Below are positions 1-64,000 of a DNA stretch of 64,000 bases, one piece after another. The position numbers and the translations under genes were made by a program. The stretch lies in assembly GCA_025462725.1 (NCBI GenBank), contig JAOAPE010000012.1, positions 1-64,000 of the forward strand. Direction: 5' to 3'. A model generated the notes under the pieces. That model saw only the letters and a program-made list of their open reading frames with translations. It did not search any database and had not been told where the DNA came from. The DNA is from Terriglobales bacterium (lineage in GTDB: Bacteria; Acidobacteriota; Terriglobia; Terriglobales; Acidobacteriaceae). The stretch's first letter is position 1. Every line of letters begins with the position of its first letter.

Positions 1-140
1 AGATGGTGATGCCGGGCGACAACGTGACTTTGACAGTCGAGCTGATCACACCGGTGGCCATGGAAAAGGGCTTGCGCTTTGCAATCCGCGAAGGCGGACG
101 CACGGTGGGAGCAGGAACGATTTCAGAAATCGTGAAATAG
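1..140 (+). CDS. tuf: Elongation factor Tu, C-terminal end (partial)
   Basis: The gene is cut by the left edge. The frame from base 3 to the stop at 138-140 reads [14 protein letters not shown] and ends GTISEIVK, the conserved beta-barrel end (domain 3) of EF-Tu, which delivers aminoacyl-tRNA to the ribosome. Position directly before rpsJ is the classic str-to-S10 arrangement, so the missing part should lie just upstream with fusA. Confidence 0.95.
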
Positions 141-204
141 GGATTCAAAAGCAGCGGCGACTTACTCGAGACCGCTAGATCTTTGAGAAGGAAGTAAAAG
201 GAAA

Positions 205-537
205 ATGATAGGCAAAGAGAGAATCAGAATCCGGCTGAAGGCTTACGACTACCGCATCCTTGACCAGTCCACAGGCGAGATCGTGGAAACTGCAAAGCGC
301 ACGGGCGCACAGATCGCGGGGCCGATTCCACTACCGACGGTGAAGAATAAGTATTGCGTCCTTCGCTCGCCGCACGTGGACAAGAAGTCGCGCGAAGCGT
401 TCGAGATCCGCACGCACAAGCGCTTGCTCGATATCCTCGAGCCGACGCAGCAGACGGTGGACGCGCTGATGAAGCTCGACCTGCCAGCAGGCGTCGACGT
501 CGAAATCAAGGCATTCGGAAAAGAAAGCAAAAAGTAA
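205..537 (+). CDS. rpsJ: 30S ribosomal protein S10
   Basis: The 110-residue product matches S10 throughout ([16 protein letters not shown] near the N-terminus, [19 protein letters not shown] in the middle). S10 sits in the 30S head and, as NusE, also joins antitermination complexes. An AAGGAA-type ribosome binding site lies a few bases before the ATG. It is the first gene of the S10 cluster, 64 bp after tuf. A short basic tail (GKESKK) ends the protein. Confidence 0.97.
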
Positions 538-586
538 TACCGGCAGTGCCCGCTACTAAGGCGAGGCATGATGAGGAGAGGAAAAC

Positions 587-1333
587 ATGGTTAGCGGAAT
601 TTTAGGAAAAAAGGTCGGCATGACTCAGTTGTTCGATGAAAAGGGCGAAGTTCGTCCTATCACCGTGCTGCAAGCCGGACCATGCGTGATCACGCAGAAG
701 AAGACGGCCACCAGAGACGGATATGAGTCCGTACAGATCGGCCTAGTGGAATTTGTGAAGGGATCGCGCGTGACTAAGCCGATGGCTGGACACTTTGCGA
801 AGAACAACCTTCCTCCAGTGAAGTTCATGCGCGAGTTTCCGATGGTCGAACCTGTGGCCGGAGAAAGCGCTGAATCGAATGGCGATGGCGCCAAGGTCGG
901 CGACAAAGTCCTGGTCGACATCTTCCAGAATGACAAGTTCGTAGATATCAGCGGCACGAGCAAAGGCCGTGGATTCGCCGGTGTTGTGAAGCGCCACAAG
1001 TTCGGCGGCGGCGCTGCCTCACACGGATCGATGTTCCAAATCCCCGGTTCGATCGGTTCGTCGGCATTCCCGTCCCGCGTGTTCAAGGGCATGAGAATGT
1101 CAGGACACATGGGCGTGGACAAAGTCACGGTCCGGAACCTCCGCATTGTGGGCATTGACCTTGATGACAATTTGTTGATGGTGGAAGGCGCAGTGCCAGG
1201 GCCGAAAGACGGATATGTGCTTATCAGCAAAGCGAAGAAACCGCCAAGAGAGCGTCGTGGATTTGCAGGAGCTGGAACGGTCGATCCGTTGAAGGCGGCC
1301 AAGAAAGCAGCACAGGCTGCAAAGAAGAAATAG
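587..1333 (+). CDS. rplC: 50S ribosomal protein L3
   Basis: At 248 residues this is longer than the usual 205-215. The L3 core is clear ([20 protein letters not shown], then PGSIGSS and [12 protein letters not shown]). The extra length comes from an acidic insert around residues 87-105 and a Lys/Ala-rich tail after residue 215. L3 nucleates 50S assembly near the peptidyl-transferase centre. In the segment GGGAASHG a Gly stands where E. coli has the Gln methylated by PrmB. GAGGAG before the ATG supports this start. Confidence 0.97.
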
Positions 1334-1366
1334 TGATTAGTGGCCAGTGGTCAGTGGCTAGTTGAC
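1332..1366 (+). repeat. Degenerate heptad tandem repeat, rplC-rplD gap
   Basis: Five consecutive 7-bp units follow the rplC stop and overlap its last two bases. The central units are AGTGGCC, AGTGGTC and AGTGGCT, flanked by the diverged AGTGATT and AGTTGAC. The array ends about 25 bp before the rplD start. Related arrays lie at 2343, 4068 and 10010. It is not coding and has no good terminator shape. Confidence 0.75.
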
Positions 1367-1389
1367 GAAGTTCATAAAGAGAAGAAGCT

Positions 1390-2046
1390 ATGGCAAATAT
1401 TGATGTAGTAGATCTGAGCGGCAAGAAGGTTGGGACCTTCGAACTGGCCGAGGAAGTTTTCGGCGCGGTGAATGAGGCCCTGCTGTGGGAAGCGGTGAAA
1501 CATTACCGTTCCGCAGGTCGTGCCGGAACTCATGCCACAAAAAACAAGAAGCTGGTGAGTGGTGCCGGCAAGAAGCTTTGGAAGCAGAAGGGCACCGGAC
1601 GCGCCCGCGTGGGTTCTATCCGTTCGCCTCTCTGGCGTCACGGTGGTACGGTCCACGGACCTCAGCCTCGCTCCTATGACTATCAGTTTCCGAAGAAGAA
1701 ACTGTTGGGTGCATTGCGCTCGGCGCTGGCCTCGAAGTTTGCAGATGGCAAACTGACCATCGTCCAGAGCCTGGAACTGAAGGACGCCAAGACCAAGGGC
1801 TTCCGCAAGACTTTGGATGGCCTTGATGTCGCGAAGACCGCAGTGATCGTGGATGCGGCGACCGACAACAAGAACTTGTCATTGAGCACGCGCAACCTGA
1901 AGGGCGTGGAACTGGTGCAGAGCAATTTGGTGCATCCGTATCACCTGCTTCGTTACGAGCGCGCGATCTTCTCACTGCCGGCGATTGAAAAGTTGCAGGC
2001 ATCGTTGAAAGCTTCTGCTCCGGCGAGAAAGGCAGAGGTGGCGTAA
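1390..2046 (+). CDS. rplD: 50S ribosomal protein L4 (L4/uL4)
   Basis: The 218 residues match bacterial L4, including GRAGTHATKNKKLVSGAGKK and the exit-tunnel loop KQKGTGRARVGSIRSPLWRHGG at residues about 65-90. L4 lines the peptide exit tunnel; in E. coli it also represses the S10 operon, but whether it does so here cannot be seen. An AGAGAAGAAG stretch precedes the ATG. The last base of the stop TAA is the first base of the rplW ATG, so the two genes are probably translationally coupled. Confidence 0.97.
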   Translation: MANIDVVDLSGKKVGTFELAEEVFGAVNEALLWEAVKHYRSAGRAGTHATKNKKLVSGAGKKLWKQKGTGRARVGSIRSPLWRHGGTVHGPQPRSYDYQFPKKKLLGALRSALASKFADGKLTIVQSLELKDAKTKGFRKTLDGLDVAKTAVIVDAATDNKNLSLSTRNLKGVELVQSNLVHPYHLLRYERAIFSLPAIEKLQASLKASAPARKAEVA

Positions 2047-2339
2047 TGAAATCTGCTTATCAGATCATCCGTCGTCCTGTGATCACGGAAAAAGGTTTGG
2101 GAGTAAAGGAAACGGAATCGACACTGGTGTTTGAAGTGGCTGCCAAGGCCACCAAGACGGAAGTGAAAGAAGCCGTACAGAGCATCTTCAAGGTGAAAGT
2201 CGCATCGGTACGCACTGCTAACTATGTTGGCAAAGAGCGCCGCCGCGGAAAGTTCACCGGCTTTCGTCCTGACTGGAAGAAGGCTTACGTGAAGTTGAAG
2301 TCCGGCGAGAAGATGCCGGAATACGCGCAAAACATGTAA
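2046..2339 (+). CDS. rplW: 50S ribosomal protein L23
   Basis: The 97-residue protein starts SAYQIIRRPVITEKG, the typical L23 opening, and carries the loop VRTANYVGKERRRGKFTGFRPDWKKAYVKL. L23 lies at the tunnel exit and is the docking point for trigger factor and SRP. It overlaps rplD by one base (TAATG), has normal length, and is followed by a heptad-repeat gap before rplB. Confidence 0.97.
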   Translation: MKSAYQIIRRPVITEKGLGVKETESTLVFEVAAKATKTEVKEAVQSIFKVKVASVRTANYVGKERRRGKFTGFRPDWKKAYVKLKSGEKMPEYAQNM

Positions 2340-2342
2340 AGC

Positions 2343-2370
2343 AGTGGCCAGTGATTAGTGGCCAGTAAGA
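2343..2370 (+). repeat. Degenerate heptad tandem repeat, rplW-rplB gap
   Basis: Three good 7-bp units (AGTGGCC, AGTGATT, AGTGGCC) plus a diverged fourth fill the start of the 64-bp gap. The same 7-bp phase then resumes in another sequence at 2380-2400 (AGCTGAA, AGCTTAA), ending next to the rplB start. The first family matches the rplC-rplD array; the second resembles the one at 10010. Confidence 0.7.
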
Positions 2371-2403
2371 GCAAGTAAAAGCTGAAAGCTTAAAGAGTGA
2401 AAT

Positions 2404-3228
2404 ATGGCGATTAAGACATACAGACCGTTGACACCGTCGCAGAGATTCAAGACGACGTTGGTCAATGACGACCTAACGACGAACCGTCCGCATAAGCCGC
2501 TGACTTCGCCGAAGAAGAGCACGGCGGGGCGCCGCAATGCGGGTGACTTGACGAGCTGGCACCGCGGTGGCGGACACAAGCAGAAGCTGCGCTTGATCGA
2601 CTTCAAGCGCGACAAGGCTGGCATTCCGGCGAAAGTGGTTTCGGTGGAGTACGACCCGAACCGCTCGGCGCGTATCGCGCTGGTGGCGTATGCCGATGGC
2701 GAAAAGCGTTACATCGTTCAGCCCGTGGGATTGACGGTGGGACAGACGATCGTGAGCGGCCCTGAGGCTGACATCCTGGTTGGAAATGCGTTGCCGTTGA
2801 AAAACATTCCTCCGGGAACGACGGTACACAACATCGAGTTGAAGCCGGGCAAAGGCGCGCAGATGGTGCGCTCTGCCGGCGGATCCGCGCAGTTGGTGGC
2901 CAAAGAAGGCGACTACGCGCTGATCAAGTTGCCTTCGGGCGAGACCCGCAAGGTGTTGGTCAACTGCATGGCGACCATTGGACAGGTCAGCAACCTTGAC
3001 CACGAAAACATCAGCATCGGCAAGGCTGGACGCACACGCTGGTTGGGCATCCGCCCGACGAACCGCGGCGTGGTCATGAACCCGGTCGATCACCCGCACG
3101 GCGGTGGTGAGGGCAAGACCTCCGGCGGACGTCACCCAGTGACTCCGTGGGGACAGCCGACGCGTGGATACAAGACGCGCAACAACAAGCGCACAGACAA
3201 ATTCATTGTGAATCGCCGCAGCAAGTAA
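2404..3228 (+). CDS. rplB: 50S ribosomal protein L2
   Basis: The 274-residue product is full-length L2. It holds the RNA-binding region ([22 protein letters not shown], residues about 50-70) and the near-invariant [17 protein letters not shown] block around residue 225, whose histidine lies close to the peptidyl-transferase centre. It ends in a basic RSK tail. The start is set by conserved [14 protein letters not shown]. It is 20 bp ahead of rpsS. Confidence 0.98.
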
Positions 3229-3248
3229 GGCGAAGAGGAATTTAAGTT

Positions 3249-3548
3249 ATGGCACGTTCGACAAAAAAAGGACCGTTCATTGATACGCATGTGATGTCGC
3301 GTATCGAGGACATGAACAAGCGCAACGAGAAGAAGGTGCTGAAGACGTGGTCGCGCCGTTCGACTGTCCACCCGGACATGGTGGGACATACCATTGCCGT
3401 GCACAACGGGAAAAAGTTCATCCCGGTGTACATCAGCGAAAACATGGTGGGACACAAACTGGGCGAGTTCAGTCCGACACGCACCTTCAAAGGCCACTCC
3501 ATGAAGGCAGCGCCAGAGACAACGGCAAAGCCGGCCCCGCCGAGATAA
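3249..3548 (+). CDS. rpsS: 30S ribosomal protein S19
   Basis: The 99 residues match S19 ([12 protein letters not shown] at the N-terminus, [29 protein letters not shown] in the core). S19 binds 16S rRNA in the 30S head with S13. A short Pro/Ala-rich tail ([11 protein letters not shown]) follows the conserved KGHS. GAAGAGGAA before the ATG is a suitable ribosome binding site. Confidence 0.97.
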
Positions 3549-3585
3549 GCAGCAGCGCGAATAGTTGAGAGTAAGGAATAGGAAA

Positions 3586-4059
3586 ATGGAATTTAGAGCT
3601 GAAGCGAAATATATGAGAGTGTCGCCGCAGAAAGTGCGGTTGGTGCTGGACCTGATCAAAGGCCTGCGCGTGGAAGAGGCATTGAATACGCTGGCTTTCA
3701 CAAAGAAAGGCATTGCCCCGACGGTGCACAAACTGCTGCGCTCGGCGATCCAGAATGCCAATTACGTTGGCCAGGAAAAGGGCATTGACGTGGACGTGGA
3801 TGGATTGTTCGTGAAGAACGCCATCAGCAATGAAGGTCCGCGCATGAAGCGTATCCGCCCGGCCCCGATGGGACGCGCGTTCCGCTATCAGCGCAGGATG
3901 ACGCACATCTCCATCATCTTGTCAGAACGCAACAAAGACGGCGCGAGTGCCGATCTGGCGACAACGGTGGGCGAAGAGGCCGCGCCGGCGAAATCGACCA
4001 AGGGCAAGACTGCTGGAAGAGCGGGAGCAAAGAAGAAGGCTGTCGCGAAAAAGAAGTGA
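3586..4059 (+). CDS. rplV: 50S ribosomal protein L22 with long basic tail
   Basis: I start at ATG 3586 because AAGGAATAGGAAA precedes it and MEFRAEAKYMRVSPQKVRLV is the usual L22 N-terminus; an in-frame TTG at 3565 would add seven unrelated residues. The product is 157 residues, against about 110 for the family. The core ends with RPAPMGRAFRYQRRMTHI, followed by about 50 Ala/Lys-rich residues that look disordered. L22 lines the exit tunnel opposite L4. Tail function is unknown. Confidence 0.96.
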   Translation: MEFRAEAKYMRVSPQKVRLVLDLIKGLRVEEALNTLAFTKKGIAPTVHKLLRSAIQNANYVGQEKGIDVDVDGLFVKNAISNEGPRMKRIRPAPMGRAFRYQRRMTHISIILSERNKDGASADLATTVGEEAAPAKSTKGKTAGRAGAKKKAVAKKK

Positions 4060-4067
4060 AGTAGCTC

Positions 4068-4132
4068 TGAGCACTTAGCCTTTAGCGCTTAGCTGAAAAG
4101 CAAAGGCAAGAGCAAAAGCAAAGACAAGAACA
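4068..4132 (+). repeat. Heptad then hexad tandem repeat, rplV-rpsC gap
   Basis: The 117-bp gap holds four 7-bp units at 4068-4095 (TGAGCAC, TTAGCCT, TTAGCGC, TTAGCTG). After one base come six 6-bp units at 4097-4132 (AAAGCA, AAGGCA, AGAGCA and variants). The remainder up to rpsC is purine-rich and holds the ribosome binding site. No ORF or terminator is visible. Confidence 0.65.
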
Positions 4133-4176
4133 ACGGCCGAAATAAAGGCCAGGGATTTAAGAATAAGAGGTTTCAA

Positions 4177-4845
4177 ATGGGACAGAAAGTACATCCTTAC
4201 GGATTTCGGTTGGGTTACACCAAACCGTGGAAGTCGCGCTGGTTCGTGGAGCGCGATTACGACAAGCTTTTGCTTGAGGACATCAAGTTGAAGGCTGAGT
4301 TGAAGGACAAGCTGAAGTCGGCGGGCGTGAGCTCGGTGGAGATTGAACGTCCGGGCAACAAGCTGCGCATCATGATCCGCACCGCGCGTCCGGGCATCAT
4401 CATCGGCCGCAAAGGCGCTGAGATCGACAAGCTAAAGCTGGACTTGCAGAAGCGGACGAACCGCGAAGTCTTTGTCGACATCCTCGAAGTGCACAAGCCG
4501 GAGCTGGATGCGCAACTGGTTTCAGAAGCTATCGCACTGCAGCTGGAAAAGCGCGTTGGATTCCGACGCGCGATGCGCAAGAGCGTGGATTCGGCGCTGC
4601 GTTTCGGATGCAAGGGGATCAAGGTCCGCGTGTCGGGCCGCTTGAACGGGAATGAGATCGCCCGCTCCGAGTGGTATCTGCAGGGACGTTTGCCGCTGCA
4701 CACACTGCGTGCGGACATCGACTACGGATTCACCGAAGCGCACACCACGTACGGGATCATCGGCGTGAAGACTTGGGTTTACAAAGGCGAAATCCTCGCG
4801 CAGAAGAAGCGGGAACCGCAGGCTGCTACGACCGGAGCATTTTAG
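4177..4845 (+). CDS. rpsC: 30S ribosomal protein S3
   Basis: The 222-residue protein begins [16 protein letters not shown] and carries the KH type II domain with [13 protein letters not shown] around residues 68-80. The C-terminal S3 domain includes [24 protein letters not shown]3 forms part of the mRNA entry channel with S4 and S5. AATAAGAGG before the ATG is a plausible ribosome binding site. Length is normal, and the tail is short compared with L22 and L29 here. Confidence 0.98.
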
Positions 4846-4879
4846 TTTCGAGTAATCAGGAATTAAGGACTGAATTTTT

Positions 4880-5293
4880 ATGTTGATGCCAAAGAAAGTT
4901 AAGTTCCGCAAGCAGCAGCGCGGACGTATGCGCGGTAAAGCGTGGCGCGGAGCGGAGTTGGCGTTCGGAGACTTCGGTTTGAAAGTGATGGAGTGTGGAT
5001 ACATCACTGACCGTCAGATCGAAGCTAGCCGTATCGCAATGACGCGTTTCATCAAGCGTGGGGGAAAAGTGTGGTTGCGGTTGTTCCCGGACAAGCCAGT
5101 CACGAAGAAGCCTGCTGAAACCCGTATGGGTAAGGGTAAAGGCGCTCCGGATCACTGGGTCGCAGTCGTACGCCCGGGCAAGATCCTGTTCGAGATGGAA
5201 GGCGTGAGCCAGGCGGATGCCGCTGAAGCCATGCGTTTGGCTTCGAACAAACTGCCGCTGAAGACAAAATTTGTGGCGCGGCACGGACACTAA
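4880..5293 (+). CDS. rplP: 50S ribosomal protein L16
   Basis: The 137-residue sequence is standard L16, from [19 protein letters not shown] to the C-terminal LPLKTKFV. The segment [26 protein letters not shown] is the part that contacts the A-site tRNA region. MLMPK is the family's usual start. It is 34 bp after rpsC and 21 bp before rpmC, inside the same transcript. Confidence 0.98.
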
Positions 5294-5314
5294 AAGATAA
5301 AGCAGAGTGAAATT

Positions 5315-5668
5315 ATGAATGCAGAGAAAGTCAGAAACTTAACAGACGGCGAACTGAAGCAGCAGGAACGCGACCAGATGGACCAATTGTTCCGCCTGAA
5401 GTTCCAGATGAAGATGGGACAGACGGAGAGCTTGAACAAGATCCGTTCGTTGCGTCGCGGAGTTGCGCGGGTGAAGACCATCACGCGTGAGCGCGAGCTG
5501 GGACTGCACACCTCGACCACGGGCGCGGCGCGTCCGGCGGCAAAGCCGGCCAAAGCAGCGAAAGTGAAATCGGCTGCGCCGGTGGCAAAGGCGAAAGCGT
5601 CCACTGCGAAAGTCAAAGCGAAGGCACCGGCCAAGAAGTCGGCAGCCAAGAAGTCGGAGAAGAGATAA
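5315..5668 (+). CDS. rpmC: 50S ribosomal protein L29 with long Ala/Lys tail
   Basis: Residues 1-65 are ordinary L29 (EKVRNLTDGELKQQERDQMDQLFRLKFQMKMGQ, then IRSLRRGVARVKTI). The next 50 residues are a repetitive Ala/Lys/Pro tail, giving 117 residues instead of about 65. L29 sits at the tunnel exit next to L23, so the basic tail could reach rRNA or exit-site factors; that is inference. The gene ends 3 bp before rpsQ. Confidence 0.96.
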   Translation: MNAEKVRNLTDGELKQQERDQMDQLFRLKFQMKMGQTESLNKIRSLRRGVARVKTITRERELGLHTSTTGAARPAAKPAKAAKVKSAAPVAKAKASTAKVKAKAPAKKSAAKKSEKR

Positions 5669-5671
5669 GCC

Positions 5672-6004
5672 ATGGCCGAAACAACAGCGAAGACGACAGG
5701 CCGCGCGACCAAGGTTGGCGAAGTAGTGTCGACCAAGATGAACAAGACCATAGTGGTCAAAGTGGACATGAAGAAGGCGCATCCGTTGTATCGGCGCGTG
5801 ATCGCAAGCTCGAAGCGTTTCTATGTCCACGATGAAGAGAACAAGGCGTTGCTCGGGGACGTAGTGCGGATTGAAGAGACGCGTCCGATGTCGAAGCTGA
5901 AGCGCTGGAGATTGCTGGACATCATCCGCCGCTCGGCGCTCGCCGCCGCAAACGATGCCGCTCACAAGGCGGAGTCAAAAGCGAAACGCGATCTGGCTAG
6001 CTAG
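5672..6004 (+). CDS. rpsQ: 30S ribosomal protein S17
   Basis: The OB-fold core of S17 is evident: GEVVSTKMNKTIVVKVDMKKAHPLYRRVI, then KALLGDVVRIEETRPMSKLKRW. At 110 residues it exceeds the usual 80-90, with about 12 extra N-terminal residues and a 20-residue Ala/Lys-rich C-terminal end. S17 binds 16S rRNA early in 30S assembly. The ATG lies 3 bp after the rpmC stop, whose end supplies the purine-rich ribosome binding site. Confidence 0.96.
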   Translation: MAETTAKTTGRATKVGEVVSTKMNKTIVVKVDMKKAHPLYRRVIASSKRFYVHDEENKALLGDVVRIEETRPMSKLKRWRLLDIIRRSALAAANDAAHKAESKAKRDLAS

Positions 6005-6056
6005 TTCGGGATGGAAAGCCGCGCACGGGAGATCCTGAGCGCATGGGAGAAAAGTT

Positions 6057-6428
6057 ATGGCAGTGATGATGAGAAGCATGCTCGAAGTGGCGGACAACTC
6101 CGGAGCCCGCAAGCTCCAGGTGATCTTGCCGCTGGGCGGTGGCACCGGATTGACGGCGCACCTGGGCGATGTCTTTACCGCTTCCGTGAAGGAAGCTTCG
6201 CCGGATGGAACGGCGAAAAAGGGAACAGTAGTAAAAGCGGTGCTGGTACGGGCGCGCAAAGAGACTCGCCGCAAAGACGGGACTTATATCCGCTTTGACC
6301 AGAACGCCGCGGTGTTGATCAATGAAGGCGGAGAGCCGGTAGGGACACGCGTGTTTGGTCCTGTTGCCCGCGAACTGCGCGAAAAGAAATTTTTGAAGAT
6401 CGTTTCACTGGCGCCGGAAGTTCTGTAA
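6057..6428 (+). CDS. rplN: 50S ribosomal protein L14
   Basis: This is a textbook 123-residue L14: [23 protein letters not shown] at the start, [27 protein letters not shown] in the middle, [23 protein letters not shown] at the end. L14 forms inter-subunit bridge B8 and binds the silencing factor RsfS. A GGGAGAAAAG ribosome binding site precedes the ATG. Confidence 0.98.
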
Positions 6429-6453
6429 GGCAGCCGAGGATTAGAGGGAAGTC

Positions 6454-6783
6454 ATGCATAGCAGAGTTGATATCCATAAGAACGATACGGTGAAAGTGAT
6501 CACCGGCCGCGGCAAAAACCTGAAGGATGGCCGTCGCGTGCTAGCAGTGTTTCCGAACGAAGGAAAACTGCTGGTGGAAGGCGTGAAGCTCGTAAAGAAG
6601 CACATGAGCGCCAAGAAGACGAAGGGCAAGGCGGGAATCGCCGAGCAGGAGTCGCGTGTGGCGATCTCGAATGTGATGGTTGTGTGTCCGAGCTGCAGCA
6701 AGCCGACGCGTGTGGGACATGACACCAAAGGCGATCGCAACATTCGTGTGTGCAAGCGTTGCGATTCACCGCTCGACAAATAG
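6454..6783 (+). CDS. rplX: 50S ribosomal protein L24 with zinc-ribbon C-terminus
   Basis: The KOW motif is present (NDTVKVITGRGKNLKDGRRVLAVFPNEGKLLVEGVKLVKKH). The C-terminal third contains two Cys pairs, CPSC and CKRC, separated by about 20 residues, a possible zinc ribbon as seen in many L24 proteins outside the Gammaproteobacteria. L24 is one of the assembly initiators of the 50S. The length, 109 residues, is normal. Confidence 0.97.
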   Translation: MHSRVDIHKNDTVKVITGRGKNLKDGRRVLAVFPNEGKLLVEGVKLVKKHMSAKKTKGKAGIAEQESRVAISNVMVVCPSCSKPTRVGHDTKGDRNIRVCKRCDSPLDK

Positions 6784-6855
6784 ATTTTGAAGCCACGAAC
6801 CGGTACACGCCTGAATTAAGGCAATCCGAAACCGTGGAGAAGGCAAAAGAAGAAA

Positions 6856-7401
6856 ATGCAAACCAGACTACATGAGAAGTATGTAAAAGAAGTGGCTCCG
6901 GCGCTGAAGAAAGAGCTGGAACTGAAAAATTTCATGGCTGTGCCGAGACTGCACAAGATCGTGATCAACATGGGCGTGGGCGATGCAACACAGAATGCCA
7001 AGCTCATGGATCCGGCGATGAACGAACTAGGACAGATTGCAGGACAACGCCCGGTAGTGACCAAGGCCAAGAAGTCGATCGCGGCGTTCAAAGTGCGCGA
7101 AGGTATGGCGATTGGCGCGATGGTGACATTGCGTGGCGAGAAGATGTACGAGTTCCTCGACAGGTTCATCAGCGTGACCCTGCCGCGCGTGCGCGATTTT
7201 AAGGGCGTATCGACGAAGTCTTTTGATGGACGCGGGAACTACACCATTGGATTGAAAGACCAGTTGATCTTCCCGGAGATCGATTACGCGAAAGTGGACA
7301 AGATGAAGGGCATGAACGTGACGATCGTGACGACAGCAACGTCGGACAACGAAGCACGGGCGCTGTTGAAGGGCCTGGGCATGCCGTTCCGCACCCAGTA
7401 A
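6856..7401 (+). CDS. rplE: 50S ribosomal protein L5
   Basis: The 181-residue protein matches L5 end to end: [18 protein letters not shown] at the N-terminus, [34 protein letters not shown], and [28 protein letters not shown]5 binds 5S rRNA in the central protuberance with L18 and L25. The upstream 72-bp gap has a purine-rich ribosome binding site and no clear array. Confidence 0.98.
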
Positions 7402-7414
7402 CACAGATTTCTTT

Positions 7415-7434
7415 CGACTGGATTGAACCGGTCG
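7415..7434 (+). promoter_or_regulatory. Hairpin in rplE-rpsN gap
   Basis: CGACTGG at 7415-7421 can pair with CCGGTCG at 7428-7434 (seven pairs including one G-T) around a 6-nt loop. It lies 16 nt before the rpsN ATG. No U-run follows, so it is not a terminator; a translational or RNA-processing role is possible. It is one of several hairpins in gaps of this operon. Confidence 0.4.
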
Positions 7435-7450
7435 AGCAGATAGGAAAAAG

Positions 7451-7636
7451 ATGGCGACCACAGCAAAAAGAGTAAAAGACCTCAAGAAGCAGAAGTTTTC
7501 GACCCGCAAGCACAACCGTTGCAAACTGTGCGGACGGCCGCGCGCATACCTGCGCAAGTTCGGTCTCTGCAGGCTTTGTTTCCGCGGTTTGGCATTGAAG
7601 GGCGAGATTCCTGGGGTTGCAAAGTCGAGCTGGTAA
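7451..7636 (+). CDS. rpsN: 30S ribosomal protein S14, zinc-binding type
   Basis: The 61-residue form carries the zinc site of type Z S14: CKLC and CRLC separated by 12 residues ([12 protein letters not shown]). The conserved [24 protein letters not shown] end is complete. This is the C+ (zinc) paralogue; no zinc-free copy lies in the window. A TAGGAAAAAG ribosome binding site precedes the ATG. Confidence 0.98.
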
Positions 7637-7769
7637 GGCTCGGCCAACGAAGTAAAGCTACTGCGGGTTCTTGCAAACGCCCGGCCTTTACAAGAAGGCT
7701 TACGAGAGGCTGGAAGGTCTCAAGCGGGTGCTGCAAGCAAACGGGCAGCGGAATCAAAGGAGAGTAGAA

Positions 7770-8168
7770 ATGAGTTTGACCGATCCGGTCTCAGATTTCC
7801 TGACGCGTATTCGCAATGCGCAGAGGGCAAAACACCAGAAGATGGATGTCCCGGCTTCGAAGTTGAAGCTGGAGATCGCCCGCATTTTGAAGGAAGAGGG
7901 ATACATCTCCAACTTCAAGGCGACTGACGAAGAAGGCCGAAAGATTTTGCGGCTGTACTTGAAGTACGGACCGAACAACGAGACGGTGATCAACAACATC
8001 ACCCGCGTCTCGCGTCCGGGCTGCCGCGTTTACGTGGGACACAACGAGATCCGCCGCGTGTTGGGCGGACTGGGAATCAACATCCTCACCACGCCGAAGG
8101 GCGTGATGACGGGGCGGCAGGCGCGCAAGGAAGGCGTCGGCGGCGAGATTCTCTGCGAAATCTATTAA
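7770..8168 (+). CDS. rpsH: 30S ribosomal protein S8
   Basis: I start at ATG 7770, which has AAAGGAGAG upstream and gives MSLTDPVSDFLTRIRNAQ, the standard S8 opening; the open frame extends upstream to 7671 without similarity. The product is 132 residues and ends TGRQARKEGVGGEILCEIY, with the rRNA-binding STPKGVMT-like motif as TTPKGVMT. In E. coli S8 represses the spc operon translationally. The 133-bp gap before it carries no recognisable gene. Confidence 0.97.
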   Translation: MSLTDPVSDFLTRIRNAQRAKHQKMDVPASKLKLEIARILKEEGYISNFKATDEEGRKILRLYLKYGPNNETVINNITRVSRPGCRVYVGHNEIRRVLGGLGINILTTPKGVMTGRQARKEGVGGEILCEIY

Positions 8169-8211
8169 CAGCCTGATGGCTGCAATGCCGTGGAACTCGC
8201 CTGTGGGCGAG
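8169..8211 (+). promoter_or_regulatory. Two hairpins in rpsH-rplF gap
   Basis: CAGCC (8169-8173) pairs with GGCTG (8178-8182) around TGAT, and CTCGCC (8196-8201) pairs with GGCGAG (8206-8211) around TGTG. Both are perfect stems with 4-nt loops. Neither has a U-run. They occupy most of the 68-bp gap and stop before the rplF ribosome binding site. Confidence 0.45.
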
Positions 8212-8236
8212 GGACTCGCAAAATAAGGATTAAGAA

Positions 8237-8776
8237 ATGTCTAGAGTCGGAAAAAAACCAATCCCGATGCCGCAGGGCGTGAAAGTGGACGTACGCGGCA
8301 ACCTGGTCGCAGTGCAGGGACCAAAGGGCAAGATCGAGACTTACATTCCTTCGGGGATCAAGTTGGAGACGAAAGACGGTCACCTTCTGGCCACGCGCAG
8401 CGATGACAAACAGGCTGCGTTCCACGGACTTGTCCGGGCGCTGGTGTCGAACGCCGTCGAAGGCGTAACCAAGGGCTGGACGAAAGAGTTGGAGATCGTC
8501 GGCATCGGATACCGTGCGGAGTTGAAGGGCAAACAGACGGTAGTGTTCAGCTTGGGCTATTCCCACCCGATCGAGTTTCCTCTGCCGACAGGCATTGAAG
8601 TCGGCGTGGATCCGAAGCAAACACGCTTGACTGTGTCCGGCATCGACCGACAAAAGGTAGGACAAGTCGCTGCGGACATGCGCTCGCTGCGTCCACCAGA
8701 TCCGTACAAGAACAAGGGCGTGCGTTATGTTGGCGAGCGCTTGAAGAAGAAGGTCGGTAAGACCGGAGCGAAGTAA
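8237..8776 (+). CDS. rplF: 50S ribosomal protein L6
   Basis: The 179 residues match L6: [16 protein letters not shown] at the start, two tandem L6 folds, and the C-terminal signature [24 protein letters not shown]6 sits near the factor-binding stalk base. An AATAAGGA ribosome binding site precedes the ATG. Both sides of the gene carry hairpin-rich gaps. Confidence 0.98.
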
Positions 8777-8788
8777 TCGCTGAGTTTG

Positions 8789-8842
8789 CGAGGGCCATTG
8801 TCCTCGTGAGCAGCTAAGAAATACTGCGGACGAGAATCCGCA
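8789..8842 (+). promoter_or_regulatory. Two hairpins in rplF-rplR gap
   Basis: CGAGG (8789-8793) pairs with CCTCG (8802-8806), flanked by a GCTG/CAGC pair that may extend it. TGCGGA (8825-8830) pairs perfectly with TCCGCA (8837-8842) around CGAGAA. No U-run follows either. They lie between the rplF stop and the rplR ribosome binding site. Confidence 0.45.
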
Positions 8843-8860
8843 TTAAGGAAATAAAAGAAG

Positions 8861-9235
8861 ATGATTCCTCAGATACAGAGAAACGCGAACCGGCAGAGCG
8901 TGCATACGCGCATCCGGCGCAAGATGCAGGGCACGGCGGAACGTCCGCGCCTGAATGTGTACCGCTCGCTAAACCACATTTACGCGCAGGTCATCGATGA
9001 CATGAACGGCGTGACGCTGGTCTCGGCCAGCACGGTGGAAGGCAAGAAAGCGGACAAGAAGTCGAAGACTACTGGCGGCAACGTGGCTTCGGCAAAAGAG
9101 ATTGGAAAGACGATCGCGAAACGCGCACAGGAAAAAGGCGTGAAGAAGGTCGTATTTGACCGCGGTGGATACCTTTATCACGGTCGCATCAAGGCGCTGG
9201 CGGATGCCGCGCGCGAAGCAGGATTGGAGTTTTAA
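8861..9235 (+). CDS. rplR: 50S ribosomal protein L18
   Basis: The 124-residue product matches L18: [29 protein letters not shown], then [43 protein letters not shown]. It binds 5S rRNA with L5. The stop is 2 bp from the rpsE ATG, so coupling is likely. The N-terminus ([18 protein letters not shown]) is slightly divergent. Confidence 0.97.
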
Positions 9236-9237
9236 CA

Positions 9238-9747
9238 ATGCCATCTATCAAGAAGAAGCTCGATGCGGGACAGTTCAACCTAAAAGACCAGGTAGTGGCC
9301 ATCAACCGCGTGACCAAGGTTGTGAAGGGCGGCAAGAACATGTCGTTCGCAGCGCTGGTGGTTGTGGGTGACCCTTCGGCCGCAGTGGTGGGCTACGGAA
9401 CAGGTAAGGCGAAAGAAGTTCCGCAGGCGATCCGTAAGGCGATTGAAGCGGCGAAGAAGAACCTGATCCGCGTGAACATTTCGCAGATGACGATCCCCCA
9501 TTTGTCGCTGGGACGTTATGGAGCCGGACAAGTTCTGCTGAAACCGGCACCGGAAGGAACGGGAGTCATCGCCGGCGGAGCAGTCCGTGCAGTCATGACA
9601 TCGGCGGGTATCCAGAACGTGTTGACAAAGAGTTTGGGCACGGCGAATCCGCATAACGTGATCAAGGCGACGTTCGAAGCGCTGATGCAGTTGAAAGACA
9701 GAAACACCATTGCTGCCCTGCGCGGCAAGACCGTACAGGAGCTTTAA
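9238..9747 (+). CDS. rpsE: 30S ribosomal protein S5
   Basis: The 169 residues contain the double-stranded-RNA-binding N-terminal domain ([31 protein letters not shown]) and the S5 C-terminal domain ([31 protein letters not shown]). S5 contributes to decoding fidelity and to the mRNA entry channel. It begins 2 bp after rplR and ends 3 bp before rpmD, a tightly coupled trio. Confidence 0.98.
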
Positions 9748-9750
9748 TCC

Positions 9751-9951
9751 ATGACCGCGACCAAGAGCAAGAAGACGATCCAGATCAAGTACATCCGCTC
9801 AGTCATCTGCACGCCGAAGAAGCACAAGGCTGTGGTCAAAGGACTGGGATTCACACGTCTTTATCAGGTGATCGAGCGTGAAGACACGCCGTCGATCCGT
9901 GGCATGGTGAACAAAGTGCCGCACCTTTTGGAGATCGTCACAAGCAAGTAG
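9751..9951 (+). CDS. rpmD: 50S ribosomal protein L30
   Basis: The 66-residue protein carries the L30 core: IQIKYIRSVICTPKKHKAVVKGLGFTRLYQVIEREDTPSIRGMVNKVPHLLEIV. The N-terminus has a few extra basic residues. The gene starts 3 bp after rpsE. L30 is dispensable and absent in some bacteria but present here. Confidence 0.96.
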   Translation: MTATKSKKTIQIKYIRSVICTPKKHKAVVKGLGFTRLYQVIEREDTPSIRGMVNKVPHLLEIVTSK

Positions 9952-10009
9952 TCAGTTGCCAGTAGTAAGAAAATAAAGTACCTGGTGGCTAGCCGATGTT
10001 GAACGCTAC

Positions 10010-10044
10010 AGCCGAGAGCTGATAGCTGAGAGCCGAGAGCAGAA
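10010..10044 (+). repeat. Degenerate heptad tandem repeat, rpmD-rplO gap
   Basis: Five 7-bp units (AGCCGAG, AGCTGAT, AGCTGAG, AGCCGAG, AGCAGAA) run to one base before the rplO ATG at 10046, so the array itself supplies the purine-rich ribosome binding region. The start of the gap, near 9952-9967, has two weaker units of the AGTTGCC/AGTAGTA kind. Unit family differs from the 1332 array but the period is the same. Confidence 0.75.
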
Positions 10045-10045
10045 A

Positions 10046-10546
10046 ATGAATTTATCTACATTAAGGTCGCCGAAAGCGGCGAATTCGAACAAGAAGCGCG
10101 TGGGACGCGGCATGGGTTCCGGTATCGGTAAGACATCAGGCCGTGGACACAAGGGGCAGCGGTCGCGCTCCGGTTCGCGCATGATGCGCGGTTTTGAAGG
10201 CGGCCAGATGCCGCTGCATCGCCGTTTGCCGAAGCGCGGCTTCAACAACATCTTCCGCGTGGAATACGCGGTGGTGAACCTGGACCGCATCGCTGAACTA
10301 GGCGTGAAAGAAGTGACTCCGGAAGTTCTGCTGAAAGCAGGCATCGTGAAGCGCGCGTCAGAGCTGATCAAAGTTCTGGGCACCGGCGAACTGAAGTCCG
10401 CGATCACGGTTCACGGACACAAGTTCTCCAAGAGCGCGTCCGACAAGATCACAAAAGCTGGCGGCAAGGTCAACGTCATCGGCGGCGAAGCGGCAGCACC
10501 GGTCGCCACCAAGGACAAGGGTTCGAAAGACAAGGCAACCAAGTAG
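10046..10546 (+). CDS. rplO: 50S ribosomal protein L15
   Basis: L15 is recognised from MNLSTLRSPKAANSNKKRVGRGMGSGIGKTSGRGHKGQRSRSG and FEGGQMPLHRRLPKRGF. The 166-residue length includes a C-terminal Ala/Lys/Asp tail after residue about 147. L15 is a late 50S assembly protein. Translation initiates immediately after the heptad array. The gene is 16 bp before secY, the normal order. Confidence 0.97.
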   Translation: MNLSTLRSPKAANSNKKRVGRGMGSGIGKTSGRGHKGQRSRSGSRMMRGFEGGQMPLHRRLPKRGFNNIFRVEYAVVNLDRIAELGVKEVTPEVLLKAGIVKRASELIKVLGTGELKSAITVHGHKFSKSASDKITKAGGKVNVIGGEAAAPVATKDKGSKDKATK

Positions 10547-10562
10547 TAGAGGATCCGTTTTC

Positions 10563-11963
10563 ATGTTTGAAAAGCTGGCCAATATTTTTCGAGTCCCGGA
10601 CCTGCGGAAGCGCGTGCTGTTCACGCTGGCTTTGCTGGCGGTGTATCGCCTGGGTGGGCACATTCCCACTCCCGGCATTGATGCCGCAGCGCTGAGCCGC
10701 ATCTTCGAACGTATGCGCAGTGGGCCATTGGGCCTGGTTGACCTGTTCAGCGGCGGACAACTCAGCAAACTGACGATCTTTGCGCTGGGCATCATGCCTT
10801 ACATCACTTCGTCCATCATCTTCCAGTTGCTGACGGTCATTTATGAACCGCTGGCGAAGCTGCAAAAAGAAGGCGAGCTGGGACGCAAAAAGATCACGCA
10901 GTGGACGCGCTACATGACAGTGGTCTTGGGCGCGATCCAGGCGGCGGGTATCGCCATTACGCTGCAAAAGGGCGTTGGCGGCGAACAGGTAGTGACGACT
11001 CCGGGAACATCGTTCGTGCTGATGACCATCCTGACATTGACGGCAGGCACGGCATTCATCATGTGGTTGGGCGAGCAGATCACGGAGCGCGGCATCGGAA
11101 ATGGAATGTCGCTGCTGATCTTTACGGGAATCGTCGTAGGGCTGCCGCGCGCTATTGCCGACTTGTACGACAAGATCAGGAACAACGTTTGGGGCACGTT
11201 CACTGTCCCGGCGATCATTCTGCTGTTGCTGGTGATGGTCGCAGTGGTGGCTTTCATCGTCTTCGTGGAGCGTAGTGAGCGCCGCATCCCGGTGCAATAC
11301 GCAAAGAAGATGGTAGGACGCAAGGTGATGGGCGGCGGTTCGACGCATATGCCGTTGCGAGTGAACTCCGGTGGCGTTATGCCGGTGATCTTCGCGTCGT
11401 CAATCCTGACGTTCCCGCAATTTATCGGTCAAATGGCGTTCTTCAAGGACAGCCGTTATTTCAACTGGATGTCCACCTCATTGCAATGGGGCGAGCCGCT
11501 CTACACACTCATCTATTGTCTGGCCATTGTCTTCTTCGCATATTTTTACGTCTCGATCGTTTTCAACCCGACCGAGGTTGCAGACAACATGCGCAAGTAC
11601 GGCGGGTTCGTTCCGGGCATACGTCCGGGTAAACGTACCGCGGACCACATCAACGAGATACTGACCCGCATCACGCTGGTGGGCGCTGCTTACCTGATCA
11701 TCATTTCCATCATTCCTGAGTGGATGATCGCAGGTATCCGGTTGAACCACTTGCCAGGAGCAATCGGAAGATTCTTTGAAGCGATGCCGGCATGGGTAAC
11801 CAACGGTCTGGGCGTAACCTTCTACTTCGGCGGCACATCGTTGCTGATCGTAGTCGGCGTGGCCATGGACACAGCCAACCAGATCGAGTCGCAATTGATC
11901 ATGCGGCACTATGAAGGATTTACGCCACGCAGCGGAAGAATCCGCGGACGGCGGAGCTGGTAA
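10563..11963 (+). CDS. secY: Protein translocase subunit SecY
   Basis: The 466-residue membrane protein has the usual ten hydrophobic segments and SecY motifs: GGHIPTPGID after helix 1, the plug region FSGGQLSKLTIFALGIMPYITSSIIFQLL, and ERSERRIPVQYAKK in the cytoplasmic loop. It forms the SecYEG channel. The C-terminal loop PGIRPGKRTADHINEILTRITLVGA is conserved. The stop is 2 bp before the adk start. Confidence 0.98.
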   Translation: MFEKLANIFRVPDLRKRVLFTLALLAVYRLGGHIPTPGIDAAALSRIFERMRSGPLGLVDLFSGGQLSKLTIFALGIMPYITSSIIFQLLTVIYEPLAKLQKEGELGRKKITQWTRYMTVVLGAIQAAGIAITLQKGVGGEQVVTTPGTSFVLMTILTLTAGTAFIMWLGEQITERGIGNGMSLLIFTGIVVGLPRAIADLYDKIRNNVWGTFTVPAIILLLLVMVAVVAFIVFVERSERRIPVQYAKKMVGRKVMGGGSTHMPLRVNSGGVMPVIFASSILTFPQFIGQMAFFKDSRYFNWMSTSLQWGEPLYTLIYCLAIVFFAYFYVSIVFNPTEVADNMRKYGGFVPGIRPGKRTADHINEILTRITLVGAAYLIIISIIPEWMIAGIRLNHLPGAIGRFFEAMPAWVTNGLGVTFYFGGTSLLIVVGVAMDTANQIESQLIMRHYEGFTPRSGRIRGRRSW

Positions 11964-11965
11964 GA

Positions 11966-12664
11966 ATGAACGCGCCTACACCTGTCGAGCGGATCGTTGG
12001 TCCCGTGATTTTTCTGGGAGCGCCGGGAGCAGGGAAGGGTACGCAGGCAAAGCGGATCGCGGAGCGGTATGGAATCCCGCAGATATCGACCGGCGACATC
12101 CTGCGCGAGCACGTAAGCCGGGGAACGGCCCTGGGCCGGCAGGCAAAAGAGATCATGGACCGGGGCGAGTTGGTCTCGGACAAGATTGTCTGCGACATGG
12201 TGGAATCGAGGCTTTCGCAGGCCGATTGTGACCGCGGATTCATCCTGGATGGCTTCCCGCGCACAGTTGAACAGGCGAAATGGCTGGATGGTGTGCTGGC
12301 AGCAAAGACCTTTGGTGGGAAGCATTTACCGCCCATTGTGATTGATTTCGAGGTCGGGTATAATCAGTTGTTGAAACGGCTTACCGGACGGCGTACTTGT
12401 CCGGATTGCGGCAAGATCTTCAACGTTTACTCCCAGCCTCCGCGTGTCCCTGACACTTGTGATTCCTGCGGTGCGAAGTTGATCACACGCAAAGATGATA
12501 CGGATGAAGCTATCGCCGTTCGTCTGAAAAGCTATGAGCAGCAAACGAAGCCCTTAGCTGACTATTACCGTCAGCAGGGGCGGTTGCGCGTTGTCAGCGG
12601 AGAGCAGGAAGCTGACGCGGTGACCAAAGAAGTGATCAGCGCGATAGAAGAGCGGAGCGCGTAA
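11966..12664 (+). CDS. adk: Adenylate kinase, zinc-type LID
   Basis: It converts AMP + ATP to 2 ADP. The P-loop GAPGAGKGT is at residues 18-26, after about 12 extra N-terminal residues. The NMP region has STGDILREH, and the long LID domain holds CPDC and CDSC pairs, a structural zinc site. DGFPRT is present. The 232-residue length is slightly above the family's 215. It follows secY by 2 bp and precedes map by 5 bp, as in many bacteria. Confidence 0.97.
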   Translation: MNAPTPVERIVGPVIFLGAPGAGKGTQAKRIAERYGIPQISTGDILREHVSRGTALGRQAKEIMDRGELVSDKIVCDMVESRLSQADCDRGFILDGFPRTVEQAKWLDGVLAAKTFGGKHLPPIVIDFEVGYNQLLKRLTGRRTCPDCGKIFNVYSQPPRVPDTCDSCGAKLITRKDDTDEAIAVRLKSYEQQTKPLADYYRQQGRLRVVSGEQEADAVTKEVISAIEERSA

Positions 12665-12669
12665 GCAGT

Positions 12670-13422
12670 ATGGCTGTGGTTTGTAAGTCCACAACTGAGA
12701 TTGAAAAGATGCGCAAAAGCGGGCGCATCGTCCGCCAAGTTTTGAATACCGTGAAGGCGATGGTGGCTCCGGGAGTGAGCACCATGGACCTGGAGCGGGC
12801 GGCAGAGAAGAAGATACAGGAACTGGGCGCGAAACCGGCGTTCAAGGGTTATTACGATTATCCCTGCGTTCTTTGCACTTCTGTGAACGAACAGATCGTG
12901 CACGGTATTCCTTCAGAGAAGCGGGTGCTGCAGTCAGGCGACATTGTTTCAATCGACTGCGGTGTAGTGCTGGATGGATTTTACGGCGATGCTGCCATCA
13001 CTGTTCCCGTGGGCGAAGTTGCTCCGGAAGTGCATAAGCTGTTGAAGGTGACTGAGGATTCGCTGAAGAGCGCAATCGAACAGATGGTCATCGGAAACAC
13101 GGTTGGCGACATCGGCGCAGCAGTACAGAAGCTGGTAGAAGATAACGGCTTCAGTGTAGTCAGAGATTTTGTAGGACACGGTATTGGGACGCGGCTGCAC
13201 GAAGACCCGCAAGTCCCGAATTACGGCACCAACGGTTTTGGCACCAAGTTGAAAGAAGGCATGGTGCTGGCCATTGAGCCGATGGTAAATGCAGGAAAGC
13301 CGGGTGCGCGCGTCCTGGACGATAAGTGGACGGCTGTTACAGAAGACGGAAGTTTCAGCGCCCACTTCGAGCATTGCATAGCAGTAACAAAGCAAGGCCC
13401 GCTGGTATTGACGGCGGAATAG
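12670..13422 (+). CDS. map: Methionine aminopeptidase type I
   Basis: The 250-residue protein removes the initiator Met from nascent proteins. Metal ligands typical of M24A are visible: DCGVVLDGFYGDAAIT (two Asp), GHGIGTRLHEDP (His), AIEPMV (Glu) and the last Glu before GSFSAHFEHC. No N-terminal zinc-finger extension is present. It is 5 bp from adk and 31 bp from infA. Confidence 0.97.
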   Translation: MAVVCKSTTEIEKMRKSGRIVRQVLNTVKAMVAPGVSTMDLERAAEKKIQELGAKPAFKGYYDYPCVLCTSVNEQIVHGIPSEKRVLQSGDIVSIDCGVVLDGFYGDAAITVPVGEVAPEVHKLLKVTEDSLKSAIEQMVIGNTVGDIGAAVQKLVEDNGFSVVRDFVGHGIGTRLHEDPQVPNYGTNGFGTKLKEGMVLAIEPMVNAGKPGARVLDDKWTAVTEDGSFSAHFEHCIAVTKQGPLVLTAE

Positions 13423-13453
13423 TAAAGAACCACTAAAAGTTTGCTGGAGATGA

Positions 13454-13672
13454 ATGTCAAAAGAAGACGCGATTGAAGTAATGGCAACAGTGCTGGAACC
13501 GTTGCCGAATGCCATGTTCAAGGTTGAATTGGACAACAAGCACCAGGTCCTGGCGCATGTATCGGGCAGGATGCGCAAGAACTTTATCCGTATTCTGGCG
13601 GGAGACAAGGTAGCGGTTGAACTTTCGCCCTACGATCTGACCCGCGGACGCATTGTGTATCGCTACAAATAA
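13454..13672 (+). CDS. infA: Translation initiation factor IF-1
   Basis: The 72-residue protein is complete IF-1: [47 protein letters not shown] and [22 protein letters not shown]. It is an S1-like OB fold that blocks the A site in initiation. A GGAG stretch sits about 6 nt before the ATG. Position between map and rpmJ is typical. Confidence 0.98.
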
Positions 13673-13702
13673 GATTTTGGCTGGGAAGCAGGGAAGCAGA
13701 CA

Positions 13703-13816
13703 ATGAAAGTCAGAGCATCAGTAAAAAAGATTTGCGACAAGTGCAAGGTCATTCACCGCCGTGGCGTGGTGCGCGTGATCTGCGAGAACTCAAAACACAA
13801 GCAGCGCCAGGGCTAG
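13703..13816 (+). CDS. rpmJ: 50S ribosomal protein L36
   Basis: This 37-residue gene translates as [20 protein letters not shown] and so on to KHKQRQG. It has the zinc ribbon with CDKC, a later Cys and a His. An 8-bp direct duplication GGGAAGCA occupies 13683-13698 just before the start and may enlarge the ribosome binding site. The zinc form fits the zinc-type S14 and L24 here. Confidence 0.97.
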
Positions 13817-13824
13817 GGCGTTCG

Positions 13825-13839
13825 GCAGACTATGTCTGC
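13825..13839 (+). promoter_or_regulatory. Hairpin in rpmJ-rpsM gap
   Basis: GCAGAC (13825-13830) pairs perfectly with GTCTGC (13834-13839) around the 3-nt loop TAT. It sits about 25 nt before the rpsM ATG, leaving the AGGAGA ribosome binding site free. There is no U-run. It resembles the short-loop stem ahead of rpsD. Confidence 0.4.
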
Positions 13840-13863
13840 TGCCAATAGGATTAGGAGAATCAA

Positions 13864-14250
13864 ATGGCACGTATCGCAGGCGTCGATCTTCCGCGACAGA
13901 AGCATGTGGACATCGCGCTCACTTACATTTACGGCATCGGCAACCCGCGCGCAAAGAAGATCCTGGCGGCGGCGAATGTCGATGGTAACCGCAAGGTGCA
14001 GGATCTGAACGAAGAAGAAGTCAACCGCATCCGCCAGGTGATCGAGGCCGAGGGCAATGTGGAAGGCGACCTTCGCAAAGACGTTTCCATGCACATCAAG
14101 CGGTTGATCGAGATCGGGTCATATCGTGGATATCGCCATCGCAGAAGCCTGCCTGTCCGCGGACAGCGCACGCACACCAATGCACGCACTCGCAAGGGTC
14201 CGCGCAAGGGCACTGTGGCGAACAAGAAGAAGACAGCTTCTAAGACATAG
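13864..14250 (+). CDS. rpsM: 30S ribosomal protein S13
   Basis: The 128 residues match S13: [25 protein letters not shown], then a helix-hairpin-helix region, and [37 protein letters not shown]13 contacts P-site tRNA and forms a bridge to the 50S. An AGGAGA ribosome binding site is present. First gene of the alpha part of the cluster. Confidence 0.98.
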
Positions 14251-14296
14251 TTCTTGGGGCAAGACACAGTTTCTAGTTTGAAAAGGAATATTGAAA

Positions 14297-14728
14297 ATGG
14301 CTAAGCCAGCAGCTGCCGCAGGCGCGACAGATAAAAAAGGTAAACGCACCGGAAAGACCTTCAAGAAGAAGGAACGGAAGAACGTTCCATTCGGGATCGT
14401 CCACATTCAGGCGACGTTCAATAACACCATCGTGACCATTGCGGACACGCACGGCAATACCGTGAGCTGGAAGAGCTCCGGCTCGCTAGGCTTTCGCGGA
14501 TCGCGCAAAGGGACTCCGTTCGCGGCGCAGCAAGCAGCGCAGAACGCAGCCAGCATGGCGCGCGATCACGGTATGCGCTCGGTGGAAGTCCGCGTCAGCG
14601 GCCCGGGTTCAGGACGTGAGTCGGCGATCCGAGCATTGGCAGCCGCAGGATTGGACGTAAAGACCATCCGCGACGTAACGCCGATACCGCACAACGGTTG
14701 CCGTCCGCCGAAGCGGCGCAGAGTCTAG
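14297..14728 (+). CDS. rpsK: 30S ribosomal protein S11
   Basis: I start at ATG 14297 (AAAAGGAATATTGAAA upstream) rather than the in-frame TTG at 14291, because MAKPAAAAG is the usual kind of opening. The 143-residue product has an extra basic Ala/Gly N-terminus of about 25 residues, then standard S11 ([33 protein letters not shown]) ending [19 protein letters not shown]11 lies on the 30S platform. Confidence 0.97.
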
Positions 14729-14740
14729 TTTTTAAGATTG

Positions 14741-14792
14741 AGACGCAGCTACTGCGTCTTGAATACATCGGGAAGACCGGACTAGCCAGTCC
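14741..14792 (+). promoter_or_regulatory. Hairpins in rpsK-rpsD gap (possible leader)
   Basis: AGACGCAG (14741-14748) pairs perfectly with CTGCGTCT (14752-14759) around CTA. GGACT (14779-14783) pairs with AGTCC (14788-14792) around AGCC. A third weak stem can form near 14814-14833. The 129-nt gap has no ORF. S4 controls its own operon in several bacteria through structured mRNA, so an S4-responsive leader is possible but not shown. Confidence 0.45.
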
Positions 14793-14857
14793 CGTAAACC
14801 GATCAACTGACAAGGACCCCATGGTTCCTGTCATAGCCTGAAGCAGAGGAGAAGTAA

Positions 14858-15487
14858 ATGGCACGTTATACAGGTGCAGTCTGTCGTCTTTGCCGTCGTG
14901 AAGGAATGAAATTGTTCCTGAAAGGCGCAAAGTGTTTTACCGAGAAGTGTCCAGTCGAAAAGCGCAACTTCGCTCCCGGACAGCATGGCAAAGACCGTAA
15001 GGCCAAAATTGTTGGCTACGGACTCCAGCTCCGCGAGAAGCAGAAGACCAAGCGCATTTATTTCACGTTGGAAAAGCAATTCCGCAACTACTTTGAAAAA
15101 GCCGCGCGCGCCCAAGGCGTGACCGGCGACATCCTGCTGCAGCAACTGGAGCGCAGGTTGGACAACGTGGCCTATCGGCTCGGCTTTGCGACTTCGCGTC
15201 GTCAGGCCCGCCAGATCGTCCGCCACGGACACGTTCTCATCAACGGCAAGAAGGTGAACATTCCTTCCTACCAGGTCAGCGTTGGCGATGAGATCAGCAT
15301 TCGCGACAAGTCAAACAAGCTAGTGGTGATCGAAGGTGCGCGGGAATTCTCAAGCCACCAGCCGGCGCCGAACTGGCTTTCGGTGGACCGCGATAAGCTG
15401 TCCGGCCGCGTGAGCAGCTTGCCGAAACGCGAAGACATCAACTTGCCGGTAAACGAGCAGCTGATCGTCGAACTGTATTCGAAGTAA
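14858..15487 (+). CDS. rpsD: 30S ribosomal protein S4, zinc-finger type
   Basis: The 209-residue protein has an N-terminal Cys cluster (CRLC, then C-x4-C in [10 protein letters not shown]), as in zinc-containing S4, followed by [14 protein letters not shown]. The S4 domain [39 protein letters not shown] is clear around residues 95-140. S4 starts 30S assembly and can act in antitermination. A GAGGAGAAG ribosome binding site precedes the ATG. Confidence 0.98.
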
Positions 15488-15495
15488 AAGTAAGT

Positions 15496-15515
15496 GCGCG
15501 GCGTAAATGCCGCGC
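15496..15515 (+). promoter_or_regulatory. Hairpin in rpsD-rpoA gap
   Basis: GCGCGGC (15496-15502) pairs perfectly with GCCGCGC (15509-15515) around GTAAAT, immediately after the rpsD stop. It is GC-only but lacks a U-run, so it probably acts in mRNA processing or stability rather than as a terminator. The rest of the 111-bp gap is unremarkable apart from the rpoA ribosome binding site. Confidence 0.45.
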
Positions 15516-15598
15516 GCATATTTCAACAAAAGAGGACACAACCGTGTGACCGCAGCAGAGTGCTTCGCGGCGGCACGCATAAGGAATAGGAGTTTTCA

Positions 15599-16648
15599 AT
15601 GCTTTGGAAGGGTTTTCAAAAACCGAAACGTCTTGCCGCTGATACTGACACACTGACCAACACTTACGGTCGCTTTTATGCGCAGCCGTTCGAGCGCGGT
15701 TTCGGTACAACGATAGGCAATGCTCTCCGCCGTGTGCTGCTCTCCTCCATCGAGGGTGCAGCCGTAACCGCCGTCAAAGTCGAGGGCGTGATGCATGAAT
15801 TCCAGTCCATCCCCGGAGTGGTCGAGGATGCGACGGACATCATCCTGAACCTCAAGCAGATCCCGTTCAAGTTGAATGGCGACGGACCCAAAGCGATCTA
15901 CCTGAAAGCCGACAAGCCGGGCGTTGTCACATCCGGAATGATTGAAGCGGACGGCGATGTCGAGATCCTCGACAAAGACGTTTACGTTGCGACTGTCAGC
16001 GAAGGTGGCAAGCTGGACATGGAGATGCGCTTGAAGCGCGGTCGTGGATATGTTTCCGCGGACAAGAACTTCGAGGAAGACCTTGGATTGGGATTCATTC
16101 CGATCGATTCAGTCCACTCCCCTGTTCGTAAATGCAATTACTCCGTGGAAGCCGCCCGTTTGGGTCAGATCACGGACTATGACAAGTTGACGCTGGAAGT
16201 CTGGACCAATGGTTCGGTGATTCCGGCGGATGCGATCGGGCTGGCAGCGAAGTTGGTGAAGGACCACATGAACATCTTCATCAACTTCGAAGAGGAGATG
16301 GAGTCTGCATCTGGTTCCGGTGACGATAAGCCGGAGATCCGCAATGAGAACCTGAACCGTTCGGTCGAGGAATTGGAGCTGTCAGTACGCAGCTACAACT
16401 GCCTAAAAAATGCGAACATTCAGACGATCGGTGAGTTGGTGCAGAAGTCTGAAGCGGAGATGCTGAAGACCAAGAACTTCGGACGCAAGTCATTGAATGA
16501 GATCAAGGAGATCTTGTCGCAGATGGGATTGGGGCTCGGCATGAAGATTGACGAGCACGGCAACGCCATCCCGGGCAGCGGCAGCATGTCTCCCATCGTT
16601 GTTGGATTGGGCGATGATGACGAAGATGAAGACGACGACATCATTTAA
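15599..16648 (+). CDS. rpoA: RNA polymerase alpha subunit
   Basis: The 349-residue protein has the alpha N-terminal dimerisation domain ([42 protein letters not shown]) and, from about residue 255, the C-terminal DNA-binding domain ([48 protein letters not shown]). It ends in a strongly acidic tail ([12 protein letters not shown]) about 20 residues past the usual end. An AGGAATAGGAG ribosome binding site precedes the ATG. Confidence 0.98.
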
Positions 16649-16669
16649 GTCGTAGTGAGAGAGATAAAG

Positions 16670-16697
16670 GGCACAGCTTGTGAACGCAGGCTGTGCC
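16670..16697 (+). promoter_or_regulatory. Hairpin in rpoA-rplQ gap
   Basis: GGCACAGC (16670-16677) pairs perfectly with GCTGTGCC (16690-16697) around a 12-nt loop. It lies in the 82-bp gap, about 30 nt before rplQ. There is no U-run. A role in mRNA stability between rpoA and rplQ is possible. Confidence 0.45.
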
Positions 16698-16730
16698 TGA
16701 TTGAAAAAGAATTCAGGAAGGTAGTCCTTT

Positions 16731-17201
16731 ATGCGACATCGTGTAGCAGGTTGGAAACTCGGACGAAATACCAGTCACCGTCGCGCACTTCTGCGCAACC
16801 TGGTGACATCCATCATCATGGAAGAGCGCATTGAGACTACGGTCACCAAGGCCAAGGCGATGCGTCCGCACGTGGAGAAGATGATCACGCTGGGCAAGCG
16901 CGGCGATTTGGCTGCGCGTCGTCAGGCGCTGGCATATCTGATGACGGGCGAATCCGTGAAGCGGCTGTTTGACACCGTTGCTCCGCGATTCGGCGACCGC
17001 ACGGGCGGATACCTCCGCATTGTGCGCACCGGATTCCGTAAGGGAGACGGCGGCGAGACGGCGTTTATCGAGTTGCTGGGCAGCGAGAAGTTCGTCGCGC
17101 AGAAGCGGAAGAAGAGCACCGAGGCGCGCTCGAAGAAGATGGAAGCTGCGAAGAAGCAATTGGAAGAAGCAGAAAAGCAGGCTGGCGAAGACGAGAAGTA
17201 A
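16731..17201 (+). CDS. rplQ: 50S ribosomal protein L17 with basic tail
   Basis: L17 is recognised from MRHRVAGWKLGRNTSHRRALLRNLVTSIIMEERIETTVTKAKAMRPHVEKMITLGKRGD. The core ends with GDGGETAFIELLG at about residue 120, and a 35-residue charged Lys/Glu tail predicted to be helical follows, giving 156 residues. It is the last gene of the supercluster; a terminator follows 25 bp after the stop. Confidence 0.97.
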   Translation: MRHRVAGWKLGRNTSHRRALLRNLVTSIIMEERIETTVTKAKAMRPHVEKMITLGKRGDLAARRQALAYLMTGESVKRLFDTVAPRFGDRTGGYLRIVRTGFRKGDGGETAFIELLGSEKFVAQKRKKSTEARSKKMEAAKKQLEEAEKQAGEDEK

Positions 17202-17225
17202 ATCGTCCGCTCATAGGAATAAGGG

Positions 17226-17254
17226 GCCGCACATCAAATGATGTGCGGCTTTTT
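17226..17254 (+). terminator. Intrinsic terminator of the ribosomal supercluster
   Basis: An 11-bp perfect inverted repeat, 17226-17236 (GCCGCACATCA) against 17239-17249, is followed by five T at 17250-17254. The innermost pairs must open to make a loop. It ends the transcript that carries rplQ. Confidence 0.9.
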
Positions 17255-17255
17255 C

Positions 17256-17325
17256 TTGTCTGAAGCATCTGTTTACAGTAGCATCAAGTGTCTACAGTGT
17301 TTACAGGAGGAGCAAATGTCTACAA
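17256..17325 (+). promoter_or_regulatory. Promoter and four operator-like repeats of the toxin-antitoxin operon
   Basis: A sigma-70-like promoter TTGTCT-N17-TAGCAT spans 17256-17284. Four copies of TGTYTACAR lie at 17270, 17289, 17298 and 17317, with start-to-start spacing 19, 9 and 19. The first touches the -10 element, the second and third cover the probable start of transcription and the ribosome binding site, the fourth overlaps the antitoxin start codon. This is what an autoregulated ribbon-helix-helix antitoxin operator would look like; binding is inferred. Confidence 0.55.
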
Positions 17326-17570
17326 CGCTGTCAGTAAGAGTCGATCCGGAATTGGAAGCGCAGCTATCTGACCTCGCCCAGGCTACTGATAGGCCAAAAT
17401 CGTGGCACTTGGAGCAGGCACTGAAGAACTACTTGGAGATGCAAGCATGGCAGATCGCGCACATCCGGAAGGCCATTCAAGCGGCAGACTCCGGCGACCT
17501 AGTCTCTCACGACCAGGTGCTGAGGACCGTGCGCAAGAGGATTTCCCGCTCAACTAAGAAGCCGGCATGA
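17316..17570 (+). CDS. Ribbon-helix-helix antitoxin, ParD/CopG-like
   Basis: I start at ATG 17316, with a perfect AGGAGG 5 nt upstream; the open frame reaches back to 17238 through the terminator. The 84-residue product begins STTLSVRVDPELEAQLSDLAQATDRPKSWHLEQALKNYLEM, a ribbon-helix-helix DNA-binding motif, followed by a charged toxin-binding tail. It overlaps the toxin gene by 4 bp (ATGA). The pair likely represses its own promoter through the upstream repeats. Confidence 0.88.
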   Translation: MSTTLSVRVDPELEAQLSDLAQATDRPKSWHLEQALKNYLEMQAWQIAHIRKAIQAADSGDLVSHDQVLRTVRKRISRSTKKPA

Positions 17571-17845
17571 AGATCGTTTGGACAGGGCCGGCTTCCCGTG
17601 ATCTGCTGCACGTATTCGAATACGTCGCTACGGATAATCCGAAGGCCGCGGCCGAATTGGTGGAAACGGTCATCGAGGCGGTCGAAAGGTTGTCGTCCTT
17701 TCCAAAGCTTGGTCGAACTGCACGTCTGCCGAATACGCGAGAGTTGGTGGTTCCACAGACAGAGTATTTTATTTGCTACCGGATCAAGAATCAGGAACTA
17801 CAAATCCTCAGCGTTATTCACGGCGCACGAAAGTGGCCCGACTAG
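17567..17845 (+). CDS. ParE/RelE-superfamily toxin
   Basis: The 92-residue protein matches the ParE type: MKIVWTGPASRDLLHVFEYVATDNPKAAAELVETVIEAVERLSSFPKLGRTARLPNTRELVV and the C-terminal YFICYRIKNQELQILSVIHGARKWP. ParE toxins poison DNA gyrase and RelE toxins cut mRNA; the sequence favours the ParE branch but does not prove the target. Its last 4 bp overlap the end of the convergent VanZ-like gene. Confidence 0.85.
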   Translation: MKIVWTGPASRDLLHVFEYVATDNPKAAAELVETVIEAVERLSSFPKLGRTARLPNTRELVVPQTEYFICYRIKNQELQILSVIHGARKWPD

Positions 17846-18396
17846 TTTCTTAGCTTCTGCATAGGCGTTCGCTGCTTGCCAAATACCGCGGCAATAATCA
17901 TCAACTGCATGAAGAAAGCGCCGGACATGTCCAGCAGGACATCGGTGGCGGCTCCGGTGCGACCAGGCGTGAACAGTTGGTGTATCTCGTCAGATGAAGA
18001 CGTGACCAGACAAACCGCCAATGCCAGCAGCATCCATGTCCAACGCCATCCGAAGCGAAAAGGCCCGCGCCAGGCGCGGAAGAATAACCCACTTAAAAGC
18101 GCATACACACAAAAGTGCGCGGATTTTCTGATCAGTCCGTGCAGAAGGGTGAAGGTGTGGAAGCTGAGCTTGAGGTGGAGGAATCTAAGGATGTGCAGCA
18201 GAATGCTGCCGGTATTTGCCGCGGAGGCTTCCTCAGTCGAAAAAATGGCAATGGCGATCAACCAACCGAATGCTGGCCCCCAGAACCAGAGCTTTTTTCT
18301 GAAACTGTAATTCTGAAGGGCTGAGCCAGTGGAATTTTCGCTGACGGGTTCGTGAATGATCGTGCGGTCGGGACTCAATGATGAAACCACTTCCAA
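17842..18396 (-). CDS. VanZ-like integral membrane protein
   Basis: The 184-residue protein has about four hydrophobic helices and the VanZ motif series: RKSAHFCVYALLSGLFFRAWR around residues 90-110 and DEIHQLFTPGRTGAATDVLLDMSGA around residues 135-160. VanZ proteins give low-level teicoplanin resistance in enterococci, but most family members have no known role. The start (TTG 18396) has no good ribosome binding site and is uncertain. It converges on the parE-like gene with a 4-bp overlap. Confidence 0.75.
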   Translation of the reverse strand: MEVVSSLSPDRTIIHEPVSENSTGSALQNYSFRKKLWFWGPAFGWLIAIAIFSTEEASAANTGSILLHILRFLHLKLSFHTFTLLHGLIRKSAHFCVYALLSGLFFRAWRGPFRFGWRWTWMLLALAVCLVTSSSDEIHQLFTPGRTGAATDVLLDMSGAFFMQLMIIAAVFGKQRTPMQKLRN

Positions 18397-18430
18397 GAAA
18401 GAGATTGTGATGCGGCTGCATCTGCTTGAG

Positions 18431-19948
18431 TTACTCCAAGCGATAGTTCGGCGCTTCGCGGGTAATGATCACGTCATGCACATGGCTTTCACGCAATCCG
18501 GCGCCGCTGATGCGAATGAAGCGCGCTTTTTGCTGGAGTTCTGCGATGGTCTGGCAGCCGACGTATCCCATGCCAGAGCGCAATCCCCCGACGAGTTGAT
18601 GCACCATCGCGTTTAGGGTGCCGCGATAGGGAACGCGTCCTTCGATGCCTTCGGGCACGAGCTTCGATAGCCGGTTCTGTCCCTTAGGCTCGTTCTGTTC
18701 ATCCGTTGCCATCATGCCTGTGGAGGAGTCTCCTTCCGATTGCGCGTAGCGTTCACTCGATCCCGCGGCCATCGCGGAGAGCGAACCCATACCGCGATAC
18801 GACTTAAATGTGCGTCCTTGATAGAGGATGGTTTCTCCCGGACTCTCTTCCGTTCCGGCAAAGAGCGAGCCGATCATGACGATGCTCGCGCCTGCTGCGA
18901 GCGCTTTGGTGACGTCGCCGGAAAACTTGATGCCGCCGTCAGCGATAACCGGAACGCCAGCATCTTTGCAGGCGCGATAGGCCTCAGCGATAGCTGTGAT
19001 CTGCGGGACACCCGCGCCAGTGACGATGCGAGTTGTGCAGATGGAACCCGGGCCGATTCCGACTTTGATTGCGTCAGCTCCGGCTTTGATTAATTCGCAA
19101 GCGCCATCAAAAGTGGCGACGTTGCCGGCGAGTAGATCGATTTCCGGCAATTTCGCTTTGATAGCTCTAATCGCTTCGATCACCCGCGAAGTATGTCCGT
19201 GGGCACTGTCGATCGCTAAGACATCGACTTTTGTACGGGCCATCTCCTGGGCTCGCTCAAGGAAATCACCGGTAGCTCCGACCGCAGCTCCGACTCGGAG
19301 TCGTCCTTGGGAGTCCTTCGCGGCCGATGGATAGCGCAGCTTTTTCTGAATGTCTTTTACAGTGATCAGACCTTTGAGGACGTACTTGTCATCGACGACA
19401 AGAAGTTTTTCCACGCGGTGTTTGTGCAAGATGGCTTCGGCTTCGGTCAAAGTAGTTCCCACGGGAACTGTGATGAGATTTTCCTTTGTCATCACTTTGC
19501 TGATTGGAATGTCTGTACGGGATTCGAAGCGAAGATCGCGATTGGTGAGGATTCCAACGAGTTTTTTGTTCTTCGTGATCGGGACGCCGCTGATCTTGAA
19601 CTTGCGCATGACTTCGAGGGCGTCAGAGATTTTCGCGTCGGGTGACATGGTCACCGGATCAACGATCATGCCGCTTTCGGAACGTTTTACTTTGTCCACT
19701 TCACCGGATTGCTCTTCGATCGTCAGATTACGATGGATGATGCCGAGTCCGCCCTGTTGCGCAAGCGCGATTGCCAGGCGAGATTCTGTCACGGTGTCCA
19801 TGGCGGCGCTGATGATGGGGATGTTCAGTTCGATGTGTCGGGAGAGGCGGGTCACGGTGTTTGCCTGTGCGGGGACTACGTCAGAGTAGTTCGGCAACAG
19901 TAACACATCATCAAACGTGAGGGCTTCAGGTACTGGGAAGTGAATCAT
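18431..19948 (-). CDS. guaB: Inosine-5'-monophosphate dehydrogenase
   Basis: It oxidises IMP to XMP, the first step to [20 protein letters not shown] opens the barrel, two CBS domains fill residues about 95-210, and the catalytic Cys lies in [15 protein letters not shown]. The flap [10 protein letters not shown] and C-terminal barrel are intact. I prefer ATG 19948 (505 residues) to GTG 19963 because the family starts near [14 protein letters not shown]. TAAAAT lies just 5 nt before this ATG, so the mRNA may be almost leaderless. Confidence 0.95.
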
Positions 19949-20053
19949 AGAGGATTTTAGCACGTGTCATCGGCTTCACCTCAAGAGCACTACGGCCCAT
20001 TTGGAATCGAAAAAGTTACTTTGATTCAGAGACAAGCGATGCAAGAATGAACC

Positions 20054-20872
20054 TTGCGCCCAACATCACCCAAGTGCTGCTTCTATTTCTTTGTCGTTCT
20101 TCTTGCGGCTTTGATCACGCCCACGCTGGCCGAGGCGCAGCAACCCTTCAACACTGACGACGCTGACGTCATCGACTATCACAAGATCCATATGGAGATG
20201 GCGAACGAATATGACGTTCTCCAGAAGAGTAGCTTCCCCAACCTGCGGCAAAATACGGCTAACGTAAAGTTCGCTTTTGGATTATTCAAAGGGGTTGAAC
20301 TAGGACTTGACGAGCAGTTGATCAGAATCAGCAATGCGCCGGACTCGGTGCTGCCGCGAGTCGCGTTCGGATATGGGGACATCGACTTCTCAATCAAATA
20401 CAACTTCTACAAAGAGCGAGACCATTCGAGGCTGCCTGCGTTGACTATCAGCGCGGCGTTCGAATTTCCGACGGGAGACGAGACGAAGCAACTTGGATCG
20501 GGACTGACCGACTACGCCTTCAACCTGATTGCGCAGAAATCGCTGACGGACAAAACCAAATTGCGCCTCAATAGCGGGTTCGTGCTGGCTGGCAACACGC
20601 TGACCGGCGTCGTGGGTATTCAAACGAAAGGGACCGTTTACACGGGAGCGGCGTCTGTAGTGAAGGACTTCACTCCGAAGCTGCGACTCGGAGTGGAATT
20701 GACGGGTGAATTAACGCAGAATTTTGATTTAGGGCGTGGACAGTTGCAGACACAGGTTGGAGGCAACTATCGACTAGCAAAGAAGATAAGCCTGGACTTC
20801 GCCCTTGCCACCGGATACTACGCCGCCAGCCCCAGAGTGGCGCCCCAGATAGGCATTTCGGTAGATTTCTAG
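20054..20872 (+). CDS. Outer-membrane beta-barrel-like protein
   Basis: The 272-residue product has a signal peptide (hydrophobic residues about 9-23, cleavage probably after AEA) and then alternating amphipathic segments rich in Gly, Tyr and Phe that end in the aromatic residue of ISVDF, as in outer-membrane barrels. Phrases such as FEFPTGDETKQLGSGLTDYAF recall MetA-pathway phenol-type transporter/porin families, but the substrate is unknown. It starts with TTG 20054 in the only frame available. It stands alone between guaB and the rimP operon. Confidence 0.65.
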   Translation: MRPTSPKCCFYFFVVLLAALITPTLAEAQQPFNTDDADVIDYHKIHMEMANEYDVLQKSSFPNLRQNTANVKFAFGLFKGVELGLDEQLIRISNAPDSVLPRVAFGYGDIDFSIKYNFYKERDHSRLPALTISAAFEFPTGDETKQLGSGLTDYAFNLIAQKSLTDKTKLRLNSGFVLAGNTLTGVVGIQTKGTVYTGAASVVKDFTPKLRLGVELTGELTQNFDLGRGQLQTQVGGNYRLAKKISLDFALATGYYAASPRVAPQIGISVDF

Positions 20873-21077
20873 GGTGGGGGAAACGTTTGTACCATAAGGG
20901 TTTGTACGGTTTTCGTAACAGCGGAGAAATTTGTTTTTTCAGAGCAGGGGGCGTATCATAAAACAGTCGTAGCTTTTCCCCCGGGCTGCTGTAAGGGCCA
21001 GGGCACCGGTTGTCCCACCAAGGCTGAGTCGTCGCCGGATGTAAGAGTGGGAGCCCCTAATTCGGGCGCAGCACACC
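20873..21077 (+). other. Leader and promoter region of rimP
   Basis: This 205-bp stretch holds no gene. It contains the GTTTGTAC direct repeat, the promoter at 20931 and a GC-rich leader that can fold extensively. A tRNA, which some bacteria carry upstream of rimP, was not found. Confidence 0.6.
20931..20959 (+). promoter_or_regulatory. Candidate sigma-70 promoter of the rimP-nusA-infB operon
   Basis: TTGTTT at 20931-20936 and TATCAT at 20954-20959 are separated by exactly 17 bp. Transcription would begin near 20966, giving a leader of about 150 nt before rimP. Just upstream, an 8-bp direct repeat GTTTGTAC lies at 20885 and 20900, spaced 15 bp, which could bind a regulator. Confidence 0.5.
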
Positions 21078-21105
21078 AGTGGGCGAAAGCCCACTTTTAT
21101 TTTGA
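21078..21105 (+). terminator. Attenuator-like hairpin before rimP
   Basis: AGTGGGC (21078-21084) pairs with GCCCACT (21089-21095) around a GAAA tetraloop, followed by TTTTATTTT. It has terminator form but lies only about 10 nt before the rimP ATG, inside the leader of the promoter at 20931. NusA, encoded downstream, acts at such hairpins, so feedback control of the operon is a reasonable guess. Confidence 0.6.
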
Positions 21106-21113
21106 GCAAGAAA

Positions 21114-21767
21114 ATGGCCCTGGATATCGAGACAATCCGCGCGATTTGCGACCGAGTAAGTGCTTCACTCGGACTCGAGTTGGTGGATGTGGAGTTCAAG
21201 GGTGGAGCTGGAAAACAGGGACGATTGCTCCGCATCGTCATTGACAAAGTTCCGACCAGAGAAGTGGCAGGGGCGAACGCCTCGGCAAGCAAGGGTTCGG
21301 CGGCAGACAACGTAGCAGAGACTTCTTCGCCAACTCCTTCGCCTGAGGTGGTGGAAGCGCCAAGTGCCTCGGTGATCGGCGTAAGTCATGAAGACTGCGC
21401 GAATGTAAGCCGCGAGGTGAGTGCGATCCTCGATGTAGAGGATGCGGTGCCAGGCGGAGAGTACATGTTGGAAGTATCGTCGCCGGGGTTAGACAGGAGA
21501 TTGTCAACGGCATCGGATTTCGAGCGGTTCACCGGCAGCAGAGTAAAGCTGATGACGCACGATCCAATCGGGGTGACAGAAACTTCGAAAGGGAATCGGC
21601 ATTTCGAAGGCAAGTTGGAACGTTTTGAAAGTGGTCGTTTGACGCTCGACTTGAGTAATGCGAAATCAAAGTCGAAGCCGAAGAAGAAACAGAAAGACGA
21701 GTCGGCGGGGAAAGTCGTTATCGAATTGGCGAATGTTGAAAAAGCCAATTTAGTTCCAGAGATTTAA
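21114..21767 (+). CDS. rimP: Ribosome maturation factor RimP with internal insertion
   Basis: RimP helps 30S assembly. ATG 21114 (MALDIETIRAICDRVSASLGLELVDVEFKG) is chosen over TTG 21102. The hallmark VSHEDCANVSREVSAILDVEDAVPGGEYMLEVSSPGLDRRL is present, but a low-complexity Ala/Ser/Pro insert of about 40 residues separates LLRIVIDK from it, where other RimPs have only a short loop. A second basic insert (SKSKPKKKQKDES) lies near the C-terminus. Length is 217 residues against about 150-160. It starts the nusA-infB operon. Confidence 0.93.
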   Translation: MALDIETIRAICDRVSASLGLELVDVEFKGGAGKQGRLLRIVIDKVPTREVAGANASASKGSAADNVAETSSPTPSPEVVEAPSASVIGVSHEDCANVSREVSAILDVEDAVPGGEYMLEVSSPGLDRRLSTASDFERFTGSRVKLMTHDPIGVTETSKGNRHFEGKLERFESGRLTLDLSNAKSKSKPKKKQKDESAGKVVIELANVEKANLVPEI

Positions 21768-21865
21768 GTTTTTGATGGTCGAAGTGCTGGCGCTGGTGCG
21801 AAATGCAGTGCTGGATCATCTAATAGGTATCGCAGTAATCAGTGGTTTGAACGGGAAAAGTCATT

Positions 21866-23431
21866 ATGGCAAGCGCGTTATATCAATTCATCGAAGCGGT
21901 AAGCAGGGAAAAGGGAATCGACCCACAGATCGTCGTGTCTGCGGTGGAAGATGCCATCGTTGTGGCCACCCGCAAACACTATAAGAGCATGGAGAGCCTC
22001 AAGGCTGAACTGGATAAGGACTCCGGAGCCATCACTGCGTGGGCGGTAAAGAATGTTGTTGAGTCTCCTGCGGAAGTGGAAGACCCGAACCTGCAGATCA
22101 CGCTGACTGACGCGCAGAAGATCGATAACGCCGCAGAAGTGGGCGGCGAGATCCGCTTGTACAAACAAACTGACGTGTTGGGTCGCATCGCTGCGCAACT
22201 TGCGAAGCAGGTTATTTTTCAAAAGGTCCGTGAGGCCGAGCGCGACACGATCTTCAACGAGTACAGCGGACGCGTCGGCGAGATCATTAACTCCACCGTG
22301 AAGCGGGTGGAAGGGCCAGACGTGATATTGGACATCGGCAAAGCGGAAGCACGCATGCCGCGCAAAGAGCAGTCGCGACTCGAATCGTTCGCAGTCGGCG
22401 AGCGTGTACGCGTTGTTCTCGTCCGGGTGGAAAAGGCGTCGAAAGGACCGCAGGTTGTGGTCTCCCGCGCGGCGCCGGAGCTGGTTCAAAACTTGTTCCA
22501 ATCCGAAGTGCCGGAGATTTACGACGGAACGGTTGTGATCCGGGCAATTGCACGCGAAGCAGGCGAGCGCACGAAGATCGCTGTCCTCTCGAAAGACAAA
22601 GACGTTGACTGCGTGGGCGCATGCGTTGGCATGAAGGGCATGCGTGTGCAGTCGATCATCCGCGAATTGCGCGGTGAAAAGATCGACATCATCGAATTCC
22701 ACGAAGATCCGGTCACGTTTGCCGAGAAAGCGTTGCAGCCGGCAAAGGTAAGCCGCGTCAGCATCGTCGATGCCTCAGACAAGCACCTCGAAGTGGTAGT
22801 GGACGACACGCAACTCTCACTAGCCATCGGTAAAAAGGGGCAGAACGTTCGTCTTGCCGCGAAGCTGATGGGCTGGAAGATCGACATTAAGAGCGAAGAA
22901 GAGAAGCGGCAGGAAGTGGAACAGCAGATGTCCGCGCTGGTCACGAACACTAGCACGCCGCTGGAGAACGTCACTGGATTGGGCGAAGGCCTGGTCGAGA
23001 AGCTGGCAGCTGCCGGCGTGACCACTGTCGAAGCTTTGGCCGATATGACTCCGGAGCAACTGGAAGAGATTCCGGGAATCGGGCCGAAGACGATTGAGAA
23101 GATCAGCCTGGCGGTAAACGAGTACTTCAGCAATCTGGAAACGGCAGACAATCTGCCAGACGCGGAAATTGCAGACGAGGCAGCGGAAGAAGCGGCGGCG
23201 GTTGCGCCGGATGCCGAAGCGACTGAATTCAATGATCCTGCAGAAGAGGGCGCGTCAGAAGAATTCAAGGAAGCAGTAGATGGAAACCAGGCGCTTGAAG
23301 CGGCAGCAATCGCGGGAGTAGAGAACGCGCCAGCTGCGGACCTTGCGGAAGTGCATGTGCACGGCGAAGAGCCAGCACCGGTTCCGCAAGATACGGTTTT
23401 ACCGGAAGAGACAGAAACGGAAACAAAGTAG
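21866..23431 (+). CDS. nusA: Transcription termination/antitermination protein NusA
   Basis: Domains in order: N-terminal RNA-polymerase-binding domain (to about 130), S1 (SGRVGEIINSTVKRVEGPDVILDIGKAEARMP), two KH domains (about 200-345, with SIVDASDKHLEVVVDDTQLSLAIGKKGQNVRLAAKL), then one helix-hairpin-helix acidic-repeat-like domain (LENVTGLGEGLVEKL to GIGPKTIEKISL). A 90-residue acidic Ala/Glu tail ends the protein at 521 residues. No ylxR gene is found between nusA and infB. Confidence 0.97.
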   Translation: MASALYQFIEAVSREKGIDPQIVVSAVEDAIVVATRKHYKSMESLKAELDKDSGAITAWAVKNVVESPAEVEDPNLQITLTDAQKIDNAAEVGGEIRLYKQTDVLGRIAAQLAKQVIFQKVREAERDTIFNEYSGRVGEIINSTVKRVEGPDVILDIGKAEARMPRKEQSRLESFAVGERVRVVLVRVEKASKGPQVVVSRAAPELVQNLFQSEVPEIYDGTVVIRAIAREAGERTKIAVLSKDKDVDCVGACVGMKGMRVQSIIRELRGEKIDIIEFHEDPVTFAEKALQPAKVSRVSIVDASDKHLEVVVDDTQLSLAIGKKGQNVRLAAKLMGWKIDIKSEEEKRQEVEQQMSALVTNTSTPLENVTGLGEGLVEKLAAAGVTTVEALADMTPEQLEEIPGIGPKTIEKISLAVNEYFSNLETADNLPDAEIADEAAEEAAAVAPDAEATEFNDPAEEGASEEFKEAVDGNQALEAAAIAGVENAPAADLAEVHVHGEEPAPVPQDTVLPEETETETK

Positions 23432-23511
23432 AAATGCAGGGCCGAAGACATCGGCATAACAAACCCAAATAGAGAAACGCTTAGCGCGATTTCTTAAGGA
23501 ATGCAGGACGG

Positions 23512-26397
23512 ATGTCAAAAGTTCGAATCAACGATCTAGCCAGGGAGCTTGAGGTAAAGAGCAAAGCGATCCTGGACGTGTTGCCCAAGGTTGGCGTCAC
23601 GGAAAAGAAAACACACTCTAGCTCTGTGGAGGCCGACGAGGCTGACCGCATCCGCAAGTTCCTGTCCGGCAACGGAGGCGGAGGGAGCAAAGAGGACGCT
23701 CGAGGTTCGTCGCGCAGCGACGAAGTCAAGCCGAAGTTTGATTTCTCCAAGATCTCAAAGCCCGGCGACGTGCTCAAGGCCATCAAGAAGCCGGGAGAGA
23801 CTCCGGCAATCGCCAAGGTCGCACCTCCGGCAGCATCGGCAACTCCGGCAAAGCCTGGCGCAGTCACGGCTAAACCTGTAATTGCGGCGCCGAAGCCGGC
23901 TGCACCAGCGGTTGAAAAGCCTGTGGCGCCGAAAGAAGAAGCGCCCGTTATCGCTAAGGCAGCGCCAGTCGCCCCTGCGCCCGTAGAAGCTCCAAAGAAG
24001 ATTGAAAAGCCAGTGGTCGAAGAGCCCGTAGCTGCCAAAGCCGCGCCTGTGGCACCTGTGGTTGAAGCCCCAGTGGCAGCGCCAGAAGCTCCCGCGCCTG
24101 CACCGACGAGATCATCTGCTCCGCCACCGCGACGATTGATCGTTCCGCAGACCGGGCCACGTCCTGTCTACAGCGCTCCGGCACGTCCGGCAGCGCCGCC
24201 TGCCAGTGCATCCTCACCCGGTTCGCCTACGACAGGGCTGCGTCCGCAAGGCGGATTGCCAGTTCGCGGCCAGCCGATATTCCAGCGTCCACGCCCGCAA
24301 GCACCAGGAGCGGGCGGACCTCCAGGCAGCGGCGCTCGCGCGCCATTCGTTCCGGGACAGCGTCGCCCCATGCATCCTACGCGGACTGCGCCTACGGGCG
24401 GGCGTCCGATGGGTGGACCACGTCCACTGGGAGTTGGGCCGGGTGGCCCGCCAGTTCCGGGGCGTCCAACAGCGCGTCCTGCAGGACCCTCTCGCAGACC
24501 CGGTCAGCGATATGTACCGCGCGGCGTGAAAGAAGGCCCGATGAAGGGCTTTGCTCCGCCGACTCGCGGACAACAAGTTTCGAACGAGCCATTGCCGATA
24601 TCGCGAACCATCACTATCACTGAAGGAATCAGCGTGAAGGATCTCGCGGAGAAGCTAGACGTTCGCGCCAAGGACATCATCGCGCGCTTACTCATGCGCG
24701 GCGTAATGGCCACAGTGAACCAGACGCTCGATGGCGAGTTGGCGATCGAGATGGCACGCCACTTCGGTGCAGATACTAACGTCATCAGCTTCGAAGAGCA
24801 GGTTGCTCAAGACGTGGACGCATCGATGGGGCCGGAAACGGTGGATACATCAGTGGATGGTGCACAGCGTCCACCGGTGGTCACCATCATGGGTCACGTG
24901 GATCACGGTAAGACTTCGCTGCTCGATGCTATTCGTGAGACCGATGTCGTCGGCGGAGAAGCCGGCGGTATCACGCAACACATCGGTGCCTACAAGGTGC
25001 GGATCGGCAAGAAGGATTCGCCGGCTTACGGACGCGAGATCACATTCCTCGACACCCCGGGTCACGAAGCGTTTACTCGCATGCGTGCACGCGGAGCCAA
25101 GGTCACGGACATCGTTGTGCTGGTTGTCGCGGCGGATGATGGCGTGATGCCGCAGACGCTCGAAGCCATCGATCACGCGAAAGCCGCGAAGGTTCCGCTG
25201 ATCGTTGCCGTGAACAAGATCGACAAACCGGATGCAATGCCTGATCGCGTGAAGAAGCAACTTGCTGATCGCGGGTTGTTGCCAGAAGACTGGGGCGGCA
25301 CCACGGTCTTCGTCGATGTCTCGGCGAAACAGAAGACCAACCTCGACTTGTTGCTGGAGATGGTCTGCCTCGTGGCGGACGTCCAAGGCTTGAAAGCTTC
25401 TCCTGACCGCACTGCTACAGGTTCGGTCGTGGAAGCGAAACTCGATCGCGGTCGCGGCGCTGTCGCAACCGTGCTGGTACAGAACGGAACACTCAAGACG
25501 GGCGATACTTTCATCGTCGGCAATTCGTTCGGCAAAGTCCGCGCCATGTTTGACGATCGGGGAAATGCTGTTGATTCCGCTCCGCCGTCAACTCCGGTCG
25601 AAGTGCTGGGACTCGAAGGCATGCCCACCGCTGGCGACCAGTTCATCGTTGTGGCGGACCGCGACAAGGCGAAGACCATCTCGCATTATCGCGAGATGAA
25701 GGCCCGCGAAGCGCAACTGGCGAAGTCGTCACGCGTCTCGCTCGAAGGCCTTGCGGAGAAGATCAAGAATGCCGGCATGAAGGAATTGCCGATCATCCTG
25801 AAGGGCGACGTGGCTGGATCGGTCGAAGTACTGGCAGATTCGCTGACGAAGTTGTCGAACTCGCAAGTCACCATTCGCGTTCTGCACACGGGCATTGGCG
25901 CGATCACGGAAACCGACGTGTTGCTGGCTTCGGCATCGAACGCCATCATCATCGGATTCAACGTGCGTCCGGAACGCAAGGCGCAGGAGATCGCAGACCA
26001 GGAGCAGGTGGATATCCGCTTGCACTCGATCATCTACGAGCTACAGGACGAGATCAGAAAAGCGATGACCGGCTTACTCGAGCCGATCTTCAAGGAATCG
26101 TACTCAGGGCGCGCAGAAGTTCGCAACATCTTTAAGGTGCCGAAGGCGGGAACGGTTGCCGGGTGTTTTGTTGTCGACGGCTCAATCAGGCGGGATGCGG
26201 AAGTTCGGCTCCTGCGTGACAATGTGCCCGTGTTCAAAGGCAAAATTGCATCGCTGCGGCGCTTCAAAGACGATGCTTCTGAAGTGCGCAACGGCATGGA
26301 ATGCGGTATCGGTATCGCCAACTACAATGACATCAAGGTTGGCGATGTAATTGAAGCGTTCAGCGTGGAGAAGATCGCGGCGGAACTGACAGCGTAG
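23512..26397 (+). CDS. infB: Translation initiation factor IF-2
   Basis: The 961-residue protein has an N-terminal IF2_N domain ([28 protein letters not shown]) and a linker of about 300 residues rich in Pro, Ala, Gly and Arg. A second IF2_N-like segment follows near residue 375. The GTPase domain has G1 GHVDHGKT at residues 461-468, DTPGHEAF and NKIDKPD. Domains that bind fMet-tRNA end the protein. GTP-bound IF-2 brings initiator tRNA to the 30S. The 80-bp gap to nusA has a purine-rich ribosome binding site. Confidence 0.97.
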
Positions 26398-26424
26398 GCC
26401 GCTCAGCAGAATCGCGAATGGATT

Positions 26425-26456
26425 GGGCGCGGCGTGAGTCGCGCCCTTACATTTTT
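26425..26456 (+). terminator. Terminator-like hairpin after infB
   Basis: GGGCGCG (26425-26431) pairs with CGCGCCC (26440-26446) around an 8-nt loop, then TTACATTTTT. The imperfect U-run suggests partial termination between infB and the DUF503 gene, whose ATG follows 14 nt later. Confidence 0.45.
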
Positions 26457-26469
26457 GTACGAGAACGAA

Positions 26470-26760
26470 ATGCCGATAGCCCACCTCACGCTCGAATTGC
26501 GGATCGAAGGTTCGCATTCGCTCAAGGACAAGCGGCAGGTCGTGCGAAGTTTGAAAGACAAGCTGCGGGCGGCGTTCAACGTTTCCGTTGCCGAGATGGA
26601 TGAGACCGACCTATGGCAGCGGGCGACGATCGGGATTGTCGGCATCTCCGGCTCTCGCGATTATCTGGAGGGGCTGATGCAGAACGTGGAAAAGTCAGCC
26701 GTGCGGATCGCCAATAACAATGGTGCGGAAGTCGTGGATTCATTTCTTGACTACATTTAG
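26470..26760 (+). CDS. DUF503 family protein (YlxP-like)
   Basis: The 96-residue product from ATG 26470 (MPIAHLTLELRIEGSHSLKDKRQVVRSLKDKLRAAFNVSVAEMDETDLWQRATIGIVGIS) is a clear DUF503 member; the open frame extends 36 bp upstream through the hairpin. These small proteins are commonly encoded between infB and rbfA. Their role is not established, though ribosome biogenesis is likely from context. The start has GAACGAA as a weak ribosome binding site. Confidence 0.9.
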   Translation: MPIAHLTLELRIEGSHSLKDKRQVVRSLKDKLRAAFNVSVAEMDETDLWQRATIGIVGISGSRDYLEGLMQNVEKSAVRIANNNGAEVVDSFLDYI

Positions 26761-26819
26761 CGCCCGGAATCGCTGCCTGATTTCTGCTATCCTAAAATGT
26801 TTTCACCCAGAGTAAACCT

Positions 26820-27197
26820 ATGCCAGAGCGACGCGGAGCCAGCCATCATCGTGACCGGGTGGTCGAGGCTTTAAAAGACGAAGTAGGATCCATCCTTGAA
26901 GGCGAACTCGCCGACAAGCGAATCGGCCTTTGCTATGTGACGGAAGTCGTGATGAATCCGGGCGGGAAGTCCGCGCGCATCTACATCAGCGTGGATGGTG
27001 ACGAGCAGGAGGCCGAACAGACAATGGAAGGTCTGACCGCAGCGCGTGTTTATATCCGCAATGAAGTTCGCGATCGGTTGGGCAAACGCCACATTCCGGA
27101 GTTGTCGTTCCACCTGGACCGCTCGCAGGAGTTCGGCGGACGCATCGATCAGTTACTTGACCGGGTTGCCAAACGCGCGCGTAAGAGTCAAACCTAG
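26820..27197 (+). CDS. rbfA: Ribosome-binding factor A
   Basis: The 125-residue protein has the RbfA KH-like core: DRVVEALKDEVGSILEGELADKRIGLCYVTEVVMNPGGKSARIYIS and LTAARVYIRNEVRDRLGKRHIPELSFHLDRSQEFGGRIDQLLDRV. RbfA assists late 16S processing and cold-shock growth in E. coli. It is 59 bp after DUF503 and 8 bp before nrnA; the promoter-like ATGC region upstream is not convincing. Confidence 0.95.
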   Translation: MPERRGASHHRDRVVEALKDEVGSILEGELADKRIGLCYVTEVVMNPGGKSARIYISVDGDEQEAEQTMEGLTAARVYIRNEVRDRLGKRHIPELSFHLDRSQEFGGRIDQLLDRVAKRARKSQT

Positions 27198-27205
27198 CAG
27201 CACAC

Positions 27206-28162
27206 ATGATCACGGAAGTCCTCAAGACGATAGGTGAGCACCAACGCTTTGTACTCACCTCACACGCACGGCCTGACGGCGACGCAGTGGGCTCGTTGCT
27301 GGCTGCGGGGCAGATACTGCGGAGTATTGGCAAAGAGGTTGACGTGGTCATGAGTGACCCTGTCCCGGTGATCTATAGGCCGCTGCCGTTTTCTGACAGG
27401 GTGATGCAAACCCCAGAAGTGAATGGCAGTTACGAAGCGGCCATCATCCTCGAGTGTGACAGTCTCCAGCGCACCGGAGTGCGTGGACTGGATAGCAATG
27501 GCCGTGTTCTGGTGAATATCGACCACCACCAAAGCGCGAAGCCGTTCGCGCATGTGAATTGGATCGACCCCCGCGCCTGTGCGACCGCGCAAATGATCTT
27601 CGAGTTGGGCGATGCTCTCGGCGTAAAGATGACGCCAGACATCGCCACGTGCCTCTATACGGCTGTTCTCACTGACACGGGTTCCTTCTGTTTTCAAGGC
27701 ACCACGGAACACACGTTTGTTCTCGCGCAGAAGCTGGTCAGGGCTGGAGCCGATCCGGCGCGTATCGCGCAGAAGGTTTATTTTGCGAATCCGGAATCGA
27801 AGATGCGGCTGCTCGGGGCCGCATTGGGAACGCTTCGCCGCAAAGACGACCTAGTCTGGATGTTCGTCTCCCAAGCACACATGAAACAATGCAACGCCCT
27901 GCCCGAAGACTGCGAAGGCTTGGCGAACTACGCACTGGGCATCGTGGATGTCGAAGTCGCCATCTTCTTCCGCGAACTTGAAGACGGGCGGTATCGTGTG
28001 AGCTTGCGTAGCAAGGGTGCAGTCGATGTCTCTTCTATAGCAGCACAGTTTGGCGGCGGCGGTCACGAGTGCGCCAGCGGATGCTCGCTGCAAGGCCCAC
28101 TCTCGGTCGCCGCGGAGAAGTTGATCGCCGAGATTGAAGGACGCCGTCGCGTAGGCAAATAA
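27206..28162 (+). CDS. nrnA: DHH/DHHA1 phosphoesterase, NrnA-like nanoRNase
   Basis: The 318-residue protein carries TSHARPDGDAVGS near residue 18, VNIDHHQSAKPF (the DHH motif) near residue 108, and GGGGHECASGC in the C-terminal DHHA1 domain. NrnA cleaves short oligoribonucleotides and 3'-phosphoadenosine 5'-phosphate; the paralogue class also includes c-di-AMP-related enzymes, so substrate is inferred. Next to rbfA, as in many bacteria. It ends 2 bp before the next gene. Confidence 0.88.
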   Translation: MITEVLKTIGEHQRFVLTSHARPDGDAVGSLLAAGQILRSIGKEVDVVMSDPVPVIYRPLPFSDRVMQTPEVNGSYEAAIILECDSLQRTGVRGLDSNGRVLVNIDHHQSAKPFAHVNWIDPRACATAQMIFELGDALGVKMTPDIATCLYTAVLTDTGSFCFQGTTEHTFVLAQKLVRAGADPARIAQKVYFANPESKMRLLGAALGTLRRKDDLVWMFVSQAHMKQCNALPEDCEGLANYALGIVDVEVAIFFRELEDGRYRVSLRSKGAVDVSSIAAQFGGGGHECASGCSLQGPLSVAAEKLIAEIEGRRRVGK

Positions 28163-28164
28163 CG

Positions 28165-28437
28165 ATGAACAAACCATCCTTAGTCACGCAGGTCATTTCG
28201 TCGGCTGGAGCGCTGCTGATTCTGATCGCCTACATCGGCCATCAGATGAAATGGATGGACTCAGATAAGCCCCTCTACAACGTGCTCAATACATTTGGAG
28301 CAGCGATATTGGCATACGTCGCGTTTGAACCTCTGCAGGTGGGGTTCGTCATACTCGAAGGAACATGGACGCTGGTGAGTGTTTATGCGTTGTACAAGAC
28401 GCTCACACATAAGAACGTAGGCACCTCAGCCGCATGA
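28165..28437 (+). CDS. Small membrane protein, CBU_0592-like
   Basis: The 90-residue protein has three hydrophobic segments (SAGALLILIAYIGHQ, LYNVLNTFGAAILAYVAF, VILEGTWTLVSVYALYKTL). The pattern of an AY in helix 1, YNxLNxxGA in helix 2 and a WxxxxxYAL in helix 3 resembles the CBU_0592 membrane-protein family. Function unknown. It follows nrnA by 2 bp and is likely co-transcribed. Confidence 0.65.
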   Translation: MNKPSLVTQVISSAGALLILIAYIGHQMKWMDSDKPLYNVLNTFGAAILAYVAFEPLQVGFVILEGTWTLVSVYALYKTLTHKNVGTSAA

Positions 28438-28493
28438 GCGTAACCGGAAGCGCCCACCTGTTAAACTCTTTCTTCGACCTCATACATTCATAA

Positions 28494-30173
28494 ATGCTGA
28501 AGCGAAAACTCTCGTCACTTGAGTTGGTCATTGTTGCGGCCGTGTGCGCATTCCTGTTTTTCTACGGACTGGGCAGCTTCGGCCTTGTTGGCGCCGATGA
28601 ACCCCGATATGCGCAGATCGCGCGCGAAATGCTCGACCGCAACGACTACGTCACTCCTACTCTGAACGGTGAAGCCTGGCTCGAAAAACCGGCGCTCTAT
28701 TACTGGCGCGCCATGTTCGCCTTTGAGACCTTTGGTGTGAAGGATTGGGCCGCACGATTGCCCTCCGCCACCTTCGCGCTGGGCATGATCACCGTAATCT
28801 TCTTCCACATGCGACGGTTTCGTCCGGGCGCGCAGTTGGATGCTGCACTTATCACTGCATCTTGCGCGGCGGTGATCGGGTTCGCACGCGGGGCGTCGAC
28901 GGACATGCAGTTAGCGGCGCCGTTCACGGTGGCGATGCTGGGCTGGTATGCGTGGTATGAGACAGGGAAGAAGATTTGGCTTCTGGACTTGTATTTCTTT
29001 CTTGCCATTGCCACATTGGCCAAGGGGCCGGTCGCACCATTTCTCGCGGGCATAATCGTACTGGTCTTTGGCATACTGCGGCGAGACATCAAGTCCGCCT
29101 TGCGGACATTGTGGCTACCGGGAATCGTTCTATATATCGGGATCGTGCTGCCGTGGTTTGTAGCGGTGCAGACGAGGAATCCGCAGTTCCTTCACGTGTT
29201 TATCTTTCAGCACAATCTTGAGCGGTTTGCTACGAACACCTTTCAGCACCGGCAGCCGTTCTGGTATTACATCCCCGTCCTGCTGCTGGCGCTGGTGCCG
29301 TGGACTTTCTTCGCCATTCCCGCGTTGCTCGATGCGTGCCGCTCATGTTTGAGAGACTGGCGGTTGCCGAAGGCGTCAGAAGAACGCACGCTAATCGATT
29401 CCTTCCCTGAGTTCCTGGTCATTTGGGCGTTGCTGCCGATTCTGTTCTTCTCGATATCGCAATCAAAGTTGCCAGGATACATTCTTCCCGCAATCGCGCC
29501 CTGCACAATCCTGGCGGCCGACTTCCTGCAGCGCAGACGCGAGCAGGCCATCAACCCATTGGTGATTGCGGCGCATGCTGCCCTCGCCGGAGTCATCGTT
29601 GGATTGTTTCTCGTGTTCCCATACTTCTTCCTTCAGGGATTGCCACTGACATTCAAGGCACGCGCATTAGCGGTGATCCTCTCGGCAGGCTCATTCATGC
29701 TGATCTACGTGACTGTCCGGCGCACGGGTGTGCGGTTTTTGCGTGTTGTCACAATCGTGCCGGTAATCATCATCCTGGGATTCGTATTGCGGGTCGTGGC
29801 ACCGAGCATAGACAATTTTTATTCCGCGCGTCCTGTGGCGGTCGACTTGATGAAGATCGGCGCAGATGCCCGTCCTGTGGCCGTGTATAACGCCAAGCGT
29901 GAGTTGCGATACGGGCTTGGATTTTATCGCAACCAGAAGATCAGCAGCTACAACGAGAAAGACATCCCTGTTTTTCAGCATCTGCTGATTGCGAAGACGG
30001 GATCGCGAGCAGAGTTTGAACCGCTACTAGCAGGGCGACGAATCGCCCCGGCGGGAGGCTTTCCGGCGCAGCATCTCGAATACTATTGGGTTGGGGCTGT
30101 CTCTCAAAGCGCAACGGAGTTGCCCAAAGCCGCCTCTGTCGCTCCTTCGGAGCCGCCGCTTACAAAAAAATAA
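28494..30173 (+). CDS. ArnT/PMT-type glycosyltransferase, family 39
   Basis: The 559-residue protein has about 12 membrane helices and the first-loop acidic motif GADEPRYAQIAREMLDRNDYVTPTLNGEAWLEKPALYYW, which matches ArnT-like transferases. These enzymes move sugars from undecaprenyl phosphate carriers to lipid A or proteins in the periplasm. The acceptor here is unknown. A Pro/Ala-rich C-terminus follows the soluble domain. The start ATG 28494 lies 56 bp after the previous gene. Confidence 0.85.
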   Translation: MLKRKLSSLELVIVAAVCAFLFFYGLGSFGLVGADEPRYAQIAREMLDRNDYVTPTLNGEAWLEKPALYYWRAMFAFETFGVKDWAARLPSATFALGMITVIFFHMRRFRPGAQLDAALITASCAAVIGFARGASTDMQLAAPFTVAMLGWYAWYETGKKIWLLDLYFFLAIATLAKGPVAPFLAGIIVLVFGILRRDIKSALRTLWLPGIVLYIGIVLPWFVAVQTRNPQFLHVFIFQHNLERFATNTFQHRQPFWYYIPVLLLALVPWTFFAIPALLDACRSCLRDWRLPKASEERTLIDSFPEFLVIWALLPILFFSISQSKLPGYILPAIAPCTILAADFLQRRREQAINPLVIAAHAALAGVIVGLFLVFPYFFLQGLPLTFKARALAVILSAGSFMLIYVTVRRTGVRFLRVVTIVPVIIILGFVLRVVAPSIDNFYSARPVAVDLMKIGADARPVAVYNAKRELRYGLGFYRNQKISSYNEKDIPVFQHLLIAKTGSRAEFEPLLAGRRIAPAGGFPAQHLEYYWVGAVSQSATELPKAASVAPSEPPLTKK

Positions 30174-30236
30174 ACCCTTATGCAATAACCATTGCGATTC
30201 TCATGTCGCACTAGGTACCTCTGCGCTGATGCTGCT

Positions 30237-30265
30237 TTGATTCCGGACGCGAGTCGCACTAGACT
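30237..30265 (+). promoter_or_regulatory. Candidate promoter of the double-GNAT gene
   Basis: TTGATT (30237-30242) and TAGACT (30260-30265) are separated by 17 bp, 80 bp before the ATG at 30345. The rest of the 171-bp gap (30174-30344) shows no gene or terminator. Confidence 0.4.
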
Positions 30266-30344
30266 CTCTTCAGCGCTCGACAGGCGTTAAAGCGATTTCA
30301 CCTGCCGCAGGCACCATATTTAGCGTGCTCGTCTTCTTACAACT

Positions 30345-31334
30345 ATGCGGAGCACAACTCTGGAAACAGTAGAAATCCTCGACCTCAGGCATTACACATC
30401 CGCCGACTTGCGTCCGCTGCTGGAGCGCGAAGCGGAGGTGTGGGCGCAGCGCATGGCCTGGGACTATCGCAGTTCCGCGGATATGATCTTGCGTTATATC
30501 GATTCGAAGATCCTGCCGGGATACACCGCTATCGAGAACGGTCGCGTGGTGGGGTATTCATTTTTTGTTTATGAGGGCAGCAAGGGCGTGATCGGTGATC
30601 TCTTCGTCAGCGCCAATGGGCACGCCATGCCGGATTCTCCGCATGAAGACGCGCTGCGCGAGCGACTCGTCTCGCACGTGATTGAGACATTACAGCAGAC
30701 GCCCGGAGTGCATCGAGTAGAGGCGCAGTTGCTGGTGCATCCGTCGGGTTCGGTGACCATCCCATTTTTGAATGAAGGCTTCCGGGTTTTTCCGCGCCTG
30801 TTTATGGAATTGCCGCTGGGATCCGCGCAAGAAGCCTGTGAATCGCCGCTGCCCCCAATGGCGGATATCGAGATCAGGCCGTGGACGGAAGCGGACTTCC
30901 AGAGTGCCGCACAACTTATCACGGCTGCGTACCTCGGGCACATCGATTCCGAGATCAACGATCAATACCGTACCGTCGGTGGCTCGCTGCGATTCCTGAA
31001 CAATATTGTCCGCTTTCCGGGATGTGGCACATTCGATGCTGCGGCTTCCTCGGTCGCCATCAGCAGGATCACAGGCGGCATCGTTGGATTATTGCTCTGC
31101 TCGCGCGTGCGCGACGACGTAGGACATGTGACTCAGGTTTGTTTGCAGCCCGAGCATCGCGGACGCAGTCTGGGCAAGGCATTGATGATGCACTGCTGCA
31201 GAAACCTCAAGCGTCGCAACTTCTCAGAATTGACGCTTACAGTCACCGAGGCAAACACGCCGGCTGTAGATCTCTACAAGCATTTGGGATTCGAAACAAA
31301 GAGAGTGTTTGACGCGTTTGTCTGGGAAGGTTGA
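30345..31334 (+). CDS. Double-domain GNAT acetyltransferase
   Basis: The 329-residue protein contains two GNAT-like halves. The first (residues about 15-160) has GYTAIENGRVVGYSFFVYEG and a degenerate acetyl-CoA site. The second (about 175-325) has the full motif QVCLQPEHRGRSLGKALMMHCCRNLKRRNFSELTLTVTEANTPAVDLYKHLGFE, with the R-x-x-G-x-G/A P-loop-like turn as RGRSLGKA. Substrate is unknown; mycothiol synthase is a double-GNAT too, but the match is not specific. Confidence 0.8.
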   Translation: MRSTTLETVEILDLRHYTSADLRPLLEREAEVWAQRMAWDYRSSADMILRYIDSKILPGYTAIENGRVVGYSFFVYEGSKGVIGDLFVSANGHAMPDSPHEDALRERLVSHVIETLQQTPGVHRVEAQLLVHPSGSVTIPFLNEGFRVFPRLFMELPLGSAQEACESPLPPMADIEIRPWTEADFQSAAQLITAAYLGHIDSEINDQYRTVGGSLRFLNNIVRFPGCGTFDAAASSVAISRITGGIVGLLLCSRVRDDVGHVTQVCLQPEHRGRSLGKALMMHCCRNLKRRNFSELTLTVTEANTPAVDLYKHLGFETKRVFDAFVWEG

Positions 31335-31369
31335 GCGGTCTGAGCCCCCGGGCGAAATCCCGGCGATGC

Positions 31370-31564
31370 CTAGCGCCCTGCTAGGTGTCGCAACAGCGCC
31401 ATCGCCCATCCAGCAGCGACGATTCCGATCAAAAAGAGAGCAAAGCAATATGCGCCATAGCGCATCATTTCTTCTTTGGTGTTTTTTTGCGTGATGCCGA
31501 AGACGATGGAAGCGAAAATGGCGAACACCACTGCCGCGGAAAAGTGTGTGAGTTGGATGGCCAT
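31370..31564 (-). CDS. Small two-helix membrane protein
   Basis: The 64-residue product has two hydrophobic stretches (AAVVFAIFASIVFGI and GAYCFALFLIGIVAAGWAMALL) around a short charged loop QKNTKEEMMRYG. I do not recognise the family. Its ATG overlaps the stop of the upstream 136-residue gene by one base (TAATG), so coupled translation is likely and supports it being a real gene. Confidence 0.65.
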   Translation of the reverse strand: MAIQLTHFSAAVVFAIFASIVFGITQKNTKEEMMRYGAYCFALFLIGIVAAGWAMALLRHLAGR

Positions 31565-31974
31565 TATTGTTTCTTCCCGATGGCGATGTGGTAAGCGTCA
31601 ACCGCGCTGATCACGTTCAGCAGGCCGGAGACGATAATGAATTTCGTGCCGTAATCGGCCGTGGCGAGATGAATGGCGCCGCGTCCCCAATCCAACATGC
31701 GCGCCAGAATGTATAGTCCACCCGCGCCGATATCGCCAACAAACCCCAACATGTCGAGAATGTCACCGGTGTTGGGCGAATAGATCTTGCCTTCCATGCC
31801 CAACCCCAACGAGAACATCGCGATGATCGATATCGAGAGCAGCGCGCCGCGTATCCACTTCTGCTGCATGAAGTGGCCGCCGCCGGGGATGATCCACCCC
31901 ACGATAGGGGCCATTATGGCCGTAGTTGTGAGCGGGGTATCCGCGAGAGGCTGCGCTTGGGTGTTTTCGGCCAT
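31564..31974 (-). CDS. DUF6677-like membrane protein
   Basis: The 136-residue protein begins with a polar stretch and then APIVGWIIPGGGHFMQQKWIRGALLSISIIAMFSLGLGMEGKIYS, which resembles DUF6677 proteins common in Acidobacteriota. Three or four hydrophobic segments follow. Function unknown. It lies 2 bp after the peptidase gene and overlaps the next gene by one base. Confidence 0.65.
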   Translation of the reverse strand: MAENTQAQPLADTPLTTTAIMAPIVGWIIPGGGHFMQQKWIRGALLSISIIAMFSLGLGMEGKIYSPNTGDILDMLGFVGDIGAGGLYILARMLDWGRGAIHLATADYGTKFIIVSGLLNVISAVDAYHIAIGKKQ

Positions 31975-31976
31975 TC

Positions 31977-33143
31977 TTAGATGAGCACCAATTCGTTTTG
32001 GACTTTGCCTGTGATCTCTGCTTTGCCGTTGCGGACAAGCACGTCATACTCGCTGCGCACGCCGAACTCGGGAAGGTAAATCCCCGGCTCGATGGAGAAG
32101 CAGCTATTGGGAAGGATCTCGCGCTCGTCCTTCGTCTCGAGGTTATCCATATTGGCGCCATTGGCATGAATATCCACGCCAATGGAATGTCCCGTGCGAT
32201 GAACAAAATATTTTCCGTAGCCAGCGCTTTCAATCGAATCGCGCGTGGCCTGGTCCACTTCCCATCCGGCAATCTTTTTGCCGCTGTCGATCGCGGATTT
32301 CACCTTTGCGAATCCCACGTCGCGCGCCTTGGTCACCGCGTTGAAAATTTCTTGCTGCTTGCTCGTGGGAGTCGCATCAACAACGCCCGTCCAAGTGATG
32401 TCGTAGAAAACGGCGTTGGGCGTGTCCTTCTTGCCCCAAATGTCGAGCAGGACAAAATCACCCTTGCGGATCGGCACGGGCTTTTCCTTAGACGGCCCAT
32501 AATGTGGATTGCCGCTGTTCGCGTTCACTGAAACATTCGCGGGAGCGTCGGTAACCAGGTTCTCGCGCTTGAACGCTTCCATGATGAAGTCCTGGATCTC
32601 ATGCTCAGTAGTGCCGCCATTGCGAACGCGCGCGCCAATCTCTTTGAATGTTGCCCGCATGATTCCGTCAATAGATTCGCCTGCGGCGAAGTGGCTTTTA
32701 ATCTGGTCTTCCGTCCAAGTAGCTTCAAATTGGGACACGAGATCCCCAGAGCTCATGATGTTCTTGCCGAAACTGCGCAGCAGTTCGATGGTGCCGCCGT
32801 CCACAAGAGAGATGTAAGGGATGGAATTGTTGGGCGAGTACTGCATGGCTAAATTCTTGTAAGGCGAGAGCATGGATTTCAATTGCTCATGCTGCTCCTG
32901 CCATGCGGAATAAACGTGCTTTTTCCCGGGCAGCGAATCCAAGCGGAACGATTCAATCCGATGCACCAGCTTTACCGGTTCGCCCTCTGCGGGAACCACG
33001 TAGTACCAACGTCGCGTGACATGCAAACTTTCAGGCAGTCCCAGAACGTGATAAGCGATGGGGTCGCGGTGATGATGGTCATAGAAGAGCCATGCATCGA
33101 AATTGCGTGCACGAAGGGCTGCTTGAATCTCAGTGAGGTTCAT
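31977..33143 (-). CDS. M24 family Xaa-Pro dipeptidase/aminopeptidase
   Basis: I start at ATG 33143 (MNLTEIQAALRARNFDAWLFYDHHHRDPIAYHVLGL), giving 388 residues; an in-frame TTG at 33173 is weaker. An N-terminal creatinase-like domain precedes the pita-bread fold, with metal ligands in FVLLDIWGKKDTPNAVFYDITWTG (two Asp), HRTGHSIGVDIHANG (His), SIEPGIYLP (Glu) and a final Glu near YDVLV. It would release residues from Xaa-Pro peptides. Its neighbours include two peptide transporters. Confidence 0.88.
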   Translation of the reverse strand: MNLTEIQAALRARNFDAWLFYDHHHRDPIAYHVLGLPESLHVTRRWYYVVPAEGEPVKLVHRIESFRLDSLPGKKHVYSAWQEQHEQLKSMLSPYKNLAMQYSPNNSIPYISLVDGGTIELLRSFGKNIMSSGDLVSQFEATWTEDQIKSHFAAGESIDGIMRATFKEIGARVRNGGTTEHEIQDFIMEAFKRENLVTDAPANVSVNANSGNPHYGPSKEKPVPIRKGDFVLLDIWGKKDTPNAVFYDITWTGVVDATPTSKQQEIFNAVTKARDVGFAKVKSAIDSGKKIAGWEVDQATRDSIESAGYGKYFVHRTGHSIGVDIHANGANMDNLETKDEREILPNSCFSIEPGIYLPEFGVRSEYDVLVRNGKAEITGKVQNELVLI

Positions 33144-33182
33144 AGTGAATACGTCAGACAGCAATTGTAACAAGTGACGGCG

Positions 33183-34463
33183 TCAGTTGCCTGTGGCAAT
33201 GGCCTTGTCCCCAATAGCCGGGCGGACGATGAAACGATCGTAGATCCAAAGCAAAGCCGCGGTACCGACACCGATGCTGATCACTGACCACCAAATCATC
33301 TGCGGCCGCTCGGAGAAATGATCCAATAGTCCTCCACCCACCCATCCGCCCAGGAATGACCCAATGCCGATGGGCAGAAATGCGAATCCCATATACGTAC
33401 CTTGCTGTCCCGAAGGGGCAAGCCGGGAAACATAATCGTAGTATCGCGGTGATTGTGTGATTTCGCCTAATGCCACGCCGACCAAGGTGGCATAGACCAT
33501 TGGCAGTGAGGGATGCACGATGAGCAGTATCCAGGCGACGCCGGAGATCAGCGTGCCAAGGATCACTGCGCGGAGTGGCGCGAGTTTTTGCATCAGGACA
33601 TTTGCCAGTACAGTGAAACAGATGACAACTACTGGGCCGGTGCCCAGCATGAATGCCGTGTCGGCTTTCGGGTCAATGTACTTCGTCACGTACAGTGGCA
33701 AAGTAATGAATTCCTGCCAGTAAACGACCCAGTATCCGGAAAAGATCAGCAGGAAAAGCATGAACCGGAAATTCGTGAGTACGGTCCAAAAGTTGCGGAT
33801 AATCTCGCCAAGGCTGGTGGCTTGCACTTCATCCGCTTTGCGGGGCTCCTTGAACAGGAGAAGAACGGCGAACAGCATAAGAAAAACGCTGAGTGCGGCT
33901 ATTCGAAAGACGTTCTCCACACCAAAATTGTTCTTCACGTAGGAAGCCATGTACGGCCCCAGTGCGCCGCCAATGTTTACCAGCGTGTAGTAGATCGAAT
34001 ATCCGATGGAGCGGACGTTCTCTTTTGAAGCGCGCGCTGTGGTCCCTACCACCGAAGGTTTGACCAGAGCGACCCCGAGAGCCGGGAAGAGAAGAATCAC
34101 AACAAGCAGGGGCGTTTCCGGGAAGTTGGCGCGAATGGGTGCCATCCATGCGGTGGCCAGAGACCCAACAAGAAAATAGGACGTGCTCAAAAACAAATAG
34201 GCAAGTGACAGCGCCCGCCGAAATCCCATGCGGTCGGCGATTGTTCCGCCGAAAATCGCCAATACCCAGACTGCGCCGCCGAACATCCCGGCAAGCTTCG
34301 TGGAAGTAGCTTGGGAGAAATGCAGGCTCTCAACGAGATACCGCGTGAGAACGGCGAAAACTGCATAATACGAAAGCCGCTCGAACAGCTCTGTAACGTT
34401 TGCCACCCAGAAAGGCCGTTCAAATCCGCTGCGGATATCCTGCAAGCGCTCGCTGAAACTCAA
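33183..34463 (-). CDS. MFS transporter with POT/PTR-type motif
   Basis: The start is TTG 34463 (MSFSERLQDIRSGFERPFW), preceded by AAGGAG 7 nt upstream and overlapping the DUF167 stop by 4 bp (TTGA); the longer frame to 34871 is an artefact over the two upstream genes. The 426-residue protein has about 12 helices. NVTELFERLSYYAVFAVLTRYL holds the E-x-x-E-R-x-x-Y-Y motif of proton-coupled di/tripeptide transporters, though it is shorter than most (about 500). Peptide uptake is inferred. Confidence 0.82.
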   Translation of the reverse strand: MSFSERLQDIRSGFERPFWVANVTELFERLSYYAVFAVLTRYLVESLHFSQATSTKLAGMFGGAVWVLAIFGGTIADRMGFRRALSLAYLFLSTSYFLVGSLATAWMAPIRANFPETPLLVVILLFPALGVALVKPSVVGTTARASKENVRSIGYSIYYTLVNIGGALGPYMASYVKNNFGVENVFRIAALSVFLMLFAVLLLFKEPRKADEVQATSLGEIIRNFWTVLTNFRFMLFLLIFSGYWVVYWQEFITLPLYVTKYIDPKADTAFMLGTGPVVVICFTVLANVLMQKLAPLRAVILGTLISGVAWILLIVHPSLPMVYATLVGVALGEITQSPRYYDYVSRLAPSGQQGTYMGFAFLPIGIGSFLGGWVGGGLLDHFSERPQMIWWSVISIGVGTAALLWIYDRFIVRPAIGDKAIATGN

Positions 34464-34765
34464 TGTTGGTCTCCTTGTGCCGCTGCCAGTTTTTGCCGGA
34501 TGAACTCTTCTGACACTCCGGCCACACGCACCACTTTGTTCCTGCTGGTCTCGCCGGCAGCAATGGTAACGGAAGCGCGCGATACTGCAAACAGTTCTGC
34601 AAAGAAATCTATGCAGGCGGCATTGGCGCGTCCGTCCACCGGAGGAGAGGTGAGCGAAAGCTTCAGCGCATCTCCCACCACTCCGGTGATTGCGTTCCCC
34701 TTGGCACGCGGATGCACTTTCACCGCAAAGCTGATTCCGCATTGCGATGCCTTGATCGGGACCAT
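34460..34765 (-). CDS. DUF167/YggU family protein
   Basis: The 101-residue protein matches DUF167: AVKVHPRAKGNAITGVVGDALKLSLTSPPVDGRANAACIDFFAELFAVSRASVTIAAGETSRNKVVRVAGVS. The VHPRAKxNxI and PPVDGxAN blocks are the family signature. Function unknown. It begins 5 bp after the yggS stop and its stop TGA is used by the downstream transporter gene start (TTGA). Confidence 0.92.
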   Translation of the reverse strand: MVPIKASQCGISFAVKVHPRAKGNAITGVVGDALKLSLTSPPVDGRANAACIDFFAELFAVSRASVTIAAGETSRNKVVRVAGVSEEFIRQKLAAAQGDQH

Positions 34766-34770
34766 TGCGG

Positions 34771-35517
34771 CTAGTGCGCCGTTTCCGATTCAATCTTCGG
34801 TCGCGCGCCGAAGATTGCCGTACCCACGCGAACGCAGGTGGAGCCTTCTTCAATAGCGACTTCGAAATCATGCGACATCCCCATCGACAACTCGTCCATG
34901 CCGATATTTGGCAGCTTGCGTGCGGCGACTTCGTCGCGGATATTGCGCAGCACGCGGAAGTATTCGCGTACGCCTTCAGGCGAGGACGTGAACGGCGGCA
35001 CTGTCATGAGCCCGCATATTTCCAGTGATTGAAATCTGGGAGCGGCACGCAATATCTGTTCAAACTCGCTGGAAACTGGCGCAACGCCGCTTTTGGCCGA
35101 TTCTCCTCCCACGTTTACTTCAATGAGCACGCGAACAGTTCGGCCAGCCCTTTGTGCGGCAGCATCGAGTTTGTCAGCGACTCGGAGGGAGTCGATGGAG
35201 TCCACGGAATCGAAGAGAGTCGCCGCTTTTGCTGCTTTATTGCTTTGCAGGTGTCCGATGAGGTGCCACGTTGAGCCGTGAAGGTCGGCGACATAGTCCG
35301 ATTTGTCCGCAAATTCCTGAACGCGGTTCTCGCCGAAGAGGCGCAACCCCGCTTGATAGGCGTTACGGATGAGTTCTGGAGGCATGGTCTTAGTGACCGC
35401 CATTAGCGCGATATCCTCTGGCTTGCGGCCTGACCTCTTTGCAGCGGCTTCGATCCGTTCCTGCACGCGTGCAATATTCTTTGCGATTTCCATCGAGCTT
35501 TCGAACAACGAATCCAT
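34771..35517 (-). CDS. yggS: PLP homeostasis protein, YggS/PLPBP family
   Basis: It is an alanine-racemase-like PLP-binding TIM barrel that controls free pyridoxal phosphate. Hallmarks are AVTKTMPPELIRNAYQAGLRLFGENRVQE (the PLP Lys is in AVTK), WHLIGHLQSNK, and LSMGMSHDFEVAIEEGSTCVRVGTAIFGARP. I use ATG 35517 (248 residues); MEIAKNIARV at 35496 is an alternative, and neither has a strong ribosome binding site. First gene after the OPT terminator. Confidence 0.93.
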   Translation of the reverse strand: MDSLFESSMEIAKNIARVQERIEAAAKRSGRKPEDIALMAVTKTMPPELIRNAYQAGLRLFGENRVQEFADKSDYVADLHGSTWHLIGHLQSNKAAKAATLFDSVDSIDSLRVADKLDAAAQRAGRTVRVLIEVNVGGESAKSGVAPVSSEFEQILRAAPRFQSLEICGLMTVPPFTSSPEGVREYFRVLRNIRDEVAARKLPNIGMDELSMGMSHDFEVAIEEGSTCVRVGTAIFGARPKIESETAH

Positions 35518-35532
35518 CAGACCAGAAATGAT

Positions 35533-35559
35533 AAAAGGGCGCAACTCGCGTTGCGCCCT
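35533..35559 (-). terminator. Intrinsic terminator after the OPT gene
   Basis: A perfect 10-bp stem AGGGCGCAAC (35536-35545) against 35550-35559 with loop TCGC is followed on the minus strand by TTTTATC. It ends the OPT transcript 22-48 bp beyond its stop and just upstream of yggS, so yggS needs readthrough or its own promoter. Confidence 0.85.
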
Positions 35560-35580
35560 GCTATTGGTTCTGAATGATGA

Positions 35581-37794
35581 TTACTTCCGTGGTGCTTCTT
35601 CCAGCGGCTTTCTCGCGAAATAGTAAAGCGAGTATGCGAGAGCGGCGCAGGTGATCACCGCGATGATCTTTGAGATTGTTGGGTCCTTGGTAAATTCCAT
35701 GATCAACGCACCAGGCTTGATGATGTTGCGATCCTCAAGCAGTTTCACGCCGATACCCAGCAGTCCTACAATGCCTCCCGCTGCGATCAAGCCGCTGGCA
35801 TAGAGTGAGCCTGCGCTGACTTCGCTGTCCTCGACCAGCTCTCCAGCTTTGGCCATGTTGCGCTCTACCAGCCAGCGGATCACGCCTCCAACGAACATGA
35901 CCAGCGTTGTGCCAATGGAGATGTAGAAGCCAACGGCAAATGACAATGACCGGATTCCCAACAACTCCACCCCTATCACCATGAAGACGCCGATGAGCAC
36001 AAGTCCCCATGGCAGGCGATGGTTCAAGATGCCGCTGATGATGGTGGCCATCAATCGCGCCTGTGGTGCCGGGGCTTTCTCGCCACCGATGCCTTGTATC
36101 CACTGCACTTCTATCTGCTTAGTTTGCGGATTGTAGAGATATTTCCCGTCTGGCAAGTCAGATGAGCCCAAGGAATTGAGCACCATGTATTTGCTGCCCG
36201 GTTCTTCAACAACTTGGTTGGCGTCGTTCGTGACGCGAACGCGCTCCCGGTCAAAGCCACTCTTCTGCAGCTCCACTCCCACCGGCAGATGATCCACATC
36301 GATGGTGCGAGCAGGGAAGCTTCTGAACTGTTCCAACGCTTTGTTCATGCCTTGAAGCGTGTATCCTATGGCGATCACCGAGATGAAAACGCCGATGAGC
36401 AACGCCAGTTGCTGATTGCGCGGCGTGGCCCCAACGAGGAAGCCAGTTTTCAAATCCTGTGATGTGTTACCGGCGTTTGCCGAAGCAATGCAAACAACTC
36501 CGCCGATAGTAATGGCCAATGCCCCGTATGCTGCTGCGGTCCAACCAAGAACGAGGAACACAGCGCATGTCGCCATCAATGTAGCGATGGCCATTCCGGA
36601 TATCGGATTCGACGACGTACCGATCAGTCCCGTGATACGCGAAGATACGGTCACGAATAGGAAGCCGAAGATCACGATGAAGATCGCGGCAGCGACGTTG
36701 GCGAAGAATCCGGTTTGCGTGCCGGGGACAGGCTTGAAGGTGAGCATCGCCCAAATCATCAATAGAACAAGCACAACTCCACCGAGCGCGACCTTCAAGC
36801 TCAGATCATTGTCAGTACGCTTTTCGGATGCCGCGGCGGCCGCACCTTTGGCCAAATCCTTAGCACCCGCTCGCAATGCGGCGATGATCGTGGGAGTCGT
36901 TTTAAGCAAAGTGATTAAGCCCGAAGCAGCAACAGCGCCCGCGCCTATAGGCCGAATGTATGCCTTCCACATGTCATCGGAAGACATATTGGAAATCAAC
37001 ATCGTTCCCGGATACAGCGGCTGGGTCAGATGTCCGCCGAAGAACTTGATGGCGGGCATTACCACGAGCCATGCGAATACGCCGCCCGCGAAGATCACGC
37101 CAGCGATGCGTGGCCCAATGATGTATCCCACGCCGAGGTATTCAGAAGTGGTGTTGCCGCGGATAGAACCGCCGGGCAGCCATGACGGGTTGTAAGCAGG
37201 AGAACTTGTCCACGAGCCGAAAAGATTTTCGTTCTGGAAGAGCGTATAAAGACCGCCCAGCCCGAGTCCCATAAATACGCGGCTGGCGAATGAACCGCCG
37301 CGGTCACCGGCAATGAGAACGTCAGCGCAAGCCGTTCCTTCGGGATAAAGAAGATTGCCGTGCTCTTTCACGATCAACTGACGCCGCAAGGGAATCATGA
37401 AGAAGACACCCAGCCATCCGCCCACGAGAGCGAGCAGGAAGATGCGTTGGATCTCCATCGGGAATCCGAGGAAGATGAGCGCCGGAATAGTGAAGATCAC
37501 ACCGCCCGCAACGGACTCTCCGGCAGATCCGGCAGTTTGCACGATGTTGTTTTCAAGGATTGTCGCCTTACCGAAAGCGCGCAGAATGCTGATGGAAAGC
37601 ACTGCGATAGGGATCGAGGCGGAGACAGTCAACCCGGCGCGGAGTCCGACATAAACAGTGACAGCGCCGAACAATATTCCAAAGAAGCCGCCGAGCAGGA
37701 TGGCGCGCGGAGTGAATTCAGCAAGGTTTTGATTCGCTGAGATGTAGGGTTGAAACGTTGTTTCAACGGGACGCATTTCCTTGATTTCGGCCAC
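35581..37794 (-). CDS. OPT family oligopeptide transporter
   Basis: The 737-residue protein has about 14-16 hydrophobic helices and matches the bacterial OPT family: VETTFQPYISANQNLAEFTPRAILLGGFFGILFGAVTVYVGLRAGLTVSASIPIAVLSI at the start, and NAGNTSQDLKTGFLVGATPRNQQLALLIGV in the middle. These transporters import peptides or metal chelates. It begins with GTG 37794, 6 nt after GGAGG. The function of a soluble insert around residues 490-580 is not known. Confidence 0.88.
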   Translation of the reverse strand: MAEIKEMRPVETTFQPYISANQNLAEFTPRAILLGGFFGILFGAVTVYVGLRAGLTVSASIPIAVLSISILRAFGKATILENNIVQTAGSAGESVAGGVIFTIPALIFLGFPMEIQRIFLLALVGGWLGVFFMIPLRRQLIVKEHGNLLYPEGTACADVLIAGDRGGSFASRVFMGLGLGGLYTLFQNENLFGSWTSSPAYNPSWLPGGSIRGNTTSEYLGVGYIIGPRIAGVIFAGGVFAWLVVMPAIKFFGGHLTQPLYPGTMLISNMSSDDMWKAYIRPIGAGAVAASGLITLLKTTPTIIAALRAGAKDLAKGAAAAASEKRTDNDLSLKVALGGVVLVLLMIWAMLTFKPVPGTQTGFFANVAAAIFIVIFGFLFVTVSSRITGLIGTSSNPISGMAIATLMATCAVFLVLGWTAAAYGALAITIGGVVCIASANAGNTSQDLKTGFLVGATPRNQQLALLIGVFISVIAIGYTLQGMNKALEQFRSFPARTIDVDHLPVGVELQKSGFDRERVRVTNDANQVVEEPGSKYMVLNSLGSSDLPDGKYLYNPQTKQIEVQWIQGIGGEKAPAPQARLMATIISGILNHRLPWGLVLIGVFMVIGVELLGIRSLSFAVGFYISIGTTLVMFVGGVIRWLVERNMAKAGELVEDSEVSAGSLYASGLIAAGGIVGLLGIGVKLLEDRNIIKPGALIMEFTKDPTISKIIAVITCAALAYSLYYFARKPLEEAPRK

Positions 37795-37949
37795 TCAGTT
37801 CCTCCGGAAGGCTAGTTGACACAATGAGTTAAGCGAAAAGTGCAAACGGCGAAAGTTAACACGGGCGCATAGGGAATACAAGCTGCCACACGGGGGTGAT
37901 GCGGCAGTTACACCCAGGCACTCTGTTCAGGGAGTTCCTTAGGTCAACT

Positions 37950-40187
37950 TTATGCCGATGCTAGAAGCTTCTCAATCCGAATCGGCAATTCACGTACGCG
38001 AATACCTGTAGCGTGATAGGTGGCCGAGGTGATCGCCGAAGCGCATCCAGTCAACCCGATCTCTCCAATGCCGCGAGCGCCGTATTCGTTCAGAACGGTG
38101 TCTGGATAATCGAGGAAGATGCACTCCATCTCAGGGACATCCGCATTCACAGCAACCATGTAGTCTGCAAAGTTGTTGTTGATCGGATGGCCGGTGCGCG
38201 GGTCGTATACGGTTTCCTCGAGCATGCCCATGCCGATGCCCATCACAACAGCTCCCAAGATCTGGTTCCTTGCGGTCTTCTGGTTGATTATTCGGCCGCC
38301 GTCAATCACCGAAAGCCAGCGTGTTACGCGCAATCGCACGATCTCGGGATCAAAAGCGACCTCACAGAAGTGCGCACCAAAAGAATGGATCGAATATTTC
38401 TCTCGTTCCGGGCCAGGGTCTCCGGGATATGACCGGTGCTCCCGGCCGGATGTAGCTTTTCCATCCAATCCGACGAGATGTTGTGACGCGAGTATCTCCT
38501 GGAAAGGGACACCGCTGTCGGGCGACTTGTCCACGATGTGAATTCGTCCCTGGGTCATCTTTAATTGTTTTGGATCGATACCGTGGAATGGGCCCTGTGG
38601 GGCTTTTGAGGCGGCTTTTATTACCGCTTGAATCGCGTTCTCCGTAGCTTTCGAGATTGCGGGAACCACACTCGCAGTCGCCGCGGAGCCACCGGAGGTA
38701 GGTCCGGGAGGGAGCGAACTGTCCCCGAGGGCTACTTTAACCTTTTCTACGGGCAATCCCGTCTTGTCAGAAACTATTTCCGCAAAGACCGTGTAGGTGC
38801 CAGTGCCGATGTCCTGCGTAGCGCACGACGCGTGCGCAGAGCCGTCAGAGAGAAGTCGCACTCGAACGTCAGCACCAGCAGCGTGACAGGGCCATGTGCA
38901 GGTCGCCATGCCCCATCCCAAGATCTCGTTGCCCTTTCTCATAGATCCGACTTTGGGATTGCGCTTGCTCCATCCAAAGCGTTCCGCGCCCTTTTGATAG
39001 GCATCACGCAAATGCTTACTTGACCAGGGCTTTCCGGAACTCTCGTCTTTCTCCGCGTAATTGCGCAACCGCAACTCAAGCGGATCCATATTGAGTTTGA
39101 TGGCCAATTCATCCATCGCAGATTCAAGAGCAAATAAAGCGGGAGTTCTCCCCGGACCGCGCATCGGCGTAGGGGTGCCAACGTTTAACGGTACCTCGTA
39201 TTGCTGCGCTTTGACGTTTGGACAGCTGTATAGCATTGAAGTTGCATCCACGCAGTTCTCAAGGTACTCATCCACCACTGAGGTGTGCTGAAGAACGTCA
39301 TTCATCATCGCAACGAGTTTGCCGTCCTGCGTGGCTGCAAGCCGGACGTGCTGCTGAACAAGTGGGCGGTGTCCAACAGTGGTGAACATTAAAGTGCGTG
39401 GCACTGCGACTTTCACTGGTCGCTTGACATGCCGGGCACCAGCCGCAGCCAGCCATGAATGTGGCCACGGAAAGAGCTTGCATCCGAAGCCGGATCCAAC
39501 AAAGGGTGAAACTATGTGGATTGATTCCGGTGGCATGCCCAGTACTTGCGATGCGACGTTGTGGTGATTGACCACTCCTTGGGTCGTTTCGTAAAGAGTG
39601 AGTTTGTCGCCTTCCCACGCTGCGATAGTTCCGTGCATCTCCATCGGATTATGCGTTTCAACGGGTGTGACATATGTCGCATCCAGCTTTACTGGCCCCT
39701 GTTGAAGCGCGGCTTCCGCATTGCCCCTCGATGATTGGGTATCCGGAGATTTGTTCGGCGCCGGAACTTGTTCCAACCGCACGAACGGACGTTTCGCTTC
39801 GTACTGCACGCGCACGTGAGAAGCGGCGTCCTGCGCCTGCTCGAACGTGTTCGCTATTACCAGCGCTACGAACTGCCCGTAGTAGTAGACGTTTTCATCC
39901 TCAAACGGTGGCCTGCTTTCGCCGGGACGGCTCATCTCTTCAAGTGATCCTGCCGGGCGATACATTCGGTCGAAGTTGCCGTGATGCAGGATTGCCAACA
40001 CTCCCGGCATTTTTTCCGCTTCGCTGGTATCAATCCTCACTATCCGTCCATTCGCGATAGTGCTGGAGACTCCTACCCCGTGCGCAACATTCTGGATCCG
40101 ATGCTCCACACCGTATGCGGCTTGACCTGTGACCTTCAGCCGGCCGTCAATTCGCGTTACCGCTTGGCCCACTATAGAACTACTCAT
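37950..40187 (-). CDS. paoC: PaoC-type molybdenum-binding subunit of aldehyde oxidoreductase
   Basis: The 745-residue protein belongs to the xanthine-oxidase family large subunits. It shows an N-terminal hammerhead domain (GRLKVTGQAAYGVEHR), a Mo-cofactor segment GSGFGCKL, GPGRTPALFALESAMDELA, and the catalytic Glu in ARGIGEIGLTGCASA near the C-terminus. E. coli PaoC (732 residues) oxidises aromatic aldehydes in the periplasm; substrate here is inferred. Third gene of paoABC. No paoD chaperone gene was found here. Confidence 0.88.
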   Translation of the reverse strand: MSSSIVGQAVTRIDGRLKVTGQAAYGVEHRIQNVAHGVGVSSTIANGRIVRIDTSEAEKMPGVLAILHHGNFDRMYRPAGSLEEMSRPGESRPPFEDENVYYYGQFVALVIANTFEQAQDAASHVRVQYEAKRPFVRLEQVPAPNKSPDTQSSRGNAEAALQQGPVKLDATYVTPVETHNPMEMHGTIAAWEGDKLTLYETTQGVVNHHNVASQVLGMPPESIHIVSPFVGSGFGCKLFPWPHSWLAAAGARHVKRPVKVAVPRTLMFTTVGHRPLVQQHVRLAATQDGKLVAMMNDVLQHTSVVDEYLENCVDATSMLYSCPNVKAQQYEVPLNVGTPTPMRGPGRTPALFALESAMDELAIKLNMDPLELRLRNYAEKDESSGKPWSSKHLRDAYQKGAERFGWSKRNPKVGSMRKGNEILGWGMATCTWPCHAAGADVRVRLLSDGSAHASCATQDIGTGTYTVFAEIVSDKTGLPVEKVKVALGDSSLPPGPTSGGSAATASVVPAISKATENAIQAVIKAASKAPQGPFHGIDPKQLKMTQGRIHIVDKSPDSGVPFQEILASQHLVGLDGKATSGREHRSYPGDPGPEREKYSIHSFGAHFCEVAFDPEIVRLRVTRWLSVIDGGRIINQKTARNQILGAVVMGIGMGMLEETVYDPRTGHPINNNFADYMVAVNADVPEMECIFLDYPDTVLNEYGARGIGEIGLTGCASAITSATYHATGIRVRELPIRIEKLLASA

Positions 40188-40220
40188 TGTCGCTACTCCT
40201 GATCATTCCGTGCGGCGCAG

Positions 40221-41204
40221 CTAGGCTGCGCTTGTCACAACGGTCAGCGCCCGTACCAGTGTGCGCTTCGCAAGTTCGATCTTGAATGCATTGTCATGCA
40301 TGGCTTTCGCGCCACTCAGCGCCGCCTCAGAAGCTTTGCGAAAGTTCTGTGCGCTTGCTTCATGACTCTCGAGCACCGTCTCGGCTTCTGTGGACCGCCA
40401 TGGCTTTGTGCCAACTCCGCCCAGTGCTATTCGAATGCGCTGAAATCGTCTACCTTGCATCTGCGCGACAACTGCGGCAGATGCGAGTGCAAACTCATAC
40501 GAGGCGCGGTCACGTCGCTTCAGGTAGTACGAACGAGTGCCGTCAGCCAGGCGCGGCAAGGTGACGGACATGATCAGTTCGCCGGGTGCCAGGACGTTTT
40601 CCCTATTGGGAGTCGAACCCGGAACAAAGTAGAAGTCTTTTAGCGGAACTGTGCGCTCTCCATTAGACCCTTTGACCTGCACGGAGGCTTCGAGCGCCAC
40701 CATCGCAACTGCCATGTCTGAAGGATGGGTGGCGATGCAATGTTCACTGGTACCCAGGACGGCGTGGATCCGGTTATAGCCATCTATCGCGGAACATCCC
40801 GACCCGGGGTTTCTCTTGTTGCACGGATAAGCGGTGTCGCGGAAGTAATAGCAACGAGTCCGCTGCAGCAGGTTCCCGCCGGTACTTGCCATGTTTCGCA
40901 ACTGAGGAGAAGCCCCGGACAAGAGCGCTTGAGAGAGTACGGGATATCCCTTCTGCACCGTTAGATCGTGCGCCAAATCGCTGTTGCGAACCATTGCGCC
41001 AATCCGCAGTCCCCCATCAGCAGTCTTTTCAATCTTTGTAAGTGGCAAGCTGTTGATGTCCATTACCATCGTGGGACGTTCCACGTTCAGCTTCATCAAG
41101 TCAATCAGCGTGGTTCCGCCGGCAACGAACTTCAACCCCGCTGTTGAACCTGCACCGATCGCGCCATCAACGTCATTCGCCTTCTTGTATTGGAATGCTT
41201 GCAT
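40221..41204 (-). CDS. paoB: PaoB-type FAD/[4Fe-4S] subunit of aldehyde oxidoreductase
   Basis: The 327-residue protein has a PCMH-type FAD-binding fold (VAGGTTLIDLMKLNVERP, then MASTGGNLLQRTRC). Cys118, Cys128, Cys137 and Cys156 lie in the characteristic C-x9-C-x8-C spacing of the extra [4Fe-4S] cluster found in PaoB and absent from ordinary xanthine dehydrogenases. It passes electrons between the 2Fe-2S subunit and FAD. It is 18 bp downstream of paoA and 33 bp upstream of paoC. Confidence 0.9.
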   Translation of the reverse strand: MQAFQYKKANDVDGAIGAGSTAGLKFVAGGTTLIDLMKLNVERPTMVMDINSLPLTKIEKTADGGLRIGAMVRNSDLAHDLTVQKGYPVLSQALLSGASPQLRNMASTGGNLLQRTRCYYFRDTAYPCNKRNPGSGCSAIDGYNRIHAVLGTSEHCIATHPSDMAVAMVALEASVQVKGSNGERTVPLKDFYFVPGSTPNRENVLAPGELIMSVTLPRLADGTRSYYLKRRDRASYEFALASAAVVAQMQGRRFQRIRIALGGVGTKPWRSTEAETVLESHEASAQNFRKASEAALSGAKAMHDNAFKIELAKRTLVRALTVVTSAA

Positions 41205-41222
41205 GCGAACCGTCCTTAATCC

Positions 41223-41906
41223 TTATGAGCCGGTTTGACGGCGGGCCGTCTGAACAGCGGCCACGATGTTTTGATATGCACCGCATCGACAAATATTGCC
41301 GCTCATGCACTCGCGTACAGAATCGTCGTCCGCGCCACATGGCTCTTTCAGCAGCGCAGCAGCCGACATCATCTGTCCCGGCGTGCAATAGCCGCACTGA
41401 AAGCCGTCATGCTCGAGGAACGCGGCCTGCACCGGGTGCAGTTGATCATCCTTGGCGAGGCCCTCAATCGTCGTGATCTCGTCGCCTTGGTGCATGATGG
41501 CAAAGCTGAGACATGAATTCACTCTGCGTCCATTCACATGGACGGTGCATGCACCGCACTGCCCGTGATCACATCCTTTCTTTGTGCCGAACATTTGAAG
41601 ATTTTCGCGAAGGGCATCCAGCAGCGTTACACGAGGCTCGAGTTCGACTCGATGCTCCTTACCATTTACCTTGAGCACCATCGGTACGGCCTGAGGATTG
41701 GCCACTGTAGGCGGTGCGGGTGTTTGGATATCTTCAACCGGCGCGGCGTGCAGAAGGGAAGTGGCGGAGGCAACAATCCCTGTTGCTCCCATTCGCGCCA
41801 AAAAGGTGCGGCGGGTAAATCCACGACTGCGCTGATCGGTGGGAGGGACTATTTGCTCTTTCGAGACGTCCTCATTAGGCGGAGACAAACCAGGCTTGTT
41901 CGGCAT
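41223..41906 (-). CDS. paoA: PaoA-type [2Fe-2S] subunit, Tat-exported
   Basis: The 227-residue protein from ATG 41906 has a twin-arginine signal (SRGFTRRTFLARMGATGIVASATSLL), a plant-ferredoxin-like [2Fe-2S] centre (KKGCDHGQCGACTVHVNGRRVNSC) and a second [2Fe-2S] domain (CGYCTPGQM and SGNICRCGAYQNI). Exported enzymes of this type are folded before export. The upstream sequence holds a tandem duplication of the ribosome binding site. A perfect TTGACA (41963-41968, minus strand) lies upstream, but its -10 partner is poor. Confidence 0.9.
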   Translation of the reverse strand: MPNKPGLSPPNEDVSKEQIVPPTDQRSRGFTRRTFLARMGATGIVASATSLLHAAPVEDIQTPAPPTVANPQAVPMVLKVNGKEHRVELEPRVTLLDALRENLQMFGTKKGCDHGQCGACTVHVNGRRVNSCLSFAIMHQGDEITTIEGLAKDDQLHPVQAAFLEHDGFQCGYCTPGQMMSAAALLKEPCGADDDSVRECMSGNICRCGAYQNIVAAVQTARRQTGS

Positions 41907-41932
41907 AGCAACCCCTACATAGCAACCCCTAC
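41905..41932 (-). repeat. 14-bp tandem duplication at the paoA start
   Basis: The unit ATAGCAACCCCTAC (plus strand) occurs twice in a row, at 41905-41918 and 41919-41932. Read on the minus strand each copy carries AGGGG and then an ATG. The upstream ATG is immediately followed by TAG, giving a start-stop pair 14 nt before the true start. Confidence 0.75.
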
Positions 41933-42052
41933 ATTTGTGAAGACACTTTGCTAACGAGAGGTTGTCAACGGGTCGCACAGCAGTTCATGAAAGGAACTAC
42001 TCTGGGAAGGATCGATTCGCCCGAATTCAATATGCGCTCTACTGAGTAACGA

Positions 42053-42081
42053 TTGATTTGCACCAGTGTTACGGCTATACT
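42053..42081 (+). promoter_or_regulatory. Sigma-70 promoter of comF
   Basis: TTGATT (42053-42058) and TATACT (42076-42081) are separated by exactly 17 bp. Transcription should begin near 42088, so a ComF start upstream of that is unlikely. The divergent paoA gene begins at 41906. Confidence 0.65.
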
Positions 42082-42201
42082 CCGGTTAACAAGCCAGCCG
42101 AGAACAGTTCCCGGTTGGATTGGAGGAGGGTCGTCTTCAGCAGTAGCATCGGGGACCTAACTCGGGCAAGCTCACCGCTTGCGAGCCACAGGCAGAGTCC
42201 G

Positions 42202-43065
42202 TTGAAAGCGTTGTTGAGGCTGCCCGTGGAAAGTCTGTTCGCCACCTTCTTCCCCGGCGACTGTCGAATTTGTAGCGACCCACTTCTGAACATCTCTCGC
42301 CTGCCTGTCTGCACCGACTGCCTCACAAAGATCAAGCCATTCCAGGGTTCGCAATGTGACATTTGCGGAGAGCTGCTGGTTTCTCGCAATTTCCAGGGCG
42401 AGGAACAGGGTTCGCCGCTATGTGGGTTGTGCCAGCAGGTGCGTCCTACGTATATTCGGGCTGTCTCAGGCGGACCATATGAAGGTGTGCTTAGGGATCT
42501 AGTCCACCTGCTCAAGTACGATCGCGTGCAAACGACAGCCGACATACTAGGTAAGACTCTGGCCGACGCCATTGCGCCGCTCTTTGATGAAGTCGGCCCG
42601 AACGCCGTGATCATTCCCGTTCCGCTGCACAACAGTAAGCATCATCAGCGCGGATTCAACCAGTCTGAGCGTGTCGCAATGCATGCTGTCCGGGCATTGG
42701 GAAAAGAATTTCGAGCAGAGTTGATCATCAGCGCATTACAGCGTAAGCGCGCTACCACATCGCAGACCGGACTCACGCGTCATCAGCGGCGGCTCAATGT
42801 TCGTGGGGCATTTGCGGTGAATCCGCTGCATAAGCGAATCATTGCTGGTCGAAACGTCATCCTAGTAGATGACGTGTTCACCACCGGAACCACGGCTCAG
42901 GAATGCGCGCGAGTATTGGTGCGTGCCGGAGCAGCGCAAGTTTGGGTGGCGACGATCGCGAGAGTTTCAAGGCTGGAACCGTTTTCGGCCTTAGAAGTAA
43001 GTCAAATAGGGCAGGAGGAAGCAGCGTCGGCGGCGACTGGCAACGCTATCGGCGGGGAATTCTAA
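42202..43065 (+). CDS. comF: ComF family phosphoribosyltransferase-like protein
   Basis: The product has two Cys pairs in a zinc-finger-like N-terminus (CRICSD, CTDC, then CDICGE and CGLC), and a C-terminal PRTase-type fold with NAVIIPVPLHNSKHHQRGFNQSE and the PRPP-loop-like NVILVDDVFTTGTTAQECARVL. ComF aids uptake of DNA in competent bacteria; in other bacteria its function is less clear. The start is uncertain: TTG 42202 gives MKALLRLPVESLFATFFPGDC, as in the family (287 residues); the frame is open from 42058, which is within the promoter. Confidence 0.85.
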   Translation: MKALLRLPVESLFATFFPGDCRICSDPLLNISRLPVCTDCLTKIKPFQGSQCDICGELLVSRNFQGEEQGSPLCGLCQQVRPTYIRAVSGGPYEGVLRDLVHLLKYDRVQTTADILGKTLADAIAPLFDEVGPNAVIIPVPLHNSKHHQRGFNQSERVAMHAVRALGKEFRAELIISALQRKRATTSQTGLTRHQRRLNVRGAFAVNPLHKRIIAGRNVILVDDVFTTGTTAQECARVLVRAGAAQVWVATIARVSRLEPFSALEVSQIGQEEAASAATGNAIGGEF

Positions 43066-43071
43066 ACAACT

Positions 43072-43707
43072 ATGTCAGGCCATTCACGCAAGCCAGGACA
43101 CCACCGGACCAAAGCCACTTCGGGCTCGCGCATCAAGCTGCATCAAACAGCGCCAGCGGAGAACGTCTCGCGACCAAGCGATTCCGAAGGCATGCCGCTC
43201 TATGCGCCTGTATTGGTGCTCAATGCCTCGTATGAGCCCATCAACATCTGTGCTGCTCGCCGCGCGCTGGTGCTGGTCCTGAAGGGCGTAGCCATGACGG
43301 AAGAAGAGAACGGCCATTTCCTGCATGCGCAGCGGATTGCGATGAGACTGCCGTCCGTCATTCGTTTGCTGGAGTATCGCCGCATCCCGCATCAAACACG
43401 CGCGCTGTCGCGTAAGAACATTCTGCTGCGTGACCGCAACACCTGCCAATACTGTGGCGTTGTGCTTGCTGCTGGAGAACTAACACTGGATCACGTAATT
43501 CCGCGTTCCCGCGGAGGGCTTTCCACCTGGGAGAACCTCGTCGCTTGCTGCCACCTTTGCAATCGGACCAAAGGGAACCAAATGCTCGGGGAAACCAGCA
43601 TGAAACTGCTTCGCGAGCCGCGCGCCTTCAACCTGCACACCAGCAGGCACATCATGCGGATGATCGGCCGGTCTGACTCCAAGTGGCGGAAGTATCTTTT
43701 TTACTAG
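43072..43707 (+). CDS. HNH endonuclease family protein
   Basis: The 211-residue protein has a basic N-terminus, then [34 protein letters not shown] (a common lead-in of this HNH subfamily). The HNH core is at about residues 120-165: C-x2-C in [40 protein letters not shown]. His and Asn of the nuclease motif are intact. The physiological substrate is unknown; in many bacteria this protein is a conserved housekeeping gene, not a phage endonuclease. It lies 6 bp after comF. Confidence 0.85.
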
Positions 43708-43764
43708 TTTTTCCGCTGCCGCAATTGAGCATTTGCATTCCACTATGTCCTTGCTCTGCTACTA

Positions 43765-43778
43765 GAGAAATATTTCTC
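43765..43778. promoter_or_regulatory. Perfect 14-bp palindrome upstream of the sigma-54-type promoter
   Basis: GAGAAATATTTCTC is its own reverse complement. It lies about 60 bp upstream of the -24 element at 43837, the distance at which enhancer-binding proteins usually bind. No second copy is obvious in the 215-bp gap. Confidence 0.5.
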
Positions 43779-43836
43779 GCTTGGAATATCTTTTCTGTAA
43801 TCAGTGACTTAGGAATTCACATCCAACAGTGTGTAG

Positions 43837-43854
43837 TTGGCATGAGAACTGCAT
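43837..43854 (+). promoter_or_regulatory. Candidate sigma-54 (-24/-12) promoter
   Basis: TTGGCATGAGAACTGCAT has the invariant GG (43839-43840) and GC (43851-43852) exactly 10 bp apart, and differs from the TTGGCACG-N4-TTGCAT consensus at only two defined positions. Transcription would start near 43864, about 60 bp before the ATG at 43923. It would need an activator; the palindrome at 43765 is a candidate site. Confidence 0.6.
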
Positions 43855-43922
43855 TATCCAGAATGCTAGCCCGAGCTTCACGCTCTTCGGGCGCATTCTC
43901 GAACCCCTAGGTAGAACCCAAA

Positions 43923-44942
43923 ATGGCAGAAAACGTAATGGACCATATTGTGGCCGAGCTGCGAAGCTCAGCTGCTGAGTATTATCCGAACCACGGCGAG
44001 TTGAAAAACGTGCGGGTTGTGGGCCACACCCCCAAGACCGACCACTTCATCTATGACATGGTCGTTGACTTTGAGGCCGGCGGCGAACGGCTCGCAGCGA
44101 AAGTTTATCGGGCCAGCAAGTCAGGCCAACACAGCGCAAAAAATCTGGCGCGTACTGAGAGCGAAAACCTCTACAAGGTTTATTCGGCTTTCGAGAAGAA
44201 GAGATTCGATGGCGTGCCCCGTCCCATTGGTGATTTCAGCGAATTTGGCGCGGTGGTAAGTGAGAAGTTCACTGGCGTGCCTTTGCAGTCGATCATCATG
44301 AAGGGCGCATTGTTGCCGGGATTCGCCGACAACGGCAGCCTGGGCATGGCGGCAACCATGACTGGACACTGGCTGCGTAATTTCCAGAAATGCACCGCGG
44401 ACATGCCGGAGCCTTTTGACACTGCGGCCCTGAATGCTGAGTTGGAGAAGCTGTGCGAGAGCTGTCGCGGAGAAGGATTGGACGATGCCGCGATCCGCAC
44501 CATCCTATCCGGAGCGCGCAAGACGCTGGCCTCGGCGAAGAAGGCATTGCCATCCTGCGCTGTGCTCAACGATTTCACGCCACTGAACGTGGTGGTTGGG
44601 GAGCGGGGAATCAGCATCAGCGATTTCGCAAAAATGAAACCGCGTGGACTCTGCTATCAGGATGCCGCGCACTTCCTCGCTTGCATTGAAGCGCTGGAAA
44701 AGTATCCCTTCTGCAACCGCAGTATCACCGGACAGGTCCAAGACAGCTTCCTTGAAGCCTACGGCGTAAGCCCGGCAGACCACGCGATCATTCGCGTGCT
44801 GAAGATGAAGTCATTGCTCGGCATGTTCGCCCAGGGCCGCAGCGGCAAAGAAAGTGCGTTACGGAAAAAAGTAATGTGGGCGACCGTGATGAAGCGCTTC
44901 ATCCAGCAGGCAGCGCAGCGTTCGCTCGCACCAGCTGCATAA
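43923..44942 (+). CDS. Aminoglycoside-phosphotransferase-like (APH fold) protein
   Basis: The 339-residue protein has an APH/protein-kinase-like shape. A small lobe near residues 35-60 carries a Lys in GGERLAAKVYRAS. The catalytic-loop equivalent is CAVLNDFTPLNVVVG, with Asp217 and Asn222, where true APHs have HGDxxxxN; His-Gly is replaced by Leu-Asn. The metal-binding Asp234 sits in ISISDFAKM. Antibiotic resistance is not implied. It may be sigma-54 controlled and is followed by a terminator. Confidence 0.7.
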   Translation: MAENVMDHIVAELRSSAAEYYPNHGELKNVRVVGHTPKTDHFIYDMVVDFEAGGERLAAKVYRASKSGQHSAKNLARTESENLYKVYSAFEKKRFDGVPRPIGDFSEFGAVVSEKFTGVPLQSIIMKGALLPGFADNGSLGMAATMTGHWLRNFQKCTADMPEPFDTAALNAELEKLCESCRGEGLDDAAIRTILSGARKTLASAKKALPSCAVLNDFTPLNVVVGERGISISDFAKMKPRGLCYQDAAHFLACIEALEKYPFCNRSITGQVQDSFLEAYGVSPADHAIIRVLKMKSLLGMFAQGRSGKESALRKKVMWATVMKRFIQQAAQRSLAPAA

Positions 44943-44959
44943 TTCACAGGCAATAAGTA

Positions 44960-44991
44960 AAAAGGCCAGTCTCTTCGGAGGCTGGCCTTTT
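44960..44991. terminator. Bidirectional intrinsic terminator with UUCG loop
   Basis: AAAAGGCCAG (44960-44969) pairs with CTGGCCTTTT (44982-44991); inside, CTC and GAG close a TTCG tetraloop. It is U-rich on both ends, so it can end the plus-strand kinase-like gene and the minus-strand gene at 45006. Confidence 0.92.
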
Positions 44992-45005
44992 CATTTCACA
45001 TTAAG

Positions 45006-45881
45006 TTATTTTTTCGGGTTTGGCGGCGGAGGCTGCTGGTCAGGCTTGATCTCTTCGCCTGCGTAGATGATCTTCGACTTGGCTGCAAATCGCTTGTAAT
45101 CCTGATACTTCACCGTTATGCGGATGTGAACATCGTTAGCCATCGGGTTACCCCTTGACGCTGGGAAGTGCAAGACTTCATCGGAATGGCTATACGTCGG
45201 GAACCAGTACTTGCCGTCTATTTGTTCACGATAGGTAGTGAACGAAGGGAACGCGTGTCCTTCATACTTCTTTTCCTTGGCGTACGCCGGCTTGCCTTGC
45301 GATTTCACAATCTGGAAGTCGCGGTTGTCCACCCATATACGGCCTTGAAAGTATCGCTTACCTTTTTCCAGATTCTTAGGCGCGATGTCGAAAACATAGG
45401 TCTCGACTTCGTCGATCTTTTGTTGTCCTACGTAGAGGATCTGATACAGGGGAATCTCGTCAATGGTCAAAACAAAAGGATAGCGATGCTGGATGTCCTC
45501 GAAGTCCTCGGGATCCATGCTGACACCGACCAGCGAAGGCTGAGGTGAGAAAACTACATTCTCCCGACGCCGATTGCGATCGTCGAAGGTAACGTCTACC
45601 ACCTGTTGATATTCGCCATTCGGTGTATCGCCATCGAGCGTTTCGATCTTCACATATTGGCGGAAGGTGTAGTTTTCGCGAGCTAGCGCGAATTCCTTTT
45701 CCTTGGAAGCGAATTTCTGGATGATCTCTTCCGGAGTGGTGCCCACGGGCGGGGTGGTGTTGATCTGGCTTTCACCGCGATCTTGCGCGAGTGTTAGTTG
45801 GGGGAGGAGCGTCATCAGAAAAATTGCGATCATGACACTCAGCGGAATGGATCTTCGTTGCATCGTCAATTTTCGTTTCAT
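45006..45881 (-). CDS. Secreted LolA-like protein
   Basis: The 291-residue product has a signal peptide (residues about 12-32: LSVMIAIFLMTLLPQLTLAQ). The mature part is rich in beta-prone segments, including YVGQQKIDEVETYVFDIAPKNLEKGKRYFQGRIWVDNRDFQIVKSQGKP. That stretch resembles the outer-membrane lipoprotein-sorting fold found in many Acidobacteriota proteins. The C-terminus is Pro-rich. Role unknown. It converges on the kinase-like gene across the UUCG terminator. Confidence 0.7.
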   Translation of the reverse strand: MKRKLTMQRRSIPLSVMIAIFLMTLLPQLTLAQDRGESQINTTPPVGTTPEEIIQKFASKEKEFALARENYTFRQYVKIETLDGDTPNGEYQQVVDVTFDDRNRRRENVVFSPQPSLVGVSMDPEDFEDIQHRYPFVLTIDEIPLYQILYVGQQKIDEVETYVFDIAPKNLEKGKRYFQGRIWVDNRDFQIVKSQGKPAYAKEKKYEGHAFPSFTTYREQIDGKYWFPTYSHSDEVLHFPASRGNPMANDVHIRITVKYQDYKRFAAKSKIIYAGEEIKPDQQPPPPNPKK

Positions 45882-46045
45882 ATCAGCTTCTTTAGTCTAA
45901 ACACATTGGATGCGCCTTGGTTGTGGCTTAGCCCTAAAAAACAGCTCAGACTGCACGAAAAGCCTTTAGATACCCTCAAAAGGTGCATAGAAGTGGGGAT
46001 TCCCTCACCATGCAGACGCCTTTTACCAGGTGCCGACAGTTTAGA
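45882..46045. other. Intergenic region upstream of the LolA-like gene
   Basis: This 164-bp region holds no gene. The motif CAGGTGCCGAC occurs at 46027-46037, 9 bp from the pseudo-matrixin stop, and the same 11 bases occur at 49086-49096, 7 bp from the stop of the upstream gene. Confidence 0.5.
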
Positions 46046-48994
46046 TCACGGTTGCGGCGCCACTACCTGCATCGCAAATTGCTGGGATGCCTCTCCAGCA
46101 GTAACAATCACCGCCACGCGTACTGCTCCCCATGAGTTCTGAATCGCAGGCTGGTAAGACACCGTGCCATTGCTTAGGTTCGACAAGATAGTTTGGCTGA
46201 ACCGCGACACAGCTACTTGTGTCAGAGGTCGGCACACTCCGTCAGACGGAGAGCAATCGGGGGGACCTGCGGCCCGATAAACCACTCCGGAGATCGTGGC
46301 AGGAACATTCCCTACAGGATTCGCGGGAGTAGACGAATCTGTTACGCGAAGGAGAATAGGCTGCGGAGTTTGCCCAACAAGCAGCAACTGATCGTCTCCT
46401 GAGATTTTTTTTATCTTGATATTGGAAGGGGTGACTGGTTGCAGTACGAAATCCACACAAGCTGCGCCCACAGGTGGACACGCTCTCTCAATCACCGTTG
46501 TCATGGTGTTTGATGTGGTGAGCTGAGTGGTTGCAACTCCACTTGCATTAGTGATTGCATTCGCAACGGAAAGATTGCCCGTACCCGCGGTGACGGTGAA
46601 GTTGATTGGCTGACCGCTTACTGGACTTCCTGAATTCATCAGTTGGACTACCACGGCAGATGATGTCGAAGAGCCAGCCAAGACCCATGCCCCTTGGACG
46701 GCCTCGGCAAGCCTCAAGCTCGCATTCCCGGAAATCGCAGCAGTGGTGCTGTTCCCGTTCGGCAGGGTAGCGGTCACGGTGTTCGTGCCTGCTGCTTTGA
46801 CAGTCAGCGTGATAGAGGCTTCTCCGTTTATATCTGTCACCACGTTGCAGACATTTTTGGCGCACAGCGGAAATAATGATTGGGTTGGAGTCACAGTGAA
46901 TGTCACGTTCACTCCCGCGAGTGGTGTTGAATCCGCAGCCACTGCTCGGACCACCACCGGATTCGGAGCATCTGTCCCAACTGCTACTGGAGGATTCCCA
47001 CTGCTCACGATTTGTACTTGATCGGTGCTCAACAATCCGAATGTGACGGCGTTCTTCATCGTCGTGACCGCGCCCGTCTGCGGAGCTGTGATGGTGACGT
47101 TTTGCGTCCCGCTCATTGCAGGAAGTGTCGCAACGAGTTGGTTCTCATCTATGGCAATCACGCTAGCTGCAGTCGTTCCAACGTCTAGCGAAAGCCCCTG
47201 GCGAAATCCGATTCCGCGAATGATCACATTGCCGCCGCTCAGCGCCAATCTCTCTGGAGTGATAGTGTCTGCATAAAGCAATCGCGCGCGATAAAGGAAG
47301 TCCGGACGTCCGTCGCCGCGAAAATCAGCGATTCCCAATTTCAGTTTGCCCGCAGCAGACACATCCCCTGCCAATTCAGTCAGCCCCGGCGTCAGCCTGT
47401 TGAATGCGTCCGCCATGAGCTGTGGTGCGGTCAGGTCCGACGGCCTCCACACTCCCAACTCAGGATGAGCTTTGCCGCTAGTAGGTGAGAGAGTTTCATC
47501 CAGCGCAATCACTTGAAAATCGAATGTCCGGTTCGCTTTCGCCGAGAATGTAAAAAAATCTTCATCGCCGTATCCGCTGAGCGACCCCCACCACTGCCCG
47601 CTGCTTGGCACGGGACTTGGAGTTGCGAAGGAATTCGGCTCGGAGACATCGGTCGTGAGTTTCGGGTTTCCCGACATCACGATGTCCTTCAGTACATCGG
47701 CACCTGCGGACAAGTCAGCAAGGATTATCACTGGGGCTGTGCCGGAAGGCGTTATTTGGGACGAGCCATACGGGCCCACCGTAGCTGCACCTGCATAGGA
47801 AGGCTCGACTTGCTCAACAGTGATCTGATACGAAGCAGTCGTTTCACCGGGTGGCAGTTCGAGTCCGCCGAGATCGTAAAAACCTTCGAGCCCCGTGTCT
47901 GCTGATCCGAATGCATTGTAGAGCTGCGTGGTGGTTCCGAATCCGCTTATATGATTTCCATTATTGCCATGGAACAAGAATCCTGAGACCGATGTTGCGA
48001 CACTGCTCCTCGAAGGCATTCCTGTGCTCTTATCAATCAATCTGGCAACAACGTTTACACCTTGCATCGGCTGGCCGGAATTTCCATGGACATCAGAAAA
48101 ATAAACACTGCCGCGAATGCGGATCGTCGACGCAGCGGAGATCTGCTTTCCACTGAAGCTCGAAATATTTAGCGCAGTCACGGGATATAGCCGGGTGGCC
48201 GCGGCGCGGTCATCCATTCGCAATTGGTCCGCATTGGGGATGCAGTCGGTGATCGCTCCGAAACAGAATGGCTCCATTGGATGCATCAGTGGAAAGCCGG
48301 CAAAGTCTTGGCTGTTGGCAGGTGGCGAACCGGAGCGGACATTGTCATTCGCTTGCGACCACCCAAGCCCGAGCACCTGCCCGAGCAGACGAACCAAGTG
48401 GTAGCGCAGCGAAGGAAGATCGCTGGAATTTTGAGCACAGCGCCCATTGATGATGATCAGTGCATGAGTGAAATGCGCGTCGGTACTGAACTTATCGACA
48501 CCACCCATTACGGAATTGGTAGCGCACATGCTGGGATCGCTAGCTCCTGCTCCCATCAACGCGTCAATAACAGCACCATCATTGTCGTAGACGATTGCAA
48601 GCGGCTTGGCCGCGGCAGTCGGTTGAATATCAAGCGGAAGTGATATCCCGCTCTGCGTACTCGTAACATTCGTGCCATTAACGTCTTCCGCCAGCGCGCC
48701 ACCGCGCGCAGCTTTGAGGCCGGCGGTTGGGACGGAAGTCCATGCGGCGAAGGCGTCTGCGACAAACGTGTTTGCAGCGGATTGCGGCAGCATGGGTCCC
48801 GCATTGCCCTGGTCAGTGAAATAAACGAGATTGCCATTGGCCCACGTGATTGGCTTTCCGGCGACGTTCGGATCAAAGCTGGTCACACCCGCAACATACT
48901 TCACTCCTCCAGCATCCAGCCGAGGAACTGCGGACAGCAGAAATGCTGCCACAAAGATGCCGAGAGCCTTTCGTGATCCGGACAGGATTAACAT
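46046..48994 (-). CDS. Large secreted protein with degenerate matrixin and Ig-like/IPT domains
   Basis: After a signal peptide (residues about 9-28), the 982-residue protein has a matrixin-like domain whose zinc site has become HLVRLLGQVLGLGWS at residues 199-213. The HExxHxxGxxH ligands are missing, so peptidase activity is unlikely. An IPT/TIG segment (residues about 580-660, RLALSGGNVIIRGIGF) and bacterial Ig-like domains (VVRAVAADSTPLAGVNVTFTV) follow. It is probably a surface or secreted adhesion-type protein. The 200-residue gene at 49103 lies upstream on the same strand. Confidence 0.75.
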   Translation of the reverse strand: MLILSGSRKALGIFVAAFLLSAVPRLDAGGVKYVAGVTSFDPNVAGKPITWANGNLVYFTDQGNAGPMLPQSAANTFVADAFAAWTSVPTAGLKAARGGALAEDVNGTNVTSTQSGISLPLDIQPTAAAKPLAIVYDNDGAVIDALMGAGASDPSMCATNSVMGGVDKFSTDAHFTHALIIINGRCAQNSSDLPSLRYHLVRLLGQVLGLGWSQANDNVRSGSPPANSQDFAGFPLMHPMEPFCFGAITDCIPNADQLRMDDRAAATRLYPVTALNISSFSGKQISAASTIRIRGSVYFSDVHGNSGQPMQGVNVVARLIDKSTGMPSRSSVATSVSGFLFHGNNGNHISGFGTTTQLYNAFGSADTGLEGFYDLGGLELPPGETTASYQITVEQVEPSYAGAATVGPYGSSQITPSGTAPVIILADLSAGADVLKDIVMSGNPKLTTDVSEPNSFATPSPVPSSGQWWGSLSGYGDEDFFTFSAKANRTFDFQVIALDETLSPTSGKAHPELGVWRPSDLTAPQLMADAFNRLTPGLTELAGDVSAAGKLKLGIADFRGDGRPDFLYRARLLYADTITPERLALSGGNVIIRGIGFRQGLSLDVGTTAASVIAIDENQLVATLPAMSGTQNVTITAPQTGAVTTMKNAVTFGLLSTDQVQIVSSGNPPVAVGTDAPNPVVVRAVAADSTPLAGVNVTFTVTPTQSLFPLCAKNVCNVVTDINGEASITLTVKAAGTNTVTATLPNGNSTTAAISGNASLRLAEAVQGAWVLAGSSTSSAVVVQLMNSGSPVSGQPINFTVTAGTGNLSVANAITNASGVATTQLTTSNTMTTVIERACPPVGAACVDFVLQPVTPSNIKIKKISGDDQLLLVGQTPQPILLRVTDSSTPANPVGNVPATISGVVYRAAGPPDCSPSDGVCRPLTQVAVSRFSQTILSNLSNGTVSYQPAIQNSWGAVRVAVIVTAGEASQQFAMQVVAPQP

Positions 48995-49102
48995 TTAGAG
49001 CGCCGAGTGCTGCGGCGCTCCAATTTACGCGTCGGGGTGGGTACTTGTGGGGATTGACCCTGGTTTGTCCTGTTTTCGTAAATTTCAGGTGCCGACGGAG
49101 GG

Positions 49103-49705
49103 CTAGTTGGCTTCGGAGGCGATCAGCCTGAGCGCGCGAACCAATCGGGATAGGGGGAGTTTGTCGTCTGGCATTGCGGGGTTCTGGACCCCTGAGTTAC
49201 TGTTTTCCCGCAGTCGCAATGAGCGGAGCATCATGTTCTTCCGGTCCTTTGGGAGTTGTATGAGTTCCTGAGTCGTCACGGACAGGCGTCCTGCATCTCC
49301 ACCCACCGGACTGGTCAACCCTGCTCCATTTGGAGGGTAGTAGAACATTAAGAGTTTTTCGCCCTTGCGATATCGCGCAGCAGCAGCGGATCTCCACAAA
49401 CCCGCCCATTCATTGATGATAATGATGTCGCCAGAAGTGGCATCCCGGATCGCTTCGTCCACTTGAAAAGTGATTCTCGCGCAATCACAGCCACCGGTGG
49501 CCCCTTCTTCAGGCAGCTCTATGCTTAGAACTCGTCCGGCGAAGATGATCCCTGCTCGGGCACTGAGTTCTTCCAAACTAAGGTTGCTCGCAGCATTGAG
49601 TTTCGGCGCATTCTCCTGAGCAGCTACCTTGGCGGACGGAATTTGTATGACTCCGGCCAGCAACATAAGCAGCAAACCGCGATGGATTGGAATCTTAATA
49701 CTCAT
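49103..49705 (-). CDS. Secreted protein of unknown function
   Basis: The 200-residue protein has a signal peptide (LLLMLLAGVIQIPSAKVAA, residues about 11-29). The mature region starts with LSLEELSARAGIIFAGRVLSIE and contains CDCARITFQVDEAIRD and GEKLLMFYYPPNGAGLTSPVGGDAGRLSV. The pattern of AGRV followed by a beta-strand-rich part is common in secreted proteins paired with matrixin-like proteins in Acidobacteriota. It is 108 bp upstream of the pseudo-matrixin, in the same orientation. Confidence 0.65.
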   Translation of the reverse strand: MSIKIPIHRGLLLMLLAGVIQIPSAKVAAQENAPKLNAASNLSLEELSARAGIIFAGRVLSIELPEEGATGGCDCARITFQVDEAIRDATSGDIIIINEWAGLWRSAAAARYRKGEKLLMFYYPPNGAGLTSPVGGDAGRLSVTTQELIQLPKDRKNMMLRSLRLRENSNSGVQNPAMPDDKLPLSRLVRALRLIASEAN

Positions 49706-49797
49706 TGATAGTAATAAGCGAAACAGCGAACAGCCTTATATCACGCCATAAACAGTTTGAGCTTTTTATTCGCGCTTGAACGGGAACGGTTTCAGCG

Positions 49798-50178
49798 ATG
49801 CCAAAAATGCTTGGACACATCTTGGTCGTGGACGATGAGCCTACCGTGGTGTACACGTTGAAGGCGATCCTTGAGCATGTAGGATACGAAGCTTCTGACG
49901 CGGCGGATATGGAGCAGGCGCATGCTGTCCTGCGTACGCAGCGCGTGGATGCAATGATCTGTGACCTGGCCCTGAAGGGTGACATCTCTGGAGATGAGGT
50001 GATCAGGCAAGTTCGGGAACTCCAACCGGACCTGCCCTGTGTTCTTTTGACGGGATATGCCGAACCCGAACTGGTGGACTCCCTCGAGAACCAGGGCATT
50101 CCTGTGTTGTTCAAGCCTGTCGAGATGGGACGCCTTTTGCCCCTGCTGCGCATGATGGTAGGAGAAAAAGCGGCTTAG
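49798..50178 (+). CDS. Single-domain response regulator
   Basis: The 126-residue product is a complete receiver domain with no output domain: acidic pair Asp12-Asp13 in LVVDDEP, phosphoacceptor Asp56 in AMICDLAL, Thr85 in LLTGY and Lys106 in LFKP. It likely acts by protein contact in a phosphorelay or motility/biofilm pathway. No kinase gene is adjacent. It diverges from the 49103 gene with 92 bp between. Confidence 0.9.
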   Translation: MPKMLGHILVVDDEPTVVYTLKAILEHVGYEASDAADMEQAHAVLRTQRVDAMICDLALKGDISGDEVIRQVRELQPDLPCVLLTGYAEPELVDSLENQGIPVLFKPVEMGRLLPLLRMMVGEKAA

Positions 50179-50183
50179 CGCGC

Positions 50184-50384
50184 CTAAATCTCAGGATAGA
50201 GTTCAAAGAATGCGTCGAGGCTCTGTTTCAGTTGAGCTTCGATCTGTTTCTTGGTGCCTTCCAAGACATGCATGGTGACGTGCGCGGTATTGCCGTTCTG
50301 CAACTTCACCGGAGCTTCTCCCACTTCTTTGATGTCGTCTGCCGGCAGTAAGCGCATTCCATAAACTAACGTTAGGTTCGCCAT
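50184..50384 (-). CDS. Small hypothetical protein
   Basis: The 66-residue product (MANLTLVYGMRLLPADDIKEV at the start, KKQIEAQLKQSLDAFFELYPEI at the end) has an acidic middle and a C-terminal helix. I do not recognise it. It converges on the response regulator gene with 5 bp between the stops. Confidence 0.55.
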   Translation of the reverse strand: MANLTLVYGMRLLPADDIKEVGEAPVKLQNGNTAHVTMHVLEGTKKQIEAQLKQSLDAFFELYPEI

Positions 50385-50446
50385 TCTGAAATTGTAGCAG
50401 CAGGATTACGACAATTACCCGCCACTCTGCCTGTTACAATTTCTCC

Positions 50447-51196
50447 GTGTTTAAGACCTGCAGCATCGCAATCACGCTTCTGATTCTTGGCTGCGCTAGT
50501 CTCGCGCAGGACGCGCCCACCATTCCGCCCACACAGTCTGAGACAAAGCCTGCCGCACAGAACCCGCCCATCAAAGTGAATATCCTCAACGTGTGCACGC
50601 CCGACGATGCCGAGAAGCATGAGCTGGCCGCGGCGCTCAAGAAGATTCCCGCTAAAGCAGCTTTCGCTACACCTTGGGAAGTAACCCGCGGTGTGACCCA
50701 GAGCGAAGCCGATGTCACGAAATACATCCGCTTGCGAAGGGAACTTACTGGCGATCCTGTTTTCAACATCATTCAGTATTCGCTCAGCTCTGATCCGAAA
50801 GAAACGCAGGAAACTTTGATCTTTAAGGTCAAAGACCCCAAAGACCTTTTGCTGGTCTCTATCGAAGACAGCATCTCCGCAGGGGCAGCCGCACCCAGCA
50901 CCCTGCTCGACGCAGACACCCCGGCCACGCACATTAAGATCGAGCGGTTCGGAAAGTCTGCCATCGCTCTGGCACGCTGCGACAAGGCCGACCAGAGCGC
51001 CTATGAAGAGCTGTTTGCGGATGCCTCGAAAGCGATCTCTGCATACCGCAAGTCGCTCGGATTGCGCAGCACTTTTTCGAACGAGCTTAAATGGCTGGGA
51101 ACTTCGAACGAAAAAGCAGCGACATCAGCTGCCAATAAAAGGCGTGATTCGCCCAAGAGCACCAAGGCCACGCAAGCTGCCACTCCAAAGAAATAG
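50447..51196 (+). CDS. Putative lipoprotein of unknown function
   Basis: The 249-residue product starts at GTG 50447 and has a lipobox LILGC with Cys16 after a hydrophobic stretch, so it is probably anchored in the membrane. A Pro/Thr-rich segment follows. The middle contains VNILNVCTPDDAEKHELAAALKKIPAKAAFATPWEVTRGV, unfamiliar to me. The C-terminal 30 residues are Lys/Ala/Ser-rich. It precedes trxB by 73 bp in the same direction. Confidence 0.65.
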   Translation: MFKTCSIAITLLILGCASLAQDAPTIPPTQSETKPAAQNPPIKVNILNVCTPDDAEKHELAAALKKIPAKAAFATPWEVTRGVTQSEADVTKYIRLRRELTGDPVFNIIQYSLSSDPKETQETLIFKVKDPKDLLLVSIEDSISAGAAAPSTLLDADTPATHIKIERFGKSAIALARCDKADQSAYEELFADASKAISAYRKSLGLRSTFSNELKWLGTSNEKAATSAANKRRDSPKSTKATQAATPKK

Positions 51197-51269
51197 GCTG
51201 CAGTCACAGAATCCACTGCTGTTGTTATGATTGAACCTTAATTCCACTGGAGCAATCTAATCACCCCAC

Positions 51270-52205
51270 ATGAATAATTCTGTACGTGAAACCGTCATAG
51301 TCGGCTCGGGATGCTCCGGCCTCACCGCCGCACTCTACGCCGCGCGCGCCAACTTGAAGCCACTCGTTATCGAAGGGCATGAATCTGGCGGACAGCTCTC
51401 TCTCACTACCCTCGTTGAAAATTTCCCTGGATGGCCGGAAGGGATCCAAGGGCCGGAGCTGATCACTAACATTAAGACGCAGGCCACGCGCTTCGGCGCC
51501 GAGTTCAAGATCGGACACATAGCAAAAGCCGACTTGATGCAGCGTCCCTTCACGCTCGATCTCGGCAAGGAGAAGATTCAAACTCGCACGCTCATCATAG
51601 CCAGCGGAGCATCCGCACGATGGCTCGGATTGCCTAGCGAGCAAGCTCTGATCGGACACGGCGTTTCGTCCTGCGCAACCTGCGACGGATTTTTCTTCCG
51701 AGATAAAGAAATCACGGTGATCGGCGGCGGAGATTCCGCCATGGAAGAAGCATTGTTCCTCACACGGTTTGCCAGCAAAGTCACGCTGATCCACCGTCGA
51801 GACGTATTTCGCGCTTCAAAGATCATGCTCGACCGAGCGCGCAGCAACGAGAAGATCCATTTTCTTCCTAACACCATCGTGGAACACGTTTACGAGCCGG
51901 AGAAGAAGGAAGTCACGGGCCTGAAGCTTCGCGATGTGAAGCTGGAAAAAGATTACGACTTTCCGACCAGTGCCATGTTCCTCGGTATCGGCCATGAACC
52001 GAACGCAAAGTGGGTGAACGGCCAGCTCGATACCGATGCCGATGGCTACCTTTGCACCACGAACAATGTCTTCACCAAGATTCCCGGCGTATTCGCTTCC
52101 GGCGACGTGCAGGACCGCCGCTATCGGCAGGCAATCACCGCAGCCGGCACCGGCTGCATGGCTGCCATGGAAGTAGAGAAATTCCTGGAAGGCGAAGGCC
52201 ACTAA
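51270..52205 (+). CDS. trxB: Thioredoxin reductase
   Basis: The 311-residue flavoprotein has the FAD-binding GSGCSGLTAAL (residues 12-22), the redox-active pair Cys135-Ala-Thr-Cys138 in SSCATCDGFFF, the NADPH-binding GGGDSAMEEALFL and the C-terminal FAD motif GVFASGDVQDRRYRQAITAAGTG. It reduces thioredoxin with NADPH. Length is normal for the low-molecular-weight form. The TlpA-like gene at 62028 is the other thioredoxin-fold member of the window. Confidence 0.95.
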   Translation: MNNSVRETVIVGSGCSGLTAALYAARANLKPLVIEGHESGGQLSLTTLVENFPGWPEGIQGPELITNIKTQATRFGAEFKIGHIAKADLMQRPFTLDLGKEKIQTRTLIIASGASARWLGLPSEQALIGHGVSSCATCDGFFFRDKEITVIGGGDSAMEEALFLTRFASKVTLIHRRDVFRASKIMLDRARSNEKIHFLPNTIVEHVYEPEKKEVTGLKLRDVKLEKDYDFPTSAMFLGIGHEPNAKWVNGQLDTDADGYLCTTNNVFTKIPGVFASGDVQDRRYRQAITAAGTGCMAAMEVEKFLEGEGH

Positions 52206-52236
52206 ACACCTTAACTCCGCCGCAATCCGAACCCCT

Positions 52237-52276
52237 ACCGCCCAACGTACAACAGCTTACGTTGGGCCGTTTTTTG
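52237..52276 (+). terminator. Intrinsic terminator after trxB
   Basis: CCCAACGTA (52241-52249) pairs with TACGTTGGG (52258-52266), extended by a few outer pairs, and is followed by six T at 52270-52275. It separates trxB from the kinase gene, which starts at 52322. Confidence 0.88.
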
Positions 52277-52321
52277 TTATAAGCTACCCGCTTCCACAGG
52301 AACTTGGGATCCTGATTGCCT

Positions 52322-55300
52322 ATGAGTAGTCCATCAATTTCATTCATCTTGGTCTGTCCCACCTGTGGGAAGAAATATCAGGGCAATCCTGAGAAACCGA
52401 CCGCGCGATACAAGTGCCCCGCCGACCAAACCGAACTTGTGCGTCCACCCGCGCCGCCGGCTGCCGCTCCTTCGCAAGAATCGCTTGAGGATCAGACCAC
52501 ACAACGGATGACTCAAGAGACCGTCCCGCAAGAACCGCCACCGGACACCACGGAATCGCGCATCACGCAGCCAATCGCACCACCGAAGATGAGTTCTGGC
52601 CCAACGGATTCACCAGATGACGACCAGGCTACGCGAGTGATGTATTCGGATTCATCATCAAGGCTGATCACTAATGACCCACAGCCGGACGAAGACAAGA
52701 CTCGTGTCCTCGGCAGTCCCACATTTGCCCCGTCACATCCGTCCAAAGCAACGCTCGATTACTCAGCCACTGTCGCACACACGGTGACACCAACCATCCG
52801 CGATGAGCGTCGATCAGTGATCGCGATGATCCAGGGCGGCAGCAATACTTGCGCCGCGGCGTCGCTGCTCAAGGACAAATATGAGGTTGTTGGCAAACTC
52901 GGACAAGGCGGCGTAGGCGAGGTCCTGAAGGTTCTCGACCGCGATCTCAAACGTGAAGTCGCAATGAAGATGCTCCTCAAGCAAGAGCGGGGAGTCTCAG
53001 AGGACTCGCTCATCCGTTTCATCGAAGAAGCCCAAGCCACCGGGCAACTCGAGCATCCGAACATCGTTCCCGTGCACGACCTCGGCATCGATCCCGACGG
53101 CCGCGTCTATTTCACGTTGAAGTATGTGCAAGGCGTTCCGCTGAAAAAAGTCATCAAGGGACGCGCCGACAATTCCGCTCTCGAAGAGGGCGCGGGTTTT
53201 TATCGTGAGCGCTACACGCCGCTCCGCATGATCGAGATTCTCGTTTCCATGTGCCAGGCCGTCGCTTATGCGCACAGCAAGGGCATCATCCATCGCGACC
53301 TCAAGCCCGACAACGTGATGCTCGGCAAGTACGGCGAAGTGCTCGTCATGGACTGGGGCCTTGCGAAGGTCCTCGGCGCTAAGAAAACGAAAAAGCAAGA
53401 GAACGAGCGCGACACAGTCCGCATCTCGACGAGCCGCGCTGAAGACCAATCACAATCAACGATGGAAGGCTCCATAGCCGGGACTCCCGCATACATGTCG
53501 CCTGAACAGGCGGCGGGGAAGATCAGCGAACTCGATCAGCGGACTGACATCTACGCCCTCGGCGCAATCCTGTACGAAATTCTTTCCGGAATGCCGCCAT
53601 ATCACGGTGCCGGGGCACTGACTCTGGTGAAGCAAGTAGTGGATGGCCCACCGCCTCCGTTGGAGACCGGCTCACATGGATTCAATCCCGTGCCGCGCGA
53701 GTTAAAAGCGATTTGCGACCGCGCGATGGCGCGCAAGCCGCAGGACCGCTATGCCACAGCTTCGCTTCTTCGCGACGACCTGCAAGCCTATCTCGAAAAC
53801 CAGCCTGTCAGCGCAGCCCCGGATTCTCCGCTTCAACGCGCCGCCAAATGGGTGCGTCGCAATCGCCGACAAGTACAGACATCCGCCATCAGCGCTGCCG
53901 TCGTGCTCGCGGTAATTTTCGGCGGATGGTTCGCCTGGCGGCAATGGACAATCCATAGCCTTCTCAGCGATGCCACCGCGAAACTCGACTACGCACGAGG
54001 CAGTTACAAGACCGCGCTTTCATCCCAACGCCGCCCGGACAACGATCCCTATGCCGCGCAATTGAGCGCAAGCGCGCAGGGCGAGAATGCGCGAATTTTC
54101 CGCAACGCCGTGAACGCTGCAACGGATCCTCTGCGTCGTGTGCTCGACATCTCTCCGCAAAACTCGCGCGCACGATTGCTACTGGCTGAGAGCTACATGG
54201 AACTCTGGCGGTTGGCGATTGCAGAGGACAACATTGAACTCGCCCGCGCCACCCGCGCAGACGTTGAGAGAAATGCGCCTGAGCCAAATCCATTCGCCGC
54301 AGAGTTGGCAGGATTCGGCACGCTCGCACTCTCGTTCGATCCGCCTGACACCGAATCTTTTCTCTTCCGCTTTGAAACTCTTCGCGCGAAGGACGGCAGC
54401 GACAATGATCTTCCCGCGCGGCTGATTCCTGTTCCGTTCAATCCAAACACGAACAAAATTGATCAGGCCTTCATTGACGCTGAGCGCACGCGGATTGCAA
54501 ACGGCGTCGCACTGCCAGTCGAAAAACATTCCGTCTTCAATCTCCAACCAACCGCCGCAGGCGTCTTGGGCGAAGGCGCGGTGAACCTCGCCCAGCTCGC
54601 GCCCGGCAGCTATATGCTGCTGCTTCGCGCACCCGGACACGCCGAAGTCCGCGTCCCATTCCGTATGCCACGCGGTGGAAAAGTGAATCGCAAGATCGAA
54701 CTGCCCAAAGATGAAGAGATGCCGCCCGGATTTTTCTACATGGCTGGTGGGGAAGTCATTGTGGGCGGCACAACCGCAGGCGCGCCTGCTCCGCACACGA
54801 TCAATCTGCCACCATCATTCATCTATCACGATGAGATCAGCATGGGCGAGTACGCGCAGTTCCTCAAAGAACTCACTCGCACCGGACGCGCCGCTGAAGC
54901 CCGTCAGCGTCTGCCAAAAGATTTCGGCAAGAATCTAGCCGTGATGAGTCCAACTGGCGATCTGATGCCAACCGACCGCGGCGATCCTGCAGAGTTCGCG
55001 AAGTCACCCGTGCGCGGCGTCTCCTTCAATGATGCGATAGCTTACGTAGGCTGGCGAAGCAAAGTGGATGGCCTCGCCTATCGTCTTCCCAAAGATTGGG
55101 AGTGGGAAGGCGCCTGTCGCGGTGCCGATGGCCGCACATATTCATGGGGCAACCAGCCCGGCAAGGGCCTCGCCGTCGTCACGCAAGGATACGGCGACAG
55201 CGGTACCAACATGAGTTGGAAGTGGGAGAACTATAAGGACGAATCACCCTGGGGCATTCACAATCTCGCAGGCGGTGCGGCCGAATGGACAATGTCGAAA

Positions 55301-55522
55301 TACGATCCCGGCGCGAAGCCGAGTGATCCCGTTTACGGTCAGATGGCCATTCGCGGAAACGCATGGGCTCTTCCACCTACGGGCTTGGAGTGTGCGTTCC
55401 GCACTTCAGGGCAGCCGGATTATTTCCATCCCACCATCGGATTCCGTCTGGCGCTCGACTATCCAGTAAAGCGGATTGGCCCGGCATTGGAAGGCGCAGC
55501 CGCAATGGTGCATGGCCACTGA
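52322..55522 (+). CDS. Serine/threonine protein kinase fused to an FGE/sulfatase-modifying-factor domain
   Basis: The 1066-residue protein starts with a Cys-containing ribbon (C12-P-T-C15 and C32, the fourth ligand replaced by Asp). The kinase domain covers about 185-500: GKLGQGGVGEV, HRDLKPDNV with Asp326, and DWG (344) in place of DFG. A membrane helix lies near 521-541, so the rest is probably outside the cytoplasm. After a tetratricopeptide-like segment, an FGE-type domain (about 800-1060) has WRSKVDGLAYRLPKDWEWEGACRG and NLAGGAAEW; the paired catalytic Cys was not seen. Start chosen at ATG 52322. Confidence 0.9.
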   Translation: MSSPSISFILVCPTCGKKYQGNPEKPTARYKCPADQTELVRPPAPPAAAPSQESLEDQTTQRMTQETVPQEPPPDTTESRITQPIAPPKMSSGPTDSPDDDQATRVMYSDSSSRLITNDPQPDEDKTRVLGSPTFAPSHPSKATLDYSATVAHTVTPTIRDERRSVIAMIQGGSNTCAAASLLKDKYEVVGKLGQGGVGEVLKVLDRDLKREVAMKMLLKQERGVSEDSLIRFIEEAQATGQLEHPNIVPVHDLGIDPDGRVYFTLKYVQGVPLKKVIKGRADNSALEEGAGFYRERYTPLRMIEILVSMCQAVAYAHSKGIIHRDLKPDNVMLGKYGEVLVMDWGLAKVLGAKKTKKQENERDTVRISTSRAEDQSQSTMEGSIAGTPAYMSPEQAAGKISELDQRTDIYALGAILYEILSGMPPYHGAGALTLVKQVVDGPPPPLETGSHGFNPVPRELKAICDRAMARKPQDRYATASLLRDDLQAYLENQPVSAAPDSPLQRAAKWVRRNRRQVQTSAISAAVVLAVIFGGWFAWRQWTIHSLLSDATAKLDYARGSYKTALSSQRRPDNDPYAAQLSASAQGENARIFRNAVNAATDPLRRVLDISPQNSRARLLLAESYMELWRLAIAEDNIELARATRADVERNAPEPNPFAAELAGFGTLALSFDPPDTESFLFRFETLRAKDGSDNDLPARLIPVPFNPNTNKIDQAFIDAERTRIANGVALPVEKHSVFNLQPTAAGVLGEGAVNLAQLAPGSYMLLLRAPGHAEVRVPFRMPRGGKVNRKIELPKDEEMPPGFFYMAGGEVIVGGTTAGAPAPHTINLPPSFIYHDEISMGEYAQFLKELTRTGRAAEARQRLPKDFGKNLAVMSPTGDLMPTDRGDPAEFAKSPVRGVSFNDAIAYVGWRSKVDGLAYRLPKDWEWEGACRGADGRTYSWGNQPGKGLAVVTQGYGDSGTNMSWKWENYKDESPWGIHNLAGGAAEWTMSKYDPGAKPSDPVYGQMAIRGNAWALPPTGLECAFRTSGQPDYFHPTIGFRLALDYPVKRIGPALEGAAAMVHGH

Positions 55523-56029
55523 TTATTGTTTCGCTTGCCCGTCGTCAAGGTCGGGAAACGACTTGAAGGTGACTTCGCGCGAGACTGTCTTGATCTTCTT
55601 GTCCGGCAAGATCGTGTTTTTCTTCAGCGTGCCCTTCAGTACAAAGTATCCCTCTTCGGCGTGAGTCTTCACTGGCCCCCGATTCACTGTCCCGGAAAAT
55701 TCATAGAAGACCGCATGAACAGGCTTGGTTACAAAGGCGATGTCTTGCTTGTCTAGCGATCCTTTGCTGATGAAGTGGTCAAGAAAGACTCCCCGGTCGT
55801 TGTCATCATCGCCGTACCGTGAAATGAATCCGCTGACGGTTGCCGGCTTCATCGCTTCGGCAGGTTCAATGGTCACCTGGATGAATTCGCCGTCGCGCTC
55901 GAACGAGTACATGCCAGAGATGTCTTCCGCAGCTGTCGTGGTCGCCGCTTTCGGTGCAGCAGGCGCGCTTTGAGCAACGGCTGTTCCCATCGCAAGTCCC
56001 AGAATCACAACCCAAAGTCCTAATCTCAT
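55523..56029 (-). CDS. Secreted protein of unknown function
   Basis: The 168-residue protein has a signal peptide (residues 1-20, GLAMGTAVAQ). The mature part DISGMYSFERDGEFIQVTIEPAEAMKPATVSGFISRYGDDDNDRGVFLDHFISKG suggests a beta-rich domain. No known family recognised. Its stop lies immediately against the kinase gene stop on the other strand (55522/55523), an unusual zero-base convergent junction. Confidence 0.65.
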   Translation of the reverse strand: MRLGLWVVILGLAMGTAVAQSAPAAPKAATTTAAEDISGMYSFERDGEFIQVTIEPAEAMKPATVSGFISRYGDDDNDRGVFLDHFISKGSLDKQDIAFVTKPVHAVFYEFSGTVNRGPVKTHAEEGYFVLKGTLKKNTILPDKKIKTVSREVTFKSFPDLDDGQAKQ

Positions 56030-56066
56030 CTAGCTCCCAAATGCCCTAAAACGGCTGGATTCGCGC

Positions 56067-56094
56067 GTTTGAGCGGCGTTTACCAAGTTATAAT
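56067..56094 (+). promoter_or_regulatory. Candidate promoter of the TonB-like gene
   Basis: TATAAT at 56089-56094 is a perfect -10 element, 27 bp before the ATG at 56121. The -35 region (GTTTGA near 56067) is weak. The transcript leader would be about 20 nt. Confidence 0.45.
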
Positions 56095-56120
56095 CACGTC
56101 AGTTCATCTTCTCACGAACT

Positions 56121-57803
56121 ATGCAGCAGGCTCACAGGATTACTCAGCTCGAGATGTTTGAACAGAGGGCGCGTACTCCTGCTTTGCTGGTCGAATGGCA
56201 GCCGTGGTGGCCGCAGTTCCTGAACAACATTGCGGATATCTTCCGCCCGCCTCCACCCGAACTTCAATTGATGTCAAAACCGGGAGAAGTTTCGCCGGAT
56301 TATTTCGTCGAACGTCCTCTACCGTGGAAAGATTTCGGACACTCTGGCTTCCTTCACGCCGCCGCCATCCTCTTCATCTTCACCACCGGACGGTTCTGGT
56401 TAACGCCTCCTCAGACGGTTCTTGAGGATCCCTACCAGCATACAACTCTTAGTTACTACAAAGTGGACGATCTCCTGCCCGCGCTCAAATCAGCACCCGC
56501 GCCGCGAAAACAAATCGCGCAGAAAGGCCAACCGGAGTTCGCCAAGCAGCAGATCATCTCCGTCCCGGCAGCGGCGGACAACAGCACTCAGACCATCATC
56601 AATCCGCCGCACCCGGAGATATTGCATCGCGATGTGCCGCTGCCCAATATAGTTGTTTCAACCGCGACACCAGCAGTACCAACACTGGCGCTGACCAGAT
56701 CGCAGATTACATTTCCAGCGCTCGCAGTCACGCCAGTTCAGCCCGCGCCGAATGTCCGTAACGAAGCCCGCAGGATGCTCGCGGTCGCCGCGCCCGAAGT
56801 TGTTCAACCTGCGTTCACAGCGGAACAGATGAAACCGACTGCGAAGGTTCCGGACGTTGCGCTTGCCGAACCCGCGCCTCCAGTCGAAGCACCCAAACTT
56901 CCTACAAGGGAAGCCATGCCAACCCAGAACGCTCTCGCCCAACAAGAAGTTGTGCCACCACCGCCACCATCACAAAACCTCGGGGACCAGCGCAAACCCG
57001 CAGGACAACTGCTCGCGCTCAGCGTTCGTCCATCTCCGCCCGAAGCAGAGATAAAGGTTCCTGATGCCAGCCGCTCCGGAATCTTCGCCGCAACTCCAGA
57101 TGGAAAGATCGGCGCGCCAGGAACTCCTGACATCGCCGCTTCGAATTCTGATTCCGACAAGCCTGCGGCAACGGGCGCACCCTCGAACTCCGCAACGGGA
57201 ATCTCCATCGCTGGACCGCGCACCACACCCGGTACCGCAACCGCAGTGGTCTCCGGCCCTGCAGCGTCTTCCTCGCCGAAACCTCCGTCCACCTCGCAAG
57301 CGAATCGGACAATCGCCGCCGCGCATCCGCCGCCATCATTTGCAGACATCGCCCGCCGTGAGACGTCGCGATACACGCCGCCCGAAAATCGCAAACCTGA
57401 AGACCAAGTCTTCGGCAGCAAAAGGATTTACTCCATGCAGCTCAACATGCCGAACCTCACCTCAGCAGGCGGCAGTTGGATCATCCGCTTCGCAGAGTTG
57501 AATCAGGATTTTCATGCCGGCGAACTCTCAACCCCGGTGGCCACCAACAAGGTCGATCCCGCCTATCCCGCTGAACTGATGCGCGAGCACGTTGAGGGAA
57601 CCGTGATCCTCTACGCGGTCATTCACGCCGACGGCACCGTCGGGGAAGTCCGCGTGCTTCAAGGATTTCACGACAAGTTGGATGAGAATGCGCGAGTAGC
57701 GCTCACGCGATGGCATTTCCGTCCGGCGACGAAGAATGGTTCGCCTGTGGATTTAGAAGCGGTAGTACAGATTCCGTTTAAGACCCGACGAACGGGGTTC
57801 TGA
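56121..57803 (+). CDS. TonB-like protein with long Pro-rich linker
   Basis: The 560-residue protein has one transmembrane helix near residues 74-92 (FLHAAAILFIFTTGRFW), then about 350 residues rich in Pro, Ala, Glu and Ser that would span the periplasm, and a C-terminal TonB domain (about 470-560: VDPAYPAELMREHVEGTVILYAVIHADGTVGEVRVLQGFHDKLDENARVALTRWHFRPA). Only the typical partners ExbB/ExbD are missing from the window. The protein ends 3 bp before the convergent gene's stop. It likely energises an outer-membrane receptor. Confidence 0.85.
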   Translation: MQQAHRITQLEMFEQRARTPALLVEWQPWWPQFLNNIADIFRPPPPELQLMSKPGEVSPDYFVERPLPWKDFGHSGFLHAAAILFIFTTGRFWLTPPQTVLEDPYQHTTLSYYKVDDLLPALKSAPAPRKQIAQKGQPEFAKQQIISVPAAADNSTQTIINPPHPEILHRDVPLPNIVVSTATPAVPTLALTRSQITFPALAVTPVQPAPNVRNEARRMLAVAAPEVVQPAFTAEQMKPTAKVPDVALAEPAPPVEAPKLPTREAMPTQNALAQQEVVPPPPPSQNLGDQRKPAGQLLALSVRPSPPEAEIKVPDASRSGIFAATPDGKIGAPGTPDIAASNSDSDKPAATGAPSNSATGISIAGPRTTPGTATAVVSGPAASSSPKPPSTSQANRTIAAAHPPPSFADIARRETSRYTPPENRKPEDQVFGSKRIYSMQLNMPNLTSAGGSWIIRFAELNQDFHAGELSTPVATNKVDPAYPAELMREHVEGTVILYAVIHADGTVGEVRVLQGFHDKLDENARVALTRWHFRPATKNGSPVDLEAVVQIPFKTRRTGF

Positions 57804-57806
57804 TTT

Positions 57807-60101
57807 CTACGCCGTGAATTCGCTTTCCATCTGCTTGTAAAGCGATTCATTCACGCAGACTTCGTAGTACTTCTTCTCCGTCCAGCGCTTCAGCGAGAAA
57901 TCTTTCAGGTCAACATACGCGATGGTTCCTTCGCGGATGATCATCTTGTGGAAGATGCCTTGTCCCACGGGAACCATGCCCGTGTACAGCCGGACCTTCT
58001 CATTCGACCAGATCATCGGCATCTCGATCTCATGCAACTTCAGTGACACTTCCTTTTGCAATTTCTGGAATGCGAGTCCGTTGATGTGTATGCCGCCAAT
58101 GTTGTAACGCACGAGGAACTCATCTGGAATCCCGCCCGTGTCCGAGTCCTCTACCGTCTGGAAGCTGAAGACATTGAACAGGTCAGTCTTCACATTCGCC
58201 ATGTATTTACGCACACCCTTGCTGCATCCCGACAGGCGGTCGCTTTCATTGAGCGCCTTCGAGATCATGATGCGGTGCGTGCCGTCCATCAGGTACATCG
58301 GTGCGGATTCCTGGAAGCAGATTCCCAATCCGAGTTCGAGCGTCGGTAGCCCCGCCGCTTTCGATTGCTCGTTGTATGCGCGGACGATCTGCACCATCTC
58401 CTTCGCCAGCATGCAGGTCTTGCCCACTCCAAAGCCCTGCTCGCCTTCGCGTTCAAAAAGCGCAAGGATCAACGCATCGCCTTCGATAAAGACTTTGGTC
58501 GCGTTGTACTTTGGCAACAGCTTATTGACCGGATCAAAAAAGTTGAGGCTGAAGTACGACGCCGGATTCAATCCGCGCTCGTACAGTGTCTTGGTGAGCG
58601 TGGTGCTGTCGCGGATGTCGGCTTTCAGAATGATGTGATCAATGACGCTCGCGTCCGACGGCTTCTGTTCTTCCGTAAGCAGAAATTCGTACAGCGTGTT
58701 GTTGATCGCCGAAAGCTCGCGCAACTTCTCATTCGTCACGCCGATGACGTTGATGCCATCCATCGCCGCGAGTACAGCCTCATATCTGCGCAGATCGCGA
58801 TGGAAGCGGATGAAATCACTCACGTATCGTCCCGCAATCTTTGCGCGGTCGTTGCCTTTTAGTGCTTCCAATTTTTTGACTGCGGAATTCAGACCATCAG
58901 GAGAAATCTTTCCGTGCTCGTCCAGCAGCGTTTCCACCCGCTGACGTTCAGTCTTCGAGATCAGCGAATTCTTAAGTTGCTGCGGGTTGATCGGCGGCGA
59001 GTATTGCGCCAGCAGCGGAACCACCTCATACGAAGCCACAACGTGGTCCATCAATTTCTCTTTTTCGAGGAAGTCCACCCAGCCGTTTAACAGTGCGCGC
59101 TGCGCTTTGCCCTTCGGAGTGTTCTCGTCAGGCGTGCCGCCGGCCATCAACTCCTGCGCATTCTCCGGGACATTCAGCATCGCATCCAGCGCCTTGTCCT
59201 CTTCGGCTCCCGCAGGAACCACACTCAGCGACTTGAGATACGCGATAGCAAATTCCAACATCGTCTGAAAGCGATCAGGATCGCGATCGTAATTGCCGAG
59301 CATTACATAGTGCTCAGCATTGAGGTAATCGTCTTTCCCATCATCGATGAACAGCAGGCGGTTCAAAAACAGATCATAGGACGCGCTTGCCGCATCGCCG
59401 AACATCGAGCGCCGCATCTTTACGAGAGTCTCTTTCTCAATCTCGCGGATAGTCACGAAGATGTCCTGTCCGGCTTTTCTTAGGACAGTCTTCTTCGTCA
59501 CTTGCAATTTGGCGAAACGCTCGCGCATCTCGATCCCTTTTTGCGGATTCGGATTGCGCGGGCCTTCATACGTTTTCAGCTTTACCCGACAGCGTTCCAG
59601 CAGTTGCGCGAACTGCGCCAGCAGTTCCGCGCGAAGGAATTTCACCACTGCTAGACGCGTAAGCAGATCAAGGCTGATGTTGTTGTCAGTCTTCGCCCGG
59701 TTCAGCGCCACAATGTGCAGGTCCGCCATCAATTTCTTGAAGTCGGCGGGTTCAGCGGGCTTTGACGGTGCTGCTGCAGTAGCTACTACGGTGGCCGGTT
59801 TCGGCGAGCCGATAAACCCGCCCATAGTGCGTCCCGACTGGATCGCGGGAGTCGCAGCCGCCATCGCCCGAGCTAGCGAATCCTCGGCGACGAAATCTTC
59901 CACGCCGCCATATTTCGCCAGCAGCTTTGCAATGTGTTGTCGCGTGACGTCGGCAAACTTTGGGCTGAGATAAACGTCCGTGCGGACGTTGTCCACGCCG
60001 GTGAGCAGGCCTTCAAGAATAATCTCGGGCGAGTACTGCGAGAGTTGCAACTGCTTGGCGTAGTCAGCCAAGTTTCCGCGTTGTAGAAAGGAAAAGGCCA
60101 T
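57807..60101 (-). CDS. Large uncharacterised protein with divergent class III cyclase-like domain
   Basis: The 764-residue product has no signal peptide. I do not recognise residues 1-480. Residues about 490-650 resemble a class III nucleotide cyclase: ILKADIRDSTTLTKTL with Asp495 and Asp498, then TKVFIEGDALILALFE with Lys536 and the EGD motif at 540-542, then LGLGICFQ and RIMISKALNESDRL in place of the usual substrate-contact segments. The metal-binding Asp pair appears kept, the rest is far from typical cyclases, so activity is uncertain. The C-terminal 110 residues are beta-rich and unassigned. Confidence 0.7.
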   Translation of the reverse strand: MAFSFLQRGNLADYAKQLQLSQYSPEIILEGLLTGVDNVRTDVYLSPKFADVTRQHIAKLLAKYGGVEDFVAEDSLARAMAAATPAIQSGRTMGGFIGSPKPATVVATAAAPSKPAEPADFKKLMADLHIVALNRAKTDNNISLDLLTRLAVVKFLRAELLAQFAQLLERCRVKLKTYEGPRNPNPQKGIEMRERFAKLQVTKKTVLRKAGQDIFVTIREIEKETLVKMRRSMFGDAASASYDLFLNRLLFIDDGKDDYLNAEHYVMLGNYDRDPDRFQTMLEFAIAYLKSLSVVPAGAEEDKALDAMLNVPENAQELMAGGTPDENTPKGKAQRALLNGWVDFLEKEKLMDHVVASYEVVPLLAQYSPPINPQQLKNSLISKTERQRVETLLDEHGKISPDGLNSAVKKLEALKGNDRAKIAGRYVSDFIRFHRDLRRYEAVLAAMDGINVIGVTNEKLRELSAINNTLYEFLLTEEQKPSDASVIDHIILKADIRDSTTLTKTLYERGLNPASYFSLNFFDPVNKLLPKYNATKVFIEGDALILALFEREGEQGFGVGKTCMLAKEMVQIVRAYNEQSKAAGLPTLELGLGICFQESAPMYLMDGTHRIMISKALNESDRLSGCSKGVRKYMANVKTDLFNVFSFQTVEDSDTGGIPDEFLVRYNIGGIHINGLAFQKLQKEVSLKLHEIEMPMIWSNEKVRLYTGMVPVGQGIFHKMIIREGTIAYVDLKDFSLKRWTEKKYYEVCVNESLYKQMESEFTA

Positions 60102-60273
60102 GAGAGTTGTGAGCGCCTGACCGTATCAGGCGTTCACTCAGGTACTCTGGAAGGCCGAATATATCACGCGAGTCCGCCGATTCCATCAATAGAAATGCGG
60201 GGGCGGCATGCCTTTAGTAACTAAAACGGGGCCCAGTTGTCGGCCCCATTTCTGCTCCAAATTTGCTGAAAGA
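60102..60273. other. Intergenic region between the cyclase-like gene and the M28 peptidase
   Basis: I see no gene or strong terminator in this 172-bp stretch. It should hold the promoter of the 764-residue gene, but no convincing -35/-10 pair was found on the minus strand. Confidence 0.5.
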
Positions 60274-61962
60274 TTACTTTCCTGCACTCGCTTTGCGTGC
60301 CGCCTCGAATTCATCTCCAGGCTTCCACGCGGGTGAGCTAGGCAGGTTTGCAGCCTTCCACCCCAGCGCCAATCCGAAGCGCGCCATCTTTGCATTGCCG
60401 GTGAAGATCATCTCCGGCTTGTATTCGTCTGACGGCTGGTGATAACGATGGTCGGTGTAATCCGCCGCCTGCTGCACTCCCCACTCTGCCGGATGCCCAA
60501 CAAACTTCACCCCTTCATTCACCGAGAACGACGGCACTCCCACACGCGCCATGCTGAAATGGTCTGACCGATAGTAGTGTCCTGCCTCTGGTCGCGCATC
60601 CGGCTTGATCTCAAGTCCGAACGCTTTTGCGGTCGCCTGCACGACCGGGAAAAATGATGTCCGCTCCGCGCCGACGACCTCAATCTCTTCCGGAATACCG
60701 ATCGGCGGGATGTCGTCGTAATTCAAATTCAGCACGATTTTCCCGGCAGGAATCGGCGGATGCTTGCCCAGATATTCCGATCCGAGCAACCCTTGCTCCT
60801 CGGCGGTGACGGCGGCAAAAATCATCGAGCGCTTTGGTTTTTGCGATGCAGCTGACATTACCCGTGCCATTTCTAGCAACATTCCGCAACCGGTGGCATT
60901 GTCCGCTGCGCCGTTATAGATATTGTCTCCCGGTTGATCAGGACGAATCCCCAAGTGGTCATAATGCGCGGAGTATATAACCGCTTGCGAACTCAGCTTC
61001 GGATCCGACCCCGGCAGCATGGCAATTACATTGTTCGATTGCATCGGACGCACCTTGCTCACGAGAGTCGCCTTCAGCTTTGCGTTCATCGGCACCGGAC
61101 GAAAATCACGCGACTGTGCATCCTTCATCATCTGGTCAATGTTCATGCCGCTGGCGCTTGCCAGCTGCCGCGCAACATCGAGTTGTATCCACGCCGCCGC
61201 ATTCAATCTTGGATGGTCTTCGCGGATAAACGACTTCTCGCCAGAGTTCGAATTGCGGACCACTTCCCAGCCGTAACTGGCCATATCGGTTTTGTGAATG
61301 AGGATCACTCCGACTGCGCCCCTGCGCGCCGCTTGCTCGTATTTATACGTCCAGCGTCCGTAATAGGTGAGCGCCTTGCCCTTGAAGAATGTTTCGTCAG
61401 TGGACGGTGGCTCATTCACCAGCATCAGCAGCACTTTGCCGCGGACATCCACATTCTTGTAATCGTTCCACTTGTATTCTGGAGCCTCAATGCCATATCC
61501 CACGAAGACGATTGGCGCATCAATGTCCGCTTTCTCCGTGAGGTTCTGGTTGTAAGCAACAAATTCGTCGAGGAATTTCAGCTTCATCGGCTCGCCCTTT
61601 GCGGGCTCAATGGTGAAATTGCTCGAGTCGGCAACCGTAGTCACGCCAACGAGCGGAACCTTCTGCATGTAGGTTGCGTTCTCGCCCATTGGCTTGAGGC
61701 CATACAACGCGAATTGCGTGGCGATGTATTCTGCGGCGACATCTCCGCCTCGCTGTCCCGTGCCGCGTCCCTCAAGCAGATCGCTCGACAAGAACTTGAC
61801 GTGCTGCCGAATGTGCTCGGGATCAACAGCGCGAAGCGCGGCCTGTGCTGCCGGTGGAAGCGATGCATCAGTTTCTTTCGCGCTGGCGGATTTAATTTTT
61901 GTTTGAGAGAAAGAGAAAGTCGTAGCCAGAAGAACTGCAATCAGGATCGTTGCCTTGCGCAT
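60274..61962 (-). CDS. M28 family zinc peptidase with PA domain
   Basis: The 562-residue protein has a signal peptide (residues 1-20). A PA-like insert lies around residues 140-220 (APIVFVGYGIEAPEYKWNDYKNVDVRGKVLLMLVN). M28 zinc ligands are visible: SAHYDHLG, NGAADNATGCG, TAEEQGLLGSEYL and the late RSDHFSMARVGVPSF. It is likely a secreted or periplasmic aminopeptidase. The 172-bp gap downstream (60102-60273) holds no gene. Start at ATG 61962. Confidence 0.9.
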   Translation of the reverse strand: MRKATILIAVLLATTFSFSQTKIKSASAKETDASLPPAAQAALRAVDPEHIRQHVKFLSSDLLEGRGTGQRGGDVAAEYIATQFALYGLKPMGENATYMQKVPLVGVTTVADSSNFTIEPAKGEPMKLKFLDEFVAYNQNLTEKADIDAPIVFVGYGIEAPEYKWNDYKNVDVRGKVLLMLVNEPPSTDETFFKGKALTYYGRWTYKYEQAARRGAVGVILIHKTDMASYGWEVVRNSNSGEKSFIREDHPRLNAAAWIQLDVARQLASASGMNIDQMMKDAQSRDFRPVPMNAKLKATLVSKVRPMQSNNVIAMLPGSDPKLSSQAVIYSAHYDHLGIRPDQPGDNIYNGAADNATGCGMLLEMARVMSAASQKPKRSMIFAAVTAEEQGLLGSEYLGKHPPIPAGKIVLNLNYDDIPPIGIPEEIEVVGAERTSFFPVVQATAKAFGLEIKPDARPEAGHYYRSDHFSMARVGVPSFSVNEGVKFVGHPAEWGVQQAADYTDHRYHQPSDEYKPEMIFTGNAKMARFGLALGWKAANLPSSPAWKPGDEFEAARKASAGK

Positions 61963-62027
61963 TCATGGTCTCCACTGCAGTAGTTTATTTTTGGATTACC
62001 TGCGACCGCAGGCTAATTCTTTGAGCC

Positions 62028-62525
62028 TCAACCCGCTTTGAAGTCGAGGACATCTTCGCCCTTGTTGAATATCTGCGCTTCGGGCACTCCTGCCGCTTGC
62101 GCTACTACTTTGTTCAGCGCCTCAATCTCGTTCTTGACCCATCCCACGGAAGAGAATCCGATTTTCTTGTTCGGCTCTACAATGAATATCGACGGCACAT
62201 TGGTCAATCCAAACGCATTCGATGCTGGATACTTCTTCATCTCGTCCAGCACGACAGGGAATGTCACGCCGAATTTCTTGGTGAACTCTGCCGTGTCTTC
62301 TTTCGTGTCCTGCGACACGCCGATGACCCGCACTTTGTCCTTTGGATAAGCCTTGTAGATGCGCTCAAGGAAGGGGAACGCGTACTGGCACGTTGGACAG
62401 CCCACCTTGAAAAATGCCGCCACCACCGGCGTGGAACTCTCGGCACCGTCCAATGAAAGCTGCCGTCCATCCAGTGTGCTGAGTGAAATGTCAGGCGCGG
62501 TCGCGCCCGGAGCGAGTGCCGGCAT
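62028..62525 (-). CDS. TlpA-like thioredoxin-fold protein
   Basis: The 165-residue protein has a thioredoxin fold with a CPTC redox pair (Cys43-Pro-Thr-Cys46) inside AAFFKVGCPTCQYAFPFLERIYKAY and the cis-Pro region NVPSIFIVEP. The resemblance is to the AhpC/TSA-TlpA group. No signal peptide is present, so it probably works in the cytoplasm. It is 65 bp upstream of the M28 peptidase and 21 bp after mutY in the same direction, so the three may be one transcript. Confidence 0.85.
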   Translation of the reverse strand: MPALAPGATAPDISLSTLDGRQLSLDGAESSTPVVAAFFKVGCPTCQYAFPFLERIYKAYPKDKVRVIGVSQDTKEDTAEFTKKFGVTFPVVLDEMKKYPASNAFGLTNVPSIFIVEPNKKIGFSSVGWVKNEIEALNKVVAQAAGVPEAQIFNKGEDVLDFKAG

Positions 62526-62546
62526 CTTCGTCTCTCCAGTTGGTCT

Positions 62547-63581
62547 TCAAGCTTTTCGATTCAACAAAACGCCCATGCGACGCAGGATTTTGCGCGTCAA
62601 CCCGGTAAGAGGCAGCTTCTCCGCCCGGCTCAATTCTACTCTTTGAGAGCCATGCTGCGGCTTCCCGCTCCAGACGTGGATATCGTAATCCGTCGTCGTG
62701 ATCGCGTGCCGCACTTTAAGCGTCGGAGCCCTCGTCGGAAATCGCGCGATGCTCGGCAATTCCCACATGCCCGCCATCAGCGTCGAATCGCTGGGGCGCT
62801 GCACCAGATGGACACCGCTGGAATCCAGAGACAACCGATATCCCAACTTCGCCGTCCGCCGCGCACTGCGCTTGACGCGGATTTTCGCTCCACGGGTCGC
62901 GCACCACTTCTTCACCGGACACGCGCCACACTCTGGCGTGATCGGCAGGCAAACCGTCGCTCCCAATTCCATCATTGCCTGATTGAAGTCGCCGGGCCGA
63001 TCCGGCGAAATCAGCTCCTGCGCGCCCGCCCAAAAATCCAGCGGATCATCTTCCTTGCGGCCGCTCAACCGAAGCAGTACCCGCTCTACGTTCCCGTCCA
63101 CCACTGCCGTAGGTTCCCCGAACGCGATACTCGCGATTGCTGCCGCCGTGTAGCGACCTATCCCCGGCAACTCCCGCAACTCCGCTGAACTCCTCGGAAT
63201 CCTATTGCTTGCACTCACCAACTGTTTAGCCGCAGCATGCAGCATCCGCGCCCGACGGTAGTATCCCAACCCGCTCCATTGCGCGAGCACGTCTTGCTCG
63301 TCCGCCTCCGCCAAATCGCGCAGTGTGGGAAACGCAAGCAGGAATCGCTTGTAGTACTCCAGGACGGCTGCCACGCGGGTCTGCTGCAGCATGATCTCTG
63401 AGACCCAAATGTGATATGGATTGCGCGTCCGCCGCCATGGTAGATCACGCTTCGATGCGTCATACCAGCGCAACAAACGGGACTGAAATACCTTCGGCCG
63501 GACTACGCCAGGCAGAGAACGTTGCACCACAGGTGAATTAGCAGGCTTCAAGGAAGATGATTCTAAGTGTCGGCTCTCCAA
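62547..63581 (-). CDS. mutY: A/G-specific adenine glycosylase MutY
   Basis: MutY removes adenine mispaired with 8-oxoguanine. The 344-residue protein has the catalytic Glu62 in LPWRRTRNPYHIWVSEIMLQQT, the helix-hairpin-helix LPGIGRYTAAAIASIAF, the catalytic Asp162 in AVVDGNVERV, and a [4Fe-4S] cluster C211-x6-C218-x2-C221-x5-C227. A NUDIX-like C-terminal domain follows but is short. The TTG start at 63581 gives about 30 extra N-terminal residues; later GTG codons are possible. Confidence 0.92.
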   Translation of the reverse strand: MESRHLESSSLKPANSPVVQRSLPGVVRPKVFQSRLLRWYDASKRDLPWRRTRNPYHIWVSEIMLQQTRVAAVLEYYKRFLLAFPTLRDLAEADEQDVLAQWSGLGYYRRARMLHAAAKQLVSASNRIPRSSAELRELPGIGRYTAAAIASIAFGEPTAVVDGNVERVLLRLSGRKEDDPLDFWAGAQELISPDRPGDFNQAMMELGATVCLPITPECGACPVKKWCATRGAKIRVKRSARRTAKLGYRLSLDSSGVHLVQRPSDSTLMAGMWELPSIARFPTRAPTLKVRHAITTTDYDIHVWSGKPQHGSQRVELSRAEKLPLTGLTRKILRRMGVLLNRKA

Positions 63582-63657
63582 TTCACAATAAGCGCGTGAC
63601 TAAAGGACAACAGCGCCCTCACTCGCAGCATCTCTAATCAAGTTCGGAGCAGAATAC

Positions 63658-64000
63658 TTGATCCCCTACCAATTCTTTCGCGCGGCAGCGTTGCTAACCA
63701 CTGCCACTTTCTTCATCATTTCTGGTTGCGGAGGCGGCGGAAGCAGCACTCCCACGCCGACCAGCGTAGCAACGCCAACGCCAACGCCAACTCCTACTCC
63801 CACTCCGACTCCCACCGGCGGAGGCACCGGTGGCGGCCCCACTCCGGCAGGAACCGCAACCGTGGTCTCCGTAGGCGCAGGACAGACTGCCAGCGGAACC
63901 GATATCAGCGTTTCGGCGCCAGCCTCCTCAACTCCGCCTAACGCCGAATTGCTCGGCGTGACTAATGTAGGGACAGGTGGCAGCGCCAGTAATAGCGGCT
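63658..64000 (+). CDS. Thr-Pro-rich lipoprotein, C-terminus beyond the window
   Basis: The frame from TTG 63658, with GGAG 8 nt upstream, is open to the right edge. It reads a signal peptide with lipobox IISGC (Cys24), then a Gly/Ser stretch, about 20 residues of Thr-Pro repeat encoded by ACTCCN and ACGCCA units (63757-63811), a Gly-rich turn, and TATVVSVGAGQTASGTDISV. This resembles cell-surface lipoproteins with a Thr-Pro linker leading to an Ig-like or beta-solenoid domain. The rest is unknown. Confidence 0.75.
   Translation, partial: MIPYQFFRAAALLTTATFFIISGCGGGGSSTPTPTSVATPTPTPTPTPTPTPTGGGTGGGPTPAGTATVVSVGAGQTASGTDISVSAPASSTPPNAELLGVTNVGTGGSASNSG

Follow-up and report, generated by a model that had tools for sequence, protein, structure and literature searches.

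The window, a 64,000-nucleotide stretch of contig JAOAPE010000012.1 from a Terriglobales bacterium, encodes on its minus strand a 764-residue protein whose C-terminal part is predicted to carry the class III cyclase homology domain fold. We consider it somewhat probable that the protein represents a new subfamily of class III cyclases that is catalytically competent, recognizes the base in an altered way and is controlled by a helical domain not described before. Class III cyclases rank with the best-studied enzymes of signalling, yet the scanned members of this Acidobacteria family escape the curated Pfam model. Should the family prove active, it would add to the known base-recognition solutions and sensor domains, and it would point to an unstudied signalling pathway in common soil bacteria. 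It may make an unusual signal molecule upon some cue. The family did not appear among the papers listed from the openly licensed literature on Pycsar, class III specificity, and cyclases or cyclic nucleotides of Acidobacteria and Koribacter, which does not imply its absence from print.

The gene and its conserved motifs

The gene and its features are as follows. D1 and D2 denote the first and second metal Asp, D495 and D542.

57807..60101, minus strand: whole open reading frame, 764 amino acids, ATG start, stop included
58662..60101, minus strand: residues 1–480, helical N-terminal region, presumed sensor or regulatory domain
59964..59999, minus strand: residues 35–46, conserved N-terminal motif GVDNxRxDVxLS, from 112 homologues compared
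59760..59882, minus strand: residues 74–114, low-confidence stretch, probably a flexible linker
57837..58661, minus strand: residues 481–755, predicted class III cyclase homology domain with insertions, from fold and profile match
58602..58625, minus strand: residues 493–500, KADIRDST, with the putative first metal Asp D495; K493 replaces the usual Phe at D1-2
58476..58496, minus strand: residues 536–542, KVFIEGD, with the putative second metal Asp D542, from 112 homologues
58236..58271, minus strand: residues 611–622, I611 and the putative transition-state pair N618/R622, from 112 homologues

The open reading frame picked out in the earlier, sequence-only reading is real and is conserved among homologues. 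Both cyclase motifs which that reading named are present, ADIRDST at residues 494–500 and K-x3-EGD at residues 536–542, with conservation far beyond chance: A494, D495, R497, S499, E540, G541 and D542 are identical in 112/112 distinct homologues, and K536 is found in 106 of the 112. The lysine of the second motif is not the substrate-specifying one, though, as it lies six residues before D542 and not four, where F538 is found instead.

Fold and homology of the C-terminal domain

Structure prediction followed by a fold search had been set beforehand as the test of the cyclase assignment, and it identified residues 481–755 as a class III cyclase fold. The full-length AlphaFold2 model, built on a 35-sequence alignment, has a mean pLDDT of 85.1 and a pTM of 0.60, the latter leaving the relative placement of the two halves unsure. 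In Foldseek, class III cyclases rank first, with E values of 1.2e-6 to 5.8e-5 among the 50 matches listed, and 106 matches have E <= 0.001. The 50 matches listed by VIA show Z of 14.5–16.0 and rmsd of 2.6–3.7 over 154–185 residues, mostly within residues 481–755. The C-terminal part, which had been described as matching nothing, thus belongs to the cyclase domain, since the structural matches mostly reach about residues 750–755. Only about 180 of the 275 domain residues are matched structurally, indicating that the domain carries insertions. Judging from the predicted strands, these insertions probably lie mainly after N618/R622, in the C-terminal half of the domain.

Profile comparisons agree with the fold. 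A profile of the family domain, searched against the open reading frames of 56 loci, found three ordinary class III cyclases at E values of 2e-10, 2e-9 and 4e-9, with the D, GD and N-x3-R elements in register in the alignments; the next-best match was a cyclase of the protein's own genome, at E 0.0055. That genome has four ordinary cyclases, one of which the domain profile reached weakly (E 7.6e-4) while the other three were missed. In hhalign, the family matched 48 ordinary cyclase domains with 97% probability and E 9e-11.

The window protein had no Pfam match at E <= 1. When 35 members were scanned, no Pfam match was better than E 0.0012, and the ten families found at E <= 1 include neither Guanylate_cyc (PF00211) nor DUF2652. 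The four PF00211 matches in the protein's own genome all lie elsewhere than in this gene. The best phmmer match in PDB was the cyclase 2w01 (E 0.64), collinear with residues 492–596, and a full-length profile reached PDB cyclases only at E 0.25. Several other matches were judged to be chance: an M20 peptidase (E 0.0084) and a phospholipid methyltransferase in NCBIfam, phrog_19641 in PHROGs (E 0.16), tyrosine kinase Fes in PDB, and Pfam TraI_2, Hda_lid and TerB in 6, 3 and 2 of the 35 members, respectively.

A tree was built from 12 family, five PycC-like and 48 ordinary cyclase domains. The family stands on its own branch (support 100/99), about 3.3 changes per column long, apart from the 48 ordinary domains.

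Active site and base pocket

D495, D542, N618 and R622 are unchanged in 112/112 distinct homologues, and the two metal-Asp positions hold Asp in all 51 other cyclase loci aligned. These 51 loci comprise 50 ordinary cyclases and one PycC-like protein (L143). Two of the 50 ordinary rows are one gene, and the L150 row is distorted at its end. The set leans toward canonical cyclases because 30 of the 51 loci came from the best Pfam-search matches.

The pocket of the ordinary loci has F at D1-2, K at D2-4 and I, L or M at D2-2, each in 50/50, and T, D or S seven residues before the Asn, again in 50/50. At the corresponding positions the family has K493, F538 and E540, each in 112/112, and I611 in 108/112, with V in the other four. 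Comparison of the two sets shows that F and K are swapped and that the other two positions are altered. In mammalian adenylyl cyclase, the adenine-binding site is lined by these same four positions. A base-reading role for D1-2, D2-4 and D2-2 finds support in the pocket residues given in the excerpted text of PMC11224242, namely F60 and K104 with D62 and D106 in AnPycC, and F100, R142 and Q144 with D102 and D146 in EaPycC. A pocket that is conserved yet altered argues for a base being read in an altered way.

Could the protein be a conventional adenylyl or guanylyl cyclase whose pocket is rearranged but still recognizes ATP or GTP, so that its sequence is new and its chemistry is not? Every catalytic residue is kept, as such an enzyme would have it, and by profile the domain resembles ordinary cyclases more closely than it does the PycC-like set. 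According to the excerpted text of PMC4215837, adenylyl cyclases recognize adenine with a Lys and acidic residue pair, which K493 and E540 reproduce at other positions, and the second substrate residue varies widely among guanylyl cyclases. Nevertheless, the adenylyl cyclase signature, Lys at D2-4 with Asp or Thr seven before the Asn, is absent from the family, which has Phe at the former position and Ile or Val at the latter, each in 112/112. The Glu that guanylyl cyclases carry at the first substrate position (PMC4215837, excerpted text) is also absent, F538 occupying that position in all 112 homologues. We therefore regard an ordinary cyclase as fairly unlikely, and the family's preferred substrate probably sits in the pocket differently than substrates do in the known adenylyl and guanylyl cyclases. 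A Lys donor together with a Glu acceptor could suit several bases, so the base is left unassigned.

Less likely still is a pseudo-cyclase, which would bind nucleotide and metals as an allosteric sensor and would not turn the nucleotide over. The extreme divergence seen in the length of the family branch, the lack of any Guanylate_cyc match in the 35 members and the wholly changed base pocket are what such a protein might display. The invariant pocket could serve non-catalytic nucleotide binding, and a K493–E540 salt bridge might close the base site. There is little reason, however, for a mere sensor to require D495, D542, N618 and R622 together, all of which stay fixed in the 112 homologues; the 35 homologues aligned in full are 44–84% identical to the query. 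The retention of the four putative catalytic residues in every homologue makes an active enzyme more likely than a degenerate sensor. The proposal made from the sequence at the outset, that the protein belongs to a new cyclase subfamily or is a nucleotide-sensing derivative of one, is supported by the predicted class III fold and the long separate branch.

The N-terminal half

Residues 1–484 were modelled alone from 79 sequences. The model (pLDDT 91.6, pTM 0.88) is compact and mainly helical, with a few short strands. The stretch around residues 74–114 is of low confidence in the models, with pLDDT below 50 in the full-length one. G35, D37, N38, R40, D42, V43, L45 and S46 each occur in at least 98% of the 112 homologues, and the GVDNxRxDVxLS motif which they form at residues 35–46 may be a functional site.

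The N-terminal 480 or so residues had been said to resemble nothing recognizable, and the searches agree: Pfam, NCBIfam, PHROGs, PADLOC and the PDB sequences gave nothing convincing, the last having no match at E <= 1. Foldseek of the N-terminal model against PDB found nothing at E <= 0.001, the list being led by designed helical proteins and 14-3-3 (E 0.32 or higher), and against BFVD again nothing at E <= 0.001 (best E 0.041). In VIA the best Z was 6.0, below the typical best Z of helical models with no clear relative. These results are read as no match found for the predicted model and not as proof of a new fold, and a family missing from these result lists is not thereby ruled out. As no membrane segment was seen by eye, the N-terminal half would be a cytosolic sensor or a partner-binding domain.

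Distribution and chromosomal setting

With the protein as query, matches were found in 97 of 298 genomes of the order, the protein's own included, and in 41 of 70 genera. All 97 carriers fall in the same family-level group as the window. A phylum-wide draw searched with both protein and profile gave matches in 6/396 genomes (own included), all of that same group. A scan of genome contigs found 310 pattern stretches, 287 of which encode relatives of the protein; among the 80 of these 287 that were listed, the titles all name Acidobacteria or groups and genera within them. The family has thus been found, so far, in one group of these soil bacteria. Roughly two in three of the genomes searched in the order lacked a match, indicating that the gene is dispensable in the clade.

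Nearly all carriers in the order are single-copy, split alignments aside. Assembly PLJN01 has two divergent family loci, L063 and L129, and genome G558 has pieces of two copies; the second copy in each reflects duplication or contamination. The extra matches in G415, G432 and G477, at 28–30% identity, come from ordinary cyclases that carry GAF-GAF-PAS or CHASE2 domains.

The phage and plasmid collections searched gave no match to the protein, and the 2 and 78 pattern stretches found in viral contigs gave no confirmed relative of the family. A mobile or viral origin was set aside on these two grounds.

Two neighbours adjoin the gene directly.

60274..61962, minus strand: M28 peptidase, upstream neighbour (PF04389, E 1.1e-41)
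56121..57803, plus strand: convergent downstream neighbour with a TonB C-terminal domain (PF03544, E 3e-16)

The relatives of the window's own neighbours were sought at 90 distinct homologous loci. The TonB-domain gene adjoins convergently in 45/79 testable loci, and the M28 gene adjoins upstream on the same strand in 31/80. Of the 58 homologous loci with enough flank, 37 have mutY upstream on the same strand. The recurrent neighbours among those sought are mutY, a peroxiredoxin, M28, TonB and a 168-residue protein. This recurrent mutY/peroxiredoxin/M28/TonB setting points to a chromosomal gene that is mainly vertically inherited. Among these relatives of the window's own neighbours there is no cyclic-nucleotide receptor, effector or phosphodiesterase. 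When ten genomes lacking the gene were searched for the M28 neighbour, six had it; the six M28-bearing loci have no family open reading frame, and tblastn with 35 homologues found no match there at E <= 0.01. At one locus where the cyclase gene is absent (L168:7372-8682, minus strand), an MFS transporter gene fills the slot between M28 and TonB.

Other genes of the window were also noted. The 168-residue protein (55523-56029, minus strand) has a signal peptide by eye and no Pfam match; relatives occur in 43/97 homologous loci, often just past the TonB-domain gene. Next to it, 52316-55522 (plus strand) encodes a 1068-residue protein with a Ser/Thr kinase domain (PF00069) and a C-terminal FGE-sulfatase domain (PF03781). 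At 63658-63999 (plus strand) is the start of a protein with a lipoprotein-like signal by eye followed by Thr-Pro repeats, cut by the end of the window. No RNA family was found in 55000-64000, and a promoter and terminator scan found no promoter-like site and two terminator-like ones, in line with what shuffled sequence gives.

Proposed mode of action

What the analysis shows is the predicted fold, the homology, the residue conservation and the distribution in the genomes searched; dimerisation, catalysis, substrate and regulation are inferred for a catalytically competent subfamily with altered base recognition. Two C-terminal domains (residues 481–755) would form a head-to-tail dimer, in which D495 and D542 would coordinate two metal ions and N618 and R622 would stabilise the transition state as the NTP closes to a 3',5'-cyclic monophosphate. 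The base would be read by a rebuilt pocket of K493, F538, E540 and I611 instead of F, K, I and D/T. The helical domain of residues 1–480 would gate the enzyme, acting inside the cell as a sensor or as a module for binding a partner.

The protein's own genome encodes nine cNMP-binding domains besides the four ordinary cyclases. Candidate receptors for a product therefore exist, none of them linked to this gene by the present results. A more specific proposal, which we hold to be doubtful, is a non-defence, house-keeping cyclase with an undescribed helical sensor and a non-canonical product, such as cUMP, cCMP or an unusual purine cNMP, whose pocket is independent of those of adenylyl cyclases, guanylyl cyclases and PycC.

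Comparison with known cyclases

PycC proteins share with the family a cyclase core with two metal Asp (PMC11224242, excerpted text). Six PycC-like loci, with five distinct sequences, were found in relatives. Their proteins carry Y two residues before D1, D two before D2 and R directly after D2, and Lys stands where the transition-state Arg would be. L143, L203, L204, L205 and L206 encode single-domain cyclases of 233–245 amino acids with a Y / D-G-D-R pocket set, and from these residues they look like PycC proteins in Acidobacteria. The Y/D/R set would fit the clade B signature Y50/D94/R97 in the excerpted text of PMC11224242, which also gives F60/K104/F109 for clade D and F100/R142/Q144 for clade E. 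None of these signatures occurs in the family, where the matching positions hold K493, F538, E540, A543 and I545; for clade B we infer the position match. The six PycC-like loci and the family are alike in an acidic residue at D2-2 and an aliphatic one seven before the Asn. The family differs in having Lys for Tyr/Phe at D1-2 and Ala for Arg after D2, in keeping the transition-state Arg where the PycC-like loci have Lys, and in adding a 480-residue N-terminal domain; the profile similarity is weak.

The PADLOC PycC model PDLC02368 matches 19 of the 35 members weakly (best E 2.8e-4). Its matches to ordinary cyclases are much stronger (3e-13 to 5e-14), and no PADLOC model matches the window protein at E <= 1. 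In hhalign, the family and the five PycC-like proteins gave 4% probability and E 0.011. In the tree a split supported at 95/93 separates the ordinary cyclases from the family and the PycC-like group together; both branches exceed 3 changes, and the grouping may be long-branch attraction. No PycC kinship is claimed, because both branches are very long and the profiles favour ordinary cyclases (97% versus 4%, the latter from a set of only five sequences). A Pycsar-type pyrimidine cyclase for phage defence is thus very improbable despite the tree grouping, the weak model matches and the shared pocket residues, given the preference of the PycC model for ordinary cyclases, the differing pocket signatures, the low hhalign probability, the lack of phage, plasmid or confirmed viral-contig relatives, and the recurrent chromosomal setting with no effector among the neighbours tested; membership in Pycsar was accordingly rejected.

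DUF2652 proteins resemble the family in being bacterial and uncharacterised, with a distant relationship to class III cyclases (PMC4886424, excerpted text). According to the same text they are single-domain proteins of about 250 amino acids from Actinobacteria, Bacteroidetes and Proteobacteria, whereas the family protein has 764 residues and an N-terminal domain. The mycobacterial DUF2652 set has Lys-Glu, and Ile for the Asn, in that text; the family keeps the Asn.

Compared with the solved cyclases CyaC (1wc0-1wc5), Cya2 (2w01) and CyaB (3r5g), and with the GAF/PAS- or CHASE2-linked cyclases of relatives, the family is distinguished by the lack of a Guanylate_cyc match, the insertions in its domain and an unrelated N-terminal region. 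Its pocket is K/F/E/I, not the F/K/I/T (or D, S) of the Acidobacteria cyclases compared. It shares with the solved and linked cyclases the predicted fold, the metal Asp residues, the Asn-Arg pair and the strand around G593.
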